DNA from: an uncultured Chloroflexota bacterium
GTDB lineage: Bacteria > Chloroflexota > Dehalococcoidia > Lucifugimonadales > UBA1127
DNA length: 64,000 nt
NCBI GenBank assembly: GCA_913045315.1
Contig: CAJWQJ010000001.1
Coordinates: 1 to 64,000, forward strand
Reading direction: 5' to 3'
Part shown: piece by piece, positions 1 to 64,000 of the stretch
Layout: the number at the start of each line of letters is the position of its first letter
Position numbering within the stretch: position 1 is the stretch's first letter
The notes under the pieces: model-generated
Databases searched by the model: none
Told to the model about the DNA's origin: nothing
Seen by the model: the letters and a program-made list of their open reading frames with translations, nothing else
Position numbers and translations under genes: made by a program

Positions 1-679
1 ACCCCCAAAAAGAACGAGAACGAAAGGCTTCTTTAGTAGTCATACCTTTGTCGATCGTAGGATCATCTATCTGTTCATCGATCGAATTAACCCTCCCATC
101 AGGCTGATGACCATATGGTTCAGGTCTGTGGCGAACAATGATTCCGGCTGGAACATTAACTACTAAACTAAGGAGAGAGCCATAAGCAATGGTTTTTCTC
201 CAGCCAATTTGGTCGATAATCCATACAAGTAAGGGAATTAAAGGGCCAGCTATTGTTGGGCCTGCAAACATAATTCCCATTGCCCGTCCACGTAACTTCT
301 TAAACCAATTGGCAACGGCCGTAACAAAAGGTATTCCTACAGTTGCTGTTGTTCCTACCGTAAGAATAAAAAACCCAAAGTAAAACACAGTCAAGGTATT
401 CATGCTGCTGATTATTACCATACCCAATGCAGTAGCCAACGCACCCACTAGAACAATTTTTCTTGGTCCATATTTGTCAACCAAGATGCCAATCAAGGGA
501 GCACTTAGGGATCCCACGAACACATGAAGGCTCGTAGCAAAACTGAATTCTGCATGGGACCAACCCATATGGTCAGTTATGGGGCCAATAAACGCACTCA
601 TGCCATATATAAATGAATAGGCAATAAAAAAATGTGTAGCCATATGGCCAAGAACAATGAACCACCCGTAGAAAATCAA
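1..679 (-). CDS. MFS transporter (N-terminal part, runs off the window)
   Basis: This reverse-strand frame is open from about 679 to the left edge, so only roughly 226 N-terminal residues are visible. The translation starts with a GWFIVLGH segment followed by about six hydrophobic helices. It carries an MFS loop motif (DKYGPRK) after helix 2 and a central-loop motif, RHRPEPYGHQPDG, matching the R-x-x-PE-x-x-G-x-x-PDG loop of the other MFS proteins in this window. The likely start is a TTG at 679 that keeps the whole first helix; an ATG at 643 would cut into it. The family takes up small carboxylates or similar solutes across the inner membrane, but the substrate cannot be read here. It diverges from msrA. 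Confidence 0.85.
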   Translation of the reverse strand, partial: MIFYGWFIVLGHMATHFFIAYSFIYGMSAFIGPITDHMGWSHAEFSFATSLHVFVGSLSAPLIGILVDKYGPRKIVLVGALATALGMVIISSMNTLTVFYFGFFILTVGTTATVGIPFVTAVANWFKKLRGRAMGIMFAGPTIAGPLIPLLVWIIDQIGWRKTIAYGSLLSLVVNVPAGIIVRHRPEPYGHQPDGRVNSIDEQIDDPTIDKGMTTKEAFRSRSFWG

Positions 680-737
680 ACAAAACCCCGCAACTTATAC
701 GACTATAAAATTTATGAAATATTTAACTGAGAAATTA

Positions 738-767
738 TTGGCAAGGCTGCCAAAATAGTATTATAGT
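738..767 (+). promoter_or_regulatory. Probable msrA promoter with overlapping inverted repeat
   Basis: A TTGGCA hexamer (738-743) and a TATAGT hexamer (762-767) are separated by 18 bases, a reasonable sigma-70 pair about 25 bases before the msrA start. The -35 hexamer is also the left arm of an inverted repeat, TTGGCA-N4-TGCCAA (738-753), which looks like a small operator. The divergent MFS gene begins at 679, so a regulator here could affect both genes. Identification is by eye. Confidence 0.4.
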
Positions 768-792
768 TTGAAAATAGAAATTGGGGGAAATT

Positions 793-1347
793 ATGGTTGA
801 TAGTCAGGAAATTGAAACAGCCGTTCTTGCTGGTGGATGTTTTTGGTGCTTAGAAGCAGTCTTTCAACAAACTAAAGGGATCATTACCGTCCAGTCAGGA
901 TACACTGGAGGACATGTAACAGACCCAAATTATTACCAGATATGCACTGGAACTACTGGGCACGCAGAGGTAGTACAAGTAACTTATAACTCCAATGAGC
1001 TAACCTATGTGAATCTTCTTGAAATATTTTTTGAAATACATGATCCTACTACACTAAACCAACAAGGCCCTGATATAGGAACTCAATACCGTTCAGCCAT
1101 TTTTTATTTAAATGAAACCCAAAAAACACTTTCACAGGAATTCATATCAAATCTAGATGCTACGGGTAAATATAATAATCATATTGTTACTGAAGTTGTC
1201 CCTTTAGAAATATTCTATCCTGCAGAGGATTACCACAACGATTATTACAAACTCAACACCTTTCAACCTTATTGTCAGTTCATTATTGAGCCTAAGCTTC
1301 TTAAATTCAAAAAAACATTTGCGGAAAAACATATTGATAGTAAGTAA
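793..1347 (+). CDS. msrA: Peptide methionine sulfoxide reductase MsrA
   Basis: MsrA reduces methionine-S-sulfoxide in proteins and free methionine in the cytoplasm, repairing oxidative damage. The hallmark GGCFWCLEAVF, with the nucleophilic Cys, lies near residue 17, followed by GYTGGHV and a conserved GHAEVV segment. The Cys in PYCQF near the C-terminus is a possible resolving or structural residue. At 184 residues it has normal family length. I take the ATG at 793 because GGGGGA sits just upstream of it; an in-frame TTG at 781 would add four residues and lacks a ribosome binding site. It appears monocistronic, with its own promoter at 738-767. No msrB is nearby. Confidence 0.95.
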   Translation: MVDSQEIETAVLAGGCFWCLEAVFQQTKGIITVQSGYTGGHVTDPNYYQICTGTTGHAEVVQVTYNSNELTYVNLLEIFFEIHDPTTLNQQGPDIGTQYRSAIFYLNETQKTLSQEFISNLDATGKYNNHIVTEVVPLEIFYPAEDYHNDYYKLNTFQPYCQFIIEPKLLKFKKTFAEKHIDSK

Positions 1348-1524
1348 CAAATAGAAATATTTTTCTAAACTTTTATTGATAGCGTTCTTAAGACAATTAC
1401 TACAAAGTATTCATATTTCCTTAGTGAAATCATAACCAAATCCTCCGAATTACCATTTAGTATTTAACTGTAAGAAAAAATCAGTACGTCGAGAAGCGAC
1501 GAAAACCTTTAAGGAAAGGAAAAA

Positions 1525-1779
1525 ATGGTAACTCTAATAGACAAAAAAACTTCAAATGCAATTCAAGCCAATAGTAATTCCTATGGACAACCAACAACAT
1601 ATAATAAAACAGATGCGAATAATTATGATGAACTTTTCGAGATGATGCTGTTTTATTATGAAGTAGATCTGTTTTCTCCAGCACCCTACCCCGACTACAA
1701 ACTAATAAAAAAAGCAATCACGAAATTTCTTTCATCCATTTCAAATATTTGGAAAAGCAAAACCATTAATACTCAATAA
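1525..1779 (+). CDS. Small hypothetical protein, 84 aa
   Basis: I do not recognise this protein. It is preceded by a good purine-rich ribosome binding site (AAGGAAAGG) a few bases before the ATG. The N-terminal half is polar and Asn/Thr-rich. The middle has an acidic aromatic stretch (DELFEMMLFYYEVDLF), and the C-terminus is basic and helical. There is no signal peptide or clear membrane segment. The leader holds a small hairpin (CGTCG/CGACG arms, 1487-1501). It lies between msrA and a convergent monooxygenase gene. Start signal and composition favour a real gene over the opposite-strand frame at 1481-1717. Confidence 0.55.
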   Translation: MVTLIDKKTSNAIQANSNSYGQPTTYNKTDANNYDELFEMMLFYYEVDLFSPAPYPDYKLIKKAITKFLSSISNIWKSKTINTQ

Positions 1780-1822
1780 GGGAAAAAGGGTGAAAGAATG
1801 CACCAACCGAGTCAGATATAAA

Positions 1823-2134
1823 TTAAATGGCTGCAGGTGGCGAATCAGAGGTATCCTTCCAAACTCTTACAAGAGGTTTATCCTGAAGCAATGAATTGAT
1901 GTTTTCAATAATTAACTGTCTGTCTTGATTTTTTTCCCAATTTTCCCAGAAGGAAATTGAATTCCAAGTGCTTATCGTAATGAAAATAGTAGGATTATAG
2001 GCGTCTATAAGTGTTTCACCAGATACAAATCCTGGTTGCAAAACTGCTGCAGAACGTAATTCACGAAGAAAATCGACGATTTCATCCTGACTCCCAGGAA
2101 TTACTTTTCGTTCAACAATTAACTTTATTACCAT
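1823..2134 (-). CDS. Antibiotic biosynthesis monooxygenase (ABM) domain protein
   Basis: This 103-residue protein has the layout of a single ABM/dimeric alpha-beta-barrel domain: an opening strand VIKLIVERKV, the helix with FLRELRSAA, QPGFVSGETL, a third strand with TISTW, and SFWENWEKNQDRQ. Such domains include quinol monooxygenases and IsdG-type heme oxygenases, usually acting as dimers without a bound metal. The substrate cannot be assigned. AAGGCGGGG precedes the ATG. The gene is divergent from the phosphate operon, across a 318-bp intergenic region holding an inverted repeat (2201-2221) and Pho-box-like repeats. Confidence 0.75.
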   Translation of the reverse strand: MVIKLIVERKVIPGSQDEIVDFLRELRSAAVLQPGFVSGETLIDAYNPTIFITISTWNSISFWENWEKNQDRQLIIENINSLLQDKPLVRVWKDTSDSPPAAI

Positions 2135-2200
2135 ATCCCCGCCTTTCTAGAACAATCGCTCCGTAGTATCGCTTGAGAGCTTATATTAACAATAATATTA

Positions 2201-2221
2201 TTATTAGTGAAACACTAATAA
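2201..2221. repeat. Perfect 9-bp inverted repeat, operator-like
   Basis: Nine-base arms, TTATTAGTG and CACTAATAA, flank AAA with perfect complementarity. The repeat lies about 65 bases upstream of the divergent monooxygenase start, so it may be an operator for that gene. A U-tract is absent, so it is not an obvious terminator. Confidence 0.5.
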
Positions 2222-2283
2222 ATTAACATATTACCTAAATTCTACTGATTATTAGGAACTCTTTGCCTTTTTAGAAAATATTT

Positions 2284-2336
2284 CTTAATAAATTGTTAAC
2301 ATTACTTCTATAGAACACTTCACGTCTTCTTAACAA
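2284..2336 (+). promoter_or_regulatory. Pho-box-like array of 11-bp-spaced repeats
   Basis: Repeats resembling CTTAACA recur every 11 bases: CTTAATAA (2284), GTTAACAT (2295), a degenerate TTCTATAG (2306), then CTTCACGT (2318) and CTTAACAA (2329). Tandem 8-bp repeats with 3-bp spacers are the known layout of PhoB-type binding sites; CTTAACCT-like units are the cyanobacterial form. A TATAAA hexamer (2354-2359) follows at a plausible -10 distance. The array sits upstream of the PiT accessory and transporter genes, which are followed by a PhoB/PhoR-type pair. The rest of the 2135-2452 intergenic region shows no gene. Confidence 0.6.
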
Positions 2337-2452
2337 CCAATTTAGATTCCTCATATAAAGTTTAAGAGAGATCAATGGATTTAGTGATCATAGCATGCAA
2401 ATTACTAGCGTAACTTGAAGTTTGATATAACAAAGAGAGGGAAAATACGACA

Positions 2453-3082
2453 ATGAAATTTAACTTAATACCTAGAGATGAAAAGTTTTTTACTATGCTA
2501 CAAGGAAGTGCAAATCAAATTAAAATTGCTTCTGCAAAATTTTTGGATCTAATGGACAATTATGACAATTTGGACGGCAAAGTTGCAGAAATAAAAGTCT
2601 GTGAAGAAAGAGGAGATCAGCAAATCCATGATATCATGGCAGCATTGCATAGAACATTTGTTACTCCTATGGATCATGAAGATATTGCTATACTTGCAGA
2701 GCGACTTGATGACGTTCTTGATGCCATCGAGGAAGTTTCTAGAACCCTCGTAGAGTACAAAATTTCTGAACCAACTAGTTATGCTATTGAAATGGCAAAA
2801 ATAATTGCACGTTGCGGTGAACAAATTGAATCTGCAATTGGATTGCTTCATTTCAGAGGATCACGTTTAAAAGAAATTCTACCTTACACCGTTGAACTTA
2901 ACAGTTTAGAAAACCAAGGAGATCAGGTTACCAGTCGTGCGATCGGAGAGCTTTTTGGTAATAGTGATGATCCAATTACTATTCTAAAATGGAGAGATAT
3001 CTATCATTACCTCGAACAGGCTACAGATCGGGCTGAAGATGTCGCAAATGTTTTAGAAGCAATAGTTTTAAAACATAGTTAG
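2453..3082 (+). CDS. DUF47/PhoU-like phosphate transport accessory protein
   Basis: This 209-residue helical cytoplasmic protein opens with LIPRDEKFFTML, typical of the DUF47 (YkaA, PhoU-like) family encoded next to PiT carriers. Conserved acidic clusters are visible: CEERGDQQIHDI near residue 51, TPMDHEDIAILAERLDDVLDAIEE around 72-94, and a matching GDQVTSRAI and DIYHYLEQATDRAEDVANVLE in the second half. In PhoU these bind metal clusters. The protein likely modulates the PiT carrier 29 bases downstream. A GAGGG site precedes the ATG. Confidence 0.93.
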   Translation: MKFNLIPRDEKFFTMLQGSANQIKIASAKFLDLMDNYDNLDGKVAEIKVCEERGDQQIHDIMAALHRTFVTPMDHEDIAILAERLDDVLDAIEEVSRTLVEYKISEPTSYAIEMAKIIARCGEQIESAIGLLHFRGSRLKEILPYTVELNSLENQGDQVTSRAIGELFGNSDDPITILKWRDIYHYLEQATDRAEDVANVLEAIVLKHS

Positions 3083-3111
3083 CACAAAATTACTTCAAAG
3101 GAAAAAATTAC

Positions 3112-4110
3112 ATGTTAGAACTAATAATCGTTATTATTACAATTACTTTAGCAATCTCCTATTCTTATGCAAACGGTATCAATGACGCTGCAAACGCAAT
3201 TGCTCTAGTAGTTTCAACACGCGTAATGTCTCCTTTTGCAGCAATACTAATGGGTGCAGGATTTAACCTTCTCGGTGCAGTAACCGGAACTGCAGTAGCA
3301 AAAACAATTGGGAAAGGAATCATTGACCCGAGTCAAGTTAACCAAATGACTGTAGTCGCCTCTATTCTTTCTGCTGTACTTTGGGTAATGATAGCTACAC
3401 GTAAAGGTATTCCTGTAAGTGTAAGTCATTCGTTAGTGGCTTCGGTACTTGGGGCAGGCCTTGCTACAGCAGGAATTGATGCAATCAACCTAACTACCGC
3501 AACTAAAGTACTATTAGCTCTGGCACTGTCTCCACTTTTTGGCTTCTTTGGTGGTTATTCCATAATGGTAGCCTTGTATTGGATGGTTCGAAAATCTTCT
3601 CAATCAACAACTGAAAAAATATTTGGTAAATTGCAAATTATTGTCGGAGCTTTTATGGCATATGCACATGGAAAAAACGATGCGCAAAATGCGATGGGAA
3701 TTATGGCTTTAGGATGGGCAGTATATAAATCTCAAGAAGTTAGTGTGGACCTATGGATGCAGCTATCCGCAGGACTAGCTATCGGAGTAGGAACAGCATT
3801 AGGGGGCTGGAAAGTAATTAGGACACTTGGAATGCGCCTTACAAAGTTGCGTCCAATTCACGGATTCGCTGCCTATACTGCAGGAGCAACAGTTATCGAA
3901 CTCGCATCAGCAATTGGTTTACCTGTTAGCACAACACATACCGCTACAAGTAGTGTAATGGGTGTTGGAGCAACCAAACGGCTTTCCGCTGTCCGCTGGG
4001 GACTAAGTCGAGACATTGCACTTGCCTGGCTTGTAACATACCCTGTTTGCTTTATCATAGCCTTCATATTATCCCTTGTTTTAGGACCAATAGATTCCAT
4101 TTTGAGATAA
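3112..4110 (+). CDS. pit: PiT-family inorganic phosphate transporter
   Basis: This 332-residue integral membrane protein with about ten hydrophobic segments is a low-affinity inorganic phosphate carrier, usually cation-coupled, of the inner membrane. The duplicated PiT signature is clear: YANGINDAANAIALVVSTR near residue 19 and AYAHGKNDAQNAMGIMAL near 184, with the paired repeats PVSVSHSLVAS and PVSTTHTATSS. Length fits the short bacterial PiT form. It shares an operon with the upstream DUF47 protein and is followed 77 bases later by a phosphate-type two-component system. Confidence 0.96.
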   Translation: MLELIIVIITITLAISYSYANGINDAANAIALVVSTRVMSPFAAILMGAGFNLLGAVTGTAVAKTIGKGIIDPSQVNQMTVVASILSAVLWVMIATRKGIPVSVSHSLVASVLGAGLATAGIDAINLTTATKVLLALALSPLFGFFGGYSIMVALYWMVRKSSQSTTEKIFGKLQIIVGAFMAYAHGKNDAQNAMGIMALGWAVYKSQEVSVDLWMQLSAGLAIGVGTALGGWKVIRTLGMRLTKLRPIHGFAAYTAGATVIELASAIGLPVSTTHTATSSVMGVGATKRLSAVRWGLSRDIALAWLVTYPVCFIIAFILSLVLGPIDSILR

Positions 4111-4187
4111 CGTGAAAATTTACTATGCCCACTATAAATAATGTATAATTCAACTCGATGTAGTTAAATAGACATTTAGGCATAACA

Positions 4188-4901
4188 ATGACCAAAGGCT
4201 CAATACTTCTTGTTGAAGATGAAGAAAATATTCGTGAGGCACTGAAATATATTCTAGCCCAAGAAAATTACTCCGTTACTATTGCAAGTGATGGTAGCGA
4301 AGGATTAAGCCTTGCTCAAGAATTAAATCCTGATTTAATATTACTTGATGTTATGTTGCCTGAGATCGATGGAATGGAATTATGTAAAATCATCAGAAGA
4401 GCAAGTGATGTACCAATAATAATGCTAACAGCTAGAAGTGAAGAAGTGGATAAAGTCCTTGGATTAGAAATTGGGGCTGATGATTACATAACTAAACCGT
4501 TTAGCAAACATGAATTACTGGCACGAATTCGTGCTGTTTTGCGGCGAACCACTTCAAATACGGAACAACATGAAGTCACATCAGAGATTCTTCAATCAGG
4601 AAAAATAACTCTCAATAAGAAAAGCCATATAGTTACCATCCTTGGTATTAACTTAGATTGCTCACCACGTGAGTTTAGTCTGCTTCAATTATTAATGGAA
4701 AATCAAAACCGAGCCCTTTCACGTGATCAAATGTTAGAATCACTATGGGGTGAGGATTGGTATGGAGATACAAGAACAGTTGATGTACATGTTCGTTGGC
4801 TTAGAAAAAAAATTGAAGTGGATCCCGCCAACCCTAAAATAATAGTAACGGTTCGAGGAGTAGGATATCGCTTTGATAGTCAATCTGCTGAATTCTATTA
4901 G
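4188..4901 (+). CDS. phoB: OmpR/PhoB-family response regulator
   Basis: A two-domain regulator of 237 residues. The receiver domain (about 1-120) has acidic residues E10/D11, the phosphoacceptor D54 in LLDVMLPEIDG, T81 in MLTARS and K103 in YITKPF. The C-terminal winged helix (about 135-233) contains SPREFSLL and the VDVHVRWLRKKI recognition region. Next to PiT, and overlapping the kinase gene, it is best read as the phosphate regulator, though the sequence alone does not exclude another OmpR-type role. A TATAAT (4144-4149) lies 38 bases upstream, so it may have its own promoter. Confidence 0.93.
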   Translation: MTKGSILLVEDEENIREALKYILAQENYSVTIASDGSEGLSLAQELNPDLILLDVMLPEIDGMELCKIIRRASDVPIIMLTARSEEVDKVLGLEIGADDYITKPFSKHELLARIRAVLRRTTSNTEQHEVTSEILQSGKITLNKKSHIVTILGINLDCSPREFSLLQLLMENQNRALSRDQMLESLWGEDWYGDTRTVDVHVRWLRKKIEVDPANPKIIVTVRGVGYRFDSQSAEFY

Positions 4902-6639
4902 AGGGCGTTTTGTTCTTTTATTTACTTTTTTAATCGTAATATCTATGGGGTTAGTAAGCCTCTATCTCATTAATTTTATTCATAACAGTTATACTTCAGC
5001 ATTGAAAAACAACTTGCATCGCGAAAGTGTTATTCTAGCCAAAAATGTTACCCCCTATATTGTAAAAAATGACATTGAAGAAATTGAGGTTTTGGTGAAA
5101 AACATTGAATCAACTCTCAATTCTGAAATTTCCATCATTGATTCAACTGGAAAAATTATACTTGGCGATAATAACCTGCTACTTAATACTCCTGAAATTC
5201 AAATGTCATTAACAAATGAATTTGGATATCGGGAAAGTTCTGATAATAATCTAATCATCCAGGACAAATTTTATGTAGCAATTTCACTCCACCATAACAA
5301 TGAACTTCTGGGATTTCTACATATTGTAAACCATTCAAGTCAGATACAGTCAGATATTTATCACATAATACTGACAGTAATTACTTCAGGAGTGGTAGTC
5401 ACAATTATAACTATACTATTTGGAACTCGTATGTCGGCAAAAATTACTGAGTCTGTTTCTTCAATATTAAAAGGGGCACAAATTATCTCTGAAGGCAATC
5501 TTACTTATCGAGTGCAAACCTCAGCAAAAGACGAAACTAAAGATTTAGCAACAGCATTTAACTCAATGGCTATATCTTTGCAAGAAATAGTACGTGAGCT
5601 TTCAGAAGAAAAGGATATTCTATATGTAGTTTTAGAAACAATGAGTGATGGGGTAATCGTCGTCGCACAAAATAGTGAAATCGTTATGATGAATGATGCC
5701 TCAAGAAACATGCTGCAAACTTTTGGTACCCCCCCTCACCACAAACGATTTGGAGAAGTTATTCGTGATCATCGTTTGCAAGAACTACTATCTATATGTA
5801 TTACTGAAAATCGACCACAAGAAGCAGAACTAGAATTTCGGTATCCACATAGTTATCTGAAGGTAATAGCAACACCGTTGGTTCAAGATAATTCTGATAG
5901 TGTTGTCGGTGCATTATTTACACTCCACGACCTTACTCAAACATATCAAATAGAAACTACCCGACGGGAATTTGTAAGCAACGTTTCACATGAACTTCGT
6001 AGCCCTCTTGCAGCAATAAAAGCTATGTCCGAAACATTGGAGGGGGGAGCTATTAATGATGCTTCAACTTCATATGATTTTCTTCACAGAATAAATAATG
6101 AGGTAGATAGGATGACACAATTAACTAACGACCTACTCGATCTGGCTCGACTAGAAAATAATAAAAGTGAAATAATGCCTACACGCATACAATTATTACC
6201 TTTTCTTCAAGGTTTTATCTCTGAAATAATTTTTCAAAATAAAGAAAACCCAAGAAATATTTCACTCGATACTGAATTTGAGAATGCTGTGCTAATAATT
6301 GACGAGGGTAAAATCCGGCAAGTATTACAAAATTTAGTAAATAACGCAATTCAATATACTCAAATGCATGAAAACATAACTATTAGTGCTAAAGTTACTG
6401 ATGATAAAGTAATCATACAAGTCAAGGATGAAGGACAAGGAATACCTGCTGAGCATCAACCTCATATTTTCGAACGATTTTATAAAGTTGACCGGTCAAG
6501 GAAAGATTCAGGTACCGGCCTAGGATTAGCTATTGCAAAACATATCGTTCAGCTACACGATGGATTGATATCAGTTCAAAGTACCGTTGGAAGTGGAACA
6601 AAATTTGAATTTACACTTCCTTTGGTTAAGGAACAATAA
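4873..6639 (+). CDS. phoR: Sensor histidine kinase, PhoR-like
   Basis: This 588-residue membrane kinase partners the regulator upstream, whose gene it overlaps by 29 bases from a TTG start. Order of parts: TM1 at about 11-31, an extracytoplasmic domain of roughly 130 residues, TM2 at about 167-187, a HAMP linker, and a PAS-like domain (about 250-355) of the kind common in PhoR. These are followed by the HisKA H-box VSHELRSPL with His about 373, then the ATPase domain with N-box NLVNNAIQYT, DEGQGIPAEH and GTGLGLAIAKHIV. All catalytic boxes are intact. The long outer domain is larger than in E. coli PhoR and resembles Gram-positive forms. Phosphate sensing is inferred from context. Confidence 0.92.
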   Translation: MIVNLLNSIRGRFVLLFTFLIVISMGLVSLYLINFIHNSYTSALKNNLHRESVILAKNVTPYIVKNDIEEIEVLVKNIESTLNSEISIIDSTGKIILGDNNLLLNTPEIQMSLTNEFGYRESSDNNLIIQDKFYVAISLHHNNELLGFLHIVNHSSQIQSDIYHIILTVITSGVVVTIITILFGTRMSAKITESVSSILKGAQIISEGNLTYRVQTSAKDETKDLATAFNSMAISLQEIVRELSEEKDILYVVLETMSDGVIVVAQNSEIVMMNDASRNMLQTFGTPPHHKRFGEVIRDHRLQELLSICITENRPQEAELEFRYPHSYLKVIATPLVQDNSDSVVGALFTLHDLTQTYQIETTRREFVSNVSHELRSPLAAIKAMSETLEGGAINDASTSYDFLHRINNEVDRMTQLTNDLLDLARLENNKSEIMPTRIQLLPFLQGFISEIIFQNKENPRNISLDTEFENAVLIIDEGKIRQVLQNLVNNAIQYTQMHENITISAKVTDDKVIIQVKDEGQGIPAEHQPHIFERFYKVDRSRKDSGTGLGLAIAKHIVQLHDGLISVQSTVGSGTKFEFTLPLVKEQ

Positions 6640-6775
6640 TAATCAACAGAAGGTTATTGGAAATTGATTCTTGAGCATACTAAAAGAGATATTAGTCTTA
6701 TTAGTTTGTAGTTTTCAAATATCATAGTTGCTGTACCTGTCATGATATTGAACGTTTTGTTAAACTGCATTCAAT

Positions 6776-7138
6776 ATGATTGCGATTTCTATATCAGAAT
6801 TATTAGGTGCCTTTGGAATATCTGGAATAACTTTAGCTATTGTTTCTATAGTTCTTCATGTTTATCGAGAATCTGATTCTCGTGATAGAAATAATTTTAA
6901 GTTTTCAGGAAGTTATAGACCTCCACCAGCTACTGAAAATACAAAACCTAACAAGAAAGCTGAGTGTGCTCTATGGATTACAACTACCACTCTTACTTTA
7001 ATAACTTTTGTTGTAGTTGGATGGAGTTTCATTAAATGGGGAGGCCTTGCTATAGGTATGAGTTTAATACTTTTTTCATTTTTTGAATTTCTCGATTGGC
7101 ATTCTGAAAGTTCACTCAAAAACAAGATTAATGAATAG
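6776..7138 (+). CDS. Small hypothetical membrane protein, 120 aa
   Basis: Unrecognised. One hydrophobic helix lies at about residues 7-28, followed by a polar, proline-containing cytoplasmic or extracytoplasmic loop (RYRPPP-like region near 47-60). Two more helices follow at about 66-86 and 89-106. The layout suggests a three-helix inner membrane protein. The short spacing to the preceding kinase gene (136 bases) and same strand do not prove co-transcription. There is no strong ribosome binding site. Confidence 0.6.
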   Translation: MIAISISELLGAFGISGITLAIVSIVLHVYRESDSRDRNNFKFSGSYRPPPATENTKPNKKAECALWITTTTLTLITFVVVGWSFIKWGGLAIGMSLILFSFFEFLDWHSESSLKNKINE

Positions 7139-7212
7139 GTCGATTGACACCTTTCATTGCCCACTGATATCCTGAAGTTACTGTTTAATAGATAATTTCA
7201 ACGAGAAAAAAG

Positions 7213-8367
7213 ATGACTGAGCCTACAAGAATTTACCAAAAATTCAATAGTTTCGTAGAAATGAGTCATGCTGAAACTGAAGACGCTCAGGCACTTCTTC
7301 GCATTGATTCACTTTATAGTAAACTTGGTGAATTAAATTTTGATGAATCAAAAAAAGATGTAATAGAGAAAGCATGTAATGCACTACTTAAACCACAAGA
7401 GGCATCAGACAATCCTCGTTTCAAATTAGAAAGCTACATAACTCAAGAAATTCTGCATCAAAACAAGGAAGACCTTCCAAGGTATTTATATTACCGATAT
7501 CGCTATGAAACCAATTTTCAAAATTTTATCATTGATGAGTTTCCCCCTAGTGTTCAAGTAGAAGTTTCATCAATATGTAATTATCGATGTGTTTTCTGTT
7601 ACCAAACAGATTCAGCCCTAACCAGCCCTAAAAACGAACATATGGGTTTGATGTCTGTTGATCTATTTAAACAGGTAATCGATGAACTTGAAGGAAATTG
7701 TGACCAAGTAACTATCGCATCGCGTGGTGAACCATTAATAAACCGTAATATTAGCGAAATGCTTGCTTATACCGAGGGCAAATTTGTTGCTTTTAAAATT
7801 AATACTAATGCCTGGTTTCTGGATGAAAAAAAGAGTCATGCAATTCTGGAATCAGGAGTTAATAATCTGGTATTTTCTGTCGATGCCGCTACTGAACCTC
7901 TTTATAGCCAATTAAGAGTTAACGGTAACTTAGAAAGAGTTGTTAAAAATATACGCTTGTTCCAAGACATTCGTAAAAAACATTATCCTAATTCAAAGAT
8001 ACTAACACGTGCTTCTGGTGTAAAAGTAAGTACAGAACAAAGCTTCGAGGAAATGGAAGGTTTCTGGGGAGATCTTGTTGACCAAGTTGCCTTCGTTGAC
8101 TATAACCCATGGGAAAACACGTATGAGCGACCTATAAATGATATCTCTCAGCCCTGCTCTGACCTCTGGAGAAGAACATTTGTTTGGTTTAACGGATTTG
8201 TTAATCCTTGTGATGTTGATTACAGGTCATTTCTTACGACTGGAAATATCAAAAATGCTTCACTTGCTGAAATATGGTCGGGTGAGAAATACTCGCAACT
8301 ACGTGATGCTCATCTGAATAATCGCAGATCTGAACAATCACCTTGCAATCGTTGCACATTAGTTTAG
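7213..8367 (+). CDS. Radical SAM protein with SPASM-like C-terminus
   Basis: The cluster motif C-x3-C-x2-C appears as CNYRCVFC near residue 122, giving the radical SAM [4Fe-4S] site, and is followed by the SAM-binding region TIASRGEPLI. The C-terminal part has Cys residues (PCSDLWRR, NPCDVDYR, SPCNRCT) and the GNIKNASLAEIWSGEKY segment typical of SPASM domains that bind extra Fe-S clusters. About 115 N-terminal residues precede the radical SAM core and look helical. Such proteins modify peptides, proteins or sugars. No obvious substrate peptide gene is adjacent, so the target is unknown. The 3' end overlaps convergent trhO by 4 bases. Confidence 0.88.
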   Translation: MTEPTRIYQKFNSFVEMSHAETEDAQALLRIDSLYSKLGELNFDESKKDVIEKACNALLKPQEASDNPRFKLESYITQEILHQNKEDLPRYLYYRYRYETNFQNFIIDEFPPSVQVEVSSICNYRCVFCYQTDSALTSPKNEHMGLMSVDLFKQVIDELEGNCDQVTIASRGEPLINRNISEMLAYTEGKFVAFKINTNAWFLDEKKSHAILESGVNNLVFSVDAATEPLYSQLRVNGNLERVVKNIRLFQDIRKKHYPNSKILTRASGVKVSTEQSFEEMEGFWGDLVDQVAFVDYNPWENTYERPINDISQPCSDLWRRTFVWFNGFVNPCDVDYRSFLTTGNIKNASLAEIWSGEKYSQLRDAHLNNRRSEQSPCNRCTLV

Positions 8368-9323
8368 TTAGTTTCGTTTTTTGGAAAATGCTTTTCTATA
8401 GATCCAGTTACATATACTGACGGGATTCCTCGATCTTTTGCAATTTGTATCTGTCTTGAGCGTTCTCGAGAGTTGTTCTTTTTGAAATCGCTTTTAGCAT
8501 CAACACATCTTGAGCAAGAAACATCCTTTTCATATCCAGGCAAATTTTTATCATCATGTGATAAAGGTAAGTTACAACCTCTACAAAGTTCAAAACTTCC
8601 CTTTTCTAATTTATTATTCACCGAAACCCGTCCATCAAATACAAAGCATTCACCATTCCATCTGCTTTCATCCTGCGGAATATCCTCCAAGTACTTTAAT
8701 ATGCCACCGTTTAGTTGAACAACATCCGAAAACCCTATCTGTTTCATATAATACGAAGCTTTCTCACAACGAATTCCACCAGTACAAAACATAGCTATTT
8801 TTTTATCCTTATAGTTGATCAATTCCGTATCAATATATGCTTTAAAATCTTGAAATGACTGAATCTGAGGAAGTATGGCATTCTGAAAAGTTCCAATGCT
8901 TGTTTCATATTCGTTTCTGGTATCAATCAAAATAACATCATCTTGGGCCATGACATCATTCCAATTCTTTGCATCAATAAGTGTACCTCGCTCGGAATCA
9001 GTATCTATAGGATTATTAAGCATACTTATTATTTCTTTTTTTACTTTCACTTTCATTCGATAAAATGGCATTTCACTGCTTTCGGAAAATTTAGTATTGA
9101 GATTATGAAAGCCTTGCTCTTTTAAAAAATCCATGTTTGCCTTAATACCTTTAGGGTGACCAGCAACCGTACCATTTATTCCTTCAACAGAAATGATAAT
9201 CGTGCCTCGCAATTTCAATGAATTACAAACATTTTTCATTGTATTAGCCAAGATTTGAGGTTTATTAATTGATGAAAAACAATAAAATGAAGCAACGAGA
9301 AAATTGGTGATTTCTGAATTCAT
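8364..9323 (-). CDS. trhO: tRNA uridine(34) hydroxylase, rhodanese family (TrhO)
   Basis: TrhO (YceA/UPF0176 family) performs oxygen-dependent 5-hydroxylation of U34 in certain tRNAs. The 319-residue protein shows the N-terminal ferredoxin-like domain with SVEGINGTVAG and a rhodanese domain with DTRNEYE and the active-site loop MFCTGGIRCEKASYYM. A C-terminal Cys-rich zinc-like tail follows (FELCRGCNLPL, VSCSRCVD). The ATG overlaps the stop of the upstream monooxygenase gene as ATGA, so the two are translationally coupled. Confidence 0.94.
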   Translation of the reverse strand: MNSEITNFLVASFYCFSSINKPQILANTMKNVCNSLKLRGTIIISVEGINGTVAGHPKGIKANMDFLKEQGFHNLNTKFSESSEMPFYRMKVKVKKEIISMLNNPIDTDSERGTLIDAKNWNDVMAQDDVILIDTRNEYETSIGTFQNAILPQIQSFQDFKAYIDTELINYKDKKIAMFCTGGIRCEKASYYMKQIGFSDVVQLNGGILKYLEDIPQDESRWNGECFVFDGRVSVNNKLEKGSFELCRGCNLPLSHDDKNLPGYEKDVSCSRCVDAKSDFKKNNSRERSRQIQIAKDRGIPSVYVTGSIEKHFPKNETN

Positions 9324-9652
9324 ACTAAAACTCTCTTAATATCCCTATATGATTGTTCAGGAGGATAAATCGTATCTAATATATATCGTTCAGGAGGTAT
9401 GCTATACATATCAGTAACAGTATCACGATATTTAATAAAATGTTGGGATTCTCTATGGAAATCCAAGGCAGTATTGTCCTCATAAATTTCAACAAGAAAA
9501 AATAATTCAGGATTCTCCTTATCTTGACTAACAGAAAAAAGAAAATTTCCATCTTCTTTATTCATTGTATCAGAAGCATCTTCTTTCACTGCAATAATAT
9601 AGTCGCTGATTCGGTCAGGTTTTATGTGAACTTTCACTATTAACATTAGCAT
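9320..9652 (-). CDS. Putative quinol monooxygenase, ABM/YgiN-like
   Basis: This 110-residue single-domain protein has the ABM pattern: MLIVKVHIKPDRISDYI, an EDGNFLFSVSQD strand, LFFLVEIYEDNTALDFHRESQHF, then a C-terminal tail. It resembles the YgiN/LsrG group of quinol monooxygenases and related isomerases. A strong AGGAG site precedes the ATG at 9652; a second ATG two codons later is possible. It is the first gene of a two-gene unit with trhO. A perfect 36-bp palindrome (9698-9733) covers its promoter region, so it may be controlled by a dimeric repressor. Confidence 0.82.
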   Translation of the reverse strand: MLMLIVKVHIKPDRISDYIIAVKEDASDTMNKEDGNFLFSVSQDKENPELFFLVEIYEDNTALDFHRESQHFIKYRDTVTDMYSIPPERYILDTIYPPEQSYRDIKRVLV

Positions 9653-9697
9653 CGGAATTCTCCTTCTAAATCATCAAACAACTCTGCAAAACGCAAA

Positions 9698-9733
9698 TCT
9701 TATGAGAATGAATTATAATTCATTCTCATAAGA
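9698..9733. promoter_or_regulatory. 36-bp perfect palindrome in a divergent promoter region
   Basis: Each half reads TCTTATGAGAATGAATTA and the other half is its exact reverse complement, with no spacer. The GAGAATGA half-site resembles Fur-type operators. The centre contains TATAAT on both strands, so the element may be both a symmetric -10 region and a repressor site. It sits 46 bases from the monooxygenase start and 21 bases from the pseudouridine synthase start. Regulator identity is inference. Confidence 0.65.
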
Positions 9734-9753
9734 ACATTTTATCTACTTATATC

Positions 9754-10524
9754 ATGAATTTACAAAACCATCATAGTTCAAAAACTAAACTCATTACACT
9801 ATTACGAGACTCAGGAATAGGTTCTAGAAGGTCATGTTTTAATTTAATTATTAATAATAAAGTCTCAGTAAATGGAATTATAACGACAAATGCATCACAA
9901 CTAATTTCCAGTGATGACACAGTATTTGTAAACAAAAAAACATTAAAACAAAAAGCCGAATTCACCTATATAAAATTAAATAAACCCACTGGTGTACTAA
10001 CAACGTTACATGATGATAATGATAGAGCAACTGTATTTGATCTGCTTCCAGATTCCTACAGAAAATTATCTCTCTTTCCCGTAGGCCGTTTAGATATGTA
10101 TACAGAGGGGCTCTTACTTATCACCAATGATGGACACCTAGCCCTTCGATTGACACATCCACGATATGAGATTGAAAAGGAATACTATATAACTTTAAAT
10201 AAAGCACTAAAAACTCAACATGCAGATGAATTAGCTTCTGGAATTTTAATTGAAAATACAAAAACTGCTCCGGCTAAAATCGTAACATTAGATGAACAGA
10301 ACTTTAAATATTCTATTACTGTCCATGAGGGAAGAAAAAGACAAATTCGAGTAATGTTCACTTATTTCGGGTATTCAATAAAATCATTACAGCGCATCCG
10401 TATCCATAATATAGAGCTTGGCAATTTAGACAAAGGAAACTTTGATTCTTTGACCAAAGATGAAATGAACGTATTGATTGATGAAAAAATGACTGACCCG
10501 CGATTAGATATAGAAAAATATTAA
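9754..10524 (+). CDS. Pseudouridine synthase, RsuA/RluB/RluE/RluF family
   Basis: This 256-residue protein isomerises uridine to pseudouridine in rRNA (or tRNA). An S4 RNA-binding domain occupies about residues 10-60 (LLRDSGIGSRRSC). The catalytic domain has the motif GRLDMYTEGLLLITNDG with the active-site Asp near residue 112, EKEYYI, and the terminal EGRKRQIRVMF. The exact target position cannot be told from sequence. The start codon ATG lies in a short leader downstream of the 36-bp palindrome and has no clear Shine-Dalgarno. A VanZ-like gene follows one base after the stop. Confidence 0.93.
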   Translation: MNLQNHHSSKTKLITLLRDSGIGSRRSCFNLIINNKVSVNGIITTNASQLISSDDTVFVNKKTLKQKAEFTYIKLNKPTGVLTTLHDDNDRATVFDLLPDSYRKLSLFPVGRLDMYTEGLLLITNDGHLALRLTHPRYEIEKEYYITLNKALKTQHADELASGILIENTKTAPAKIVTLDEQNFKYSITVHEGRKRQIRVMFTYFGYSIKSLQRIRIHNIELGNLDKGNFDSLTKDEMNVLIDEKMTDPRLDIEKY

Positions 10525-10525
10525 T

Positions 10526-10933
10526 TTGAATAAAATCATCAAGCAACTAAGTATATGGTGTATAACAACATTCTGGGCATGCCTAATCTACTTTGCATCA
10601 AGTATTCCTGGGAAATCAACAATCTTTCAATCAGCATCTTCTAGTCAGATACCGGCGTATTTTCTTGAATGGGGCTATCACTTTGGAGCATATGCAATAC
10701 TAACTTTGCTATTATGGTTTTGTACAAATTTCCGAGATAACACATATGTATATAGGAAATCAATACTTATATTCTTAATCGGGTTTTTATATGCAATAAG
10801 TGACGAGTGGCATCAGAGCATGGTAGTTTTTCGTGAAGCTAGCATCAGCGATTTATTTATCGACTGTATCGGTTGCATTTCAGGAATAATTTGCGCAAAT
10901 TATATTACATCGAAGTTTATTTTACGTAGTTAG
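10526..10933 (+). CDS. VanZ-like membrane protein
   Basis: A 135-residue protein with four hydrophobic helices (about 9-27, 45-67, 77-95, 108-128). The VanZ-like signature is visible: FASSIPG after helix 1, HFGAYAILTLLLW, and ISDEWHQSMVVFREASISDLFID. The family is found in many phyla with largely unknown roles; VanZ itself gives low-level teicoplanin resistance. The gene starts with TTG one base after the stop of the pseudouridine synthase, so translation is probably coupled. Confidence 0.85.
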   Translation: MNKIIKQLSIWCITTFWACLIYFASSIPGKSTIFQSASSSQIPAYFLEWGYHFGAYAILTLLLWFCTNFRDNTYVYRKSILIFLIGFLYAISDEWHQSMVVFREASISDLFIDCIGCISGIICANYITSKFILRS

Positions 10934-10962
10934 AGACTAACTATTTGCCTTCAGCTACGCTA

Positions 10963-11925
10963 TTAAAACTCCATCACTGTTTTTAACGAATAGTCTCTCT
11001 TTTCACTATAAATATCATATGCATCCTGGACTTGTTCAATAGGGAGTCGGTGCGTTACCAGATGAGAAAGATCTAATCTTCCTTGTTCCATAAGTTCAAC
11101 ACATTCAGAAATTGCCTGAATATTTGCATCCGCTCTTGCGGAATTCGTTACCAGTATTGTAGGAATTTTTAAGTACATTGCATTGTAATCAAAAGGAAAA
11201 ATATCTTCATCGTGTGTCATTCCAAACAAAACTGCTGTACCTTGAAGTCGAATTGCCCCAAACACCTGATTACAAGTTTCCGGACGTCCGCAAGCCTCAA
11301 TAGCAATATCAACCATTTGGCCTTTGGTTATCTCTTCTATAGTCTTTACAACATCATCTTGTTCAGGATTAATGCAATGTGTAGCACCTAATTTTTTGGC
11401 AGCTTCCAGTCTGTAATCAAGAATATCTGTAACAATAACTTGTGCGGCTCCAGCAGCAACTAACAATTGCGTAAACGCCAGTCCTATTGGTCCCTGACTT
11501 AGAACCGCAACTCGTTTTCCAAGAACACTTCCTACTCTCTGTAATGCATACATTACCGTTCCAACTGGTTGAGCCATCATCCATACAGATAAGTCACCAT
11601 CGCCAGGAAGTTTTATACACCTTGATGATGATTCTGCAACATATTCCATTAATCCACCGGTTTTTCTAGGCAGCACAATAACTTTATCTCCAGGAGAAAG
11701 TGATTCACTGTAACTTTCAACCACTTCACCTAAGCATTCATGGCATGGAGCACCTAATCCAAATGGATACATTTCTTCGCCATGAACCCTGTCGTATGTT
11801 CTGAGATCACTCCCACATATAGATGCACGCGACATCTTGATAAGAACTTCCCCTTCCCCAGGTATTGGCATGTCTGTCTCAACAAACTCTAAATTCTTAT
11901 AACCTGTAAGTTGTATCCCTCTCAT
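10963..11925 (-). CDS. Zinc-type alcohol dehydrogenase-like oxidoreductase (MDR family)
   Basis: A 320-residue medium-chain dehydrogenase/reductase. The N-terminal GroES-like domain has CGSDLRTY with a catalytic-site Cys near residue 37 and PCHECLGEVV where the family has GHE. The Rossmann domain carries VLSQGPIGLAFTQLL and a VTDILDYR acidic strand end, favouring NAD(H). The four-Cys lobe that binds structural zinc in classical ADH is missing, which accounts for the shorter length. The substrate is unknown. A near-perfect GGAGGTGA ribosome binding site precedes the ATG. Confidence 0.88.
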   Translation of the reverse strand: MRGIQLTGYKNLEFVETDMPIPGEGEVLIKMSRASICGSDLRTYDRVHGEEMYPFGLGAPCHECLGEVVESYSESLSPGDKVIVLPRKTGGLMEYVAESSSRCIKLPGDGDLSVWMMAQPVGTVMYALQRVGSVLGKRVAVLSQGPIGLAFTQLLVAAGAAQVIVTDILDYRLEAAKKLGATHCINPEQDDVVKTIEEITKGQMVDIAIEACGRPETCNQVFGAIRLQGTAVLFGMTHDEDIFPFDYNAMYLKIPTILVTNSARADANIQAISECVELMEQGRLDLSHLVTHRLPIEQVQDAYDIYSEKRDYSLKTVMEF

Positions 11926-11983
11926 AAATCACCTCCAGATTGATAAAACAATATAGCTTTTATTTACTATGAACTGAAGGAGC

Positions 11984-12391
11984 CTACGCCTTAGATCTTT
12001 TATCCAGAGCTTCAAGAGCAACTCTACAAATTGCTTCAGGAAGGCTTTCAGAACAAACTGTACTGTTTATACTCTTATCTGTTACAGTCACGCACCAAGC
12101 TATTTCATTGTTTGTGTTTTCATTTTCTGTTGAAGAATTTTCTACATGAACTCTCATGCCATAGGAAATCAATTTTTCAAGCACACTCCATGCAGCCTTG
12201 ATTTCGGAGCTGTATTTGGGTAGAGGTTTAGAGTTCAAAACCGCATTGTTCCAGACGGATCCCTTTGGTAAGTAGTAAGGTATTTGCTTTTTTATCCCCG
12301 GATAAAAAAGCTCGTTAACACCCATGACATTCGAAGCAACAGAACTATTAAGTTGGTAATCTTCACTTGTGTTTATTGTTTGTTTCTTCAT
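11984..12391 (-). CDS. Phage ABA-sandwich-like domain protein (orphan)
   Basis: A 135-residue soluble protein. The C-terminal half reads as a helix with AAWSVLEKLISYGMRV, a WCVTVTD strand, and LPEAICRVALEAL. That pattern is typical of the small 'phage ABA sandwich' domain found in phage and some chromosomal proteins. The N-terminal 55 residues are polar and unrecognised. GAGGAG precedes the ATG. No other phage genes are near, so it is an isolated remnant or a domesticated copy. Family assignment is from pattern memory. Confidence 0.6.
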   Translation of the reverse strand: MKKQTINTSEDYQLNSSVASNVMGVNELFYPGIKKQIPYYLPKGSVWNNAVLNSKPLPKYSSEIKAAWSVLEKLISYGMRVHVENSSTENENTNNEIAWCVTVTDKSINSTVCSESLPEAICRVALEALDKRSKA

Positions 12392-12465
12392 TTGGTCTCC
12401 TCGGATACAATGATAATGTATACCCTAAATTAATAACTTTTTGCAAGAATATTCTTTGGGAAATT

Positions 12466-13512
12466 ATGGAATCAAATAGACAAAATTATCATCTTCCTGA
12501 CAATTTCATTAAATATCAAGATATAATTCAGCAATCATTACGTCCAGCACTTAACTTAAATCCTGAAGAATTAAATCTTTTAGGCCATTATCAGATGGGG
12601 TGGGTAGATGAAAAAGGAAATACATCGATTGGGTCATCTGGAAAAGCACTTCGACCTTCACTATGTCTGCTTGCATGCGATGCTGTTGGTGGTTCAATAG
12701 ATCATGCCATTCCATTGGCGATAGCACTAGAAATAATCCATAACTTTTCACTTGTTCACGATGATATTCAAGATGAAGATCTTCTTAGGCGACATCGGCC
12801 AACTGTCTGGGCTCTATGGGGAAAAAAATTAGCATTAATTGCAGGAAATGCTATGAGGACATCGGCTGACATGAGTGTATATTCACTCCAATCCTTGGGA
12901 TCTACTTCAAGTCATATTTTATATGCAATAAATCAGTTGACAGAGCGATATTTAGAAATGATCGAGGGACAATATCAAGATATAAGCTTCGAGCAACGTA
13001 CAAATGTTTCTACTCAAGAATACCTTGATATGGTAGAAAAAAAGACAGGTTCCCTCATTGAAGCTTCCCTTCATATGGGTGCATTCGCAGGAAATGCATC
13101 CTTTGAACAAGTCTCAGCGCTAGGAAAATTTGGAAGGTTAATCGGATTGGGTTTCCAGGTAAGAGATGACATGCTAGGTATATGGGGAAGTACGGAAACT
13201 ACTGGAAAGGGACATGGTTCTGATATCAATAGGAAAAAGCAGGCATTACCTGTACTTTATGCTTTTGAAAACGGTAACGATTTAACAAAGAGAAAAATGG
13301 CCGAAATTTATAGCAAAGACATGTTGACACCTTTCGATATTTCAGAGGCTATACAACTTCTGGATGAAGTACGTGCAAAAGAATATTGTCAACAAGTTGC
13401 TGAGGAATACATGAATCAAGCTCTAAATGCTTTAAAAGACGCAAAGCTAACTGAGAAATGGGAAATAACATTCGAACAGTTAGCCAATTTTATGGTTTTG
13501 AGAGAATTCTAA
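12466..13512 (+). CDS. Polyprenyl diphosphate synthase (FPP/GGPP type)
   Basis: This trans-isoprenyl diphosphate synthase condenses isopentenyl diphosphate with allylic diphosphates. The first aspartate motif appears as LVHDDIQDED followed by RRHRPT; the second region is VRDDMLGIWG with GSDINRKKQALP. Both resemble short-chain (C15-C20) synthases. The ATG at 12466 gives 348 residues; an in-frame TTG about 99 bases upstream would run across the divergent gene and has no family support. It stands shortly before the squalene genes and plausibly supplies their farnesyl diphosphate. Confidence 0.9.
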   Translation: MESNRQNYHLPDNFIKYQDIIQQSLRPALNLNPEELNLLGHYQMGWVDEKGNTSIGSSGKALRPSLCLLACDAVGGSIDHAIPLAIALEIIHNFSLVHDDIQDEDLLRRHRPTVWALWGKKLALIAGNAMRTSADMSVYSLQSLGSTSSHILYAINQLTERYLEMIEGQYQDISFEQRTNVSTQEYLDMVEKKTGSLIEASLHMGAFAGNASFEQVSALGKFGRLIGLGFQVRDDMLGIWGSTETTGKGHGSDINRKKQALPVLYAFENGNDLTKRKMAEIYSKDMLTPFDISEAIQLLDEVRAKEYCQQVAEEYMNQALNALKDAKLTEKWEITFEQLANFMVLREF

Positions 13513-13643
13513 TTAAAATGATCGTTTTGCGTTATGGAGCTGTTATAGTTCACACTAACTAAAATTACGGGTATATTTTTATAATGCTTCTAGCAATTAA
13601 AGGATAAAGTACAAAGTTTAATCATAATTCAGGAATTAATTAC

Positions 13644-14147
13644 ATGGACAAATATACACAGAATCAAGTTCTCCAAAATTCAGCAGCAGGTCAGATTAAA
13701 ATAATAACTATTGAGATAAATGTTCAAACATCAAAATCTCCTGAGTTTATTGACATTTCTGAAGAATTGAAGGCCCGTGTAGAAGAATCCGGATTAGTGG
13801 CAGGAACAGCACTGATCTTTGGCCGACACACAACTGCCGGGATATTTATCAATGAATGGGAGCCTTTACTGCTTAAAGACATCGAAGTTTTTTTGGAGGA
13901 ACAGGCACCTCAATACAAATCATATCAACATAACAACTTTTCAATGCGAACAGTAAATCTAGAAGAGGGTGAAGAACCGAATGGGCACTCTCACTGCCGA
14001 GTACTTATTATTGGAAATAATCAAAGCATACCAATCGTAAACGGACAACTTGCCCTCGGTAAATATCAGCGAGTGTTTTTTGCTGAATTAGATGCTCCTC
14101 GTGAAAGAAAAGTTTTGTTACACCTTACCGGGATCTCAGATCAATAA
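13644..14147 (+). CDS. YjbQ-family protein (UPF0047)
   Basis: A 167-residue protein of the YjbQ/UPF0047 family, often annotated as secondary thiamine-phosphate synthase. Conserved parts are ALIFGRHTTAGIFINEWEPLLLKD, NGHSHCRVLIIG with metal-ligand-type His residues, and the C-terminal LGKYQRVFFAELDAPRERKV. The cellular role is poorly known; E. coli YjbQ can replace ThiE weakly. It stands between the prenyl synthase and a SnoaL-like gene on the same strand, with no obvious link to isoprenoid synthesis. Confidence 0.88.
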   Translation: MDKYTQNQVLQNSAAGQIKIITIEINVQTSKSPEFIDISEELKARVEESGLVAGTALIFGRHTTAGIFINEWEPLLLKDIEVFLEEQAPQYKSYQHNNFSMRTVNLEEGEEPNGHSHCRVLIIGNNQSIPIVNGQLALGKYQRVFFAELDAPRERKVLLHLTGISDQ

Positions 14148-14181
14148 ACCTGTCCAAAAAATAATTGTTACTGGTATTAAT

Positions 14182-14640
14182 ATGAGTACTTTCACAATAG
14201 AAAACAAGCAACTAATTCAGGTTTTTATAGATGAAGTTATCAATAAAAAAAATCTGTTGGCTCTTAGAGACTTTATAGATCCTTCGATCGATGGAAAGCT
14301 CGAAAACGTTTTTACCTTTCAGGGAATAAACTATGTTCAAGTTCTATTACACATGATTTTCGATACACTGCCTAATTTCAAAATCGTAATAGAACATTTA
14401 TCTGCCAATGGTGATAGGGTTACCGCACAAATTGATATTTCCGATCATCTCCTGATGGAACAAAACCTTTCAGGAAACCCTAATTTGCACACTTTTAGAA
14501 TCGAATGGGGTAAAATTGTGCAATATTGGGGAACATTGCCTATAAAAATTCCTCATCAAACGCTTGAAATGCTTGAAAACCCAAAGGATGTTGAAGGCCT
14601 TATTCAAACATACGGATATCCAACCATTCCATTGGAATAG
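14182..14640 (+). CDS. SnoaL/NTF2-like domain protein
   Basis: A 152-residue protein with the cone-shaped NTF2-like fold pattern: an opening helix (VFIDEVINKKNLLALRDFID), a middle helix leading to LHMIFDTLPNFKIVIEHL, then strands VTAQIDISDHL and FRIEWGKIVQYWGT. SnoaL-type proteins include polyketide cyclases and small hydrolases; this one cannot be assigned a reaction. I take the ATG at 14182; an upstream in-frame ATG would overlap the yjbQ-like gene by 56 bases. It lies 16 bases before hpnC and may be part of that operon. Confidence 0.75.
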   Translation: MSTFTIENKQLIQVFIDEVINKKNLLALRDFIDPSIDGKLENVFTFQGINYVQVLLHMIFDTLPNFKIVIEHLSANGDRVTAQIDISDHLLMEQNLSGNPNLHTFRIEWGKIVQYWGTLPIKIPHQTLEMLENPKDVEGLIQTYGYPTIPLE

Positions 14641-14656
14641 TAGGTAATATAAATTC

Positions 14657-15547
14657 ATGAGCTTAAGTGAAAAAGAGTTGCTTCAAAAAGCCTACTCAGA
14701 ATGCATAAAGCTTGCTAAAAATCATTATGAAAATTTCACTGTTCTAAGTTCTTTGATCATTCCTAAGAAATTACGACACCATATAGCTGCTATATACGCA
14801 TACTGTAGAACAGTTGATGATCTTGGTGATGAATCTCATGGAAACAGACTTGAGCAATTAGCTATATGGGAAAAGGATTTTCTTAAATGCTACAACGGAA
14901 AGCCAGAAAATATATATCTAATCGCCTTACAAGAAACAATTACTACATTTAATCTGCCTAAGGAGCCATTTCTCAAACTGATAATAGCAAACAAAATGGA
15001 TCAAACAAAAATAAGATATGCCAATTTTGAAGAACTATTAAACTATTGTGATCACTCTGCAAACCCAGTTGGCGAACTCTATCTAGCCTTGCATGGATAC
15101 CGAGACTCTACGCTAAAGAAATTGTCTAACTTTGTGTGTACAGGATTACAATTAACAAACTTCTGGCAAGATGTGAAACGTGACTACCTTCGCGACAGAA
15201 TATATATACCTGCTGAAGATATGGCTTTTTTTCATGTAAAGGAATCCGACTTGGGAAGAGAAAAATCAGGATCAAACCTATGTGAGCTTATTGAATACCA
15301 AATAAAACGAACCAAGAATTATTTTGAAAAAGGAACTTCTTTGTTGGATCACCTAAAAGGTGATGATTTTAGAAGCAACGAAAAACTAAATTTGCTGTTA
15401 TTTATACTCGGTGGGCAAAGTATCATCAAAGCAATTGAACAACAGCAATTTGATGTATTAACCAAGAGGCCAAAAGTGAGAGAATTACAAAAATGTTGGA
15501 TATTAATAAAGGCTTGGTCTTCTCTAAAATTTAGCAGGCGAATTTAA
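14657..15547 (+). CDS. hpnC: Squalene synthase subunit HpnC (hydroxysqualene synthase)
   Basis: In the HpnCDE route, HpnD makes presqualene diphosphate from two FPP, HpnC converts it to hydroxysqualene and HpnE reduces that to squalene. This 296-residue protein has both aspartate-rich motifs of the squalene/phytoene synthase fold: YCRTVDDLGDE near residue 50 and FWQDVKRDYLRDRIYIP near 171. It is followed 13 bases later by its paralog hpnD. Gene order and the presence of a FAD partner support the Hpn reading over phytoene synthase. Confidence 0.9.
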   Translation: MSLSEKELLQKAYSECIKLAKNHYENFTVLSSLIIPKKLRHHIAAIYAYCRTVDDLGDESHGNRLEQLAIWEKDFLKCYNGKPENIYLIALQETITTFNLPKEPFLKLIIANKMDQTKIRYANFEELLNYCDHSANPVGELYLALHGYRDSTLKKLSNFVCTGLQLTNFWQDVKRDYLRDRIYIPAEDMAFFHVKESDLGREKSGSNLCELIEYQIKRTKNYFEKGTSLLDHLKGDDFRSNEKLNLLLFILGGQSIIKAIEQQQFDVLTKRPKVRELQKCWILIKAWSSLKFSRRI

Positions 15548-15560
15548 GGAGACTAAACGC

Positions 15561-16460
15561 ATGACGTTCGAATACCCAAAAAGCCCACTCTCGACAAGTA
15601 AATCATATGAGTTTTGTAAAAAACTCACTAAAAGGGAAGCAAAGAATTTTTACTATGCATTCCTTACGCTACCTTACCATCAACGTCTTGCTGCATTTTC
15701 AGGTTACGCTTTTTGCCGCATTTGTGATGATGCAGTAGATGAGCCTGGAACAAATGATGAAAAAAATCGTGAAATTACTATGCTTCATGAACAACTCGAA
15801 AATGCCAAAAAGGGAATTTTTGAAAATCCTGTATTTCAAGCACTAGAAGATACTACAAAAAACTTTGCCGTTCCATGGGAATATTTTGAAACCATTTTAG
15901 AAGGAATGAGTATGGATATTCATATCTCAAGATATTCGGATTTTGATGAATTAAAAAGGTATTGCTACAACGTTGCATCCATTGTTGGTCTTATATGCAT
16001 CGAAGTTTTTGGGTATAAAGACCCAAAAGCAAAAATTCACGCTATTGACTTAGGGCTAGGCATGCAACTCACTAACATCATTAGAGACATATCCGAGGAC
16101 GCTAAAATGGGTAGAATCTATATCCCCCTCGATGAAATCAAGGATTTTGAATATTCCGAGAAAGAACTTCTGAGTGGAGTATACAATGAAAAATTCATAC
16201 TCCTTATGGAATATCAATTGCAACGTGCAAGAATGTACTTGAATAGTGGAAAATTACTCTTGCAGCATCTACCAAAACGTTCTAGAGCTTGTCCACTTAT
16301 TCTTTTAGAATTCTATAATGCTATTTTAGATCGTATAGAAAAACAAAATTATAACGTTTTTAGTAATCGCATCTCTCTATCGACACTTGAGAAAGGTTTT
16401 CTGGCAATTCGATTATGGATACGAAGTTTTTTACCAATAAAAAAAGACCCCATTGTGTGA
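15561..16460 (+). CDS. hpnD: Presqualene diphosphate synthase HpnD
   Basis: This 299-residue paralog of the preceding gene product has FCRICDDAVDEPG near residue 55 and IIRDISEDAKMGRIYIP near 177, the substrate/Mg-binding Asp motifs of the family. The second motif, RDISEDA-x-GR, is the classic presqualene/phytoene synthase form, in keeping with HpnD catalysing the head-to-head FPP condensation. An AAGGAG site precedes the ATG. The 3' end overlaps hpnE by 46 bases if hpnE begins at 16415. Confidence 0.9.
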   Translation: MTFEYPKSPLSTSKSYEFCKKLTKREAKNFYYAFLTLPYHQRLAAFSGYAFCRICDDAVDEPGTNDEKNREITMLHEQLENAKKGIFENPVFQALEDTTKNFAVPWEYFETILEGMSMDIHISRYSDFDELKRYCYNVASIVGLICIEVFGYKDPKAKIHAIDLGLGMQLTNIIRDISEDAKMGRIYIPLDEIKDFEYSEKELLSGVYNEKFILLMEYQLQRARMYLNSGKLLLQHLPKRSRACPLILLEFYNAILDRIEKQNYNVFSNRISLSTLEKGFLAIRLWIRSFLPIKKDPIV

Positions 16461-17815
16461 TTGTTGGAGGTGGCGTTGCAGGTCTTTCAGCCGCCTGCCA
16501 TTTAACTAATATGGGATGGCGAATTACCTTACTAGAAAAACGACCATTTCTTGGAGGAAGAGCATATTCATTCCTTGACCCCATAATGGGTACTGAGATA
16601 GATAATGGCCAACATGTGTTTTTGGGGTGTTGTTCTGAATATATAAATCTTATCGACACTTTAGGAGGTTTAAACGATGTATACATTCAAACCTCCTTAA
16701 GGGTTCCGATTGTGCTCAGAGAAAGGAACAGTTACATATACAGTGTTAACTGGCTTCCTACTCCATTGAATTTGCTGCCATCTCTAATAACCTACAAACA
16801 TCTCGCGTTAAGTGATAAGGCAAGAATATTTACTGCCTTATCCAAAATTTTCTTTGTAAATATCAAAAAGAACAAAACCTACTTGGAAAACATGACTTTT
16901 GAAAAATGGTTGTCAGAAAATTATCAGAAAACTTCTTCCATAATGCCATTTTGGGACTTGATAATTAAAGCGACATTAAATAGTTCGTGTGAAAAGGTTA
17001 GTGCCTACATGGGTACGAGGATTTTTAAAGAAGGGTTTCTGCATTATAAAAATGGTGGGAATATCGGATATTCGAAAATAGGACTAAGCAACCTCATATC
17101 AAAGAATATTCACCAAATCTTATCAACGACAGGCGGTGAAATCCTTACTAACGCTGAGGTTAGTGGAATACTAACAGACAATGAATTGGTGACAGGTGTT
17201 TCCTTGCGAAACACAAACAAGCATTCAGTGCACAAGATTGAGTCTGATGCTGTAATTAGTGCTATCCCATGGGACAAAATAAATTTAATTGCACCTCAAA
17301 GCAATTCAATGGAAACAAAAAAGGTTTTTAGCACTCCCGCACTGACCCATGGGTCTATTATAACTCTACATATCTGGCTTAATAAGCCAGTAATGAATTC
17401 TGATTTTATTGCAATTTTAGGAAGTGAATTGCAATGGATTTTTAACAAAACCAAAATGCATGAAACCGCTTCAAATGGTCAGCAACTAACTATTTCAATT
17501 AGTGATGCAGAAAAATACATGTCTTGGTCCAAAAAAACTCTCCGAAATTTCTTTATTGAAGAATTAATCAAGTCATTCCCATCAATAAATGAAACAAACA
17601 TTGTTCGTTTTCTAGTAATAAAGCACCCTCAAGCCACATTTATTTCAAAGCCCGGTGTTGAAAATATACGTTATCCACAAAAGACTTCATTCAAAAATTT
17701 GTATTTTGCTGGGGACTGGACGAACACAGATTGGCCATCTACTATGGAATCTGCAGTTATAAGTGGTCGGTTAGCCGCACAACAACTAAATAACCTTATA
17801 ATGGAAACTAAATAA
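16415..17815 (+). CDS. hpnE: FAD-dependent squalene-forming oxidoreductase HpnE
   Basis: A 466-residue flavoprotein of the phytoene-desaturase-like amine oxidase family. The dinucleotide fold is VIVGGGVAGLSAACHL with LLEKRPFLGGRAYSF. The C-terminal FAD segment is LYFAGDWTNTDWPSTMESAVISGRLAAQQL. It reduces hydroxysqualene to squalene in the HpnCDE pathway. The start is uncertain: ATG at 16415 overlaps hpnD by 46 bases, while an in-frame GTG at 16457 would give a 4-base overlap (GTGA) and begin directly at the nucleotide-binding strand. No squalene-hopene cyclase is in the window. Confidence 0.9.
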   Translation: MDTKFFTNKKRPHCVIVGGGVAGLSAACHLTNMGWRITLLEKRPFLGGRAYSFLDPIMGTEIDNGQHVFLGCCSEYINLIDTLGGLNDVYIQTSLRVPIVLRERNSYIYSVNWLPTPLNLLPSLITYKHLALSDKARIFTALSKIFFVNIKKNKTYLENMTFEKWLSENYQKTSSIMPFWDLIIKATLNSSCEKVSAYMGTRIFKEGFLHYKNGGNIGYSKIGLSNLISKNIHQILSTTGGEILTNAEVSGILTDNELVTGVSLRNTNKHSVHKIESDAVISAIPWDKINLIAPQSNSMETKKVFSTPALTHGSIITLHIWLNKPVMNSDFIAILGSELQWIFNKTKMHETASNGQQLTISISDAEKYMSWSKKTLRNFFIEELIKSFPSINETNIVRFLVIKHPQATFISKPGVENIRYPQKTSFKNLYFAGDWTNTDWPSTMESAVISGRLAAQQLNNLIMETK

Positions 17816-18295
17816 ATGGAAAACTCCACCTCTGTATCTATTCCTGAAAATATTCTTAATGAAATTTATATTCAGGCCTTGAATGAATTTCCTAATGAAT
17901 GTTGTGGTTGGTTGGTTGGGCCCAAACCCAATGGTCCAATCACGGGCATCAGACCTTGCATAAACAGTCAAGCAAAAAGCCCTGATGCTCTAGTGCAAAA
18001 TCGTACTGCTGAAACAGCTTATTCCATCGATGGTAAAGACCTCATAGAACTTAACAGGGCATTCGATACAGAAACTCCTCCACTTGTAATTTATCACTCG
18101 CACCCAAATGGCAAAGCTTACTTTTCAGAAACAGACAGACGTGTTGCTTCAAGTCCTTGGGGTGATGGCCCCATGTATCCTGTTCAACAACTCGTTATAG
18201 GAGTTTTGGAAAAAACTGTTGTTGAGTTTGCGCTTTTCGAATGGTCCGATGACACTAATGATTTTGAAGAAAAACACAGACAGTCAGTTAAATAG
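17816..18295 (+). CDS. JAMM/MPN metallopeptidase-like protein (M67 family)
   Basis: A 159-residue single MPN domain. The catalytic signature is present: an upstream Glu (FPNECCGWLVG), and HSHPNGKAYFSETD giving H-x-H and Asp zinc ligands with the Ser. Bacterial stand-alone JAMM proteins often cut small ubiquitin-like sulfur carriers (ThiS/MoaD type) or CysO-cysteine adducts; no such carrier is adjacent. The ATG directly follows the hpnE stop codon, so the gene is probably in the squalene operon, an odd pairing. Confidence 0.88.
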   Translation: MENSTSVSIPENILNEIYIQALNEFPNECCGWLVGPKPNGPITGIRPCINSQAKSPDALVQNRTAETAYSIDGKDLIELNRAFDTETPPLVIYHSHPNGKAYFSETDRRVASSPWGDGPMYPVQQLVIGVLEKTVVEFALFEWSDDTNDFEEKHRQSVK

Positions 18296-18310
18296 TGATG
18301 CAACAAAAGA

Positions 18311-19150
18311 TTATTCGTACAACCCATCTCTTTTTGCTTTAAAAGCTCCCCATCCTTCTTCTCGAAGCAGTCGCCTCTTCTCCTTAGTTTCTTCATCATC
18401 GTCAGTTGCATCAAGCATAATGCCAATATTTTCATCATCCCTATATGCAATAGCGTCTCTGAAGCCAGCAAGTTCATATGTCCTGTTTATAAGTGTTTTG
18501 TTCAACGAAACAGTCGACCTTGGCAAGTTCACTAGCTTAGTAATTACAGATATAGCGTATTCTTCTAAGTCCTGATCTGAACTGATAATTTTGTTGATCA
18601 AACCCATACGTAATGCTTCATTCGCATCAATCTGATCTCCCAATAATAAAAGTTCTTTTGCATGTTTTATTCCTACAACAAAAGGAGTTATCAAAACTGG
18701 AGGAGGGCTACCTTGTCTAATTTGTATTTCGCCAAATCTGGCATCTTCTGAGGCGATTGTAATGTCGCAAATAGCCGCAAGTTCACAACCTTGTCCCAGT
18801 GCATATCCTTTTACAACTGCTACAACTGGTTTAATGCTACTCCAAATTTTCATTTGTACATCAATTCCACCTGGGGCAGGATCGTCATCCGGATACAAGT
18901 GCGAATACATGTCCCCACCCGCAGAAAACGCTCTTCCTGTACCTGTTAGCATAATTGCTCCAACTGAATCGTCTGATTCAGCATCTTCGAGGGCTGACAT
19001 CAGCAATCTTTGGACATTCTTGTTCATTGCATTTAAAACAACAGGACGGTTTATTCGTATAATGGCATATCCATCTTGTTTTTGATACACAACATCTTCC
19101 GGGCTAGGTGGTGGGATTTCCAAGCCATCAGGGGTTTTTTTAATCTCCAT
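18311..19150 (-). CDS. Enoyl-CoA hydratase/isomerase family protein
   Basis: A 279-residue crotonase-fold enzyme. The oxyanion-hole segments appear as GRAFSAGGDMYSHL and VKGYALGQGCELAAICDITIAS, followed by ARFGEIQIRQGSPPPVLITPFVVG. The GQGCELA helix is normal; the usual catalytic Glu pair (one before the GxxxGGG, one after) is not clearly complete, so it could be a hydratase, isomerase or hydrolase. Likely role is CoA-thioester catabolism. The gene and the following M20 peptidase gene share a strand. Confidence 0.87.
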   Translation of the reverse strand: MEIKKTPDGLEIPPPSPEDVVYQKQDGYAIIRINRPVVLNAMNKNVQRLLMSALEDAESDDSVGAIMLTGTGRAFSAGGDMYSHLYPDDDPAPGGIDVQMKIWSSIKPVVAVVKGYALGQGCELAAICDITIASEDARFGEIQIRQGSPPPVLITPFVVGIKHAKELLLLGDQIDANEALRMGLINKIISSDQDLEEYAISVITKLVNLPRSTVSLNKTLINRTYELAGFRDAIAYRDDENIGIMLDATDDDEETKEKRRLLREEGWGAFKAKRDGLYE

Positions 19151-19175
19151 TTTTTACCTCAACCTTCTTATATTC

Positions 19176-20318
19176 CTATACTTTCATTAGAACTGTAGCT
19201 ATGAGTGCAGATCTAATAGGCAATGAACGGATAAGAGTTGCTTCGTTTACCGAATGAGCACCATATCCTATAACACCCATGCCATCCAATGTTGGGCATC
19301 CAGCAGCAGAAGCAATTTGCCCATCGCTTCCTCCACCTGTAGACCCTTGTTCCAAATCTAATTCTAACTCATTAAGAGCCAAATCTTTCACTACCGAAAA
19401 TAATATTTCCCCTTTTTCGCTTAATTCCATAGGTTGTCTTGTAATGCCACCTGAAATACTTATCAGTGCTTCAGGATTTCTAGGTTGAAGATTCAGAATG
19501 GCGTCAGTAATTCGATTTGCCTCGCTAAGAGAAGATACTCGAACATCTATAACTGCCTTGGCATGAGGTGCAACAACGTTTCTTGCAATTCCTCCCTCTA
19601 TCATTCCTATATTTACAGTGGTTCCCTTAGAAATGTCTGCAGAATCGAGCACATTTAGTAATAAAAACATCATCTCTTCAATGGCATTAATACCTTTGTC
19701 GGGAACCAAACTCGCATGGGCAGCAGAGCCCTGTACCTGTATTTCAAATGAACCAACACCTTTTCTGCTAGTTTTGATTTTCCCTTGGGGGCCCATTCCT
19801 GCTTCCATTACCAGACAATATTGACTTTTCCGTGCTTCATCATCGATTAGTTTGCGAGAAGTGGGACTTCCAAGCTCCTCATCACTATTAATAATCAGGG
19901 TTAATGGATGCAAAGGAACCAGATTTAACCTCTTCATAGCTATCAAGGCAAATAGAGTACACGCAAGGCCACCTTTCATATCAAAAACACCTGGGCCTTT
20001 TAGTGCTCTTTCTCCACGACTAAACGGACGCTCATGGATTGTATCAATCGGCCAAACTGTATCCATATGGCACAACAAAAGAATCGGATCACCAGAATCT
20101 TCTACCAAAGGCCACTTAGCAATTATATGATTTCCCATGGCACTTTGTTTATCAAAAGCTACTTCCAAACCTATGTCTGAGAGTAACTTCGCAATAAATT
20201 CACCCAGCATGTCATTCGCATGTTTGTCAGAGCTTGGTGATTCAAACTCTACTAGTCTCTGAAGGAGATCTATAATTTCCTCAGTATTGTCAACCATGTA
20301 GTCTTTTAACACATTCAT
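19176..20318 (-). CDS. M20 family metallopeptidase (carboxypeptidase G2-like)
   Basis: A 380-residue zinc peptidase or deacylase. Metal-site motifs are present: HMDTVWP (first His/Asp), GPGVFDMKGG with bridging Asp, NSDEELGSPTSR with the catalytic Glu, and VMEAG, plus a C-terminal GYGAHSVNE. The dimerisation lid domain (about 180-290) is inserted as usual. The GPGVFDMKGG form points to the carboxypeptidase G2/ArgE group acting on N-acyl or glutamyl amino acids. No signal peptide, so cytoplasmic. It lies 25 bases upstream of the enoyl-CoA hydratase gene. Confidence 0.9.
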   Translation of the reverse strand: MNVLKDYMVDNTEEIIDLLQRLVEFESPSSDKHANDMLGEFIAKLLSDIGLEVAFDKQSAMGNHIIAKWPLVEDSGDPILLLCHMDTVWPIDTIHERPFSRGERALKGPGVFDMKGGLACTLFALIAMKRLNLVPLHPLTLIINSDEELGSPTSRKLIDDEARKSQYCLVMEAGMGPQGKIKTSRKGVGSFEIQVQGSAAHASLVPDKGINAIEEMMFLLLNVLDSADISKGTTVNIGMIEGGIARNVVAPHAKAVIDVRVSSLSEANRITDAILNLQPRNPEALISISGGITRQPMELSEKGEILFSVVKDLALNELELDLEQGSTGGGSDGQIASAAGCPTLDGMGVIGYGAHSVNEATLIRSLPIRSALIATVLMKV

Positions 20319-20456
20319 TCCAACTCAATATAAAATATTTCAAATACAATTACTGCAGGAATCAGATAATTTATTGTACGGGCAGAAATATCTTAACAAA
20401 ATTCCGTTTTAAAGGTAATGTTGGTGTTTATAACCCAGAACAATATAATCCAATAA

Positions 20457-21647
20457 ATGGAAGAGCAAAAAATCTCAAACAGCATATTTGACCAAGCAAA
20501 AAAATATATTCCTACGTACTTAAATTTCAATCAAACCCCAATGGCCGAACTTCCTTTTATATCTAGAGGAAGAGATTCAAGGATTACTGACGCAGATAAC
20601 AAAACATATATTGACTATGTCTGTTCAAACGGGGATTTAATTCTTGGCCACGCTAACTACCGGGTGGTAAGTGCTATAAGAGATATTGCACTGAATGGGT
20701 TTGCGTTCGGATTTCCTTATCCGCTAGAAATTGAGCTGGCTAAAATGATTGCAGAACTAGTTCCCTCAGTTGATCAAATTCAATTATTAAATTCCCCAGA
20801 AGACGCACAGGCATTAGCAATTTTATTAACAAAAGCCTACGCTAGAAAAGATAACGTTCTTGTAATATCAAATGATGATTCTGCCCATCAAAATATCGAT
20901 AAATTACATTTCTACGCGAAATACAACGATTTGTCATCACTAGAACAAATTATTACAACTAACAAAGAAAAAATAGCTGCCATATTAGTTGAACCTATTC
21001 CTACGTCGCCAGAATTTTTAATTCCGGAACAAACATTTTTACTCAAACTTCGTGATATAAGCAAAAAAAACAATATTATTCTAATTTTTGATGAATCAAA
21101 AAGTAATTTCCGCATAGGAATCGGCGGTGCTCAAAGTATTCTTGAGGTAACGCCTGATCTTACAATTTTTGGTGGATTGATTGGGGGTGGTTTACCCTCA
21201 GGAGCTCTGGGGGGGAATTTTGAATTAATGAGTCTACTAGATAATTCAATGATTTCGAGAAGACATTCTCTGAATCTGAGCCCGTTGGCTCTGGCAGCTG
21301 GAATAGAAACAATTACTGAACTATTAAAACCTGATACATATTTAATCTTACAAGATCTAGCCAAGCATCTTGAAAACGGATTTCAGTGGATAAAAAATGA
21401 ACATAACTTGCCAATTGAAATCAAACGATTCCATTCTTTTTTTTCAATATCATTTCCAACGGAAAATTCACCTTGGCCCCAAGGTTTCATTTATAATTTT
21501 TTTGCAAAAATGCTTTCATTAGGTCATTACATTCCAGTTCCTAATTCGCATCCTTGGTATATATCATTATCTCATACGAAAAAAGAAATAGAATCGACCA
21601 TTGATGCAGCAAATGAAGTTTTGCGAAATAAATCCGCTCTTACGTAA
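20457..21647 (+). CDS. Class III aminotransferase-fold protein lacking the PLP lysine (GSA aminomutase-like)
   Basis: The 396-residue protein aligns along its length with glutamate-1-semialdehyde aminomutase (HemL): RITDADNKTYIDYVC, GHANYRVVSAI, FDESKSNFRIGIGGAQ, IGGGLPSGALGG. Key residues are lost. The Schiff-base lysine of the LGK-x-IGGG motif is glycine (G240 in IFGGLIGGG). The phosphate-binding NSGTEA is NSPEDA (112-117), and the YHGH loop reads SAHQN. The pyridine-nitrogen Asp (D212) remains. The frame is intact with no stop codons, so this looks like a maintained pseudoenzyme with a non-transaminase role. It converges with trmL, overlapping by 8 bases. Confidence 0.85.
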   Translation: MEEQKISNSIFDQAKKYIPTYLNFNQTPMAELPFISRGRDSRITDADNKTYIDYVCSNGDLILGHANYRVVSAIRDIALNGFAFGFPYPLEIELAKMIAELVPSVDQIQLLNSPEDAQALAILLTKAYARKDNVLVISNDDSAHQNIDKLHFYAKYNDLSSLEQIITTNKEKIAAILVEPIPTSPEFLIPEQTFLLKLRDISKKNNIILIFDESKSNFRIGIGGAQSILEVTPDLTIFGGLIGGGLPSGALGGNFELMSLLDNSMISRRHSLNLSPLALAAGIETITELLKPDTYLILQDLAKHLENGFQWIKNEHNLPIEIKRFHSFFSISFPTENSPWPQGFIYNFFAKMLSLGHYIPVPNSHPWYISLSHTKKEIESTIDAANEVLRNKSALT

Positions 21648-22134
21648 ACTCTTTCAGATTCGGCTCAGAATTAATAAATCCATCTTGCCGCCAGGCTTCA
21701 TAAAGAACAACAGCTACTGCATTAGAAAGATTTAAACTTCGATTTGAAGGCATCATCGGTATTTTAATTATTCGCTCGGGGGGAAACCTATTAAGAATTT
21801 CCAATGGCAACCCTTCACTCTCTGAACCAAAAACAAGTGAGTCTTGAGAGGAATAAACAATATCAGAATACCCAGTTGTACCACTAGAAGAAAAAACTAA
21901 TATTCTTCTACTAGAATTGTTAGTCAAATATTGGTCGAAGTTTTCATAAATAATTATATCCTCAACATCAGAATAATCTAAGGCTGCACGTCTCATATGC
22001 TTATCCTTCAGACTAAAACCAATTGGCCGGATAAGGTGAAGTTTGGCTCCCGCATTGGAACATAATCGCATAATATTCCCCGTATTATGAGGAATTTGTG
22101 GCATATGTAAAACTATATGTCTGTCGTTCGACAT
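21640..22134 (-). CDS. trmL: tRNA (cytidine/uridine(34)-2'-O)-methyltransferase TrmL
   Basis: This SPOUT methyltransferase, 164 residues, uses SAM to 2'-O-methylate wobble C34/U34 in tRNA-Leu isoacceptors. Family marks are MPQIPHNTGNIMRLCSNAGA near the N-terminus, FGSESEGLPLEIL (motif 2) and MMPSNRSLNLSNAVAVVLYEAWRQ (motif 3 knot). The length matches minimal single-domain TrmL. AAGGAAG stands before the ATG. It converges with the aminotransferase-like gene. Confidence 0.93.
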   Translation of the reverse strand: MSNDRHIVLHMPQIPHNTGNIMRLCSNAGAKLHLIRPIGFSLKDKHMRRAALDYSDVEDIIIYENFDQYLTNNSSRRILVFSSSGTTGYSDIVYSSQDSLVFGSESEGLPLEILNRFPPERIIKIPMMPSNRSLNLSNAVAVVLYEAWRQDGFINSEPNLKEFT

Positions 22135-22228
22135 AAACTTCCTTTTCTTGACGACTTATTAAGACAGAGATATATATTGATCATCATATCACTGTAAAAG
22201 CATAAGAAGACAGTCAAGGGTTTGATAA

Positions 22229-23536
22229 ATGAGAATTATGCTAAGAAAGTATAGGTTCATTAAAAGACCAAGATATTACTATGGATGGAATATCGTAGGA
22301 ATGGGCTACTTATCAACTGTGATATCTGGACTTGGAGTTTATACGTTGACTCTTTTTATCCGTCCGATGGTAGAAACTTTTGGATGGAGCAGAGGTGCAA
22401 TCTCTCTTGTTTCGACCATACAAACTGCAGGCAATGGATTATTCGCACCATTTATTGGACCCATCCTGGATGCACGTGGGCCTAGAATCCTAATGGTAAC
22501 TGGAGCGGTTTTGTCGGGTCTTTCTTTTATTCTTACAAGCAAAACAAAAAATCTTTTAACTTTTTACTTGTATCGAGGAGTTTTGTTCAGTTTGGGAATG
22601 ACACTTGTTGGTCCATTTGTTTCTGCTACAACAATTTCAAAATTCTTCATTCAAAAAAGGGGACGTGCTATAGCAATCTCTGCCCTTGGTCTTTCAAGTG
22701 CAGGAATAGTGTTGCCTCCCATAGCAGCAAATATGATTGACACTTTCGGATGGCAATTCACTTGGCTTGTTTTAGGTTTAGTTATTTGGTGCATAGCTAT
22801 AATTCCACCAGCTCTCATAATGCGAAAAAGCCCCGAAGACCTTGGGTTAAACCCGGATGGTCTCAGCGATGAAGAGCTACGGGCTCGTCTAAAAGCAAAT
22901 ACTACAAATGAGGCATGGGCATCCGAAGGGGCTCAATGGAATAGACAATTACTGATGAAATCAAAATCCTTCTGGTTTATTGTTATTGCATTTGGTCTAA
23001 GTTCAGCTGGCATGCAAGGAATATTTTTGCACATGCTTCCTCTAATAGAGGAAAGGGGTTTTTCTAGAATGGCTGCTGCAGGTGCCTTTACGGCTCAAAA
23101 CTTCGTGGCATTTATATTTAAACCAATATGGGGAATGATAGCTGAGCGCTCAATTATTCGTTACGCAACTGCAATTGAATTTGCTTTTGGAGGAATAGGA
23201 CTTCTAGGTGTTTTTCTTACAGTTCAATTCACAAATAACATAGCCATGGTATATATATGCACTGGTATAATCGGAATTAGTATTGGTGGAGTAGTAGTAA
23301 ATCACGAATTAATATGGGGAAATTCGTTCGGAAGACAAAACCTAGGACTTGTAAGAGGCACGGGGCAACCATTTACAATAGTCGCAAGCGCTATTGGTCC
23401 ACTTCTTGGAGGAATATTATATGACTCAACTAACTCATATTCAGTAGCTATGCCTCTCTATGTAATGTTTTATTTTATTGCTATTGTTGCAATTTTATTT
23501 GCTCGCCCACCCACATATAAAAAAGAGACAGATTAA
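22229..23536 (+). CDS. MFS transporter, monocarboxylate/OFA-like
   Basis: A 435-residue carrier with 12 hydrophobic helices. It begins with YYGWNIVGMGY, has the loop motif DARGPR after helix 2, SKFFIQKRGRAIAIS after helix 4, and the central loop RKSPEDLGLNPDG shared with three other MFS proteins in this window. These features fit the monocarboxylate/oxalate-formate antiporter-like branch. The substrate is unknown. It is followed 38 bases later by a close paralog, so the pair likely arose by duplication. Confidence 0.9.
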   Translation: MRIMLRKYRFIKRPRYYYGWNIVGMGYLSTVISGLGVYTLTLFIRPMVETFGWSRGAISLVSTIQTAGNGLFAPFIGPILDARGPRILMVTGAVLSGLSFILTSKTKNLLTFYLYRGVLFSLGMTLVGPFVSATTISKFFIQKRGRAIAISALGLSSAGIVLPPIAANMIDTFGWQFTWLVLGLVIWCIAIIPPALIMRKSPEDLGLNPDGLSDEELRARLKANTTNEAWASEGAQWNRQLLMKSKSFWFIVIAFGLSSAGMQGIFLHMLPLIEERGFSRMAAAGAFTAQNFVAFIFKPIWGMIAERSIIRYATAIEFAFGGIGLLGVFLTVQFTNNIAMVYICTGIIGISIGGVVVNHELIWGNSFGRQNLGLVRGTGQPFTIVASAIGPLLGGILYDSTNSYSVAMPLYVMFYFIAIVAILFARPPTYKKETD

Positions 23537-23559
23537 AATATATCTATCTGCACATATGG

Positions 23560-23565
23560 TATACT
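23560..23565 (+). promoter_or_regulatory. Extended -10 element for a possibly leaderless MFS mRNA
   Basis: The sequence TGGTATACTCAAT covers an extended -10 (TATACT at 23560-23565) in the 38-bp gap between two MFS genes. Expected transcription start falls about at the TTG start codon at 23575. The same TGGTATACTCAAT string precedes the cupin gene at 34269. No Shine-Dalgarno is visible. Confidence 0.45.
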
Positions 23566-23574
23566 CAATCTAAT

Positions 23575-24849
23575 TTGAAAAACACTAAACTTATGCCCAA
23601 ATTTCGATTTTTTCATGGATGGTTAATCGTTGCAATAACATTCTTAACCAGTATGCTTAATGCTGGCATTTCTGGGTATGGATTAGCCTTCTTTATCCGA
23701 CCAATGAGTGAATCTTTGGCAGTATCTAGAGGAGCTTTTTCTTCCATTACTTTATTTCGGCTTGTTCTAATGCCAATCGTTCCATTTCTTGGACCTCTTG
23801 TTGACAAAAAAAACGGTGCAAAAGCATTGATAATATCTGGAAGTATTATTGGTGGATTAACACTAATAGCTACATCGAATGTAACAGAACTATGGGAATT
23901 TTTTATTCTATTCGGAATCATCTTTGGCCTTGCAAATACTTTAATGGGTGGTCAAATCGTAGAGCCTGCAGTTTTATCAAAATGGTTCATCAAAAAACGT
24001 GGTAGAGCTATGGCCATCGGAACAATGGGTATCTCGGCTGGAGGCTTCATTATAGGCCCGATAGTAGGATGGCTACTAAGTAACTATAGTTGGGAGACTG
24101 CATGGGTAATTTTAGGCCTATCAGTTATCATATTTATTACCCCTCCGACATTCTTATTCATGCAACGTCAACCTGAAGATATTGGTCTTTTACCTGACGG
24201 TGATTTACAGGGTGATAGTGAAGCAGAAAACACAAGCAAGTCCACTGCCACCCATGACATTTCTTTTACACTCAAAGAAGTGGTTAAGCAACAACAATTT
24301 TGGATCATAATGGGAGTTTCGGCTTTCGGAATGGGGGGGCTATTTCCTGTCATTATGCATCAAGTTGCATATATTCAAGATAAGGGTTTTACACTCACTA
24401 CTACTACTACAATAGCAACAACAGTGGCGTTTTTCGCTATGATTGGAAAAATTCCTTGGGGAATTCTAGCCGAAAAATTCAATCCTGCGATTCTCACTAG
24501 CATATGTGCAATTTCTGCTGGATTTTCACTTTTTCTATTAATTTTTGGCCAAAGTTTAACAATTTTGTACACTTATGCTTTATTTATGGGTATAACGATG
24601 GGAGGATTCCCAACATTAATAAATATTGTTCTCCCAATGTATTTTGGTAGGGATCATATGGGGGCCATTAGAGGAGTAATGGTTCCGATAACTCAAGTGT
24701 TTGCAGCCATCAGTCCTGTAATTGGAGGATTTGTTTGGGACTATTTCGGATCATATGACATTGCATTTGCTTTGTTTGCAAGTTTTTGGATTATTTCAGG
24801 AATATTAATGATATTATCAACTAAAATAAAAACCATAATTAACCAATAG
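23575..24849 (+). CDS. MFS transporter, monocarboxylate/OFA-like (paralog)
   Basis: A 424-residue, 12-helix carrier. It shares FFHGWLIVAITF at the N-terminus, SKWFIKKRGRAMAIGTMG after helix 4 and the central QRQPEDIGLLPDGD loop with the other MFS proteins here. The start may be TTG at 23575, close to the predicted transcription start, or ATG at 23593; neither has a ribosome binding site. The substrate is not deducible. The nuclease gene starts 18 bases downstream. Confidence 0.9.
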   Translation: MKNTKLMPKFRFFHGWLIVAITFLTSMLNAGISGYGLAFFIRPMSESLAVSRGAFSSITLFRLVLMPIVPFLGPLVDKKNGAKALIISGSIIGGLTLIATSNVTELWEFFILFGIIFGLANTLMGGQIVEPAVLSKWFIKKRGRAMAIGTMGISAGGFIIGPIVGWLLSNYSWETAWVILGLSVIIFITPPTFLFMQRQPEDIGLLPDGDLQGDSEAENTSKSTATHDISFTLKEVVKQQQFWIIMGVSAFGMGGLFPVIMHQVAYIQDKGFTLTTTTTIATTVAFFAMIGKIPWGILAEKFNPAILTSICAISAGFSLFLLIFGQSLTILYTYALFMGITMGGFPTLINIVLPMYFGRDHMGAIRGVMVPITQVFAAISPVIGGFVWDYFGSYDIAFALFASFWIISGILMILSTKIKTIINQ

Positions 24850-24867
24850 ATCATACTAGGAATCTCA

Positions 24868-26703
24868 ATGAGCATTACGGCTTTGACACATAATAAATCT
24901 GGAGAAAATATAACCCCACATTCTAAAGAGGATTGGAAAAATTGGGTTAGTGCTACCGCAACCAGAAACTATATGCTACGAAATACCCTATTAGACTGGT
25001 TGAATTTGTATGGTGAAGATAATGGATTCACACCCGATTATTTAATGGCCGGATGGAGACCAGAACTCGCGTTTGCACCATTTATAATGGCAAAAGGACA
25101 AGAATTTGAAAGAATAGTTTTTGAACATTTATCAACAACTACAAAAATCACTACTGTTGAGAATTTACATAAAGGCATTCTGGCTCAAGCAATTGAAACG
25201 CTAGAATTGATGGCAGCTGGAACTGAAATGATTTATCAGGGAACGCTAATGGACGCAGATTCTCAAACATATGGCAGTCCAGACTTTTTAATACGTTCAG
25301 ATTATTTAAAAGAACTCTTTCCAACAATTATAGGCAAAGATGAGGCTTCACGTAATGCCCATGATTTAGGAATGAATCCGTGGCATTATGTGGTAATAGA
25401 TTGCAAATTTTCATCACTTGCTCTATCCCAAGATGGAACACTTCGGTCTCTAGGATCAAAAGCAGCTTACAAAGCACAATTATTTATGTACACAAGAGCC
25501 CTTGGTGTCATGCAAGGATATACACCTGAGAAATCTTATCTTTTAGGAAGAAGTTGGGAACAAGGAAAAGGAAATTCTAAAATCCGTGTTAACAACGCCC
25601 TTAGTAAATTGGGATTCGTACCACAAGATTCTTCATTAAGAGGTGATACTTTAGAAGGATGGGTTATTCGGGCATGTGAATGGATACGCTCTTTACGTTT
25701 TCAAGGTTCTGAATGGTCAGTCTTTCCAAGGCCAACGGTTAATGAATTGTGGCCAAATTTAGGAATATCCAATGATTACCCATGGCAAAATGAAAAAAAA
25801 CAGATAGCCAAGCATTTAGATGATATAACTATGCTTTGGGGAGTTGGTTTTACAGCTAGAGAGTTTGCACATAAAAAAAAGATATTCAGCTGGAAAAATT
25901 CCAATTGCACTCCTGAAACTCTTGGAATCCCAAATGGCAAAAGGGAATCCATACTACAATCCATCCTTGATATTAATCGCATATCAAAATCTCCAATAGT
26001 TCATCCAGAAAAAGTGATGTCTTCAAGAGATGTTTGGTACAAACCAGGTCCAGTCGAATTCTATGTGGATTTTGAAATGATTAATGATCTTGCTGACAAC
26101 TTTGAAGATTTTCCAGACAAAGGAGGTCAGCCACTTATTTTTATGATTGGCTGCGGCCATTTAGATAAAAACAACAAGTGGCAATTTCGTTCATTTGTCG
26201 TATCCGATTTATCTCAAGAATCTGAAAGCGTTGTGATTCAAGAATGGATAGAACACATGGAAACAATTTCCAATCAACATGGAAGCACCCGTGAGCATTC
26301 ATTGGTTTTTAACTGGTCAAAGGCAGAAGAACAAGTCTTAGAAACAAATTTCAATGCTGCAAAATTCAGACATGGATGGGAACACCCTCCAATTATTCGT
26401 TGGTTCGATTTTCTTTCAGAAGTTATAAGAAAAGAACCTGTTGCGATTCGAGGTGCATTCACTTTCGGATTAAAAGAAATAGCAAAAGCTTTTTATTCCC
26501 ATAAATTGATAGAAACCTCTTGGGAAGAAAGCTCCTTAGATGGACTTGGAGCAATGGTTGGTGCAATACTTTCAGCCAAAAATCTTGAGACTAGCAATCA
26601 ACCCCTTATAGAAATGCCTCTGATGAGGGAAATAAGTAATTATAACGAAATCGACTGCAAGGTTATGATGGAAATAGTACAATACCTTCGTAAAGCTCAC
26701 TAA
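24868..26703 (+). CDS. TM0106-type RecB-like nuclease fused to DEDD exonuclease domain
   Basis: The 611-residue protein joins two nuclease folds. The N-terminal PD-(D/E)xK domain shows E79, GTLMDA (D129), GSPDFLIRS, VIDCKFSS (D178, K180) and KAQLFMYTRAL (Q204...Y208), the RecB/Cas4-type motif set. A helical stretch near 317-345 (LDDITMLWGVGFTAREFA) looks like a helix-hairpin-helix. The C-terminal RNase H-like DEDD domain has YVDFEMIND (D401, E403), and its last acidic residue is in YNEIDCKVMMEI (D596). The layout matches the TM0106 family and PF13482-like domains, but no helicase motor is attached. Its substrate is unknown. Confidence 0.8.
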   Translation: MSITALTHNKSGENITPHSKEDWKNWVSATATRNYMLRNTLLDWLNLYGEDNGFTPDYLMAGWRPELAFAPFIMAKGQEFERIVFEHLSTTTKITTVENLHKGILAQAIETLELMAAGTEMIYQGTLMDADSQTYGSPDFLIRSDYLKELFPTIIGKDEASRNAHDLGMNPWHYVVIDCKFSSLALSQDGTLRSLGSKAAYKAQLFMYTRALGVMQGYTPEKSYLLGRSWEQGKGNSKIRVNNALSKLGFVPQDSSLRGDTLEGWVIRACEWIRSLRFQGSEWSVFPRPTVNELWPNLGISNDYPWQNEKKQIAKHLDDITMLWGVGFTAREFAHKKKIFSWKNSNCTPETLGIPNGKRESILQSILDINRISKSPIVHPEKVMSSRDVWYKPGPVEFYVDFEMINDLADNFEDFPDKGGQPLIFMIGCGHLDKNNKWQFRSFVVSDLSQESESVVIQEWIEHMETISNQHGSTREHSLVFNWSKAEEQVLETNFNAAKFRHGWEHPPIIRWFDFLSEVIRKEPVAIRGAFTFGLKEIAKAFYSHKLIETSWEESSLDGLGAMVGAILSAKNLETSNQPLIEMPLMREISNYNEIDCKVMMEIVQYLRKAH

Positions 26704-26756
26704 ACTCCTGTTACTAACACCTTCTAATAAGTTTATGAGAAAGGAAATTTAGTAGG

Positions 26757-27521
26757 ATGAGTTTGAATACAAATGGGTACTTTGAAGACAAATTAATTCA
26801 TCATACAGATACCTATTTTGGAAACGAATTAGAGTTCGAAGTGCCAGTTTTTGTCTATCCATCTCAGTCGGATACGATAATAATTCAAGCACCAGGAGCA
26901 GGCCAAGTTCTTTCTGGAAGGCACAACGCTTACCAAAAATTAGGCCAACATTTATCAGCTAGCAACCTATGTGCTTACGTTTCTCACAATGCTCCGCAAC
27001 CCGATGCCCAATGGAAATTTCCTGATGAACCTTACTCATTTCAAGATACAAGTTGGAACAAACTTGCCGTTGAAAGTTTAGAACATACCATCGATTACAC
27101 AATAAAAAATGCCATTAGTATTTGTAGAACTAATACTCCAAAAATCATATTGGCCGGTTTTTCAGCTGGAGGATCTTCATGCGGAGCAGTAGCATACAAG
27201 TATCCAGAAATTGAAAAAATATTGCTTGTTTCTTCATACGATAGCGTTGGGGATTATTTTTATGAAGGAATTGGCAACTTTACAGGTAGACTTTTCGTAA
27301 CCTATGGATCAAGCGATGGAATTGCTAAATTCTTAGCCTATAGCCTCTCTTTCTTGGCAAATAGTTCAAAAGAAATTTATGTAGAAGAGATACCAAATTG
27401 CGATCATGGATTTAGGGGAGAAGAAAACGGAAAAATCCTGAGTAACGCCTATAAATGGGTCTTAGAAACTAAAAATTCATTTCCTTCTCCTGCCGATGGA
27501 ATATTTCTTTATAACGAATAA
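26757..27521 (+). CDS. Alpha/beta hydrolase, dienelactone hydrolase-like
   Basis: A 254-residue hydrolase. An early strand reads TIIIQAPGAGQVLSG, the nucleophile elbow is AGFSAGGSSCG with Ser near residue 141, an acidic residue lies near GSSDG, and the catalytic His is in CDHGFRGEENG. There is no signal peptide. The substrate is unknown. It is encoded 53 bases after the double nuclease gene and before a second small hydrolase. Confidence 0.8.
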   Translation: MSLNTNGYFEDKLIHHTDTYFGNELEFEVPVFVYPSQSDTIIIQAPGAGQVLSGRHNAYQKLGQHLSASNLCAYVSHNAPQPDAQWKFPDEPYSFQDTSWNKLAVESLEHTIDYTIKNAISICRTNTPKIILAGFSAGGSSCGAVAYKYPEIEKILLVSSYDSVGDYFYEGIGNFTGRLFVTYGSSDGIAKFLAYSLSFLANSSKEIYVEEIPNCDHGFRGEENGKILSNAYKWVLETKNSFPSPADGIFLYNE

Positions 27522-27559
27522 AAAAAATACAATGTAGTCAATGATCGCATACTATGTGT

Positions 27560-27586
27560 TTGACACCATATTTAAAGGTATATACT
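27560..27586 (+). promoter_or_regulatory. Probable sigma-70 promoter for the 66-aa gene
   Basis: TTGACA (27560-27565) and TATACT (27581-27586) with a 15-base spacer, which is short but contains GTATATACT. It stands about 33 bases before the small gene at 27619. Confidence 0.45.
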
Positions 27587-27618
27587 GTTAAGGCGAATCT
27601 TAAAATTGGAGCATGCTT

Positions 27619-27819
27619 ATGCCAACTTATCTTGTTACTCCACCACCATTTAACAAACGAATGGATTTTATGGACGCTCTGGAAAAATCCTCTATCGATT
27701 ATGAACGAACAAAAGAAGAGTATGTTGTATACCTTAGAGATTCCCAGATAGATGAATTTAATATAATCCACCGGAATTTTAATTTACTCGTCGTTGAAGA
27801 TGATCCAATATTAAGCTAG
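27619..27819 (+). CDS. Small conserved-looking protein, 66 aa
   Basis: Unrecognised. The ATG at 27619 is seven bases after GGAG; an ATG two codons earlier is too close to it. The product starts MPTYLVTPPPF and has an amphipathic helix MDFMDALEKSSIDYERTKEEY. It ends with a hydrophobic-acidic strand (NLLVVEDDPILS). Codon use and start signal support it over the antisense frame and a shorter overlapping frame in the same place. It is followed 11 bases later by an alpha/beta hydrolase gene. Confidence 0.65.
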   Translation: MPTYLVTPPPFNKRMDFMDALEKSSIDYERTKEEYVVYLRDSQIDEFNIIHRNFNLLVVEDDPILS

Positions 27820-27830
27820 GAATACGTAAT

Positions 27831-28481
27831 GTGACTATTCAGAGAATTTCAATAGAAAATTATTTCTTTAATGGACTTGGTCCTATTGGAGAAGCTTTAA
27901 CACTAAACACTGATCATGGCTCTATTGATGGCCTTTATATTTCAGATAAGAAAACTGACCTCGCTGTTGTCTGGGCTGGATCATGGACAGGTGAAGAAAG
28001 GATTAGTCCAATTGCAAAAAACACAGCGTCCCTTCTTCTAAAAAATGGAATTGATTCATTAATACTAAAATACAGAAAACCCCGGGAACTTCCTTCCAGT
28101 TCAATCGACACCGAAGCTGGTATAATCTTTTTGGAAAGTCTGGGATATTCCAAAATTGCGTTGGTAGGACATTCATTTAGTGGTGCCGTTGTAATTACAA
28201 CCGGACCCTTAAGAGAAAGCATCGTCACCGTTGTAGCATTAGCTAGTCAAACATACGGGGCGAGGCCGGCTAGGGAACTTTCCCCAAAATCACTTCTTCT
28301 TATCCATGGAACAAAAGATGAGCGTCTTGACGTCTATTGTTCGGAACAGATTTATTCCTGGGCAAAGCAACCGAAGGAGTTATTAATATTAGAGGGATCA
28401 TCCCACAGTCTTAGAGAAGATCTTGAAACTGTTGTAACAAAAATAGAAAATTGGATATCAGCAATGATAAAAACAGCTTAA
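27831..28481 (+). CDS. Alpha/beta hydrolase (dienelactone hydrolase-like)
   Basis: A 216-residue hydrolase starting at GTG. Its nucleophile elbow is VGHSFSGAVV (Ser near residue 113). The acid is in LIHGTKDERLD and the catalytic His in EGSSHSL. The core strand order is standard. Together with the 254-residue hydrolase upstream and the 66-aa gene it may form a small unit. The substrate cannot be assigned. Confidence 0.82.
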   Translation: MTIQRISIENYFFNGLGPIGEALTLNTDHGSIDGLYISDKKTDLAVVWAGSWTGEERISPIAKNTASLLLKNGIDSLILKYRKPRELPSSSIDTEAGIIFLESLGYSKIALVGHSFSGAVVITTGPLRESIVTVVALASQTYGARPARELSPKSLLLIHGTKDERLDVYCSEQIYSWAKQPKELLILEGSSHSLREDLETVVTKIENWISAMIKTA

Positions 28482-28540
28482 TCGTTTATTACTAGATTCG
28501 CTTAAATGCTTAAGCTAAAATATCAGAATGAGGAGAAATA

Positions 28541-29947
28541 ATGCCGGATAATTCCATTTTGAAAAGACGCATATACCCATTAGACCCGAGAGAGCTGAGT
28601 CAAGAGGAATTAGCCGTGGTATTTGCAATGACTTCGAGAAGGCCTGAAGCTTTTGACGAAATTCGCGATTTGGTAAATATTGAAAAGGCGGCTGATTTTA
28701 ATGAAAGATGGGTTCTCGGATACGGACATTCGTCCGTCGCTGAGCACGCTGTATTACATATAGCTTTTGAAAACATTTCCCGTCTTGCTTGCGATACATT
28801 AGAGGACAATCGTTTAGCATCATACACAGAAAAATCCAGTAGATATCAAGTTATTGGAGCTGGATCTTATCATGTACCATCTGAACTTATAGAAAAAAGC
28901 AATGTTCGACGTGAATATATTGAAACCTGTGACAAATTATTTGCAGCATACGAACAACTACTTAACAACCTTCAATTTCATTTGAGCAAAACTACCCCAC
29001 AAGGTCCGAAAGAACGAGATGGTGCATATCGATTACGATTACGACGTGAAGCTACGGATACATGTCGATTTATTTTGCCTGCCTCAACCTTAACCAACGT
29101 TGGTGTAACCATGAATGCCCGTTCAGTAGAGCATGCTGTACGAAAATTACTTTCTTCTGAACTGCTGGAGGAGCAAGCAATTGGCTCTGAGTTTAAAGCA
29201 CAAGCCCAATCAATTACTCCAACTCTTGTAAGATATGCAGATCCAAATGTGTATCTTAAAAAAAGCAGATCCAACATACAAGAAGATGCCGAAAAAAATC
29301 AGGTTGTGAATTCATCGATAAACCGTGCACCTTCTGGTGTTTCAGCAAAATTGGTTAACTTTGACAATGATGCTGAATCTCGGCTTTCAAAAGTATTACT
29401 ATATCGGAATTCAGATATGTCTTACGAACAAATCTCTGAAAAAGTTGACAACTTATCATATGAAAATCAAATTCAGGTGATTACAAATGCTTTGTCTGAA
29501 ATAGGGCCACACGATGCTCCAGTTCGTGAACTGGAGCAGATTGAATACACATTTGAATTGTGTTTAGATTACGGAGCATACAGAGAATTTAAACGCCATC
29601 GAATGCAGTCATATTTACCTCAAAATCTCCACGTAAATGAAGGGTTTGTTATCCCCCCATTGATAGAAGAGGCAAATTTACTAGATGCATATACTCATGC
29701 AATTGAATTATCCGATTCTAACTTTGACTCTCTTTCCAAAATTTCTCCTAGATTAGCAGAATATATTGTTACTCATGGTCATATAAGAAGAGTACTCACA
29801 AAAATTAATCTACGCGAGTGTTACGCCTTATTTAAATTAAGGGTTCAAAGCCAAGCGCACTTCACTATCCATGATGCAATGAATCAAGCTCTAAAGCAGA
29901 TTGAAGAAGTTCACCCATTCTTAATACAATTTATTCAATTGCGATGA
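28541..29947 (+). CDS. thyX: Tandem ThyX-domain protein (flavin-dependent thymidylate synthase-like)
   Basis: The 468-residue protein contains two consecutive ThyX-like domains. The N-terminal half has GYGHSSVAEHAVLHIAFENISR, a signature where RHR is replaced by DNR (DNRLASYTEKSSRY, 89-102), then LPASTLTNVGVTMNARSVEH. The C-terminal half has PVRELEQIEYTFELCLDYGAYREFKRHRMQSYLP, where RHR (352-354) is kept but the distal S-x-R-Y is lost, and a final INLRECYALFKLR. The usual ThyX is about 220-250 residues with one RHR-x7-S motif. The signature is thus divided between halves. It is probably the cell's dTMP source, but activity is not certain. GAGGAG precedes the ATG. Confidence 0.82.
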   Translation: MPDNSILKRRIYPLDPRELSQEELAVVFAMTSRRPEAFDEIRDLVNIEKAADFNERWVLGYGHSSVAEHAVLHIAFENISRLACDTLEDNRLASYTEKSSRYQVIGAGSYHVPSELIEKSNVRREYIETCDKLFAAYEQLLNNLQFHLSKTTPQGPKERDGAYRLRLRREATDTCRFILPASTLTNVGVTMNARSVEHAVRKLLSSELLEEQAIGSEFKAQAQSITPTLVRYADPNVYLKKSRSNIQEDAEKNQVVNSSINRAPSGVSAKLVNFDNDAESRLSKVLLYRNSDMSYEQISEKVDNLSYENQIQVITNALSEIGPHDAPVRELEQIEYTFELCLDYGAYREFKRHRMQSYLPQNLHVNEGFVIPPLIEEANLLDAYTHAIELSDSNFDSLSKISPRLAEYIVTHGHIRRVLTKINLRECYALFKLRVQSQAHFTIHDAMNQALKQIEEVHPFLIQFIQLR

Positions 29948-29971
29948 TGTTTAATCTAAAAGATATATGAC

Positions 29972-30679
29972 ATGCATTTAGGTGAGTTAGCCAAAGCAAC
30001 TTTTGTAAGAAGAATTAATAGATTTGCGGCTTTAGTATGCTTAAAAAATGAATTCATTCTGGTTCATATTCCTAATTCTGCAAGAATGGGCGAACTTCTC
30101 ATTTCAGATACGACCTGTTACCTTAGTCCTGCCCAGTCTAATCAGAGAAAAACAAAATACACTCTTACGCTTGTTGAATACACCCCTCTGAGTTCTACGA
30201 AAAAGCCTTATTTGGTTTGTGTGGATTCCCATATGGCTAACAAGGTGTTTTGGGAAGCTTGGAAAGAAGGAAAAATTGCTGCCTTACAAAAATATCAACA
30301 TGCCAAACGTGAGGTTGCGATAGAAAGAAGCAGAATAGATTTTGCTTTTTTTAATGATTTAGAAACATGCTTTGTAGAAATAAAATCTGTTAATCTTGTA
30401 ACCGACAAGATGGCAATGTTTCCTGACGCTCCAACATCACGAGGAGTACGGCACATAAGGGATCTAATATCTGCTACGTCCAACGGTAATGCCGGAATGA
30501 TTGTTTTTATTGTTTTACGTTCTGATGCCAACGACTTTAAGCCAAACATACGGCAAGATCCCAGTTTTTACCAAGAAATTATAAATGCTCAAAATGCAGG
30601 CATTCGAATCCTCTGCTATTCGTGCACAGTAACAAAAAAGAATTTACGTTTGTCTCAAGAAATTCCTGTTCAAATTTAA
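29972..30679 (+). CDS. sfsA: SfsA family DNA/RNA nuclease-like protein
   Basis: SfsA, once called sugar fermentation stimulation protein, has an N-terminal OB-like DNA-binding part and a nuclease-like C-terminal domain. Visible marks are NSARMGELL near residue 35, YTLTLVEY, RIDFAFFNDLETCFVEIKSVNLV (D, E, K site), FPDAPTSRGVRHIRDL and GMIVFIVLRSDAN. The length of 235 is typical. The role in this organism is unknown. It sits 24 bases behind the tandem thyX-like gene. Confidence 0.92.
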   Translation: MHLGELAKATFVRRINRFAALVCLKNEFILVHIPNSARMGELLISDTTCYLSPAQSNQRKTKYTLTLVEYTPLSSTKKPYLVCVDSHMANKVFWEAWKEGKIAALQKYQHAKREVAIERSRIDFAFFNDLETCFVEIKSVNLVTDKMAMFPDAPTSRGVRHIRDLISATSNGNAGMIVFIVLRSDANDFKPNIRQDPSFYQEIINAQNAGIRILCYSCTVTKKNLRLSQEIPVQI

Positions 30680-30715
30680 TCGCTAAAATAGAATTATACT
30701 AACGAAAGGGTAAAA

Positions 30716-31393
30716 TTGGATTTTTCTCAAAGATTAGAACACATTCATGCTTTATTGAAAAAAACCTGGTCAACTGATGAATGGTGGCCTAATGAAGCAG
30801 GACCATTTGAAACGTGCCTGGGAGCAATTTTAACTCAAAACACGTCGTGGCTTAATGCAGAAAAGGCATTGTGCAGTATGAAAAAAGAAGGATTGGTATC
30901 AATAGAAAAAGTTCGAGAAATTCCAATTAACGAGCTTGCTACTATTATTCGATCCTCAGGATACTACAATGCAAAAGCAAAAAAAATAAAGTCGTTTGTT
31001 GATTACGTGTATGCTAATTACAACGGTATTATTTGTGATCTATTGAAACAGCCCATAACAAAACTCCGAAATGCACTTTTAGAAATCTATGGAATTGGGA
31101 ATGAAACAGCTGATGATATAATCCTTTTTGCATCGAATAAACCCTCATTTGTTGTGGACGCATATACTCTAAGAATTTTCTCTCGAATTGGCATTCTTCA
31201 AAAAAATGTTGACTATTCTACAGCGCAACAATTTTTCCACAAGAATTTGGATAACAACACATTATTATTTCAAGAATATCATGCACTTGTAGTAATTTTA
31301 GCACAGAACAACTGCCATAAATCCCTTCCTGAATGCATAACATGTCCAATTCAAAACGAGTGTGAGTGGGGAAGGAAGGAAGTTATATATTAA
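30716..31393 (+). CDS. HhH-GPD DNA glycosylase with [4Fe-4S] cluster, endonuclease III-like
   Basis: A 225-residue base-excision repair glycosylase. The N-terminal GAILTQNTSW motif contacts DNA. The helix-hairpin-helix YGIGNETADDII has E130 where endonuclease III has its lyase Lys, while the catalytic Asp is D148 in FVVDAYTLRIF. The C-terminal C-x6-C-x2-C-x5-C (C200, C207, C210, C216) binds the iron-sulfur cluster. Loss of the Lys suggests a monofunctional glycosylase such as the MagIII/3-methyladenine type. The start is TTG with AAAGGG upstream. Confidence 0.88.
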   Translation: MDFSQRLEHIHALLKKTWSTDEWWPNEAGPFETCLGAILTQNTSWLNAEKALCSMKKEGLVSIEKVREIPINELATIIRSSGYYNAKAKKIKSFVDYVYANYNGIICDLLKQPITKLRNALLEIYGIGNETADDIILFASNKPSFVVDAYTLRIFSRIGILQKNVDYSTAQQFFHKNLDNNTLLFQEYHALVVILAQNNCHKSLPECITCPIQNECEWGRKEVIY

Positions 31394-31631
31394 TTTTCTT
31401 ATCTAGTTTGAATTTCTGAAGATGATGCCAAAGGTGATTCCAAACAAGTAGCCGTTCATCTTCAACCAAAGCTCGTCCAATACTTCTCTTAGCAAGAATG
31501 ATTGCTTGACCTGCCAATTTTCCCCAACTTCCAGGTATATTATTCAACCACTCTTCTACAACTTCTTGGTTATCTGAAATGACAGTAATAACAACCCCAT
31601 TCAAAAGTTGTAGAAACTTATCTGATGTCAT
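31383..31631 (-). CDS. Small hypothetical protein coupled to CoA-transferase genes, 82 aa
   Basis: Unrecognised. Its ATG directly abuts the stop codon of the upstream CoA-transferase gene (TAAATG), so translation is coupled. The protein is helical and Trp-rich (VEEWLNNIPGSWGKLAG, LLVWNHLWHHLQKF) with no membrane segment. The 3' end overlaps the convergent glycosylase gene by 11 bases. It could be an accessory subunit of the CoA-transferase pair, but no evidence beyond position supports that. Confidence 0.6.
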   Translation of the reverse strand: MTSDKFLQLLNGVVITVISDNQEVVEEWLNNIPGSWGKLAGQAIILAKRSIGRALVEDERLLVWNHLWHHLQKFKLDKKINI

Positions 31632-32900
31632 TTATATAACACCCTCTTCTGAGAGTCTCTTGAAATCAGATTCAGACAAGTTCAAACGACCAACTAATAC
31701 ACTTTTGTTATCTTCTCCAAGAAATGGAGCCCGTCTTCTGATGGACCATTGTCCCTTCTCAAACTTGTAGGGAGCCCCAGGATATCTAAAGGTTGAGTCC
31801 ATTTCAGGGTGGTCAACGGAAACAACAAATCCTCTTGCGTTGAAATGGGGGTCTTCCATAACATCTTCAGGGGTATTTACTATTCCCCATTGAAACCCTC
31901 TGTTCTGAGCTTCACGGAATAATTCAACAGGGTCTTTTTCAGCAGCCATTTTGCTAATTGCATTCATAACCAGATGCAACTGTTCCTGTGTTTTTTCATC
32001 ACCTGCAGCTAGCGATTGTCGACTTGGAGGGGATAGGTAATCCCCAATGTCGTCAAGAACCCCCTCTTCTTCGAGCCAAGCTAAAAGTGAAAACCACTGT
32101 TCTTCTGTCCTGGCAGGAAACCCAACTTGAAGATATCGACCCCCAGGTCCGGGAATTTGAGTTCCTGCTGAAGGGCGAATACCTGCATGTCTTCCTGTCT
32201 GGCGTTGAACGATTCCCCCGTTTACAAGATAATTGTAAGAACTTCCTTCAGTAGTGACATTTAAAGCCGCGTGCATATTTACATCTATAAACTGCCCTTC
32301 GCCCGATTCCAATCGATATAGCAAAGCAGTCATAATTGCTATCATTGCAAAGTGACAAGCTGTTTGGTATCCCTGATTGCCTCCTCCTCGAACAGGAGGG
32401 ATGGAGTGATCGTCATACCCGCAACTCCAAGCAGGTCCTCCAAAAGCCACAGCAGTTAAATCAGTCATTTGATAGCTCGAGTAGGGCATATTTTGCCCGA
32501 AAAAAGAAACTGCTGCAAAGATTATTGAATCGTTTTGGGTCTTTAATTGTTCATATCCTAGACCTAGGGAATCAAGGTATCCCGGGGTGTAACTGTCTAG
32601 CACCACATCGCTTTGTGCAACAAGTTCTTGAACAAGCTTTTGGCCATGATCAGTTTCTATATCGATCGTAACAGATTGTTTATTGGTATTGTAATGCCAC
32701 CAAAATAGACTATTTTCCGTATCATTCACATCCTGATAAAAAGGTTCATATGTTCGGCTTTTATCACCTGATAACGGTTCGATTTTTATGACATTTGCAC
32801 CCATATCAGCCAGAAGCTTCCCACACCAAGCCCCTAATTCGGTTCCAAGTTCTATAACCCGAAGGTTGTTTAGTGCTCCTATATTTTCACTATTAGTCAT
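31632..32900 (-). CDS. Type III CoA-transferase (CaiB/BaiF), catalytic Asp replaced by Asn
   Basis: A 422-residue member of the CaiB/BaiF family, which moves CoA between carboxylic acids. Fold marks are RVIELGTELGAWCGKLLADMGANVIKIEP at the N-terminus and the GEGQFIDVNM segment after the active site. The position that holds the catalytic Asp (in the second subunit, MDHTGGY) is Asn here (N175 in GGGNQGYQTACHF). It overlaps the partner gene by one base (TAATG). A likely reading is a non-catalytic subunit of a heteromeric enzyme, as the two are always adjacent here; the substrate is unknown. Confidence 0.88.
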   Translation of the reverse strand: MTNSENIGALNNLRVIELGTELGAWCGKLLADMGANVIKIEPLSGDKSRTYEPFYQDVNDTENSLFWWHYNTNKQSVTIDIETDHGQKLVQELVAQSDVVLDSYTPGYLDSLGLGYEQLKTQNDSIIFAAVSFFGQNMPYSSYQMTDLTAVAFGGPAWSCGYDDHSIPPVRGGGNQGYQTACHFAMIAIMTALLYRLESGEGQFIDVNMHAALNVTTEGSSYNYLVNGGIVQRQTGRHAGIRPSAGTQIPGPGGRYLQVGFPARTEEQWFSLLAWLEEEGVLDDIGDYLSPPSRQSLAAGDEKTQEQLHLVMNAISKMAAEKDPVELFREAQNRGFQWGIVNTPEDVMEDPHFNARGFVVSVDHPEMDSTFRYPGAPYKFEKGQWSIRRRAPFLGEDNKSVLVGRLNLSESDFKRLSEEGVI

Positions 32901-34159
32901 TAAACTACCCCTTCCGATTCGAAATTCTTAACTTCTTCACTAGTGTATCCTAGTAATTCTTCAAGAACATATTTATTATGTTGACCTAACAAAGGTGCAC
33001 CTTTTTCAATTACAGGTGGTGTTTGAGACATTTTTATAGGTACTCCATCGACTCTTACCTTACCCATTTCTTCATGTTCTGCTATAGGAAATAGTTCCCA
33101 TGCCGCCGTGTTTTCATCTTGATCCACTCGGTCTGGTGGGGTTTGAACTTTAGCAGACGGAATACCTGCAGCCTGAAGAACATCCATCAGCTCCCTAGCA
33201 TTAAATCCTTTTGTCCAACTCTCAATTACATCATCAATTTGATCTGCACTGTCCACTCGGCCCTCCTTGGAGTCAAGTGATCGATTAGAAAGCCATTCAT
33301 CGTTCTTCATCACACTACATAGGTTGTGCCACTCCTGATCACTTCTTACAGAAATCGCTATCCAATTATCCTCACCCTGACACTTATATATGCCATGTGG
33401 AGACATTATTGGGTGTTGGCTTCGATTACTGTTAGGGCTGCCCTCTCTTTTTAGAGGACGGCCGTTTACAGTATAGTCAAGTATTACTGGTCCATTTAAG
33501 CTGGCCCCTGCGTCAGTACAGGACATATCAACCCATTGTCCTTCGCCTGTTATTTTCTTGTGATAAATGGCTAGAAGAATAGCAATTGCCATAAAATATC
33601 CACCTGTATGATCCATGTATGAAAAACCCCAACCAGCTGGTGGCATTTCTGGCAAACCTGACTGAAAGGTTAAGCCCGACACAGCTTGGACGATTGGGCC
33701 CCAAGTTTTGAAATTTGAATATGGTCCACTGTGCCCGAATCCACTATTGGATATATAAATGATGTCTGGCTTTATTTTTTTCATTTCCTCATATGAAAAT
33801 CCCCATCTGTCGAGAACACCTGCACTAAAATTTTCCGTTACAACATCACTAACTTTTATAAGCCTTGTGAGTATTTCCTTGGCATTAGGTAGGCGCATAT
33901 TGAGACTCATGCCAAGTTTTCCTATGTTGTGATTATTAAATGCTCCACCTAATTCATTTCCAACTCGATCATCAACATAGGGTGCTTGGCCGCGAAGAAT
34001 ATCCCATGATCCTTCTGTCAGCCTGTCCTCAATTCTTATAACCTCTGCTCCAAAAGCAGCAAGCACCCTTGTAGCTCCAGCACCAGCAAGCTGACCTGTA
34101 AAATCACAGATCCTGATATGCGATAACGCTTTTTTTTGATTGATTGAAGAGATGGTCAT
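32900..34159 (-). CDS. Type III CoA-transferase (CaiB/BaiF), catalytic Asp present
   Basis: A 419-residue CaiB/BaiF enzyme with RICDFTGQLAGAGATRVLAAFGAEVIRIED at the start, SVVTENFSAGVLDRWG-like helices, and the active site YMDHTGGYFMAIA with D183 as the expected anhydride-forming Asp. GEGQWVDMSCTDAG follows. GGAGGA precedes the ATG. With the downstream Asn-bearing paralog it forms a two-gene set like known succinyl-CoA-dependent heteromeric transferases. No dedicated acyl substrate gene is adjacent. Confidence 0.9.
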   Translation of the reverse strand: MTISSINQKKALSHIRICDFTGQLAGAGATRVLAAFGAEVIRIEDRLTEGSWDILRGQAPYVDDRVGNELGGAFNNHNIGKLGMSLNMRLPNAKEILTRLIKVSDVVTENFSAGVLDRWGFSYEEMKKIKPDIIYISNSGFGHSGPYSNFKTWGPIVQAVSGLTFQSGLPEMPPAGWGFSYMDHTGGYFMAIAILLAIYHKKITGEGQWVDMSCTDAGASLNGPVILDYTVNGRPLKREGSPNSNRSQHPIMSPHGIYKCQGEDNWIAISVRSDQEWHNLCSVMKNDEWLSNRSLDSKEGRVDSADQIDDVIESWTKGFNARELMDVLQAAGIPSAKVQTPPDRVDQDENTAAWELFPIAEHEEMGKVRVDGVPIKMSQTPPVIEKGAPLLGQHNKYVLEELLGYTSEEVKNFESEGVV

Positions 34160-34253
34160 TCATATTCCTCCAATTACATTCTAAACAGGGACAGTTTAAG
34201 TAAAATGGAAGTATCGTAAAGACTGGCACATTTTGCAAGCACAAATATCTTGG

Positions 34254-34259
34254 TATACT
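34254..34259 (+). promoter_or_regulatory. Extended -10 element upstream of a leaderless cupin gene
   Basis: TGGTATACT, with TATACT at 34254-34259, ends nine bases before the cupin ATG at 34269. Initiation would fall within about three bases of the start codon. A weak TTTGCA lies 16 bases upstream as a possible -35. There is no Shine-Dalgarno between them, suggesting a leaderless mRNA. Confidence 0.5.
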
Positions 34260-34268
34260 CAATAAGCA

Positions 34269-34664
34269 ATGAACAATAAAACGGTTAAAGTAATAAAACC
34301 AAACGAGCGACGAGAAGAACTTGTCTCAGGACAAATGACACGTGTTGAGGGAGTATCAAGGATACTCTCTAGCGCTGAAGGGATACACCTCGCCATAGCC
34401 ACCATACCCCCTAAACAGCAATCCAGCCCACATCATCATGTTAACTGCGAGTCTGCAATTTACGTACTTACCGGAAATGGGGTTTTTCTTTCTGGAAACA
34501 ATCTTGAGGAGTCTGTAGAAATCAGCGCTGGCGATTTCATCTATATCCCTCCTGGTGCTGTCCATGCACCCTTAAATTCAGGAGAAACTATTATGGAACT
34601 TATTGTGGCTAGAAATTCAGACGTCGAAATTGTCGAGGAATGGACTATAAGCAATGATTCTTGA
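34269..34664 (+). CDS. Cupin domain protein
   Basis: A 131-residue single cupin barrel. Motif 1 is SPHHHVNCESAIYVLTGNG with His cluster and Glu for metal binding; motif 2 is GDFIYIPPGAVHAPLN. Small cupins of this kind act as isomerases, dioxygenases or ligand binders, and none can be assigned. It is divergent from the CoA-transferase pair. Confidence 0.87.
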   Translation: MNNKTVKVIKPNERREELVSGQMTRVEGVSRILSSAEGIHLAIATIPPKQQSSPHHHVNCESAIYVLTGNGVFLSGNNLEESVEISAGDFIYIPPGAVHAPLNSGETIMELIVARNSDVEIVEEWTISNDS

Positions 34665-34723
34665 GAGTTTGGATTAATTTAACTATGATGTCAGAGTAAA
34701 TTTCGGGTTTAACAGGCAGTACA

Positions 34724-36409
34724 ATGCTTAAAACTTTGAACATAACCAACTTGGCTACTATTGAAAGCCTCCATTTAGATTTTACATCAGGTCTTACCGT
34801 TATTTCTGGTGAAAGTGGTGCGGGCAAGTCACTTATTTTAGATGCTCTTGGTCTAGTCCTAGGAAGAAAAGCAGATGCAGGATTGGTTCGATTCGGAGCA
34901 ACAGTTGCCAAAATAGAGGCCCTTTTTGATACAGGATACGGAGACAATTTATTGCTTTCTCGTGAAATTACAGTATCCGGAAAAAGTAAATGCAAAATAA
35001 ACAATAAACAAGAATCCCTACAATCCCTAAACTTGGCAGGGAAAAAACTTGCTAGCGTACAGGGACAAGCAGAACATCATTCAATATTTGCTGCAAATCA
35101 ACACGCATATCTTATCGATGAATATGGAGGATTGGAGGAGGAGCGAAAATCTTTTGAGGAAAGCCTTAAAACACTGAAGGATATCCGTAACGAATTGCAC
35201 ATACTCCAATCTACTGTTAATAGCAGTAACGAACACAGAAATTTACTTGAATTCCAAATAAACGAAATAGAAGCTGCAAATATTATTGATAATGAAGATA
35301 TCGAGCTTGAAAGAGAGTATTTGGTTCTCGCTAACGCTAGACATCTAATAGAAGCTGCAAACAATGCGTATAACAAAATTTATGGAGAAACTGATTTTGG
35401 AAATTCTTCCACAGACCTTATTCAAGCTGCATTGAACGATTTACGTAAAATTGCTGATACGGATTCTGCTGGAGAGAAGTTATATGCTGAAATCGAGATG
35501 CTTGCAGATCAACTCTATTCACTGACTACTAATATTAGGAATTATCGAGACAGTTTATTCCATGATCCACAAAGACTCGAAGAAGTAGAATCTCGAATAG
35601 GGCTTTTAAGCGACCTTAAAAGAAAATATGGTGGATCTTTAGAGGCAGTTTTTCAATATTACAAATCAAGCTCCGAAGAATTACATGAATATTCATCCTC
35701 TTCACTACAGCTTCCAGAATTAAAAGATCAAGAAAAAGAAATCTCCGCTCTCCTTTTTCAAAAAGGCAGCAATCTTTCTGCAAAAAGAAGAGCAATCGCA
35801 AAGAAACTGTGTAACGACTTGCAAACACATCTTGATGACCTGGGAATGGGGTTTGCAAAAATCGATGTGTCTTTTTCCATAGAAGAAAGTGCAGATGCCG
35901 AATCTCTATCAGGTAACAAAGCAAATATACATACGGGCCTCCTCGATGCCGAGTTTGTGATTTCAACAAACCCAGGTGAACCAATGCAACCATTAGGAAA
36001 AATAGCTTCCGGCGGTGAAGCAGCAAGAGTTATGATTGCATTGAAGGCTGTTTTAACCGAACAAGAACAATGTCCCACCCTATTGTTTGACGAAATTGAT
36101 GAAGCCATAGGAGGCGAGATCGCGTTTGAAGTTGGTAAAAAACTTTGCTTATTGTCAGAAAAACAACAAATTATCTGTATCACCCATCTTCCTCAAATAG
36201 CCTGTTTTGCAGATAATCAAATAGGGGTCTCTAAAAACATCTTCAGTGAAAGAATGGTAACTTCAGCATTAAAAGTTGAAAGTTTGTCTAGAATCACGGA
36301 GATTGACAGAATGCTCGGCGGACTGGGTGGAGCCTCAGAAAAAACTGCCAAACAAATGATAGAATTTGCAACAAGAACAAAAAACAATACCATGCTATCA
36401 AAGAAATAA
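34724..36409 (+). CDS. recN: DNA repair protein RecN
   Basis: A 561-residue SMC-like ATPase acting in double-strand break repair. The Walker A motif is GESGAGKSLILDALGLVLG near residue 31. A long coiled-coil region runs about 130-370, ABC signature is ASGGEAARVMIALK, and Walker B is TLLFDEIDEAIGGE, followed by CITHLPQIACFAD. The length is normal. The start ATG lacks a clear ribosome binding site. A CBS protein follows 25 bases after it. Confidence 0.95.
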   Translation: MLKTLNITNLATIESLHLDFTSGLTVISGESGAGKSLILDALGLVLGRKADAGLVRFGATVAKIEALFDTGYGDNLLLSREITVSGKSKCKINNKQESLQSLNLAGKKLASVQGQAEHHSIFAANQHAYLIDEYGGLEEERKSFEESLKTLKDIRNELHILQSTVNSSNEHRNLLEFQINEIEAANIIDNEDIELEREYLVLANARHLIEAANNAYNKIYGETDFGNSSTDLIQAALNDLRKIADTDSAGEKLYAEIEMLADQLYSLTTNIRNYRDSLFHDPQRLEEVESRIGLLSDLKRKYGGSLEAVFQYYKSSSEELHEYSSSSLQLPELKDQEKEISALLFQKGSNLSAKRRAIAKKLCNDLQTHLDDLGMGFAKIDVSFSIEESADAESLSGNKANIHTGLLDAEFVISTNPGEPMQPLGKIASGGEAARVMIALKAVLTEQEQCPTLLFDEIDEAIGGEIAFEVGKKLCLLSEKQQIICITHLPQIACFADNQIGVSKNIFSERMVTSALKVESLSRITEIDRMLGGLGGASEKTAKQMIEFATRTKNNTMLSKK

Positions 36410-36433
36410 TCCATAGTTTTATTGGAGGTGGGA

Positions 36434-36886
36434 ATGCTTGCATCGGATATAATGACCAGTTCAATTATCACGGTCTCTTCAGAAACTTTGGTGTCTGAAG
36501 CAGCTCAAATGATGCTTAATCATAATGTTAGCTGTCTACCTGTCGTCGATAACAATGAATCAGTTATAGGAATATTAACCCATACCGACTTTGGCCTTAA
36601 TCATAAATTAATTGGTAGCTCAGGAAAAATTTTTATGGTGCTTGGAACGTATGCAACCCCAGATAATTTTGAAAAGGTTACTGAAGATCTTTTATCTCAA
36701 AAAGTCGGAGATGTTATGAGTAAAAACCCCATAACAATAGATTATAACAAGAGCATTGCGGATGTTATTAGTTCCATGATTAGCAATAAAATAAATCGGC
36801 TTCCTGTTTTAAAAAAAGGTAAATTGATAGGAATAATTTCCCGACACGACCTCTTAAAGGTTCTGGTTAACAAATCTTTGCTTTAA
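36434..36886 (+). CDS. Two-CBS-domain protein
   Basis: A 150-residue Bateman module with two CBS domains (about 1-60 and 85-148). Landmarks are DIMTSSIITVSSETLVSEAAQMML, VVDNNESVIGILTHTDF, then DVMSKNPITIDYNKSI and LVGIISRHDLLKVL-type ends. Such proteins bind adenine nucleotides and regulate partners. An ideal GGAGG stands five bases before the ATG at 36434; an upstream TTG would add four residues. Partner unknown. Confidence 0.9.
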   Translation: MLASDIMTSSIITVSSETLVSEAAQMMLNHNVSCLPVVDNNESVIGILTHTDFGLNHKLIGSSGKIFMVLGTYATPDNFEKVTEDLLSQKVGDVMSKNPITIDYNKSIADVISSMISNKINRLPVLKKGKLIGIISRHDLLKVLVNKSLL

Positions 36887-36888
36887 AC

Positions 36889-37923
36889 TCATAACGGCAA
36901 GCTAACGGCTTTTCCCAATTCCGCACTTTTTGTAACTGCTTCAGTGAATTCCATATAGCGAACACCATCTTCAAATGTAGTATGCGTTACAATTTCAATT
37001 CCTCTAATCGCATTGATGAATTCTTCTTCTACCCTCCAAAACCCTTTCTTGTTTTCAGGGATATGGATTTCACTAAGGGTTTCTTCTCCACTTTGTCCTC
37101 CGAATAACTTTGAAGATTTAAAATCAAAAAACAATGTTCCCTTGCTGCCAAAAATCCAGGCCCCTGCTTGAGCAAATCCTGTTACAGAAGAAAAGCGAAA
37201 ATGTCCTAAACCACCAAACCCCATTTCACAGACAATTTCAACATGATCCGGAACATCGACTTTCTCCTCTTGTCCCTCCAATCCTATCCGTGTTTTCTGG
37301 ACAATTTTCGACATTGCAGTAACTTTTGTGGCTGGTCCTACCCAACGAAGAACAGATTCATACCAGATGCCCATTGAAAGAATATTTACACCACTGTATG
37401 TTTTATTATTTCGCCAATGTGTCTTTGCATTTGGGTCCATAAAAGACGACTGAGATCCATTAACCTGTACCGATATCAGCTCTCCAATATAGTCTTGGGC
37501 TATTAACTCTTTAATTGTTGTATCAACAGGCAAACTCATTGGGGCCGGAACGATCTGCGATATGAGGTTTGGAGCTGATTGAGACTTAGAAAGCATTAAT
37601 TTGGCTTCATTGGCATCAAGAGCCATTCTCGCTTCAGTTAAAACATGTTTTCCTGCATTAAGTGATTCTATGGTGATTGGAGAATGCATATATGGCCACG
37701 TGCCAATACAAACAGCATCAATATCATTGTCGTTAACGAGATCAATCCAATTAGTAAACACCTTAGGAATGGCAAATTCTTGTGCTGCTTTTCTACTGCT
37801 TTCTTCAGTACGGTTGCAAACACTTACCACTTCTACACCCTCAATTGCCTTAAATCCGGGAACGTGACGATATCGTGTGTTCCCACCTAGTCCAACAATT
37901 CCAATTCTCACTAGTTTTGTCAT
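36889..37923 (-). CDS. Gfo/Idh/MocA family oxidoreductase
   Basis: A 344-residue NAD(P)-dependent oxidoreductase. The Rossmann start is IGIVGLGGNTRYRHVPG, with VCNRTEE after the second strand. The conserved A-x-x-AGKHVL-x-E motif reads LNAGKHVLTEARMAL, with Lys replaced in the usual EKP by EAR. The C-terminal alpha/beta domain follows. Substrates in the family are sugars, inositols and related compounds. GAGGGGG precedes the ATG. It is downstream of a cupin gene on the same strand, 45 bases apart, so an operon is likely. Confidence 0.88.
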   Translation of the reverse strand: MTKLVRIGIVGLGGNTRYRHVPGFKAIEGVEVVSVCNRTEESSRKAAQEFAIPKVFTNWIDLVNDNDIDAVCIGTWPYMHSPITIESLNAGKHVLTEARMALDANEAKLMLSKSQSAPNLISQIVPAPMSLPVDTTIKELIAQDYIGELISVQVNGSQSSFMDPNAKTHWRNNKTYSGVNILSMGIWYESVLRWVGPATKVTAMSKIVQKTRIGLEGQEEKVDVPDHVEIVCEMGFGGLGHFRFSSVTGFAQAGAWIFGSKGTLFFDFKSSKLFGGQSGEETLSEIHIPENKKGFWRVEEEFINAIRGIEIVTHTTFEDGVRYMEFTEAVTKSAELGKAVSLPL

Positions 37924-37968
37924 GTCACATCCCCCTCTATTAAAAACACCAACGAGCTACCCATCCCG

Positions 37969-38322
37969 CTATGAACGCAAATAAATATCTGATCCATCAA
38001 GCCAATCTGTTCGGATTGGGCTAAAGGCATCAATTTCCTCAGTTGGCTCTAGCGCTTCTGCACTATGTTCTAAATTTGATGGAATAGTTAAAGTTTCCCC
38101 CTCAGAAACAATCACTTCATTTCCCTCAACGATAAACCGAAGTTTTCCTTTTAAAACATGGGTAAGTTGTTCGCTTTCATGTGTGTGCGCAGGAACTTTG
38201 GCTCCCATAGGGAAAACAATTCGTCCTATCATAACCTTTTCACCAGTTACTACTTGTCTCTTTATTCCATCAATTAATTCATCTGTTGGAACTTGGTTCC
38301 ATGGAACTGCTTTATATGTCAT
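37969..38322 (-). CDS. Cupin domain protein
   Basis: A 117-residue cupin barrel with motif 1 GAKVPAHTHESEQLTHVLKGKLRF and motif 2 GETLTIPSNLEHSAEAL. It starts after AGAAGGA and is encoded just upstream of the Gfo/Idh oxidoreductase. It may be an isomerase or sensor for the same compound, but this is only context. Confidence 0.86.
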   Translation of the reverse strand: MTYKAVPWNQVPTDELIDGIKRQVVTGEKVMIGRIVFPMGAKVPAHTHESEQLTHVLKGKLRFIVEGNEVIVSEGETLTIPSNLEHSAEALEPTEEIDAFSPIRTDWLDGSDIYLRS

Positions 38323-38431
38323 ATTTTCCTTCTAAAAAGTCATTTTTCGGTACTTTACCACATTTTATTGCTGAAAATCTGCTGCAGTGTTTTTTCTTTC
38401 GCGTTTGTTGGGAAAATAGAGAGCGGTATGG

Positions 38432-38465
38432 TTGACACACAGCTAGAGAATCCGTAGTCTATAAT
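38432..38465 (+). promoter_or_regulatory. Promoter region for the coiled-coil gene pair
   Basis: A consensus TTGACA (38432-38437) and a consensus TATAAT (38460-38465) lie in the 252-bp gap before the coiled-coil genes. They are 22 bases apart, too far for one canonical promoter. Either the -35 pairs with TAGTCT (17 bases) or the TATAAT acts with another -35. The resulting leader would be about 100 bases. Confidence 0.4.
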
Positions 38466-38574
38466 TACATTATTCTGCGCATAGCGTAGTCGCAACTGGG
38501 CATTCTGCATGGACATTGCCAGCGGGGGAGCCATCGATAGCATGGACAATCACATGTTTCGAAAGGAGTCTGGC

Positions 38575-39207
38575 GTGGCCACTACTAACACCGCAAAAGA
38601 ACACTGGGGGGTCAAGTTTTCGGTAGTACCGAACGGGCTTTCTGAAGAAGAAGTTGTAAGCTTCGTTGACGATTTAATGAAATCTAGCAAGTCATCTGAT
38701 GACAAACAGGCCTCTTTGATAAAACTAGCTGAACAAACAGTAATTGAAGCAGATAAACTGGCTGAAGGAATTAAAGAGGATGCTCGGAATGAAGCAAAAC
38801 AGGAAGCAGAAAAAATCGTAGCTGATGCAGTAGCAAAGGCAGAAGAGCAAGCTGAAAAAGCCGCTCAAAAAACCGAGAAAGCTGCTGTAGCAAAAGCAAA
38901 TGAAGCTTTGGCTCGTGCAGAAAAAAGCGCTGAAGAAGCACGAAAGCGCGTTGAAAAAGAAGCACAGGATCTTGTTGCAAAAGCACAAAAAGAAGCAGCG
39001 GACCTTATCGATGGTGCTCGTGATAGAGTTGATGCAATTAGAAATGAAGCAAAAATAGAAGCAGAGTTTATCGTACGACGTACATCTAATCACCTTGCTG
39101 ATGAAATAAAAGCAGCAGTGGCTGGTGTAAGCCAAAATGTTCTTGCTCGTCTAGATACCTTGGCAGAAGAAAACAATGCCGCAAACGAAGAGGATAAAGC
39201 TGAATAG
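38575..39207 (+). CDS. DivIVA-like coiled-coil protein 1
   Basis: A 210-residue protein. The first 35 residues carry W-G-x-K-F-x-V-V-P-N-G-L-S-E-E-E-V-V-S-F-V-D-D-L, resembling the DivIVA N-terminal pattern F-x-x-G-Y-x-x-x-x-V-x-x-F-L. A very long Ala/Glu/Lys-rich coiled coil (about 45-190) follows, then an acidic tail. The GTG at 38575 has AAAGGAG six bases upstream, and its product begins like the neighbouring paralog; earlier ATGs lack such signals. Family members organise poles, septa or cell-wall growth. This is inference from weak similarity. Confidence 0.72.
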   Translation: MATTNTAKEHWGVKFSVVPNGLSEEEVVSFVDDLMKSSKSSDDKQASLIKLAEQTVIEADKLAEGIKEDARNEAKQEAEKIVADAVAKAEEQAEKAAQKTEKAAVAKANEALARAEKSAEEARKRVEKEAQDLVAKAQKEAADLIDGARDRVDAIRNEAKIEAEFIVRRTSNHLADEIKAAVAGVSQNVLARLDTLAEENNAANEEDKAE

Positions 39208-39291
39208 GCAACTACCTAATTCCATCGATTACTGAATACTTCGTCATATTCTTGCTGATTCCATTATTTTTCATTATTTCTGAGGTCTTGA

Positions 39292-39900
39292 ATGGCTCAA
39301 AAAAACAGGACGCTTTGGGGGAAGAAGTTTCGATTAGTTGCTGACGGATTGTCGGAAAAGGATGTTGCGTCTTTTGTTGATGAATTGATTGAAAAACATC
39401 AGAGTGAGACCCAAAAACTTTCGCATGTAGATTCTTTACACAAATTAGCTCAAAAGACCGTAGAAGATGCTGAAAAGATAGCTGAGGCTGCTAAGGAAGA
39501 TGGTCTAAAAATGGCAGAAGAACATCTTAAAAAAATGCTACAGGATGCTGAGGATCAGGTGGCTGCGATTCTTGCTCAGGCAAAGAAGCAAACGCTCGAG
39601 GAAACCAAGGCTATTACTCAGGAAGCAAAAACTGCAGCTAAGGAAATCACCAAGACATCAAAAAATCAGATTGAAGGTCTGGAGGAGAAAATTTCTGAAA
39701 GCGTGTCTTCACGGATTGAAAACATAGAAGAAATAATCAGCCTTTGGATGACGTCCATGCGACCACTCGTGGCAGCATGGAATACTGAGCAATTTGACCA
39801 AATGGTAGAAGAAATACGTTCCAGGCTTCCCTCATTTGAATATGAGGAAAGCCCAGACGAAATACAAACTGCAGAAAGCAATGAGACGTCTCAAGCGTAA
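39292..39900 (+). CDS. DivIVA-like coiled-coil protein 2 (paralog)
   Basis: A 202-residue paralog of the preceding protein. It starts MAQKNRTLWGKKFRLVADGLSEKD and shares the W-G-x-K-F...G-L-S-E-x-x-V-x-S-F-V-D-x-L head. A coiled coil (about 40-140) and a distinct C-terminal part with ISLWMTSMRPLVAAW and an acidic Ser/Glu tail follow. The gene has GAGG upstream and lies 84 bases behind its partner. Similar heads with different tails suggest hetero-assembly. Confidence 0.72.
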   Translation: MAQKNRTLWGKKFRLVADGLSEKDVASFVDELIEKHQSETQKLSHVDSLHKLAQKTVEDAEKIAEAAKEDGLKMAEEHLKKMLQDAEDQVAAILAQAKKQTLEETKAITQEAKTAAKEITKTSKNQIEGLEEKISESVSSRIENIEEIISLWMTSMRPLVAAWNTEQFDQMVEEIRSRLPSFEYEESPDEIQTAESNETSQA

Positions 39901-39968
39901 AAGAGCCTGATTGGTTTCGTGTTCAATTTATTAGAAATATTTCTTTTATAGTTAATAATTTAGTACAA

Positions 39969-40592
39969 CTATTCGGACGAGCGAAGAGTTGAAACGCCTA
40001 ATAAAATTACAGAAACAGTCATTCCCATATATCCAACTATCATCAAGTTGTTGGTATAATCAACAAGTGCAACTATAAGACCGAACACTGCTGTTATAAA
40101 CAACAAGCCGGAAATGATTTGATTGTGGTTTTTCTGGAGATACACTGCCAATGCAATTGTCGCCATACCCAGAAACATGCCAGCCGATGTAACGACTCCA
40201 ATTGCACTTCCTACATAATACAGGTTTGTAGCGAGTTCAACAGCTCCAGCAGATCCTGCATCGGCAACACCTAGAGACATGGCTATTTCCCCTAAGCTAA
40301 CTGCCGCAGACATTGTAACAATCAGAACCCCAATAGCTGCATAATTAGAGCCCGGCCCTTCATTCATAGTGTTTCTAAGACCTTGTAGACCTGCTACCAT
40401 AATGAACATAAAACCTCCAACAATCGCCATCAGGGTTTTAGTCATAACTGCATTCTCGGATATTGCAGCTATCGTTGCTGCCGCGTCAGAGGCTTCAGGA
40501 AAGCCCAAAACGCCACCCCAAACCATCCAAGTCACCATAACGCCAAGAGGACCAAGAATTAAGAACCTGCCAGTCATTGTACGTGAATTCAT
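39969..40592 (-). CDS. Hypothetical six-to-seven-helix membrane protein
   Basis: I do not recognise this 207-residue protein. It opens with a basic stretch MNSRTMTGRF and then alternates hydrophobic segments at about 11-30, 49-69, 83-105, 120-145, 148-175 and 180-202. Short Gly/Ala-rich loops separate them. The perfect AGGAGGTG site five bases before the ATG at 40592 decides the start; a longer frame from 40631 has none. It is encoded downstream of the ThDP enzyme on the same strand, 88 bases apart. Confidence 0.7.
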   Translation of the reverse strand: MNSRTMTGRFLILGPLGVMVTWMVWGGVLGFPEASDAAATIAAISENAVMTKTLMAIVGGFMFIMVAGLQGLRNTMNEGPGSNYAAIGVLIVTMSAAVSLGEIAMSLGVADAGSAGAVELATNLYYVGSAIGVVTSAGMFLGMATIALAVYLQKNHNQIISGLLFITAVFGLIVALVDYTNNLMIVGYMGMTVSVILLGVSTLRSSE

Positions 40593-40680
40593 CACACACC
40601 TCCTCATGATAAGGGTCCAACGGGGACCCATAGCTTTTGAAGATAATTGTACACGATATCTTCATTTCATGCACAAAGAG

Positions 40681-42279
40681 TTAAATGGGATGGGGCATCA
40701 TTCCTACCGGAACCTGAATAACAGCAGGAGCATCAGCATCCAAGCATTTTGAAATTGCGGAACGTAATTCATCAGGTGTATGAACTGTTAAACCAGTTAC
40801 ACCATAGGCATCTGCCATTTTTGCAAAATCCGGATTTTGCAGCTGGGATCCTACAACCCTTCCTTCAAATCTAGTAATCTGATCACGCATTACATTTCCA
40901 TATGCTGAATCACTAAATACGACTGCAACAACCCCAATGTTATACATTTTAGCTGTTGCAAGCTCTTGAGCATTAAATAGAAATCCTCCATCACCTGAAA
41001 CTGAAACAACAGGCTTATCGGGACAGGCTACTTTAGCACCTAACGCAGTCGGAAATGCGAATCCAAGATTGCCGAAATACGACGAGGTTAGATAAGTTCT
41101 GGGTTCATAGGCAGGGAAATACATTCTTGCAAAATAGCCTATCTGTGTCATGTCAGGAACCAGAATCCCGTTAACCGGCAAGGCATCCCGAATTGCTTTC
41201 ACAAACCCTCCTTGGGGTTGTGTCTCTTGGGCAAAAATTGCTCGTTGCGCCCGAATCTCACTTACTGACTTAAGTACATTATTATCTTGGACTCCCTGAT
41301 GAAGAGCTGCAAGGTTAGCCATGGAGCGTCGTGCATCACCAAGAACCTCAAGAGTGTTGTCATGATTTCTACCAATTTCTTGTGGATCTATATCGATCTG
41401 GATAACTTTTTGGGATTTCTCGACAGGGGCATCAGCAAATCTTGTGCCCACAGCCACGATTACGTCACTCGCCTTGAAATAATCACGCACAGGATCCTCA
41501 GGGCGTCTTGCACTAATAACGCCGAGATGCAATGGGTGTGAATCAGGAATAGCTCCTTTTCCTTCCGGGGTAGTTATTACAGGCATATTATATTTTTCTG
41601 CCAGTGTCGCTAATTCTGCCGATGCATCGGCAGAAACAGCTCCACCTCCAACCCATAAGACCGGATGTTTTGCCTTAGAAAGCGCTTCTGCTGCTCTTTG
41701 AATCTGCTGTTCGGATGCAGAAAGTCGAGCATATTGTTCTGGTTCCCAGAGAACAATATCTGCCTTTTCTGCCAGCGTTTCTGGTGGTATTTCAATTTCA
41801 ACAGGTCGTGGTCTCCCAATAGAGAGCTGGTGAACTGCTTCATGAATTGCTCCTGGGATTTCTTTTGGATCAAGAATGCGTTTTTGCCATTTTGTTATGG
41901 GTTTTATTGTCTCCAGTTGATCGTTAACTTCATGGAGCATGCCCACATCTTTACCTATTTTGTCTCGGTTAATTTGCCCAGCAACAACAAGTATTGGTGA
42001 AGACGCGGCATATGCTGTGCCGATTCCAGCAGTAGCGTTTAAAAGTCCCGGCCCAGGAACAACCATTGCCGTGCCAAACTTTCCTGACGCTCTTGCATAT
42101 CCATCAGCCATATACGTTGTGGCCTGCTCGTGTCTTGTGGTGAAAAATTTTATCTCACTCTCATCATACAAGGGATCGACAGCTTCATACATCTGGACCC
42201 CAGGCAGACCAAAAATAACTTCCACTCCCTCTCGTTTCAACGACCGTATTAGGGCCTGTCCCCCAGTCATTTCTGCCAT
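40681..42279 (-). CDS. Thiamine-diphosphate enzyme, acetolactate synthase-like
   Basis: A 532-residue ThDP enzyme of the acetolactate synthase/benzoylformate decarboxylase superfamily. The activating Glu is in TRHEQATTYMADGYAR (near residue 50), the middle domain has GGGAVSADASAELATLAEKY, and the ThDP/Mg site is GDGGFLFNAQELATA with the distal Asn region FSDSAYGNV. No small regulatory subunit (ilvN) is adjacent, and it lacks other branched-chain genes nearby, so a catabolic decarboxylase or carboligase is as likely as a true acetolactate synthase. GAGGGGG precedes the ATG. Confidence 0.87.
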   Translation of the reverse strand: MAEMTGGQALIRSLKREGVEVIFGLPGVQMYEAVDPLYDESEIKFFTTRHEQATTYMADGYARASGKFGTAMVVPGPGLLNATAGIGTAYAASSPILVVAGQINRDKIGKDVGMLHEVNDQLETIKPITKWQKRILDPKEIPGAIHEAVHQLSIGRPRPVEIEIPPETLAEKADIVLWEPEQYARLSASEQQIQRAAEALSKAKHPVLWVGGGAVSADASAELATLAEKYNMPVITTPEGKGAIPDSHPLHLGVISARRPEDPVRDYFKASDVIVAVGTRFADAPVEKSQKVIQIDIDPQEIGRNHDNTLEVLGDARRSMANLAALHQGVQDNNVLKSVSEIRAQRAIFAQETQPQGGFVKAIRDALPVNGILVPDMTQIGYFARMYFPAYEPRTYLTSSYFGNLGFAFPTALGAKVACPDKPVVSVSGDGGFLFNAQELATAKMYNIGVVAVVFSDSAYGNVMRDQITRFEGRVVGSQLQNPDFAKMADAYGVTGLTVHTPDELRSAISKCLDADAPAVIQVPVGMMPHPI

Positions 42280-42306
42280 AATTTCCCCCTCAATCTTGCT
42301 GCGTTA

Positions 42307-42404
42307 CTGTGGAAAAAAATAATACTCCACAGCTGTTCAACAAATCTATGCTTCTTTTCCACAGTCTGTCAACATAATTATCAATCTATTCCCACAAATC
42401 CACA
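42307..42404. promoter_or_regulatory. Cluster of DnaA-box-like TCCACA motifs in an AT-rich gap
   Basis: Within about 100 bases the gap before obgE has TGTGGAAAA (42308-42316), TACTCCACA (42323-42331), TTTTCCACA (42355-42363), TTCCCACA (42389-42396) and AAATCCACA (42396-42404). These are one to three mismatches from the DnaA box TTATCCACA. The first and third form a perfect 10-bp inverted repeat, CTGTGGAAAA/TTTTCCACAG (42307-42316, 42355-42364). An AT-only run (about 42420-42472) follows. It could be a DnaA-regulated promoter or a minor origin-like region; no dnaA or dnaN is nearby. Confidence 0.45.
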
Positions 42405-42485
42405 TGCTTATTACTTATACTATTATTAAAGATAAAGTATTATTAACTATCTATATTATATAAATATATATGTTTGGGGATTATC

Positions 42486-43769
42486 GTGATTGACTCAGTA
42501 ATGATTATTACGTTAGCAGGAAAAGGCGGCGATGGAGCCGTAAGTTTCCGAAAAGAAAAATTCGTTCCTCGAGGCGGGCCTGATGGTGGTAATGGGGGAA
42601 TCGGTGGTAATGTTTGGATAGTTGCCAGTAAAGAGGTCACAACGCTTGCCAACTTTAGAAATGGGCGAAGGTACCTTGCAAAGGACGGTATTTCTGGAGG
42701 TAGACAAAACAGACATGGGAAGAAAGGTCAGGATGCATTTCTTTATGTTCCTGTAGGAACAGTGGTCAGGGAAATCATTCCAGATGGACATAAAGAAGTT
42801 GTCGGCGATTTGAATCATGACAAAGCGAAAATAATAATTGCACATGGAGGGGCCGGGGGGCGGGGAAATAAAGAGTTTGTTTCTCCTACAAATCAAGTTC
42901 CTCTTTTGAGAGAGCAAGGTGAAGACGGAGAGAAAACAGAGATTGAGCTTGAATTACAAACGCTGGCAGAAGTTGGAATTGTTGGTAAACCAAATGCTGG
43001 AAAATCGACCCTTTTACAACAACTTACCAATGCAAAGCCAGTCATTGGTGATTATCCATTCACAACAAAACAACCTGTTTTGGGGGTAATGGAGGAGCCA
43101 ACAAGAACAACGTTGATTGCAGAAATTCCAGGCCTTATTCAAGGAGCACATGTGGGAGTAGGTCTCGGCCATAGATTCTTGCAGCACGCAGAACGATCCG
43201 GTCTTTTTATTCATATAATTGATGGAACCAGCTCCACTGTGCTGGATGATTTTAACATGGTTGAGGAGGAGCTTAAATTTTACGATGAAGATCTCATAAA
43301 GAAACGAAAAGTCGTAGTAATTAACAAAAGGGATATATGTGATTCGGATGATGCTATTCGCCAACTTAGAAGCAAAGAAAACCTGAAGGAAGCAGAGATA
43401 TTAGCAGTTTCAGCTAAAACAGGGGAAGGGATTAGAGAACTTGAGGTGGCTGTCTGGGAACTTATAGAAGAATATAAACAAAACACAAATATATCCCATA
43501 ATCAAACCTTAGAAATTCCCAGAAAACGAAGGAAAGAAGTTTGGGAAGATGTAGAGTGGGACGAAACCAATCAAAAAGCAACAATTCATTTTTCTCCAGC
43601 AATACGCCTAGTTTCATTACTTAATCTCGATGATTTTCGTGTTCAACCCCAACTCATAGATGAGTTAAGAAAAAATGGAACAATAAATGCAATGGTAAAT
43701 GCTGGAGTCAAACCAGGGAACACTATTCGTATAGGCGACTGGGAATTCGAATGGGAATACGAGGTTTAA
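42486..43769 (+). CDS. obgE: GTPase ObgE/CgtA
   Basis: A conserved ribosome-associated GTPase of large-subunit assembly and stress control. The 427-residue protein has the Gly-rich Obg fold (GGPDGGNGGIGGNVW, GRQNRHGKKG), then the G domain with GIVGKPNAGKSTLLQ, AEIPGLIQGA and NKRD. A C-terminal OCT domain (about 340-425) follows. The GTG at 42486 aligns MIDSVMI with the family's N-terminus and has GGGG upstream; a TTG 12 bases before and an ATG 15 after are weaker choices. It leads an operon with nadD and pyrE. Confidence 0.95.
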   Translation: MIDSVMIITLAGKGGDGAVSFRKEKFVPRGGPDGGNGGIGGNVWIVASKEVTTLANFRNGRRYLAKDGISGGRQNRHGKKGQDAFLYVPVGTVVREIIPDGHKEVVGDLNHDKAKIIIAHGGAGGRGNKEFVSPTNQVPLLREQGEDGEKTEIELELQTLAEVGIVGKPNAGKSTLLQQLTNAKPVIGDYPFTTKQPVLGVMEEPTRTTLIAEIPGLIQGAHVGVGLGHRFLQHAERSGLFIHIIDGTSSTVLDDFNMVEEELKFYDEDLIKKRKVVVINKRDICDSDDAIRQLRSKENLKEAEILAVSAKTGEGIRELEVAVWELIEEYKQNTNISHNQTLEIPRKRRKEVWEDVEWDETNQKATIHFSPAIRLVSLLNLDDFRVQPQLIDELRKNGTINAMVNAGVKPGNTIRIGDWEFEWEYEV

Positions 43770-43773
43770 AATA

Positions 43774-44370
43774 GTGAGGATTGGAATATTTGGTGGCACA
43801 TTTGACCCTATTCATAATGGTCACATTGCTATTGCCAAAGCATCTCTTGAAGAATGTGCTCTTGATGAGGTGGTATTTGTTCCAGCAGGAAATCCTTGGA
43901 TGAAAGCCGGTCAAGAAATATCGCCATCGCTTCATCGGTTAACTATGACTCAGTATGCAATAGAAAACCAAGAAAATTTTCTTGTTTCAAGAATTGAAAT
44001 AGATAAAACGGGACCGTCGTATATGGTTGAGACACTTGAACAACTACAAAAAGAGATGGGAACAAACCTACATCTGATACTAGGAGCAGACTCAGTTGAG
44101 CGATTCTCTGAATGGAAAAACCCCAGTCGCATAGTAACACTTTCAAATCTAATTATCGTATCAAGACCCCACTATAAACTGCCCGTTATTGATTCAGAAA
44201 TTGTTAGGGAATCCGGTTGCGAAATAACCACTCTTTCTAATATTAATGTAAACATAAGTGCTTCAGAGATCAGAAAAAACGTTTTATTGGGAAATCCTAT
44301 TGAAGAAATGGTTCCAAAAAAAGTTGCAAGATACATTAAACTCAATAATCTTTATAAAGCTGGGGTGTAG
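43774..44370 (+). CDS. nadD: Nicotinate-nucleotide adenylyltransferase NadD
   Basis: Forms nicotinate adenine dinucleotide from NaMN and ATP in NAD synthesis. The 198-residue protein has GIFGGTFDPIHNGHIAIA with the nucleotidyltransferase H-x-x-H-type site, FVPAGNPWMK, LILGADSVERFSEWKNP and the C-terminal ISASEIRKNV. It begins with GTG four bases after obgE, and pyrE follows three bases after its stop. Confidence 0.95.
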   Translation: MRIGIFGGTFDPIHNGHIAIAKASLEECALDEVVFVPAGNPWMKAGQEISPSLHRLTMTQYAIENQENFLVSRIEIDKTGPSYMVETLEQLQKEMGTNLHLILGADSVERFSEWKNPSRIVTLSNLIIVSRPHYKLPVIDSEIVRESGCEITTLSNINVNISASEIRKNVLLGNPIEEMVPKKVARYIKLNNLYKAGV

Positions 44371-44373
44371 ACA

Positions 44374-44946
44374 ATGAATCTTGAAAGAAGAGAACGCATC
44401 TTAAACCTCTCGATCGAACTTGGAGCAATAAGATACGGGGACTTTACATTATCTTCTGGAGAAAAGAGCAATTATTACTTTGATGGTCGCCTTGTAACCT
44501 TACATCCTGAAGGTTCATTTCTAATAGCAAATGAGATCCATGAAATCGCACTAAGATTGAGTGCTTCAGCTATTGGAGGACCAACTCTAGGAGCAGATCC
44601 CATGGTAGGCGCAACTGTTCTTCTTAGTTACCAACAAGGACACCCACTTGCTGGTTTTATCGTAAGAAATGCTCCTAAAGATCATGGGATGGGAAACCAA
44701 CTTGAAGGTATTGTGAAGTACGGAGCAAAAATTATTATTGTGGATGACACCTGTAGCACTGGCGGCAGCTTAATAAGAAGTGTTGATTTAGTAGAAAATG
44801 CTGGTGCCAACGTTGTCCAAGTAATAACAGTTCTTGATCGTAACCAAGGAGGAAAAGAAAAACTGGAAAAAAGGGGCTACAATTTTACAAGTCTTCTGCT
44901 TACAACCGGTAATGGTTCAATCGAAGTAAATACTAATGAAACCTAA
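44374..44946 (+). CDS. pyrE: Orotate phosphoribosyltransferase PyrE
   Basis: Transfers orotate to PRPP, giving OMP in pyrimidine synthesis. The 190-residue protein shows GDFTLSSGEKSNYYFDGR, GGPTLGADPMVGA, a flexible-loop Lys region (RNAPKDHGMGNQLEG), and the PRPP motif IIIVDDTCSTGGSL. The DHGMGNQLEG loop is the form typical of the short PyrE branch. It ends the obgE-nadD-pyrE run and converges with tsaD. Confidence 0.94.
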   Translation: MNLERRERILNLSIELGAIRYGDFTLSSGEKSNYYFDGRLVTLHPEGSFLIANEIHEIALRLSASAIGGPTLGADPMVGATVLLSYQQGHPLAGFIVRNAPKDHGMGNQLEGIVKYGAKIIIVDDTCSTGGSLIRSVDLVENAGANVVQVITVLDRNQGGKEKLEKRGYNFTSLLLTTGNGSIEVNTNET

Positions 44947-44960
44947 CAAAATATCTTGTG

Positions 44961-45992
44961 CTAGAGACGAAGGTTAGGAATCGCATCAGCATTAAATGAG
45001 TCTGCTTGAGTTCCATGTGAAAAAAATGCCGCCCCGGCAATCATCGCGCCATTGTCAGTACACAATGAAGGTATGGGAGCCACTATTGGAACAGGTGAGA
45101 CTTTAACTATTTCCTCGCGGAGATGACTATTTGCTGCTACTCCTCCTCCAATAATGATACATTTGGCTTTATAATGTACCGCAGCAGAGATGGTTTTTTT
45201 TACCAGCACATCTACTATAGAATCTTGTAATCCTGCAGCAAGATTTGCACGCGTTTCTGAAAAAACGCTAGTATCAACCGACTCTTGGTTTGATGACTTG
45301 TCAATTCCCAGTTCCTGAGCACGTCTAAGAACAGCTGTTTTGACCCCTGAAAAACTGAATTCAAAAGAATCACCTAGCCAAGCCCTGGGTAACCTCTCTG
45401 GGTTTGGAGCTTTTGTTGCTTCGTTTTGGATTGCAGGCCCCCCTGGAAACCCTAATCCCAGGACACGTGCTCCCTTATCAAAGGCTTCACCTGCTGCATC
45501 ATCACGAGTTTCCCCGAGCCTAGTGTACGAACCATGGTCAGACATGAGAATCAATTCCGTATGTCCACCTGATGCTAGAAGGCAAACAATCGGGAACCCA
45601 AATTCTTTATCAGGACCGGCACTCTTTTGAAGCCAAGCCGCATAGATATGTCCTTCCATATGATTGATGGAAAGAAAAGGTATTTCTAAACCAAGTGAAA
45701 GACCCTTTGCAAAATTTGTTCCTATTATCAGTGCTCCTGCAAGACCAGGCCCTGTAGTAGCCGCGATCAAATCAATTTCAGAAGGTGAAATTTTTGCTTC
45801 TGTACATGCTTGCCTAAATACAGGACCAATAGATAACAGGTGCTGACGAGAAGCTAATTCTGGAATAATTCCGCCGTATCTAGCATGCAATTCCACTTGA
45901 GACGAAATGACATTAGATAGAATTTCAGTTCCATCACGTACTATGGCTATACCAGTTTCATCACAAGAGCTTTCAATACCAAGAATTATCAT
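44961..45992 (-). CDS. tsaD: tRNA N6-threonylcarbamoyladenosine synthesis protein TsaD
   Basis: TsaD is the ASKHA-fold subunit that transfers the threonylcarbamoyl group to A37 of ANN-decoding tRNAs. The 343-residue product has ILGIESSCDETGIAIV, the metal motif NHMEGHIYAAW, LLASGGHTEL, GEAFDKGARVLGLGFPGGP and GGGVAANSHLRE. The ATG at 45992 has GGAGGAA five bases upstream; an earlier ATG would add nine residues. TsaB and TsaE are not in the window. Confidence 0.95.
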   Translation of the reverse strand: MIILGIESSCDETGIAIVRDGTEILSNVISSQVELHARYGGIIPELASRQHLLSIGPVFRQACTEAKISPSEIDLIAATTGPGLAGALIIGTNFAKGLSLGLEIPFLSINHMEGHIYAAWLQKSAGPDKEFGFPIVCLLASGGHTELILMSDHGSYTRLGETRDDAAGEAFDKGARVLGLGFPGGPAIQNEATKAPNPERLPRAWLGDSFEFSFSGVKTAVLRRAQELGIDKSSNQESVDTSVFSETRANLAAGLQDSIVDVLVKKTISAAVHYKAKCIIIGGGVAANSHLREEIVKVSPVPIVAPIPSLCTDNGAMIAGAAFFSHGTQADSFNADAIPNLRL

Positions 45993-46025
45993 TATTTCCT
46001 CCAAGAATGGCACTAACAATTATCT

Positions 46026-46054
46026 TTGCTAACTCTTAGGAGATCAAGTATAAT
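46026..46054 (+). promoter_or_regulatory. Sigma-70 promoter of tRNA-Glu
   Basis: TTGCTA (46026-46031) and TATAAT (46049-46054) with a 17-base spacer, 31 bases before the tRNA 5' end. This is one of the clearest promoters in the window. Confidence 0.75.
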
Positions 46055-46085
46055 GCCCCTCCAATTCATTTCCTTTTTTCAAGTT

Positions 46086-46162
46086 GGCGCATTCGTCTAG
46101 CGGCCTAGGACATCGCCCTCTCAAGGCGGAGATCACGGGTTCGAATCCCGTATGCGCCACCA
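46086..46162 (+). tRNA. tRNA-Glu (anticodon CTC), CCA encoded
   Basis: The cloverleaf folds by eye. Acceptor arms GGCGCAT/ATGCGCC pair fully, the D-stem is GTC/GAC, the anticodon stem TCGCC/GGCGG encloses the loop CTCTCAA with anticodon CTC (GAG codons), and the T-arm ACGGG-TTCGAAT-CCCGT is standard. The discriminator A (46159) is followed by a templated CCA. It is flanked by the tsaD and cyclophilin genes on the opposite strand. Confidence 0.95.
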
Positions 46163-46166
46163 GACA

Positions 46167-46757
46167 TTACACGGTTTCTTCAACTGATATTTTTTTGATT
46201 AACGCTACCTCAGTGGGTCGTGATATTTCCCCTAACGAATTTGATGCAACAGGTGTTTGAGCAAGATCGTCCAGCACATCAAATCCTTCAATTAATTCTC
46301 CAAAAATAGGGTATTGTTTTGGTAAGCTTGGAGTATCTCTCTGTAAAATAAAAAACTGACTACTGTTTGTATTAGCCCTAGCATTTGCCATAGCAAGTTT
46401 CCCACGGGTATATTCTAGAGTTATGGGTTCATTTTCAAAGGTATATCCAGTTCCTCCGTAGCCTGAACCACTTGGATCACCACTTTGGATAAGGAAGTCC
46501 TGGATAATCCGATGAAACCAAAGACCATTATAGAAACCTTCCCTGATAAGGAAAACAAAATTATTTACAGTTATAGGTGCAGACTTGGCAAATAGTTGAA
46601 AAACTAGTATTCCTTTATTTGTTTCTATAAACGCTTTAAAAGTATGTGAAGTATCAATAAGCATTGATGGTGGTGTTCCGGGATACATCTCGCCGGACCA
46701 ATCCCTAAGGTCCCCTACTCGTCCTCCACTGGTTTGAAAATCTCGCCAAAGTCCCAT
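46167..46757 (-). CDS. Cyclophilin-type peptidyl-prolyl cis-trans isomerase
   Basis: A 196-residue single-domain cyclophilin that speeds proline isomerisation during folding. Core marks are FHRIIQDFLIQSGDP, GTGYTFENE, GKLAMANA, NTNSSQFFI and FGELIEGFDVLDDL. The N-terminal 45 residues before the domain are polar and Trp-containing, with no signal peptide, so a cytoplasmic site is likely. The ATG at 46757 is preferred over a TTG three codons upstream. It is the last gene of a minus-strand run from pheT. Confidence 0.92.
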   Translation of the reverse strand: MGLWRDFQTSGGRVGDLRDWSGEMYPGTPPSMLIDTSHTFKAFIETNKGILVFQLFAKSAPITVNNFVFLIREGFYNGLWFHRIIQDFLIQSGDPSGSGYGGTGYTFENEPITLEYTRGKLAMANARANTNSSQFFILQRDTPSLPKQYPIFGELIEGFDVLDDLAQTPVASNSLGEISRPTEVALIKKISVEETV

Positions 46758-46830
46758 ATTTACCAATACATGTTAATAATCAAGTTTTTAAGTATGTAAT
46801 ATCTAATTTAACTTATAATCTTAGCAAGGA

Positions 46831-47340
46831 TTATAATCCAGCTTTTTTATACTTTTCAGCTAGTTTTTGAGATTCTACAACCATTGACTTTAATATTTCG
46901 GACAAGTCAGCTGTAACTTTTCCTACTTCCTTTGCTGGCACACCTGCAAATTCCGTTTTGGTTGGAATTATTGTTGACGGAGGAACAACGCTTCCTGAAT
47001 GAATATATGCTTCATCGTTGATTTCTACTTCATCTAATATTGTTGAGTTATTACCTATAAAAACGCTACTTCCGATTCTTTTACAATGAATCACTGAAGC
47101 ATGTCCTATTATGGAACCTTTCTCGATAACGAGATCAAACTCACCATTATGAATCACTGCATTATCTTGAATAGAGACATTAGGCCCAATATAAACGGTA
47201 GCTGTGTCTGCTCGAATTGTGACTCCTGGCCATATGCTGGCACCCTCTGAAATTTGAACATCTCCTGCAACATATGCAGCCTCACTTACCCATGCGTTAG
47301 AATCTATTTGAGGGGCTTTCCCGAACAACTCTCTAATCAT
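46831..47340 (-). CDS. Gamma-carbonic-anhydrase-like hexapeptide-repeat protein
   Basis: A 169-residue left-handed beta-helix protein. Repeated hexapeptide units run from about residue 14 to 125. Three His in the zinc-ligand positions are visible: NAVIHNG, then IGHASVIHCK. The C-terminal helix is ILKSMVVESQKLAEKYKKAG. The family includes CamH-type carbonic anhydrases and YrdA-like proteins of unknown role. Catalytic Glu residues of Cam are not evident, so activity is uncertain. It follows sufS by 17 bases. Confidence 0.88.
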   Translation of the reverse strand: MIRELFGKAPQIDSNAWVSEAAYVAGDVQISEGASIWPGVTIRADTATVYIGPNVSIQDNAVIHNGEFDLVIEKGSIIGHASVIHCKRIGSSVFIGNNSTILDEVEINDEAYIHSGSVVPPSTIIPTKTEFAGVPAKEVGKVTADLSEILKSMVVESQKLAEKYKKAGL

Positions 47341-47357
47341 ATTTGGCCTTCTTCAAG

Positions 47358-48587
47358 TTATTTTTCGAAATAGTTTAGCGCTTTACCCAAAATGGTAATA
47401 AAAAAGTCAATTTCGTCATGGGTATTGTAAAGATAAAAACTTGCTCGTCCTGTAGCTGGAACCTCAAGACAGTGCATCAAAGGCATTGCGCAATGGTGCC
47501 CTGCACGAATTGCAATTCCCTCTTGATCAAGAAATGTTCCAAGATCATGTGGGTGAATATCACGACAATGGAAAGAGATGTTTCCTCCTCGTAAATTGGT
47601 ATCACGTGGACCAAAAACTTTCATTCTGTCAGAAAACTCTTCTAGTTTAGTTAATGCATATGAGGTTAGGGAGATTTCGTGATCATGTATGTTTTTTAAT
47701 CCAATTTTAAGAAGATAGTCTACTGCAGCACCAAGACCAATTACATCAGCGATATTTGGCGTTCCCGCTTCAAATTTATATGGCAAATCGTTCCAGGTGC
47801 TTTTTTCTAATGAGACCTGCCGAACCATTTCCCCCCCAAACATGTAGGGATTCATTTCGTCAAGGATTTCTTTCTTACCATATAAAACCCCGATTCCTGT
47901 AGGGCCAAGCATTTTGTGTCCTGAGAATGCTAGAAAGTCACAATCTAAGTCGACTACATCTGTTGGCATATGTGGCACACTTTGCGCACCATCTAAAACC
48001 ACTATAGAGCCGACGGAATGCGCAGCATCAATAATTTTTTTTACAGGATTAATTGTTCCTAAGACATTAGACATTATTGTCAATGCTACCAGCTTGGTAT
48101 TGGGCGAAATTAGTGAATCCATATTGGAAAGATCTAATTGACCGTCCTCAGTTAGATTAAAGAATTTAAGTTGGGCTCCAGTTCTTTCAGCAAGAAGTTG
48201 CCATGGAACCAGATTGCTATGATGTTCCATAGGGGTCAGCAGGATTTCGTCACCAGCTGATATATTCATCGACCCCCATGAACTAGCTACTAGATTTATG
48301 CCTTCAGTAGTTCCCCTAACAAAAACTATGGATTCAGGAACACTGGTGCCGATAAAAGAGGCTATTTTGCTTCTTGCAATCTCATATTTTTCAGTGGCTT
48401 CCTCTCCCAGAAGGTGTACTGATCTGTGAATATTAGAATTATAATTCTCATAATAATCGACAAGTTCATTAATTACCTGGCGTGGTTTTTGAGAAGTTGC
48501 TCCATTGTCGAAGTATACTAATTGTTTTCCGTGAACTTTCCGATTTAGTATTGGAAAATCCTTACGCATTTGTTCTAAATTTAACAT
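47358..48587 (-). CDS. sufS: Cysteine desulfurase, SufS type
   Basis: This PLP enzyme removes sulfur from cysteine for Fe-S clusters. The 409-residue product has YFDNGATSQKP near the start, MEHHSNLVPWQ, VLDGAQSVPHM, the PLP Lys in SGHKMLGPTGIG, and the active-site loop RAGHHCAMPLM with its Cys. These mark the SufS branch. No sufB/C/D/U genes are beside it. It sits between moeA and the carbonic-anhydrase-like gene. Confidence 0.94.
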   Translation of the reverse strand: MLNLEQMRKDFPILNRKVHGKQLVYFDNGATSQKPRQVINELVDYYENYNSNIHRSVHLLGEEATEKYEIARSKIASFIGTSVPESIVFVRGTTEGINLVASSWGSMNISAGDEILLTPMEHHSNLVPWQLLAERTGAQLKFFNLTEDGQLDLSNMDSLISPNTKLVALTIMSNVLGTINPVKKIIDAAHSVGSIVVLDGAQSVPHMPTDVVDLDCDFLAFSGHKMLGPTGIGVLYGKKEILDEMNPYMFGGEMVRQVSLEKSTWNDLPYKFEAGTPNIADVIGLGAAVDYLLKIGLKNIHDHEISLTSYALTKLEEFSDRMKVFGPRDTNLRGGNISFHCRDIHPHDLGTFLDQEGIAIRAGHHCAMPLMHCLEVPATGRASFYLYNTHDEIDFFITILGKALNYFEK

Positions 48588-48623
48588 CTCATTCCTAAAC
48601 TGAAATTACAGTCGAATTATTAT

Positions 48624-49928
48624 TTATAATAACGTGTCTTCAGGCCAATCTATCATCTTGACTTTAACAAGTGCACCAACGTCAAGCATTTTCACATCTT
48701 CTGGGCATATTGCTAAGCCGTTTGCCTTTGACATGGATGTAAGAAGATTGCTTCCTTGGGCACCTGTTAGCTTAGCCTCAAAGCCATTATTTGTTCTAGA
48801 TACAATCACTCTGGCAAAAACTCGACGACTATCGTGATTGTGGATAGCATCCATCAAAGTTGCTTCAATTACAGGCCTTTCAAAGTTGGTTCTACCCATT
48901 AGCTTAAGTATAGCAGGACGACAAAATTCTTCAAAGGCAACCATTGCACTCACAGGGTTCCCAGGTAAGCCAATTAATGGTATCAATTCACCATTTTCTT
49001 TGGACAACATACCAAATGCCAAAGGCTTTGCGGGCCGCATGCGAATGCTCCAAAAGTCGATAGCACCGTGCTTCGACATTACATCCTTTACCATATCATA
49101 ATCACCCTTAGAAACTCCTGCAGATGAAATCAAAATATCAGTGTTCAACCCAGATAAAATTTTTTTCTCTGTATCTTGAAATGTATCTTTGGCAATTCCT
49201 ATAATTTTAGGAATTGCCCCAACATTTTTTATAGCAGAAGCAATACTGTAGGTATTTGAATCATATATTTCTCCTGGATCTAGTTGATGACCAAGTTGAG
49301 CAAGTTCGTTTCCAGTTGCTAAAATGCCTATTATTGGTCTTCTTACTACCTTGACTTCGGATTTGCCAATTGTTGCCAGAACACCAATCTCAGCAGGTCG
49401 AAGCAGCGTATTTATATCAAGAATTAAATCCCCTGCTTGAAAATTTTCACCTGCAGGACGAATATTATTTCCTTCTCCTACTGTAGTAAGTATGCCTATT
49501 TCATTTTGTTGATCCAAATTTCCTTTCCTGATTAATTCATCAGTTAACTCGAAAGGAACAACGGCATTAGCACCTTTAGGAATAATAGCCCCAGTCATGA
49601 TTTTAACTGCAGTTTTTGACTTTATTGAAATGCTTGGTACTTCTCCTGCAGAAATTTCCCCAATGACACTTAACAATGTTGGAGTGTTCTGATTTGCTTC
49701 AGAAACGTCTTGATACCGGACTGCATATCCGTCCATAGCAGAGTCGGCAACCTGAGGCATATCGAATGGGGCATAGATTTTTTCTCCGAGAATAAGCCCT
49801 AAAGTATCTAATATGTTCTCGTTTTGAAGTTCATTCGGGCGTAAACTCCCAAGAATTCTTTCTAATGCATCCTCTACGCTAAGCATATCGGGTTCAAATG
49901 GGTGTATATGTTCTGTCGTTTTACTCAT
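48624..49928 (-). CDS. moeA: Molybdopterin molybdotransferase MoeA
   Basis: MoeA inserts molybdate into adenylated molybdopterin to form molybdenum cofactor. The 434-residue product carries DMPQVADSAMDGYAVR, GEISAGEVPSI, MTGAIIPKGANAVVPFE, GILATGNELAQLGHQL, SSAGVSKGDYDMVKDV and GLPGNPVSAMVAFEEF. The ATG at 49928 begins MSKTTEHIHP; a TTG five codons earlier is less likely. It lies 69 bases downstream of pheT. No other Moco genes are in the window. Confidence 0.94.
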   Translation of the reverse strand: MSKTTEHIHPFEPDMLSVEDALERILGSLRPNELQNENILDTLGLILGEKIYAPFDMPQVADSAMDGYAVRYQDVSEANQNTPTLLSVIGEISAGEVPSISIKSKTAVKIMTGAIIPKGANAVVPFELTDELIRKGNLDQQNEIGILTTVGEGNNIRPAGENFQAGDLILDINTLLRPAEIGVLATIGKSEVKVVRRPIIGILATGNELAQLGHQLDPGEIYDSNTYSIASAIKNVGAIPKIIGIAKDTFQDTEKKILSGLNTDILISSAGVSKGDYDMVKDVMSKHGAIDFWSIRMRPAKPLAFGMLSKENGELIPLIGLPGNPVSAMVAFEEFCRPAILKLMGRTNFERPVIEATLMDAIHNHDSRRVFARVIVSRTNNGFEAKLTGAQGSNLLTSMSKANGLAICPEDVKMLDVGALVKVKMIDWPEDTLL

Positions 49929-49997
49929 AATTTGCAAAACCAAAGTGGTTGTTTAGCATACTTAATCACAGATTAAATAATAAATACAATATTAAAG

Positions 49998-52397
49998 CTA
50001 TACTCTTATAGTTGCCCCTGTTTCACTTACGAGACGATTAGTGATTTCTTGAATGGATTTGCTGACCTCGTTTGCAGTTAGTGTCCGATTGGAAACCTGA
50101 AAAACTACTCTATATGCAAGAGATTTTTTTCCTGTTTGTATTTGGGATCCTTGGTAAGAATCAAAAAGGGTTGCTGATTTAACCAATTTTCCATCATTGA
50201 TGATTTTGGAAACCTGTTCAGCAGGGACTGATGAATTTACGACTAATGCCAAATCTCTAATTGCTTGCGGAAATTGAGAAGATGCTTCATAAAGAAAACC
50301 CACTTGAGTGTTTTTTAACAAAGCTTCTAGGTCTAACTCAAAAAAAGCTACTGGAGAAATACCGATATCTAAACCTGCTAGAATTTTGTTGGAAACCTCT
50401 CCCAATTCACCAACCCTCTGATCCCCAGAATAAATAAGAGATGAGCTACCATTGGAAAAGAAATCATTATTGTTCGGGACAAATTTTAGGTTTTTAACCT
50501 GTAGTCGTTCGGATAGCAACTCGACAATTCCCTTTGCATAAAATAAAGCTGGGATTTCTGTTTGGTTTAGCCAAGATAGAGGGTTTCCTTGACCTGCAAT
50601 AATCCCACCTAAATGATTTGGTTCGTCTGGCAAATCTGGAAATTTAGCTAAGTAGACAGATCCAATTTCGAAGAACCACAAGGGGGTTTCAATCAGTTGC
50701 CTATGATTAATACTAATAGTTTTCAGTAAACCATACCTCATGTTTACTCGAAGATATTCGTGTTCAGTGCTTATGGGATTTGAAAGTTGTATACCCGATG
50801 TGTTAGAAAGAAGTAACATTTGAGCTTCACTTATCAGAGGATAGCTGATAATTTCTTGTAAACCACTTGAAACAAGTATATCCCTTGCCAACTCTTTAAT
50901 TTTTCGTGTTGGATTAACCGATGTTAATGGTATGGCGCCCGATAGAGCCTCTGTGGGGAATGAGTCATACCCGGTGATTCGAGCAATTTCCTCTATAACA
51001 TCTTCAGAAATATTAATATCCGATCTCCAGGGAGGCGGAACAACTTGAAATGAATCATTGTTTAATGATTTGAAGTGCATTCCTAAAGACTCAAGTATTT
51101 GCTGAGCCGAATCAATGGGGATATCAGAACCAAGCAGACGCTTTATTCCTTCTGATGTGACCGTTATGGGTTTTGGTTCCGGCAAATCCTCAAAAACATC
51201 GATGATGCTTTCACAAACTGTGCCACCTGCAGTTGCTAAAATTAAATGAATGGCTCGGTTCATAGCTATTGGTGGCAAGTGTGGGCGAAGACCTTTTTCA
51301 AAACGTAGGCTTGCCTCAGTTCTGGTTTTTATTTCAGAAGCGGTTGCCCTAGTTGAAAAGGGTTCAAAACTTGCTGATTCCAAAAAGATGTTAGTTGTAG
51401 ATTCAGCAACTTCACTTTCATATCCACCAATTATTCCAGCAAGAGCAATTGGGCCAGTTGACTCATTAGTAATCAATAACATAGATGTTTCTAAGTTTCT
51501 ATCAATCCCATCTAATGTTTTTATTGTTTCATTTCCATATGCTTTGCGAATTACTATATTCGCGTTAGGGAGTTTATCAAAATCAAAAGCGTGCATTGGC
51601 TGACCGTATTCAAGCATCACATAATTAGTAACATCAACAATGTTATTTATTGAACGCATTCCAGCACTTTGAAGTCGTTGCTGCAACCATTCCGGTGATT
51701 CTTTAACTGCAACATTTGTAATAACTGCACCCATGTATCTTCTACATAAATCCTTATCATTTATAGATACAGAGGCCAATGACCTTGTAGGAGGGCCACT
51801 TGCATCAAAGTTGTTTGAAGGGGTTTTTACACTTGTTTTGCATATTGCAGCTACCTCATGGGCAATTCCCATAAGTGAAAGGCCATCAGCTCGATTGGCA
51901 GTGACTTCGATGTCCAAAATTAAGTCTCCAAGATATTCTCCAAGTTGTACACCTATGGGGGCATTTGTTGGCAAGATCATTATTCCAGAATGATCATCTC
52001 CTATTCCCAGCTCAATTGCCGAACACAGCATGCCTTCCGATCTCACCCCACGAATTTTTGTAGGTTTCAAAGATTGTATTGTTCCTGAATTTGGATCAGT
52101 AAGTCTTGCACCGGTCTGAGCTAAAACAACTTTTTGTCCAACAAAGATATTTGGAGCACCACAAACAACTTCGACTAACGTATCATTACCATAATCAATC
52201 GAACATAGTTGAAGCTTATCTGCGTTAGGATGTGGGTTAATTTCAATAATTTTTGCAATTATACATTTTTCCCAGTTCTCAGCAGTAGATTCGATATTTC
52301 CTACTTCCATTCCAACCATTGTAAGTTTCTCTGCAAGAAGTGATGGAGAAATTTCAAAATCTACATATTCTCTTAGCCATGAAATTGGAACTCGCAT
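49998..52397 (-). CDS. pheT: Phenylalanyl-tRNA synthetase beta subunit PheT
   Basis: The 799-residue beta chain of the alpha2-beta2 enzyme. The N-terminal part has MRVPISWLREYVDF and a tRNA-binding EMAP-like domain (about 40-150, NPHPNADKLQLC). The B3/B4 editing domain shows INNIVDVTNYVMLEYGQPMHAFDFDKL, then B5 (DIPIDSAQQILESLGM), and the C-terminal RNA-binding domain ends VFQVSNRTLTANEV. The alpha subunit gene pheS is not upstream, where it normally is; an MFS gene occupies that place. Confidence 0.95.
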   Translation of the reverse strand: MRVPISWLREYVDFEISPSLLAEKLTMVGMEVGNIESTAENWEKCIIAKIIEINPHPNADKLQLCSIDYGNDTLVEVVCGAPNIFVGQKVVLAQTGARLTDPNSGTIQSLKPTKIRGVRSEGMLCSAIELGIGDDHSGIMILPTNAPIGVQLGEYLGDLILDIEVTANRADGLSLMGIAHEVAAICKTSVKTPSNNFDASGPPTRSLASVSINDKDLCRRYMGAVITNVAVKESPEWLQQRLQSAGMRSINNIVDVTNYVMLEYGQPMHAFDFDKLPNANIVIRKAYGNETIKTLDGIDRNLETSMLLITNESTGPIALAGIIGGYESEVAESTTNIFLESASFEPFSTRATASEIKTRTEASLRFEKGLRPHLPPIAMNRAIHLILATAGGTVCESIIDVFEDLPEPKPITVTSEGIKRLLGSDIPIDSAQQILESLGMHFKSLNNDSFQVVPPPWRSDINISEDVIEEIARITGYDSFPTEALSGAIPLTSVNPTRKIKELARDILVSSGLQEIISYPLISEAQMLLLSNTSGIQLSNPISTEHEYLRVNMRYGLLKTISINHRQLIETPLWFFEIGSVYLAKFPDLPDEPNHLGGIIAGQGNPLSWLNQTEIPALFYAKGIVELLSERLQVKNLKFVPNNNDFFSNGSSSLIYSGDQRVGELGEVSNKILAGLDIGISPVAFFELDLEALLKNTQVGFLYEASSQFPQAIRDLALVVNSSVPAEQVSKIINDGKLVKSATLFDSYQGSQIQTGKKSLAYRVVFQVSNRTLTANEVSKSIQEITNRLVSETGATIRV

Positions 52398-52490
52398 TTA
52401 TTGCCTGCCTTATTTTTTCTAACAAGAATCAATCCATACTAAATATCGTAAAAGAAATCCTTGTTTAATGCGACTTTTTGTATTGAACCT

Positions 52491-53780
52491 TTAAGATTCC
52501 GTCTGATTTTGTTTAGGTGGTGCTGCTATCCAGTATAACAAGATTGCTAATGCTGTTATGACTGCAAACACCCAAATAGCCTCAGTATAGGACTGTTTTT
52601 CGTCAAAAACCCAACCAGCATAAATTGGTCCAACTACTGCTCCGGCAGAGTAAATTAGCCCCATTAATCCTCGTAAAGTGGCAAATCGCTCTCTGCCAAA
52701 ATAGTCTCCAACAATTGCCCAATTAAGGATTCCTGCACCATATGAGAAAGCCCATAGCCCTATAAATGCGTATAGATGCCAAAGTGTTGTGGCTTCAGCA
52801 AGAATAATTAATGACAGTAATTGAAGAATTAACAAGATCGCAATTACTTTTCTTTTGGCGTATTTATCACCTAACCAGCCAACTGCCATTCTTCCTGGGA
52901 TACTTACAAAAACCAACAAGCCTACTGCTCCTCCAGCAGCTACAGTACTCATTCCTCTGTCTTGTAATATTGGTGCCAGATGAACCATTACTGCGGTATG
53001 TGAAGTGAATCGCAAGGTAATTGCAGATATAAGCAACCACATGGATTGAGTGCGAAAGGCTTCAGTAACAGTAAAATTATGTTCTTCAACATAGACGGAT
53101 GAAGTGCCTAGAGAATCGCTATCGGTTTGATCTGACATTGACGAAATCGAATCACCATCTGGTAAGAGTCCTAAATCCTCAGGCTTATGTCGAATAAATA
53201 AAGTCAATGGCCAAATTACAAAGAGCATTCCTATTCCAGCTACCAAAGCTGCTTCTCGCCAACCCCATCCATCAATAATAAAAGCAAGTGCTGGAACAAT
53301 AATTGATCCACCTATACCTACCGAAACGGATATTGTAGCCATTGCGGTAGAACGTTTCTTTACAAACCAATTGTTTGCTACAGCCATAGCAGGATGAAAA
53401 AATCCTCCATTTATACCCATAGCGATTATTCCCACATAGACTAATAAAAAGCTTGTGTAATTGTTAACAAATATTGCCCAGATTATGAATCCTATTCCAG
53501 CAACTGGAATTCCAATGGCCATTATTTTTCGTGATCCATATCGGTCTATAAGAAAACCAACAATTGCACCTTCGAAAGCACCCTCAAGTCTAGTTAACGA
53601 AAATACAATTGATGTTTGTGCGCTTGTAATACCAAGCTCATCTTTTAGCGGATTGAAAAACATTGTAAAACCGTAGAAATAGACGCCGCCACCATAGGCT
53701 CCTATTACTGAACAGGCAACAAGAACCCACCAACCACGATAAATTTTACCAACAGTAAACAACATTGGAAGAAATGGCAT
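52491..53780 (-). CDS. MFS transporter, monocarboxylate/OFA-like
   Basis: A 429-residue, 12-helix carrier starting at the ATG of MPFLPMLFTVGK, seven bases after GGAG. It has YRGWWVLVACSVIGAYGGG, the loop motif DRYGSRKIMAIG, FVKKRSTAMATISVSVG after helix 4, and the central RHKPEDLGLLPDGD loop shared with the other three MFS proteins here. The substrate is unknown. It is divergent from the PEPCK-like gene. Confidence 0.9.
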   Translation of the reverse strand: MPFLPMLFTVGKIYRGWWVLVACSVIGAYGGGVYFYGFTMFFNPLKDELGITSAQTSIVFSLTRLEGAFEGAIVGFLIDRYGSRKIMAIGIPVAGIGFIIWAIFVNNYTSFLLVYVGIIAMGINGGFFHPAMAVANNWFVKKRSTAMATISVSVGIGGSIIVPALAFIIDGWGWREAALVAGIGMLFVIWPLTLFIRHKPEDLGLLPDGDSISSMSDQTDSDSLGTSSVYVEEHNFTVTEAFRTQSMWLLISAITLRFTSHTAVMVHLAPILQDRGMSTVAAGGAVGLLVFVSIPGRMAVGWLGDKYAKRKVIAILLILQLLSLIILAEATTLWHLYAFIGLWAFSYGAGILNWAIVGDYFGRERFATLRGLMGLIYSAGAVVGPIYAGWVFDEKQSYTEAIWVFAVITALAILLYWIAAPPKQNQTES

Positions 53781-53853
53781 TAGTTCACTCCGTTGGGATT
53801 GTAGCAGCATTTGGCATATATAGAAAATATCTAAGGTAATTGATGAATTTTTC

Positions 53854-53882
53854 TTGAAAATTCATGGTTGAACAAGTAGAAT
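53854..53882 (+). promoter_or_regulatory. Sigma-70 promoter of the PEPCK-like gene
   Basis: TTGAAA (53854-53859) and TAGAAT (53877-53882) with a 17-base spacer. Transcription would start around 53889, leaving a leader of about 40 bases before the TTG at 53929. An inverted repeat GAATTTT/AAAATTC overlaps the -35. Confidence 0.6.
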
Positions 53883-53928
53883 ATAACCAATAAATACCCC
53901 TTAACATTTGGCATCAGGAGGTGCACTT

Positions 53929-56235
53929 TTGTCGAGTGCTAAAAAAGCAGTTGAGCTCTGGGGTGGTGGGGGCTATGGACAAAGATCGACACTTGCGGGG
54001 CCAACGGTAGAACCTGAATTTGAGAGGGCATTAGATGAATTAGTTGCTACAGCTAAATCAGGACATGCTAATACAACCGAATACAATAACCCAAATGATG
54101 AATGGCTTAGAAAAAACTTACGAATTTTTCAGGATTTTACTGAAGATAAAAAACAACTCATATTAAATGAGGCTGAAAAACTTCAAAAGGAGGCTGAAAA
54201 ACTTAATTCTGAAGGGAAAGCTGCTACAAAAGCTTGGCCTGATGCAGGCATACAACTCGATAGTGGTGGCTTTGGGTTTTTTAGCCAATTAGGTGTTGCA
54301 AGACGGCCTGATCTTACTCAGTATTTTGTTGATGGTTTTCCTCAAAACAGAGATGCACTTTCATTCAGCTCGGAAAATCAAAAACTTTTTGCTGAAATTT
54401 TCCCATATATTTCAAGGGCTTTTTCTCATGCATTTGATAGGGGTGATACTGTTGTTCAAACTGACAGGCTAATCGGAGATTCTCCGGATACTTCTTATCA
54501 TGCTAGACAGCTTTTATATGGAGACCATTATTTACACTTGCCGTATATGTGGCGTCAGCTTACTTTTGATATATCACCCGAACGGCAATTTCAAACACCA
54601 TCAATAATGGAAGTTTCATTGCCGAATTGGCTTGATGACCTTCCACTCCCAAATTCTCTTAGGGAAAAAATTGAAAATGCTGGCTTAACCCAACTTGTGT
54701 TTAAAGCACCTACAAAAGGACTCTCACTCCACCTTGGTTTTGATTATCTTGGGGAACATAAAATGGGGCCACTATCCATTGCAATGTTTAAGGTAAAACA
54801 AGAAGGAGGACTGGCAATTCAGGCTGCACTAAGTGTTGCTCGCGTAAGAGGTGCCGATTCTAAGAAAGCAAACATTGCAGTTGTTACCCCTGGTCCTTCT
54901 CTTCATGGTAAAAGCACACTTACAATAATGCTAGATTTTGTTTCTAGCGAATGCTCTAAACTCCTTAAAATAGAAGATGATCCTGAAGAAGGAGTTTATC
55001 CAATGAATGATGATATTATCATGTTGCGACCAATAGATGCACCACAAGAGGCACCTGCATCTGGAAATAATGTTACTATAACGCACAGTATTGAAGGGAC
55101 TGAAAACAACTTTTATGCTGTTCCATTTGGCTTAACTAGAGAAGATGATCCAATAACGTATGACGTTTGCAGAGGCGAACCTGGTAACCCTAATCCTTAT
55201 GAAATAATGGAAAATGTTCCTGTTGATCCTATAACAGGCATCCCTGATACACTTAGAAATCCAGTTAGAAATATGCGAATGATTTTATCAAGACCTCGGT
55301 TGCTTAAACGAAAAGGGGTAGATAAAGTTCTTAGTTCCGTAACTGGTGGTTCAGTTTCTGATGCTGTTCATGTTCCAATGAATTCTGTTGATGCGATATA
55401 TTGGCAAGGAGTGATGAGGCAAAATACTGTCCTTCCACCTCTTGTACGTTTATCTCGTGAGGAATATATAAGAGCATTAATGTTCGGTGAAGCTGTTCAA
55501 ACTGGTGCTGCAACTGGTGCTATAGGACGGCCTTATGTTGAATATTTTTCCGATCCCTTCATCATCGGCATAGAAGATGAAAATGCTAATGCCATGTACA
55601 AAATTCTTAATGAGATTGAATCTGGAGGAATGAAGCAAAGTTTTACTATGTTCAATACTGGGGGAGTTGGTGCAGATAATAATGAATCAACTTCAGGAAC
55701 AAGGTACAAAAAAATTACAAGGGAAATTACATTAATGCTTCAGGAAGCACTCCTAAGAGGGGCACTGAAATTTGAACGAGATGATCTTCTTGGTGTAGAA
55801 GTAGCTGTTGCTGTTATCAACAATAACGGCGAGGAAGTTCTGGATCTAAGAACTGAATGGTTACCAAGAGAAATTTATGGTAAAGAAGAGTACAAAAAGC
55901 GCGTTCTTGCTTTGAAACAAACCAGATACTATGGAAAAGACAGTCAGGATAAGGCTGGAATATTAAGATATACTAAAGTTGATAGTTCGATTTTTGATCT
56001 AAATGATATTCCCTTTCCTCAGACCGAAAGAGAATTGTCTTGGATCCTTTCATTTTATTGGTCGCTGGACAAAGCATTTGATGATATTTCTTCAATTGTT
56101 AATAATTTGGATCAAGGAATTGCACCAACCCAAGAATTATTAAATGCTATAAGTGCAAAGTATAAAGAAGCTGTTGAATCAGGGCTCGTTATATCTGAAG
56201 AATCACACAATGTATTGGTTACAATGGGGCTTTAA
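53929..56235 (+). CDS. Divergent ATP-type PEP carboxykinase-like protein
   Basis: The 768-residue product aligns with ATP-dependent PEPCK (about 540 residues) over its middle and C-terminal parts. Landmarks, in order: GEHKMGPLS, a P-loop written TPGPSLHGKSTLT (320-332) in place of G-L-S-G-T-G-K-T-T, the acidic motif PMNDDIIM, EGTENNFYAVPFGLT, NPVRNMRMIL, VLPPLVRLSREEY, FGEAVQTGAATGA and FNTGGVGA. The Asp pair and an Arg are retained; the PEPCK metal-site His appears to be Gln. About 200 N-terminal residues are extra. The start is TTG at 53929, five bases after AGGAGGTG. It may be a PEPCK or a kinase with another substrate. Confidence 0.82.
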   Translation: MSSAKKAVELWGGGGYGQRSTLAGPTVEPEFERALDELVATAKSGHANTTEYNNPNDEWLRKNLRIFQDFTEDKKQLILNEAEKLQKEAEKLNSEGKAATKAWPDAGIQLDSGGFGFFSQLGVARRPDLTQYFVDGFPQNRDALSFSSENQKLFAEIFPYISRAFSHAFDRGDTVVQTDRLIGDSPDTSYHARQLLYGDHYLHLPYMWRQLTFDISPERQFQTPSIMEVSLPNWLDDLPLPNSLREKIENAGLTQLVFKAPTKGLSLHLGFDYLGEHKMGPLSIAMFKVKQEGGLAIQAALSVARVRGADSKKANIAVVTPGPSLHGKSTLTIMLDFVSSECSKLLKIEDDPEEGVYPMNDDIIMLRPIDAPQEAPASGNNVTITHSIEGTENNFYAVPFGLTREDDPITYDVCRGEPGNPNPYEIMENVPVDPITGIPDTLRNPVRNMRMILSRPRLLKRKGVDKVLSSVTGGSVSDAVHVPMNSVDAIYWQGVMRQNTVLPPLVRLSREEYIRALMFGEAVQTGAATGAIGRPYVEYFSDPFIIGIEDENANAMYKILNEIESGGMKQSFTMFNTGGVGADNNESTSGTRYKKITREITLMLQEALLRGALKFERDDLLGVEVAVAVINNNGEEVLDLRTEWLPREIYGKEEYKKRVLALKQTRYYGKDSQDKAGILRYTKVDSSIFDLNDIPFPQTERELSWILSFYWSLDKAFDDISSIVNNLDQGIAPTQELLNAISAKYKEAVESGLVISEESHNVLVTMGL

Positions 56236-56252
56236 TCTTAGCCGAGGTTTTT

Positions 56253-57329
56253 ATGAATGAAATCTCGATAGATTCATTATTCGATTCTGATAGATGGACT
56301 GTTATTATTCAACTGGCCATTTTTTTGTTTGCACTTCTACTCTTAGTATTTCTCATGAATTTAATACTAAAACGGGTTGCCAGGCTGATTGAAAATGGAA
56401 CGAATCAGAGAATTGGTGCTGAACTAGTTAGAGCAGTTAGAAAGCCCTTGATTGCCATTATGTTTCTTCAGGGTTTGTATTGGGCATTTAATTATTTCAT
56501 TGATTCGAGGGATGAATTTTTTACTTATATAAACAATATTGTTGTTGTAGCTTCAATTTTTCTTGGATCGATAAGCTTAGTTGCCCTATTGCGTCTGTTA
56601 TTCAGCGGATATCTCGATAACAGGTCAGACAAAGACTTAGGTTTAGGTGAGGCGAGAATTCTTCCCACTCTTCGAAGAATAACCACAATTTCAGTTTATA
56701 TTCTTGCGATAATGCTATCTCTTGACTATATGGGCATCGCAATAAGTCCGATTCTCGCTGGATTTGGAATAGGTGGTTTGGCGGTTGCACTTGCTGTTCA
56801 ACCTACGCTCAGTAATTTTTTTGCAGGTACTTATCTGGTTTCGGGCAATGTAATTACACCGGGTGACTTTGTTGAATTAGAAAATGGATTTCGCGGGTAT
56901 GTTACAGAAATTGGATGGAGAAGCACTAGATTACGGACTCCATTTAATAATGCTGTAGTTATACCTAATTCACGACTTTCGGACAGCATGATTACTAACT
57001 ATAATAATCCTGATGCTCCTATCGGGGTGTTAATTGAATGCGGGGTAAGTTATGAGAGCGACCTTCAATTTGTTGAAAAAACAACTATAGAAGTTGCTCA
57101 AAATATTGTTCGAGAATTACCAGAGGCAATTAATGATACCCCTTGGTTTTCCTTTAGTCGTTTCGGGGACTCAAACATAGACTTTTGGGTTTGGGTTACT
57201 GCTAGAGATTACCTTTCTTCTTTCAAGGTTCAGTCAGAAATTATTAAAGCGCTACACGGAAAATTTACTGAACATGGAATCGTCATTAACTACCCAGTTC
57301 GAACTGTATATATGGGCGAAGAACATTAA
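56253..57329 (+). CDS. MscS-family mechanosensitive channel
   Basis: A 358-residue small-conductance-type channel with about five hydrophobic segments (about 14-40, 60-78, 87-110, 140-160, 163-185). The pore helix is rich in Gly/Ala (ILAGFGIGGLAVALAVQPTLSNFFAG), and the MscS beta-domain has GDFVELENGFRGYVTEIGWRSTRLRT followed by VVIPNSRL. It lies 17 bases after the PEPCK-like gene, with GAGG before the ATG, so the two are probably co-transcribed. It likely releases solutes in osmotic downshock. Confidence 0.92.
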   Translation: MNEISIDSLFDSDRWTVIIQLAIFLFALLLLVFLMNLILKRVARLIENGTNQRIGAELVRAVRKPLIAIMFLQGLYWAFNYFIDSRDEFFTYINNIVVVASIFLGSISLVALLRLLFSGYLDNRSDKDLGLGEARILPTLRRITTISVYILAIMLSLDYMGIAISPILAGFGIGGLAVALAVQPTLSNFFAGTYLVSGNVITPGDFVELENGFRGYVTEIGWRSTRLRTPFNNAVVIPNSRLSDSMITNYNNPDAPIGVLIECGVSYESDLQFVEKTTIEVAQNIVRELPEAINDTPWFSFSRFGDSNIDFWVWVTARDYLSSFKVQSEIIKALHGKFTEHGIVINYPVRTVYMGEEH

Positions 57330-57342
57330 TGACAGAATTTCC

Positions 57343-57419
57343 TGGCGACCCCGACGGGATTCGAACCCGTGATCTTCGCCGTGACAGGGCGATGTGTTAG
57401 GCCACTACACCACGGGGCC
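57343..57419 (-). tRNA. tRNA-Asp (anticodon GTC), CCA encoded
   Basis: On the reverse strand, the acceptor arms GGCCCCG/CGGGGTC pair, with one G-T wobble. The anticodon stem CGCC/GGCG encloses a loop CTGTCAC containing GTC (GAC/GAU codons). The T-arm ACGGG-TTCGAAT-CCCGT is identical to that of the tRNA-Glu here. Discriminator G (57346) is followed by a templated CCA. Confidence 0.95.
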
Positions 57420-57431
57420 TCTAAAACATTG

Positions 57432-57461
57432 ATGGTAGCTGTGGGGTTGCTGTTGTGTCAA
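57432..57461 (-). promoter_or_regulatory. Sigma-70 promoter of tRNA-Asp
   Basis: On the reverse strand, TTGACA (57461-57456) and TACCAT (57437-57432) with an 18-base spacer, 12 bases before the tRNA 5' end. Confidence 0.6.
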
Positions 57462-57485
57462 GTGATTTAAATCTGTTTCTATCGA

Positions 57486-57519
57486 TCTGGAACCGCTAGG
57501 GCGCCCTAGCGGTTCCAGA
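57486..57519. repeat. 34-bp perfect palindrome between nrdJ and tRNA-Asp
   Basis: Each half is TCTGGAACCGCTAGGGC and the other is its exact reverse complement without spacer. It is GC-rich within an AT-rich region. As RNA it could form a stem of about 15 pairs. No U-tract follows on either strand, so it is not a standard intrinsic terminator. Position after nrdJ (38 bases from its stop) suggests a 3' transcript end or a protein-binding site. Confidence 0.7.
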
Positions 57520-57557
57520 CATAGAAAGACACTCTTAGCTTGGATTGCTAATGCGCT

Positions 57558-60110
57558 TCATCCACATTTGTTATAACCACATTCTCTACACATGAGGCAC
57601 CCTTCTTGCGAAACCAGCGGCCCGGAGCATTCAGGGCAATTATTCCAGAAACCAGAGTTGGAATTGTTTTCAATTATTTCCTCTGGTTGAGTTATAGTCG
57701 CAATGGGTTCTGGTGATTCTTTATCAAAAAGCTCATACTGTGCTTCAACCAGATTGGGTGTAACCGTTCCGATTGCCCGTGATAATGCTAGTGCTAATGC
57801 ATCTGGTGCTGAACGTACTAATACACCACTATCCCATACTGGATCATCTGTAATACCACGTAATTGATCAACAACTGCTTGAGGGTCAACGCCAGCTCTA
57901 AGAGCCATTGAAACCAATCTTGATATTGCTTCTAATTGAGCAGAGTCCGCACTTCCAGCTTTTCCTAACATTGAAAATAGCTCAAAAGGCTTCTCATTCT
58001 CATCAAAATTAATTGTTATATACATGTTTCCATGTCCAGTTCTTATCCGTTCTGTTATTCCCTGTACGCGAGAAGGGCGCATTCTTGGAACAAGTGGAGA
58101 AGAACCATTACCATTGCCTGATACTGATGCTACAGTTCCAGCAGTTAGGACCTCTTTTTCTCTACTTCCAGCTCTATAAACGGTTATTCCTTTGCATCCA
58201 AGTGTCCATGCCAGTAGATATGAGTTCCTGACTTCTTCTTGGGAGGCTTCATTTGGGAAATTAATAGTTTTGGAAATAGCTGAATCTGTTGATTCTTGAA
58301 AGGCAGCTTGCATCTTAACGTGCCACTCGGGAGAGATATCAGGAGCAGTTGGGAATACATCTTTTGCCCAATCGGGAACCGAAGAATGATCCCGTAATGA
58401 ATTGCCTTCGGATAGATATTCAGTTAATTCGACACTATGAAATCCAGAGCCTTTACTGATTGATTCAAGTGAAGGATCAATGTAGTACAGGGTTTCGCCA
58501 CCGAGAATATTTTGTTTTCTATATGCTAATGCAAAAATTGGCTCTACCCCGCTAGAACAGCCAGCAATCATTGAGATTGTTCCTGTAGGTGCGACGGTGA
58601 GGCGACATGCATTTCTCATAGGAGGGGCCCCTGGATAATCTAGCCGGCTACCTTTGAACGCAGGAAAACTTCCTCGAGTATAAGCTAATTCCGTAGAAGC
58701 TATATCAGCTTCGTCAGAGATGAATCGCATAATTGTTCTGCCAGTTTCAATGCCCTCTTCAGAGTCATATGAAATACCCAAACGAACGAGCATATCTGCG
58801 AATCCCATAACGCCCAGTCCTATTTTTCTTGTGAGTTTTGTCATGTGTTCAATGTTTGGTACGGAGTAAAGGTTGGCGTCTATAACATTGTCTAGAAAAT
58901 GAACAGCGAGTCGAACAATTTTCCTCAGCCGTTCCCAGTCGATCGATCCACCTGAATCATCATACGAAAGCATTTTTGCTAAATTTATAGATCCTAAGTT
59001 GCAAGACTCGTAGGGAAGAAGGGGTTGTTCCCCACATGGATTGGTGGCAGTTATATCACCCAAATGAGGTGTTGGATGGGTTGAATTCACCTTGTCTACA
59101 AATATTACCCCAGGTTCGCCATTTCTCCATGCTCCTTCAACAATCATGTTGAAAAGTTCTCTAGCTGAGCGTTTTCCCACCGTTTCGTTAGTAACAGGGT
59201 CAATAATATCTAATTCTCCATCTGTTTGAACAGCCTCCATGAATGCATCAGTAGCTCCAACGGAGATGTTGTAATTATGTATAAGCCCCTCTTCTGTCTT
59301 GCACGTAATGAATTCTTCAATGTCAGGGTGATGAACATTCATTACAGCCATATTGGCTCCATCACGTTTTCCACCTTGAGTAATCATCGTAGATACTGAT
59401 GAAAGATGTCTTAAAACTTCTATAGGGCCACATGCTTTTCCATGGGTTGTAGCTATTGGAGCACCCTTGGGGCGTAAATGGGAAAGAGGAACTCCAGTCC
59501 CACCTCCAAATTTTTGCACCATAGCTATATCTGTTGCTGTGGCCATAATATCTTCCATGCTGTCGTTAAGGGGTAGAACAAAACAGGCACTTAATGTTCC
59601 AGCTCCCGTACCTGCATTCATCATTGTGGGTGAATTTGGAAGAAATTCTAATCTAGCCATCATTTCATAAAAGGAATCAGCTGTAGACTTTACCAAGTTG
59701 TCTAGTTGAGCTTCTTCAGATTCGGTTTTTGAACTTTCAAAATAAAGTTTATCAATTTTAGCTATTGAGTCAGCGACTCGTTTAAACATCATTGTAGCTG
59801 TTTCTGCAAGATTACCGTCGTTGTCTTTGAGAAGATATCGTTTTTCTAACACGACTCGTGCGTTTTCTGTTATGACGGGTTCTCCTTGGTAATCATCAGC
59901 ATTGGCATTCGCATTAATAATCGCGTTACTAATGATTTCTCTAGCTGAAGACCCGTTGGTATAATTCGATGCTTCCATTGCGGTAACTATGGACGCACGA
60001 ACATCGGGGTCATCTGCAGCTTCCAATGCTCTTCTCAAGGACTCGAGCACACGATCGTTTGGTTCTGGTTCTTCTGAAGATCCGAATGGTTTTCTTTGGA
60101 TGTCTAGCAT
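57558..60110 (-). CDS. nrdJ: Adenosylcobalamin-dependent ribonucleotide reductase (class II, NrdJ)
   Basis: An 850-residue class II reductase that makes deoxynucleotides using a B12-derived radical. Landmarks are NSPTMMNAGTGAGTLSACFVLPL, GGKRDGANMAVMNVHHPDIEEF, NPCGEQPLLPYESCNLGSINL with the active-site Cys and Glu, TVAPTGTISMIAGCSSGVEP, and a Cys-rich C-terminal tail (CPECSGPL, CLMCRECGY, KC) for redox reactivation. The N-terminus lacks an obvious ATP-cone, so overall activity regulation may rest with NrdR. Start ATG follows GAGG. The nrdR gene is 103 bases upstream. Confidence 0.96.
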   Translation of the reverse strand: MLDIQRKPFGSSEEPEPNDRVLESLRRALEAADDPDVRASIVTAMEASNYTNGSSAREIISNAIINANANADDYQGEPVITENARVVLEKRYLLKDNDGNLAETATMMFKRVADSIAKIDKLYFESSKTESEEAQLDNLVKSTADSFYEMMARLEFLPNSPTMMNAGTGAGTLSACFVLPLNDSMEDIMATATDIAMVQKFGGGTGVPLSHLRPKGAPIATTHGKACGPIEVLRHLSSVSTMITQGGKRDGANMAVMNVHHPDIEEFITCKTEEGLIHNYNISVGATDAFMEAVQTDGELDIIDPVTNETVGKRSARELFNMIVEGAWRNGEPGVIFVDKVNSTHPTPHLGDITATNPCGEQPLLPYESCNLGSINLAKMLSYDDSGGSIDWERLRKIVRLAVHFLDNVIDANLYSVPNIEHMTKLTRKIGLGVMGFADMLVRLGISYDSEEGIETGRTIMRFISDEADIASTELAYTRGSFPAFKGSRLDYPGAPPMRNACRLTVAPTGTISMIAGCSSGVEPIFALAYRKQNILGGETLYYIDPSLESISKGSGFHSVELTEYLSEGNSLRDHSSVPDWAKDVFPTAPDISPEWHVKMQAAFQESTDSAISKTINFPNEASQEEVRNSYLLAWTLGCKGITVYRAGSREKEVLTAGTVASVSGNGNGSSPLVPRMRPSRVQGITERIRTGHGNMYITINFDENEKPFELFSMLGKAGSADSAQLEAISRLVSMALRAGVDPQAVVDQLRGITDDPVWDSGVLVRSAPDALALALSRAIGTVTPNLVEAQYELFDKESPEPIATITQPEEIIENNSNSGFWNNCPECSGPLVSQEGCLMCRECGYNKCG

Positions 60111-60213
60111 GATTTACCTCTTTGTATTTTTATCGATTCAGAACAGATATTCACGTGTTCTGGTATTGATTGCTTGTATAATCTCAAGCCAAGCAATGAT
60201 TAATGAATTTGTT

Positions 60214-60771
60214 TTACTTTGATGGTTTAGCCCTTCTTGGAGATAAAGAAATACTTTCTGGTAGTGGAAGTGTTAGTTGAGTACGCTCCAAGGTATCAGT
60301 TTCCTTTATTCCTTTACTCGATGTTTCGTCATCTAAAATATCTTCGATCTCTTTCTGAAAACTTTTGACGTCCTGGAAATTTCTGTAAATACTTGCGAAT
60401 CTAACATATGCCACGTGATCAATTTGCAATAAATGTTCCATAACAAGCTCGCCAATTAGGCCACTAGGAATCTCAATTCTTCCAAGAGACCAAAGCTCTC
60501 TTTCTAAATTATCAATTAAGCGCTCTATATGTTCAGTAGTAACCGGTCGTTTTGTGCATGCACTAAGAACTCCTATATGTATTTTTCGCCTGTCGAATTC
60601 TTCTCTGTGCCCGTCTCTCTTTACCACCATTAGTGAAGAGGCTTGAACACGTTCGGATGTGGAAAACCGAAGGCCGCATAGAGAACACTCGCGCCGTCTT
60701 CTTATACCATCATCTGAATCTCTTGAGTCAGTAACTCGTGATTCTGTGTGGCCGCAGTACGGGCATTGCAT
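60214..60771 (-). CDS. nrdR: Transcriptional repressor NrdR
   Basis: NrdR senses (d)ATP and represses RNR genes. The 185-residue product has the N-terminal zinc ribbon MQCPYCGHTESRVTDSRDS with RRRRECSLCGLRFSTSERV, and an ATP-cone (about 50-135, VVKRDGHREEFDRRKIHIGVLSAC). It has about 35 extra C-terminal residues rich in Pro, Ser and basic residues compared with the usual 150-160. It is upstream of nrdJ on the same strand, with two NrdR boxes before its start. Confidence 0.95.
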   Translation of the reverse strand: MQCPYCGHTESRVTDSRDSDDGIRRRRECSLCGLRFSTSERVQASSLMVVKRDGHREEFDRRKIHIGVLSACTKRPVTTEHIERLIDNLERELWSLGRIEIPSGLIGELVMEHLLQIDHVAYVRFASIYRNFQDVKSFQKEIEDILDDETSSKGIKETDTLERTQLTLPLPESISLSPRRAKPSK

Positions 60772-60794
60772 TAGTGTGGTCTCCCTATTTGTTT

Positions 60795-60841
60795 ACACAA
60801 CTTGTTGTACTAAGTAATCACTCATGCACAACATGTAGTAG
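60795..60841 (-). promoter_or_regulatory. Paired NrdR boxes upstream of nrdR-nrdJ
   Basis: Two 16-base motifs resemble the NrdR box ACACWATATATWGTGT. They are ACACAACTTGTTGTAC at 60795-60810 and GCACAACATGTAGTAG at 60826-60841. Their starts are exactly 31 bases apart, three helical turns, the normal spacing for paired NrdR sites. They lie 24-70 bases before the nrdR ATG and are also upstream of the divergent uppP gene. Confidence 0.78.
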
Positions 60842-60990
60842 CATGCTATGCCAATCCACTAAACGTGTCAAGAGTAATAAACTATAAAAAATGTTAAATT
60901 TTATACAACTGTTTTTAGCAAAATAGATTTGCTTTCAGTTACAATAAATTCTGAATCCTAGAATAAGATGAATAAGCAAAAGGAAAAAAC

Positions 60991-61773
60991 TTGAAAGATT
61001 TAAGGATAGCGATTTTCTTAGGGTTTTTACAAGGAATTACCGAATGGCTCCCAATTAGTTCTGAGGGAGTATTAGTTGTTGCATCAATTGCTTTTTTTGG
61101 ACATGAATTAAGCCAGTCAGTTTCGTATGCTTTGTGGTTACATAGCGGCACCTCGTTGGCTGCTTTTTATGTTTTTCGGAAAGAAATGACTGGAACAATT
61201 CGAGAGTATTTGCTTTTTAATAAAGAGAAATCTGCAAGAAGCGATTTTTTGTTTTTGGCAACAGTGTTTAGTGTAATAGTTGGTGCAATTCTAATGCCCT
61301 ATGCAAAGAATATCCCATTTGGATTTGAAAGTGAAACCATGACGTTAATCGGAATACTAATGTTTTTCACGGGACTAATTCAATTGAAAAAGCCGCGAAA
61401 TGGTGTTCGTTTTGAGGAACATCTTTTGAGAACAGATGCATTTTTTGCCGGGATTGCCCAAGGGTTCAGCATTTTGCCAGGCCTTAGTCGTTCTGCATTA
61501 ACCTTAAGTTGCCTTGCCTGGAGAGGCTTAGACCATCAATCTGCTCTTAGGTTAAGTTTTATGATGAGCATCCCTGTAACTCTTGGGGTTTCTTTGCTCC
61601 AGGGAGTGATTGGAGAAGTTATTGTCTCCAAAGAAATACTGATTGCAGCTGGAGTGAGTTTAATAACTGGAATTACTTCAATGAAAATTTTATTGTTGCT
61701 CACACAAAAAATAAATTTTGGATTCTTTATGGTTCTGACTGGATTGCTAATTATTATTGGTAGCAATTTATAA
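60991..61773 (+). CDS. uppP: Undecaprenyl-diphosphatase UppP/BacA
   Basis: This 260-residue membrane phosphatase recycles undecaprenyl diphosphate for peptidoglycan and other envelope polymers. The BacA motifs are LGFLQGITEWLPISSEGVLVVA near residue 11 and a second GIAQGFSILPGLSRSALTLS near 154, in about eight helices. The usual (E/Q)GLTEFLPVSSTGH is changed here to EWLPISSEGVL, with the His lost, as in the archaeal/Chloroflexi-like branch. The start is TTG after AAGGA. Confidence 0.9.
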   Translation: MKDLRIAIFLGFLQGITEWLPISSEGVLVVASIAFFGHELSQSVSYALWLHSGTSLAAFYVFRKEMTGTIREYLLFNKEKSARSDFLFLATVFSVIVGAILMPYAKNIPFGFESETMTLIGILMFFTGLIQLKKPRNGVRFEEHLLRTDAFFAGIAQGFSILPGLSRSALTLSCLAWRGLDHQSALRLSFMMSIPVTLGVSLLQGVIGEVIVSKEILIAAGVSLITGITSMKILLLLTQKINFGFFMVLTGLLIIIGSNL

Positions 61774-61848
61774 AGAAACAACAGAGGTTTGTAAGTATTT
61801 TATTTGCAGGATAAAATTCAGGTAAAACAGATCAATTTTGAGGCAATT

Positions 61849-62715
61849 ATGACAGGTCTCGATATAGCAATTTCTATATCTCTAATCATCTCAGCCTTTT
61901 TGGGTTGGCGTACAGGTGTTATAAAAGTAATATCATCAGCCGTTGGTATTGGTTTAGGTGTTGTTTTCGCTAGTCGATATGGCAACAAGCTGGTTTGGCT
62001 TGAAAATTTTATTGAAAGCGATTCGATAGTTACTATTGCTGGCTTCTCTGTTATTTTTCTAATAACATTTATAGGTTCAGTACTTTTGGCTAATGCAGTG
62101 AGAAAAATATTGAGTTTCATGCTCTTGGCTTGGGTTGACTCTGCTGCAGGTGCCACAGCAGGAATTCTTACAGCTTCCATAGTTTGGGTTGCGATTATTG
62201 CATTAGTTGGATCTCTTCCTTTTGATGGGCCACGCAACTCTTTTGAAGACTCAAAGGCTGCTGAAGTTTTAACAGATAATAGTTCGTTTTTCTTAATTCT
62301 TTTACCGGACGACTACAAGGATGTAATTTCTTTTATTGGAGCAGACTATACTGTGCCTTCGATTTCAATAATAAATCTTAAACCAAAACTTGACGAAAAT
62401 GGCGGCAAGCTTGAAGCCACTTTAATGGTTGAAAATTCTAACCCATTTGGTGCAAATCTTCGATCTTTGGAGTATGAGCTTTATACAATTGTGGACAATG
62501 TAGAACAATCACTAGGACAGGGATTAAATAAAGAGATATATATAAAAAGAGAATCAGAAACACCTGTAGAAATTTTTATTAACATAAAAGAAAATATTTT
62601 TGACCATGATAACTTTGGTGTTAGGGGAAATGCAGAAATAAAATTTCCCCTAAGCTCAAAATCGGTATCTATTCCATACGATACAGGTATATTTAATAAT
62701 TTATCCCTTAATTAA
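61849..62715 (+). CDS. CvpA-like membrane domain fused to a LEA2/WHy-like domain
   Basis: A 288-residue protein. The N-terminal 130 residues hold four hydrophobic helices with FLGWRTGVIKVISS and AGATAGILTASIVWV, fitting the CvpA family. After a loop, a beta-rich soluble domain (about 170-285, with LEATLMVENSNPFGANLRSLEYELYTIV) resembles LEA2/WHy domains, which is an unusual partner for CvpA. The ATG at 61849, six bases after GAGG, is preferred over a TTG 45 bases earlier. The function is unknown. Confidence 0.75.
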   Translation: MTGLDIAISISLIISAFLGWRTGVIKVISSAVGIGLGVVFASRYGNKLVWLENFIESDSIVTIAGFSVIFLITFIGSVLLANAVRKILSFMLLAWVDSAAGATAGILTASIVWVAIIALVGSLPFDGPRNSFEDSKAAEVLTDNSSFFLILLPDDYKDVISFIGADYTVPSISIINLKPKLDENGGKLEATLMVENSNPFGANLRSLEYELYTIVDNVEQSLGQGLNKEIYIKRESETPVEIFINIKENIFDHDNFGVRGNAEIKFPLSSKSVSIPYDTGIFNNLSLN

Positions 62716-62807
62716 TCTATTTAATAGATCAAAATGACAGAATTAGACATAAGGGTGTACAATCGTTCTTGAGTAATATGTATCAAGCTTTTTAAAGAGG
62801 TAACAGC

Positions 62808-63002
62808 ATGAACTTTATAAGAGGTATTGGGCTTCCAGAATTACTTATTGTTCTTTTTATAGTTCTATTAATTTTTGGAAGCACTAGGCTTCCTAAATTA
62901 GCAAATTCTATGGGTAAAGCTATTAAGGAATTTCGAAAGGGAGCAGGAGAAGGCGAAGAACTTGTATCTAAAAGAAGATCAAAAAACAGTTCAGATAAAT
63001 AA
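62808..63002 (+). CDS. tatA: Twin-arginine translocase subunit TatA/TatE
   Basis: A 64-residue protein with the TatA layout: a short N-terminal transmembrane helix (GLPELLIVLFIVLLIFG), a hinge (GSTRLPKLANSMGKAIKEFRKG), then a charged tail. It forms the export pore for folded, twin-arginine-signal proteins. No tatB or tatC is in the window. AGAGG precedes the ATG. Confidence 0.93.
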   Translation: MNFIRGIGLPELLIVLFIVLLIFGSTRLPKLANSMGKAIKEFRKGAGEGEELVSKRRSKNSSDK

Positions 63003-63031
63003 ATTACTAATGAGTAGTTTAGGAGCTATGA

Positions 63032-63913
63032 ATGGATTTTGGCGGCTTTAGAATAGAAGAACCAATTCCACAACTTGATAACCCCCATATGTTTGTTACT
63101 GTTCGGGATTGGGTCAATGTTGGAAATGTTGGAGCGATGGCGCTGAATTACATGGGTGAATCTTTCGACTCAAAAAAACTTGGAAGAATTGAAAAACCTG
63201 GAATCTACTACGATTTTACTCGATATAGACCCAAACGAAAGAAAGACGGAACATTAAGTGTTCCGAATACTTCTATTAATTACATCAAAACACCAGAAAA
63301 AGAAGATTTTATACTTGTTGATGCTCTTGAACCGCATTGGGATGGCGAAAAGTTTGTTGAGTCCCTTCTTGACCTTGCAAGTTATTTCGGAGTTAAAAGG
63401 TACGCACTAATTGGTGGCATGTATGGAAGTTCGCCACATACAAGACCACTAAAAATGAGTGGAAGAACTACTGAGAAGACGATACAACAAACCTTTGACA
63501 CATTTGGAGTTCAGGAAAGCAAATACGGTGGCACCACTACTATAATGGTTCTTGCAAGTGAGCGTGCGGCTGCACGGGGAATTGATATGATGCATCTTAT
63601 CGTTCAACTTCCTCCTTATGTCCGAGTAGAGGAGTTTTATCGTGGAGGTGAAACATTACTCAAAGTATTAAATTCAATTTACAAACTCAATATTGATTTA
63701 GAAGATGTTGCAGTACAGGCTGATCAGCAGCAAATAGAACTCAATAAAATCGTTGAAGGCAATCCTCAGGTTCGTGCTTTATTGAGACAACTTGAGGCAA
63801 ATTATGATTACCGTGCAGAAGATATCAAAGATTCTTCAGATACAGAAGGATCTACTGAATTGTCCGATGAACTCAGACAGTTTATTAATGATATTGAAAC
63901 TGGTAACGATTAA
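63032..63913 (+). CDS. PAC2 family protein
   Basis: A 293-residue protein of the PAC2 (proteasome assembly chaperone 2) superfamily found in archaea, Actinobacteria and Chloroflexota. The central alpha/beta core includes VTVRDWVNVGNVGAMALNYM, the ELVDALEPHWDGEKFVESLLDLASYFGVK-type segment and YALIGGMYGSSPHTRPL, followed by LIVQLPPYVRVEEFYRGGETLLKVL. Its bacterial function is not established. AGGAG stands before the ATG. It lies 29 bases after tatA. Confidence 0.85.
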   Translation: MDFGGFRIEEPIPQLDNPHMFVTVRDWVNVGNVGAMALNYMGESFDSKKLGRIEKPGIYYDFTRYRPKRKKDGTLSVPNTSINYIKTPEKEDFILVDALEPHWDGEKFVESLLDLASYFGVKRYALIGGMYGSSPHTRPLKMSGRTTEKTIQQTFDTFGVQESKYGGTTTIMVLASERAAARGIDMMHLIVQLPPYVRVEEFYRGGETLLKVLNSIYKLNIDLEDVAVQADQQQIELNKIVEGNPQVRALLRQLEANYDYRAEDIKDSSDTEGSTELSDELRQFINDIETGND

Positions 63914-63973
63914 TGTTTAATCGCTCTGGCTAATGCTTGAGCTTTAGACAAAGTAGATATTAGGAGAACAGAA

Positions 63974-64000
63974 ATGTTTAAAGTTGTTCTTGAAGTTTTT
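63974..64000 (+). CDS. Start of a gene running off the right edge
   Basis: An ATG at 63974 is preceded by AGGAGA and opens a frame MFKVVLEVF that is cut by the end of the window. Only nine codons are seen, so no function can be given. Confidence 0.5.

Follow-up and report, generated by a model that had tools for sequence, protein, structure and literature searches.

A probable HemL-derived pseudoenzyme in a Chloroflexota genome apparently without tetrapyrrole synthesis

The protein encoded at positions 20457-21647 of the 64,000-nucleotide stretch of DNA analysed here (the window), which comes from an uncultured Chloroflexota bacterium, is probably a pseudoenzyme, a relic of a lost heme pathway that has been kept for a non-catalytic role. 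It derives from HemL but carries a glycine in place of the Schiff-base lysine, and its other losses cluster in the active site, whereas the frame is intact and the predicted fold is complete. We put at roughly 60% the reading that it is the hemL remnant of a lineage without tetrapyrrole synthesis, whose fold has been kept for a non-catalytic role. Few PLP fold type I proteins are without the lysine, and our search of the open-access literature found no described HemL pseudoenzyme. The case is a singleton in one draft genome.

Results

The frame consists of 396 codons from an ATG start and contains no internal stop. The top-ranked NCBIfam models for its product are those of HemL, but the scores, 269 bits against NF000818 (curated cut-off 398) and 255 bits against TIGR00713 (curated cut-off 527), do not reach the cut-offs, and we therefore regard the protein as HemL-derived and not as a recognised HemL. 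The class III aminotransferase model PF00202 is matched at 113 bits, above its gathering score of 30.5, and among solved structures the nearest in sequence are those of GSAM. The initial annotation had called the product HemL-like, and a HemL origin is supported in that HemL is the best family, though below the cut-offs. The codon-position GC of the gene resembles that of the neighbouring genes. A leaderless-promoter signature ahead of the start (Table 1) was considered and rejected, since TANNNT is no commoner at that place than in shifted controls (4 vs 5-8 among the 38 ORFs of the window).

Table 1. Features of the HemL-derived gene and its product, with positions in the window.
Feature	Position	Strand	Basis
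Possible leaderless start: TATAAT 7 bases ahead of the ATG, no Shine-Dalgarno-like motif	20443..20456	+	
HemL-derived 396-aa frame, predicted non-catalytic (pseudoenzyme)	20457..21647	+	profile, alignment, fold model
Residues 20-27, TYLNFNQT replacing HemL GGVNSPVR (substrate side); model pLDDT <50 over 14-31	20514..20537	+	
Residues 57-60, SNGD replacing SWGP, Trp to Asn	20625..20636	+	alignment
Residues 112-117, NSPEDA replacing the phosphate loop NSGTEA	20790..20807	+	alignment
Residues 141-144, DSAH replacing YHGH, then junction of an in-frame deletion of about 30 residues (gate loop)	20877..20888	+	
D212-E213, Asp facing the PLP ring nitrogen in HemL retained	21090..21095	+	alignment
G240 codon at the Schiff-base lysine position	21174..21176	+	alignment
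Residues 267-275, SRRHSLNLS replacing YQAGTLSGN (loop reaching the partner subunit's phosphate site)	21255..21281	+	
H365 replacing the conserved C-terminal Glu	21549..21551	+	

The residues of the protein were compared with a reference alignment of 33 order-level HemL proteins, all of which (33/33) carry the Schiff-base lysine (K284 in L043, K269 in L007) at the position of G240. The alignment bears out both the exchange of this lysine for glycine and the change of NSGTEA to NSPEDA that had been read from the letters alone, and no alternative lysine aligns at the PLP site. K215, in the motif DESK, was considered as a substitute and rejected, as it aligns to the Ile of DEVITG, away from the Schiff-base position. 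The YHGH loop, which had been described simply as changed, has suffered more than this, because the next 30 or so residues, which form the GSAM gate, are deleted as well. The mobile gate comprises residues 153-181 in Synechococcus GSAM (PMC3747428). Beyond the changes that were first noted, losses extend to the segments GGVNSPVR, SWGP, AGNMGV (here PTSPEF), DEVITG (here DESKSN, with the Asp kept) and YQAGTLSGN and to the C-terminal Glu. With the exception of the gate loop, the contacts that we presume these replaced segments to make with cofactor or substrate are those generally known from GSAM structures. The motifs GGAQ, PDLT, GGGLP and IFDE are retained. With the Schiff-base lysine, the phosphate site and the gate gone, established PLP chemistry would make an internal aldimine impossible and aminomutase or transaminase chemistry very unlikely. 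The alignment thus supports the loss of PLP chemistry that had been proposed, with losses wider than stated.

An AlphaFold2 model, computed from an input alignment of seven sequences, has a mean pLDDT of 78 and a pTM of 0.82, and its low-confidence stretches are the former active-site loops (residues 14-31, 57-60, 141-143 and 264-272). The best Foldseek matches of the model are GSAM (E about 1e-34), and VIA-align superimposes it on 2hoy_A with Z 44.8 and an rmsd of 2.2 over 363 aligned residues. A complete GSAM fold is thus predicted over the full length of the protein; the predictor's alignment contained HemL relatives, so that the model shows compatibility with the fold and is not a proof of it. 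Together with the 396 residues and the absence of a stop, this prediction agrees with the view of the initial annotation that the gene is a full-length, intact frame with the fold motifs in place.

To what extent the gene has decayed can be read from the 135 HemL columns that are at least 95% invariant, of which 64 are kept, 59 substituted and 12 deleted. Only 10 of the 53 invariants in active-site segments are kept, as against 54 of the 82 elsewhere (Fisher p=8e-8, or 2e-6 when deleted columns are left out), although the active-site segments, while based on what is known of GSAM, were delimited once the alignment had been viewed, which makes the p-value somewhat flattering. The loss of invariants is far beyond chance in its extent and non-random in its placement. 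Outside the active site, many glycines, all aligned invariant Asp residues and most hydrophobic columns are kept. We then simulated neutral evolution from the HemL consensus, under several base compositions, until the same number of invariants had been lost. Such runs accumulated 8.5-12 stops on average, and 5.7-7.9 when they were clocked by the non-active-site invariants alone, whereas the gene has none, and no base composition that was used gave zero stops in more than 1 of 300 runs. The neutral route to the observed loss takes about 200-350 substitutions and should leave about 6-12 stops. Indels were absent from the simulations, so that survival of the frame under neutrality would be rarer still. 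As a test of selection, the retention of hydrophobic core columns (66 of 75) is weak and was set aside, because it lies high in the neutral range (mean 60, maximum 69) but still within it. Purely neutral decay of the gene is unlikely, and the simulations reject it in agreement with the earlier statement that this is not a decayed copy; weak or recently relaxed selection would still be compatible with the data. Purifying selection on a non-catalytic form is suggested by the missing stops and the pattern of retention, not by dN/dS. The window's copy carries neither frameshift nor stop.

Neither 250 genomes of the order nor 393 genomes of the class yielded a lysine-less relative. One scan each of genome_contigs and viral_contigs revealed no close relative, the former returning only six distant class III loci, and the highest-scoring other match (203 bits) is L036, a HemL of the ordinary kind that has the lysine. 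One 130-kb viral contig (L092, 1393-2652; IMGVR_UViG_3300030331_006142) encodes a lysine-bearing HemL-like aminotransferase of 419 aa beside a 283-aa ORF. In the tree the protein sits on an end branch of 9.5 changes per site, which makes its placement unusable and leaves vertical descent and transfer indistinguishable. Five genomes of a sister genus in the same family all have HemC and an intact HemL (5/5; scores of 657 against NF000818 and 608 against TIGR00713), clustered with hemA where this was read; in one of them (G002) the genes run in the order hemL ... xth ... cobA/hemD-hemC-hemA-cysG-ahbAB. The sister-genus locus L078 (9829-19329) holds hemL with hemC, hemA, cysG and the siroheme decarboxylase genes ahbAB. 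The window's gene shares no neighbours with these hemL clusters, and TrmL, its 3' neighbour, is absent from them. Ferrochelatase is likewise absent from all five sister-genus genomes, so that one family appears to hold two heme strategies, ferrochelatase in the window's genome versus ahbAB without ferrochelatase in the sister genus. Three reduced genomes of the order (G052, G057 and G073, about 87-90% complete) give no HemL-grade match.

The window belongs to an assembly of 1.45 Mb in 32 contigs that is 89.4% complete, and the gene lies in the interior of a 189-kb contig. Three class III aminotransferases match above cut-off in this genome: an ArgD-like protein, a HemL-like protein of 452 aa on contig C6 and the protein described here. 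The C6 protein (L083, 9126-10481) has kept the lysine and scores 355-360 bits, below the HemL cut-offs; no other protein of the genome is closer to the lysine-less one (44% over residues 154-338). A profile search for a normal hemL elsewhere found none above cut-off in the 89.4%-complete assembly. The same assembly yields no HemA above cut-off, with two partial matches below it, and zero matches to HemB, HemC and HemE. Ferrochelatase (HemH) and COX1 are both present. On contig C8 (L088, 6921-10705, minus strand) the ferrochelatase gene adjoins genes for an ABC ATPase, a FecCD/BtuC-type permease and a substrate-binding lipoprotein. For the ATPase the top-scoring model is that of a heme transporter, and the binding protein is a weak IsdE match, none of them above a curated cut-off, and a heme or porphyrin uptake operon is a plausible interpretation of this cluster. 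The simplest reading of the gene content is an organism that may have no tetrapyrrole synthesis and may import heme or porphyrin. In the sister genus hemL, hemC, hemD and hemA lie in one cluster, so that a single assembly gap could hide several genes, including a true hemL; the absence of HemB and HemE as well makes this less likely, though still possible.

Several other genes of the window deserve a brief description. A polyprenyl synthase gene (12367-13512) lies upstream of two genes of the squalene/phytoene synthase family that are followed by one for the hydroxysqualene dehydroxylase HpnE (14657-17815; 340 bits, above cut-off), and these last three genes likely make up an HpnC-HpnD-HpnE squalene route. 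The ThyX-family protein encoded at 28541-29947 contains two Thy1 stretches; at 468 aa it is roughly double the normal length, and its score falls short of the NCBIfam thyX cut-off. The 611-aa protein encoded at 24868-26703 matches nothing in NCBIfam, and its one match, to RNase_H_2 at the C-terminus, is below threshold.

Discussion

Compared with HemL/GSAM (TIGR00713, NF000818; structures 2hoy, 2gsa, 3bs8 and 3k28), the protein shares the whole fold at 30-36% identity, but it is without the Schiff-base lysine, the phosphate loop and the gate loop, the substrate residues are replaced, and the genome around it is apparently without the pathway. The seeming loss of heme synthesis accounts for the freedom of the active site to disappear. 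The lineage would have stopped making tetrapyrroles and would now take up heme or porphyrin, with the substrate supply (HemA) and the product user (HemB) gone in an order of events that is our reconstruction, and the PLP and substrate residues and the gate loop would then have been free to change. The fold may have been kept because the protein gained, or already had, a non-catalytic role. Frame and predicted fold point to a binding, scaffold or partner protein, most likely, in our view, a binding or scaffold protein that forms (homo)dimers around an open, emptied pocket; we infer that it dimerises and does not bind PLP. The ligand sensor or binding protein that was proposed at the outset is no more than one of several guesses. 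It seems unlikely, though conceivable, that the protein still serves heme or porphyrin homeostasis in a heme-scavenging bacterium as a non-catalytic binding protein or regulator, for example as a sensor of tetrapyrrole precursors or a regulator of an uptake component.

The explanation that competes most directly is a slowly decaying relic, which became superfluous when the heme pathway was lost and under relaxed selection has so far escaped stops and frameshifts in this strain. Such a course would fit the apparently missing pathway, the very long branch and the three reduced genomes without a HemL-grade match, outright loss being the usual end in the order. The stops that so many neutral substitutions should have left are missing, however, the losses fall mainly in the active site while glycines, the invariant Asp residues and most hydrophobic columns persist elsewhere, and the codon-position GC remains like that of the neighbours, all of which makes slow decay unlikely, if still worth keeping in mind. 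An assembly artefact or a foreign contig, conceivable in a draft of 32 contigs, is scarcely credible for a gene inside a 189-kb contig with its neighbours' codon-position GC, in which the differences are dozens of substitutions within one open frame and do not amount to one join.

The protein could also assist an active class III aminotransferase, as its regulatory or structural partner, and the C6 protein, the nearest paralogue and one that keeps its lysine, would be the only HemL-like candidate in the genome. PLP fold type I offers an established precedent, since in eukaryotic serine palmitoyltransferase the lysine-less LCB1 is the partner of its active, lysine-bearing paralogue LCB2 (PMC3794620). 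As in LCB1, the cofactor lysine is missing from an intact gene of this fold, but LCB1 has a known lysine-bearing partner and belongs to a different subfamily, whereas C6 is a candidate only. The two genes moreover lie on separate contigs without common hem context, the active site of the C6 protein is complete in itself, and the loop that would serve a partner's site is rewritten and poorly predicted (264-272), so that we consider such a partnership improbable. Still more improbable is an enzyme that uses its cofactor without the lysine, in the manner of ColD, a PMP-dependent dehydratase of the sugar aminotransferase family in fold type I in which Lys has become His. The retained ring-facing Asp would suit such an enzyme, GSAM itself works from the PMP form, and the Lys-to-Arg mutant of the related PctV has been crystallised with PMP (4zm4). 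ColD-type dehydratases share the missing lysine but have an otherwise preserved cofactor site, as do the known Lys-less PMP enzymes, whereas in this protein the losses also include the phosphate loop and the gate, the Trp, the YHGH segment and the loop that reaches the partner subunit.

As in heme-auxotrophic, genome-reduced aquatic bacteria, the early tetrapyrrole genes are missing from the assembly of the window's genome and a heme-using oxidase is kept. A 2024 survey reports that heme biosynthesis is absent from euphotic SAR202 (PMC11245477); the likeness lies in the absence of heme genes and does not assign the window's genome to SAR202. The other HemL-less genomes of the order drop hemL, whereas this one keeps an altered copy. 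If the case is real, loss of a pathway would have freed an enzyme for a non-catalytic role, while relatives dropped the gene outright. A HemL match in a reduced genome need not signify ALA synthesis, which calls for caution in annotation.

Follow-up and report, generated by a model that had tools for sequence, protein, structure and literature searches.

The window analyzed in this work, the whole stretch of 64,000 nucleotides from an uncultured Chloroflexota bacterium, contains a gene whose product was originally predicted to keep the landmarks of ATP-type PEPCK despite changes in the P-loop and at the metal site, and which is followed by a gene for an MscS channel. The question raised by this locus is whether the protein is a PEPCK, an enzyme of the same fold acting on another substrate, or part of a solute-stress system that involves the channel. 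The elements of the locus are as follows:

53854..53882, + strand: sigma-70-like promoter TTGAAA-17-TAGAAT (10/12), of a type whose frequency in the region is not above chance
53916..53921, + strand: Shine-Dalgarno sequence AGGAGG, 7 nt 5' of TTG 53929
53929..56235, + strand: gene for the PEPCK-like protein, 768 aa, TTG start; supported by Pfam, NCBIfam, AlphaFold and fold comparison
56253..57329, + strand: gene for an MscS-type mechanosensitive channel, 358 aa (Pfam MS_channel); a neighbour only, its pairing not being conserved

The predicted reading frame was borne out as one gene of 768 aa, and its start is best placed at TTG 53929, next to the Shine-Dalgarno sequence. As for the promoter, which had been called good, the TTGAAA-17-TAGAAT sequence is indeed there at 53854, but such matches are no commoner in the region than in shuffled sequences (11 vs. 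10.4). The MscS gene shares the strand of the PEPCK-like gene, lies 17 bp downstream of it, and is followed by a tRNA-Asp on the opposite strand. Residue numbers below count from an in-frame upstream TTG at 53908 (775 aa); subtracting 7 gives the numbering from the likely start.

The relationship to PEPCK is supported by both profiles and structure. The Pfam profile PEPCK_ATP (PF01293) matched the window protein with 36.5 bits against a gathering cut-off of 26.5, so the description of the family as unrecognised was an overstatement; a six-frame search of the window's genome with the same profile found a single stretch, at 21.3 bits. With NCBIfam NF006821 the protein scored 140.4 bits, below the cut-off of 369, as did homologues from a Planctomycetales-labelled MAG (L076, 127.7 bits) and a Deltaproteobacteria MAG (L050, 135.2 bits). 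Nevertheless, profile-profile comparison with PEPCKs of the NF006821 type aligned 463 columns over both lobes with a probability of 99.9%. The AlphaFold model of the window protein (pLDDT 84.9, pTM 0.86) matched only PEPCKs or PEPCK-containing models among the 50 matches listed from the PDB, the best being E. coli PEPCK (1AYL; E 2e-22, target-normalised TM 0.66). Model, fold comparison and profile-profile alignment thus agree on a PEPCK fold with N- and C-lobes. Sequence searches of the PDB returned no match to the window protein with either a single-sequence or a profile query, so the link to solved PEPCKs is visible only through fold comparison and intermediate profiles. In the tree the subfamily was monophyletic, on a branch of ~6 changes per site, with a warning from the program about long-branch joins. 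Our literature searches found no description of the subfamily. A viral or plasmid origin was considered and rejected: we found no viral relatives of the protein, and its plasmid matches were only distant haloarchaeal PEPCKs.

In E. coli PckA, the active-site metal is bound by K213, H232 and D269. A metal site of Lys, His and Asp has been described for PEPCKs (PMC4370629). We used MAFFT to align the window family with E. coli PckA (in a sequence consistent with the PDB alignment), a canonical PckA from the SAR202 order and 36 sequences of the NF006821 type, and counted invariance over 72 homologues with 51-61% identity to the window protein. The residues and motifs located in this way are:

54301..54303, + strand: R132, equivalent to E. 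coli R65, the substrate Arg; invariant in 72/72
54751..54765, + strand: GEHKM motif, with K285 equivalent to K212 and M286 to K213 (metal ligand lost)
54820..54822, + strand: Q305, equivalent to E. coli H232, metal ligand replaced
54892..54918, + strand: P-loop GPSLHGKST (canonical GLSGTGKTT)
55009..55014, + strand: D368-D369, equivalent to E. coli D268-D269, kinase-2, metal ligand kept
55276..55278, + strand: R457, equivalent to E. coli R333, kept

R132, and not the R133 aligned by MAFFT, was taken as the equivalent of R65 because its R-x-P context matches R65-S-P67 and because it is invariant. The residues that handle oxaloacetate and phosphate (R65, Y207, K212 and R333 in E. coli) are all present in the window protein. 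Y207 (Y280), K212 (K285), S250 (S331), K254 (K335), D268/D269 (D368/D369) and R333 (R457) are kept, T255 appears as Ser (S336), and K602, I603 and T608 on the adenine side are conserved. The P-loop differs from GLSGTGKTT while preserving GK[ST]. Of the metal-site triad Lys213/His232/Asp269, one in three is kept (M286, Q305, D369). The P-loop and the His-to-Gln exchange had been read correctly in the original prediction, to which we add two substitutions: K213 to Met (M286) and K288 to Val/Met. M286, Q305 and the GPSLHGKST P-loop are identical in all 72 homologues, which argues for a real, constrained subfamily. The window protein is a member of a real and constrained PEPCK subfamily that is divergent and altered in its active site, and the prediction of a distinct PEPCK-fold family holds (140 against 369 bits with NF006821).

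The protein has 228 residues more than E. coli PckA. By residue correspondences, ~60 of them lie before R65, ~82 after T455 and ~86 internally, so the ~200 residues once placed at the N-terminus reduce there to ~60, the remainder being C-terminal (~80) and internal (~85).

Among known systems, the NF006821 type (PRK09344.1-3; Chloroflexota and haloarchaeal PEPCKs of 500-600 aa) shares with the window family the both-lobe profile alignment and R65, Y207, K212, S250, K254, D268, D269 and R333, but it keeps H232, K288 and the GLSGTGKTT P-loop; the NF006821-type proteins that we scanned score 393-637 bits, above the cut-off, whereas the window family stands at 140 and is ~200 residues longer. Four SAR202-order PEPCKs of this type (L100, L101, L102 and L103) also carry Met in place of K213 while retaining His232 and a normal P-loop, a natural intermediate state. 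The shared K213-to-Met change may perhaps reflect common descent, in a tree that carries the long-branch warning. The ATP-PEPCKs of E. coli and Thermus (PckA, EC 4.1.1.49) share the fold, with target-normalised TM-scores of 0.65-0.69 for most entries, and the active-site Arg/Tyr/Lys/Asp/Arg set; at 15-18% identity by structural alignment, the window protein differs from them in K213M, H232Q, K288V, PSLH for LSGT in the P-loop, and the extra N- and C-terminal parts. GTP-PEPCK (EC 4.1.1.32) has the same superfamily fold as the window protein, and its profile PF00821 is unmatched in the carrier genomes. The loss of the Lys ligand has a precedent in the PCK of Aeropyrum pernix, since the PCK-specific motif of that enzyme lacks its second Lys, a metal ligand, and one metal site has possibly been lost with it (PMC2684135). 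Going by the text of that paper, no change of the His ligand or the P-loop like that in the window family is reported for it. A literature search for mutagenesis of the K213/H232 ligands found none.

When GTDB genomes were scanned for two patterns, the query returned 77 loci, nearly all in SAR202/Dehalococcoidia, the strays being the Deltaproteobacteria and Planctomycetales-labelled MAGs mentioned above. SAR202 bacteria are uncultured and abundant in the dark ocean. Their genomes have been interpreted as having gluconeogenesis (PMC5864207). In the window's order (SAR202/Dehalococcoidia), 68 of 197 sampled genomes had profile matches; four of NF006821 type (G054, G121, G153 and G180) were set aside by hand, leaving 64 carriers, about a third. 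Five genomes of the same family lack the gene, so its distribution is patchy. Three copies (G122:C84:12273-14540, G142:C49:36689-38983 and L075:2008-4209) have an in-frame stop or a split frame, perhaps through decay or assembly error.

We also looked for a canonical PckA elsewhere, as had been proposed, and found no second PEPCK in the window's own genome (89% complete). Neither canonical ATP-PEPCK, NF006821-type PEPCK nor GTP-PEPCK (PF00821) was found in any of the 64 carriers. Ordinary PEPCKs are rare in the order (7/197, against 64/197 for the divergent subfamily): one canonical ATP enzyme (G015), the four of NF006821 type and two GTP enzymes. None of these seven genomes is a carrier, but with P=0.06 for no overlap by chance, mutual exclusion is not statistically firm. 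In keeping with a PEPCK function, about half of the carriers (35/64) have no match to PPDK or PEP synthase (PPS) at E<1e-15. Complementarity with these two enzymes was rejected: their presence does not differ between carriers (29/64) and non-carriers (53/133; P=0.54). PEP carboxylase occurs in none of the 64 carriers and in 19 genomes confined to one other GTDB family, which makes its absence from carriers clade-confounded. Genome content therefore sets neither reaction nor direction. Among the non-carriers, many have none of the PEP-forming enzymes that were looked for, so the notion that the subfamily must be the source of PEP is unsupported. At the thresholds used, searches for PEPCK, PPDK and PEP synthase found none of them in many of the 197 SAR202-order genomes.

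Two kinds of genomic context bear on function. Malate synthase lies within 1.5 kb at 12 loci, at six of which it follows the PEPCK-like gene directly with a gap of 27-168 bp, and is adjacent by position in 11/11 sampled carriers of one genus (g65). This adjacency belongs largely to one SAR202 clade and so counts as one piece of evidence rather than twelve; the gene itself is present in 114/197 genomes of the order, and only its adjacency is informative. In the Planctomycetales-labelled MAG, a single 1828-aa ORF (L076:4902-10385) joins GAPDH (aa 204-559), TIM (756-960) and a PEPCK-like part with the signature motifs of the subfamily. This fusion, seen in one MAG, supports a glycolytic or gluconeogenic setting; among 78 relatives of the MAG, no full-length subfamily member is present. 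The TIM part begins at position 53 of the profile, and the N-terminal segment of TIM comes after it (profile 1-61), so that the TIM looks circularly permuted, although the segment match is weak (16.5 bits, cut-off 20.1). It contains the IAGNQK, GHSETR and AYEPRW motifs, and the same genome encodes a separate ordinary TIM.

With moderate confidence, we favour a SAR202/Dehalococcoidia-centred subfamily of ATP-using PEPCK, or a close functional analogue at the oxaloacetate/PEP node, with a remodelled metal site. The retained substrate and phosphate residues, together with the malate synthase neighbour and the GAPDH-TIM fusion, favour an oxaloacetate/PEP (gluconeogenic) reaction over one on a different substrate. 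ATP would bind via the P-loop, oxaloacetate (or PEP) would be held by the retained Arg/Tyr/Lys/Arg set, and (de)carboxylation would be coupled to phosphoryl transfer. The transition-metal site appears rebuilt, since Met and Gln take the places of K213 and H232, two of its three canonical protein ligands. The metal might be held by D369, possibly with H284 and H333, candidate ligands because they are invariant in the family and lie beside the K212 equivalent and inside the P-loop, respectively; alternatively, the enzyme could work with the nucleotide Mg2+ alone. Reaction, direction and replacement ligands are all putative here. Against a simple PEPCK, a classical enzyme should be damaged by the loss of K213, H232 and K288 (a phosphate contact), the malate synthase link is limited to one clade and the fusion to one MAG. 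We put forward tentatively the further idea of a superfamily enzyme with a newly evolved metal site (candidates H284, H333 and D369). It would either carry out PEPCK chemistry in the absence of the canonical Mn2+ site or catalyse another reaction of the carboxykinase or kinase kind, and in many SAR202 bacteria it would be the enzyme of the PEP node. If the protein is a working PEPCK, it shows that the family can do without, or replace, the Lys and His metal ligands that are regarded as almost universal in it; otherwise, the PEP node is misannotated in SAR202 bacteria.

The same changes could instead mean that the PEPCK fold serves a kinase or carboxykinase acting on another 2-oxo acid or on a small-molecule acceptor, its metal site having been adapted to that substrate. 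Such an enzyme would fit the observation that K213, H232 and the core of the P-loop are replaced in 72/72 sequences and K288 is lost as well, on a fold whose phosphate-binding residues persist; it would also fit the very long branch separating the subfamily from other PEPCKs. We find it doubtful, given that the oxaloacetate-site residues R65, Y207, K212 and R333 are kept and that neighbours and fusion indicate central carbon metabolism. A PEPCK using PPi, polyphosphate or another NTP in place of ATP is improbable: the lost K288 and the changed P-loop are parts that handle nucleotide phosphates, but the GKS/T of the P-loop, the DD pair and the adenine-side K602, I603 and T608 are retained, and a review describes PPi-PEPCK (EC 4.1.1.38) as evolutionarily unrelated to the ATP and GTP enzymes (PMC8100219). 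It is still harder to see the protein as a catalytically dead paralogue that has taken on a regulatory or structural function, to which the missing K213 and H232 ligands might point, when the residues that bind nucleotide and substrate do not vary among 72 sequences 51-61% identical to it and no active PEPCK was found alongside to be regulated.

Coupling to the MscS channel in a solute-stress module, suggested by the 17-bp gap and shared strand in the window's genome, is very improbable, since no MscS homologue occurs within ~8 kb (less on short contigs) at any of ~80 other loci, at E<1e-5 or even E<10. The channel is present as described, but its pairing, on whose conservation the original prediction had made the link depend, recurs at no other homologous locus; the MscS neighbour is a coincidence of one genome and no conserved part of the system, and co-transcription specific to this genome could be the sole remaining form of coupling. 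Neighbours vary by clade: a peptidase-C26 protein with GyrA in one; a zinc-type dehydrogenase and, after it, SufT- and Mrp-like genes in another; and, as further clade-specific neighbours, an RraA-like protein, a DHDPS-family protein and a class-V aminotransferase (GyrA, SufT and Mrp were named by eye). In the window, the PEPCK-like gene is flanked by a divergent gene (52491-53810, - strand) for an MFS transporter whose nearest types, below cut-offs, are those for lactate/monocarboxylate and oxalate/formate.
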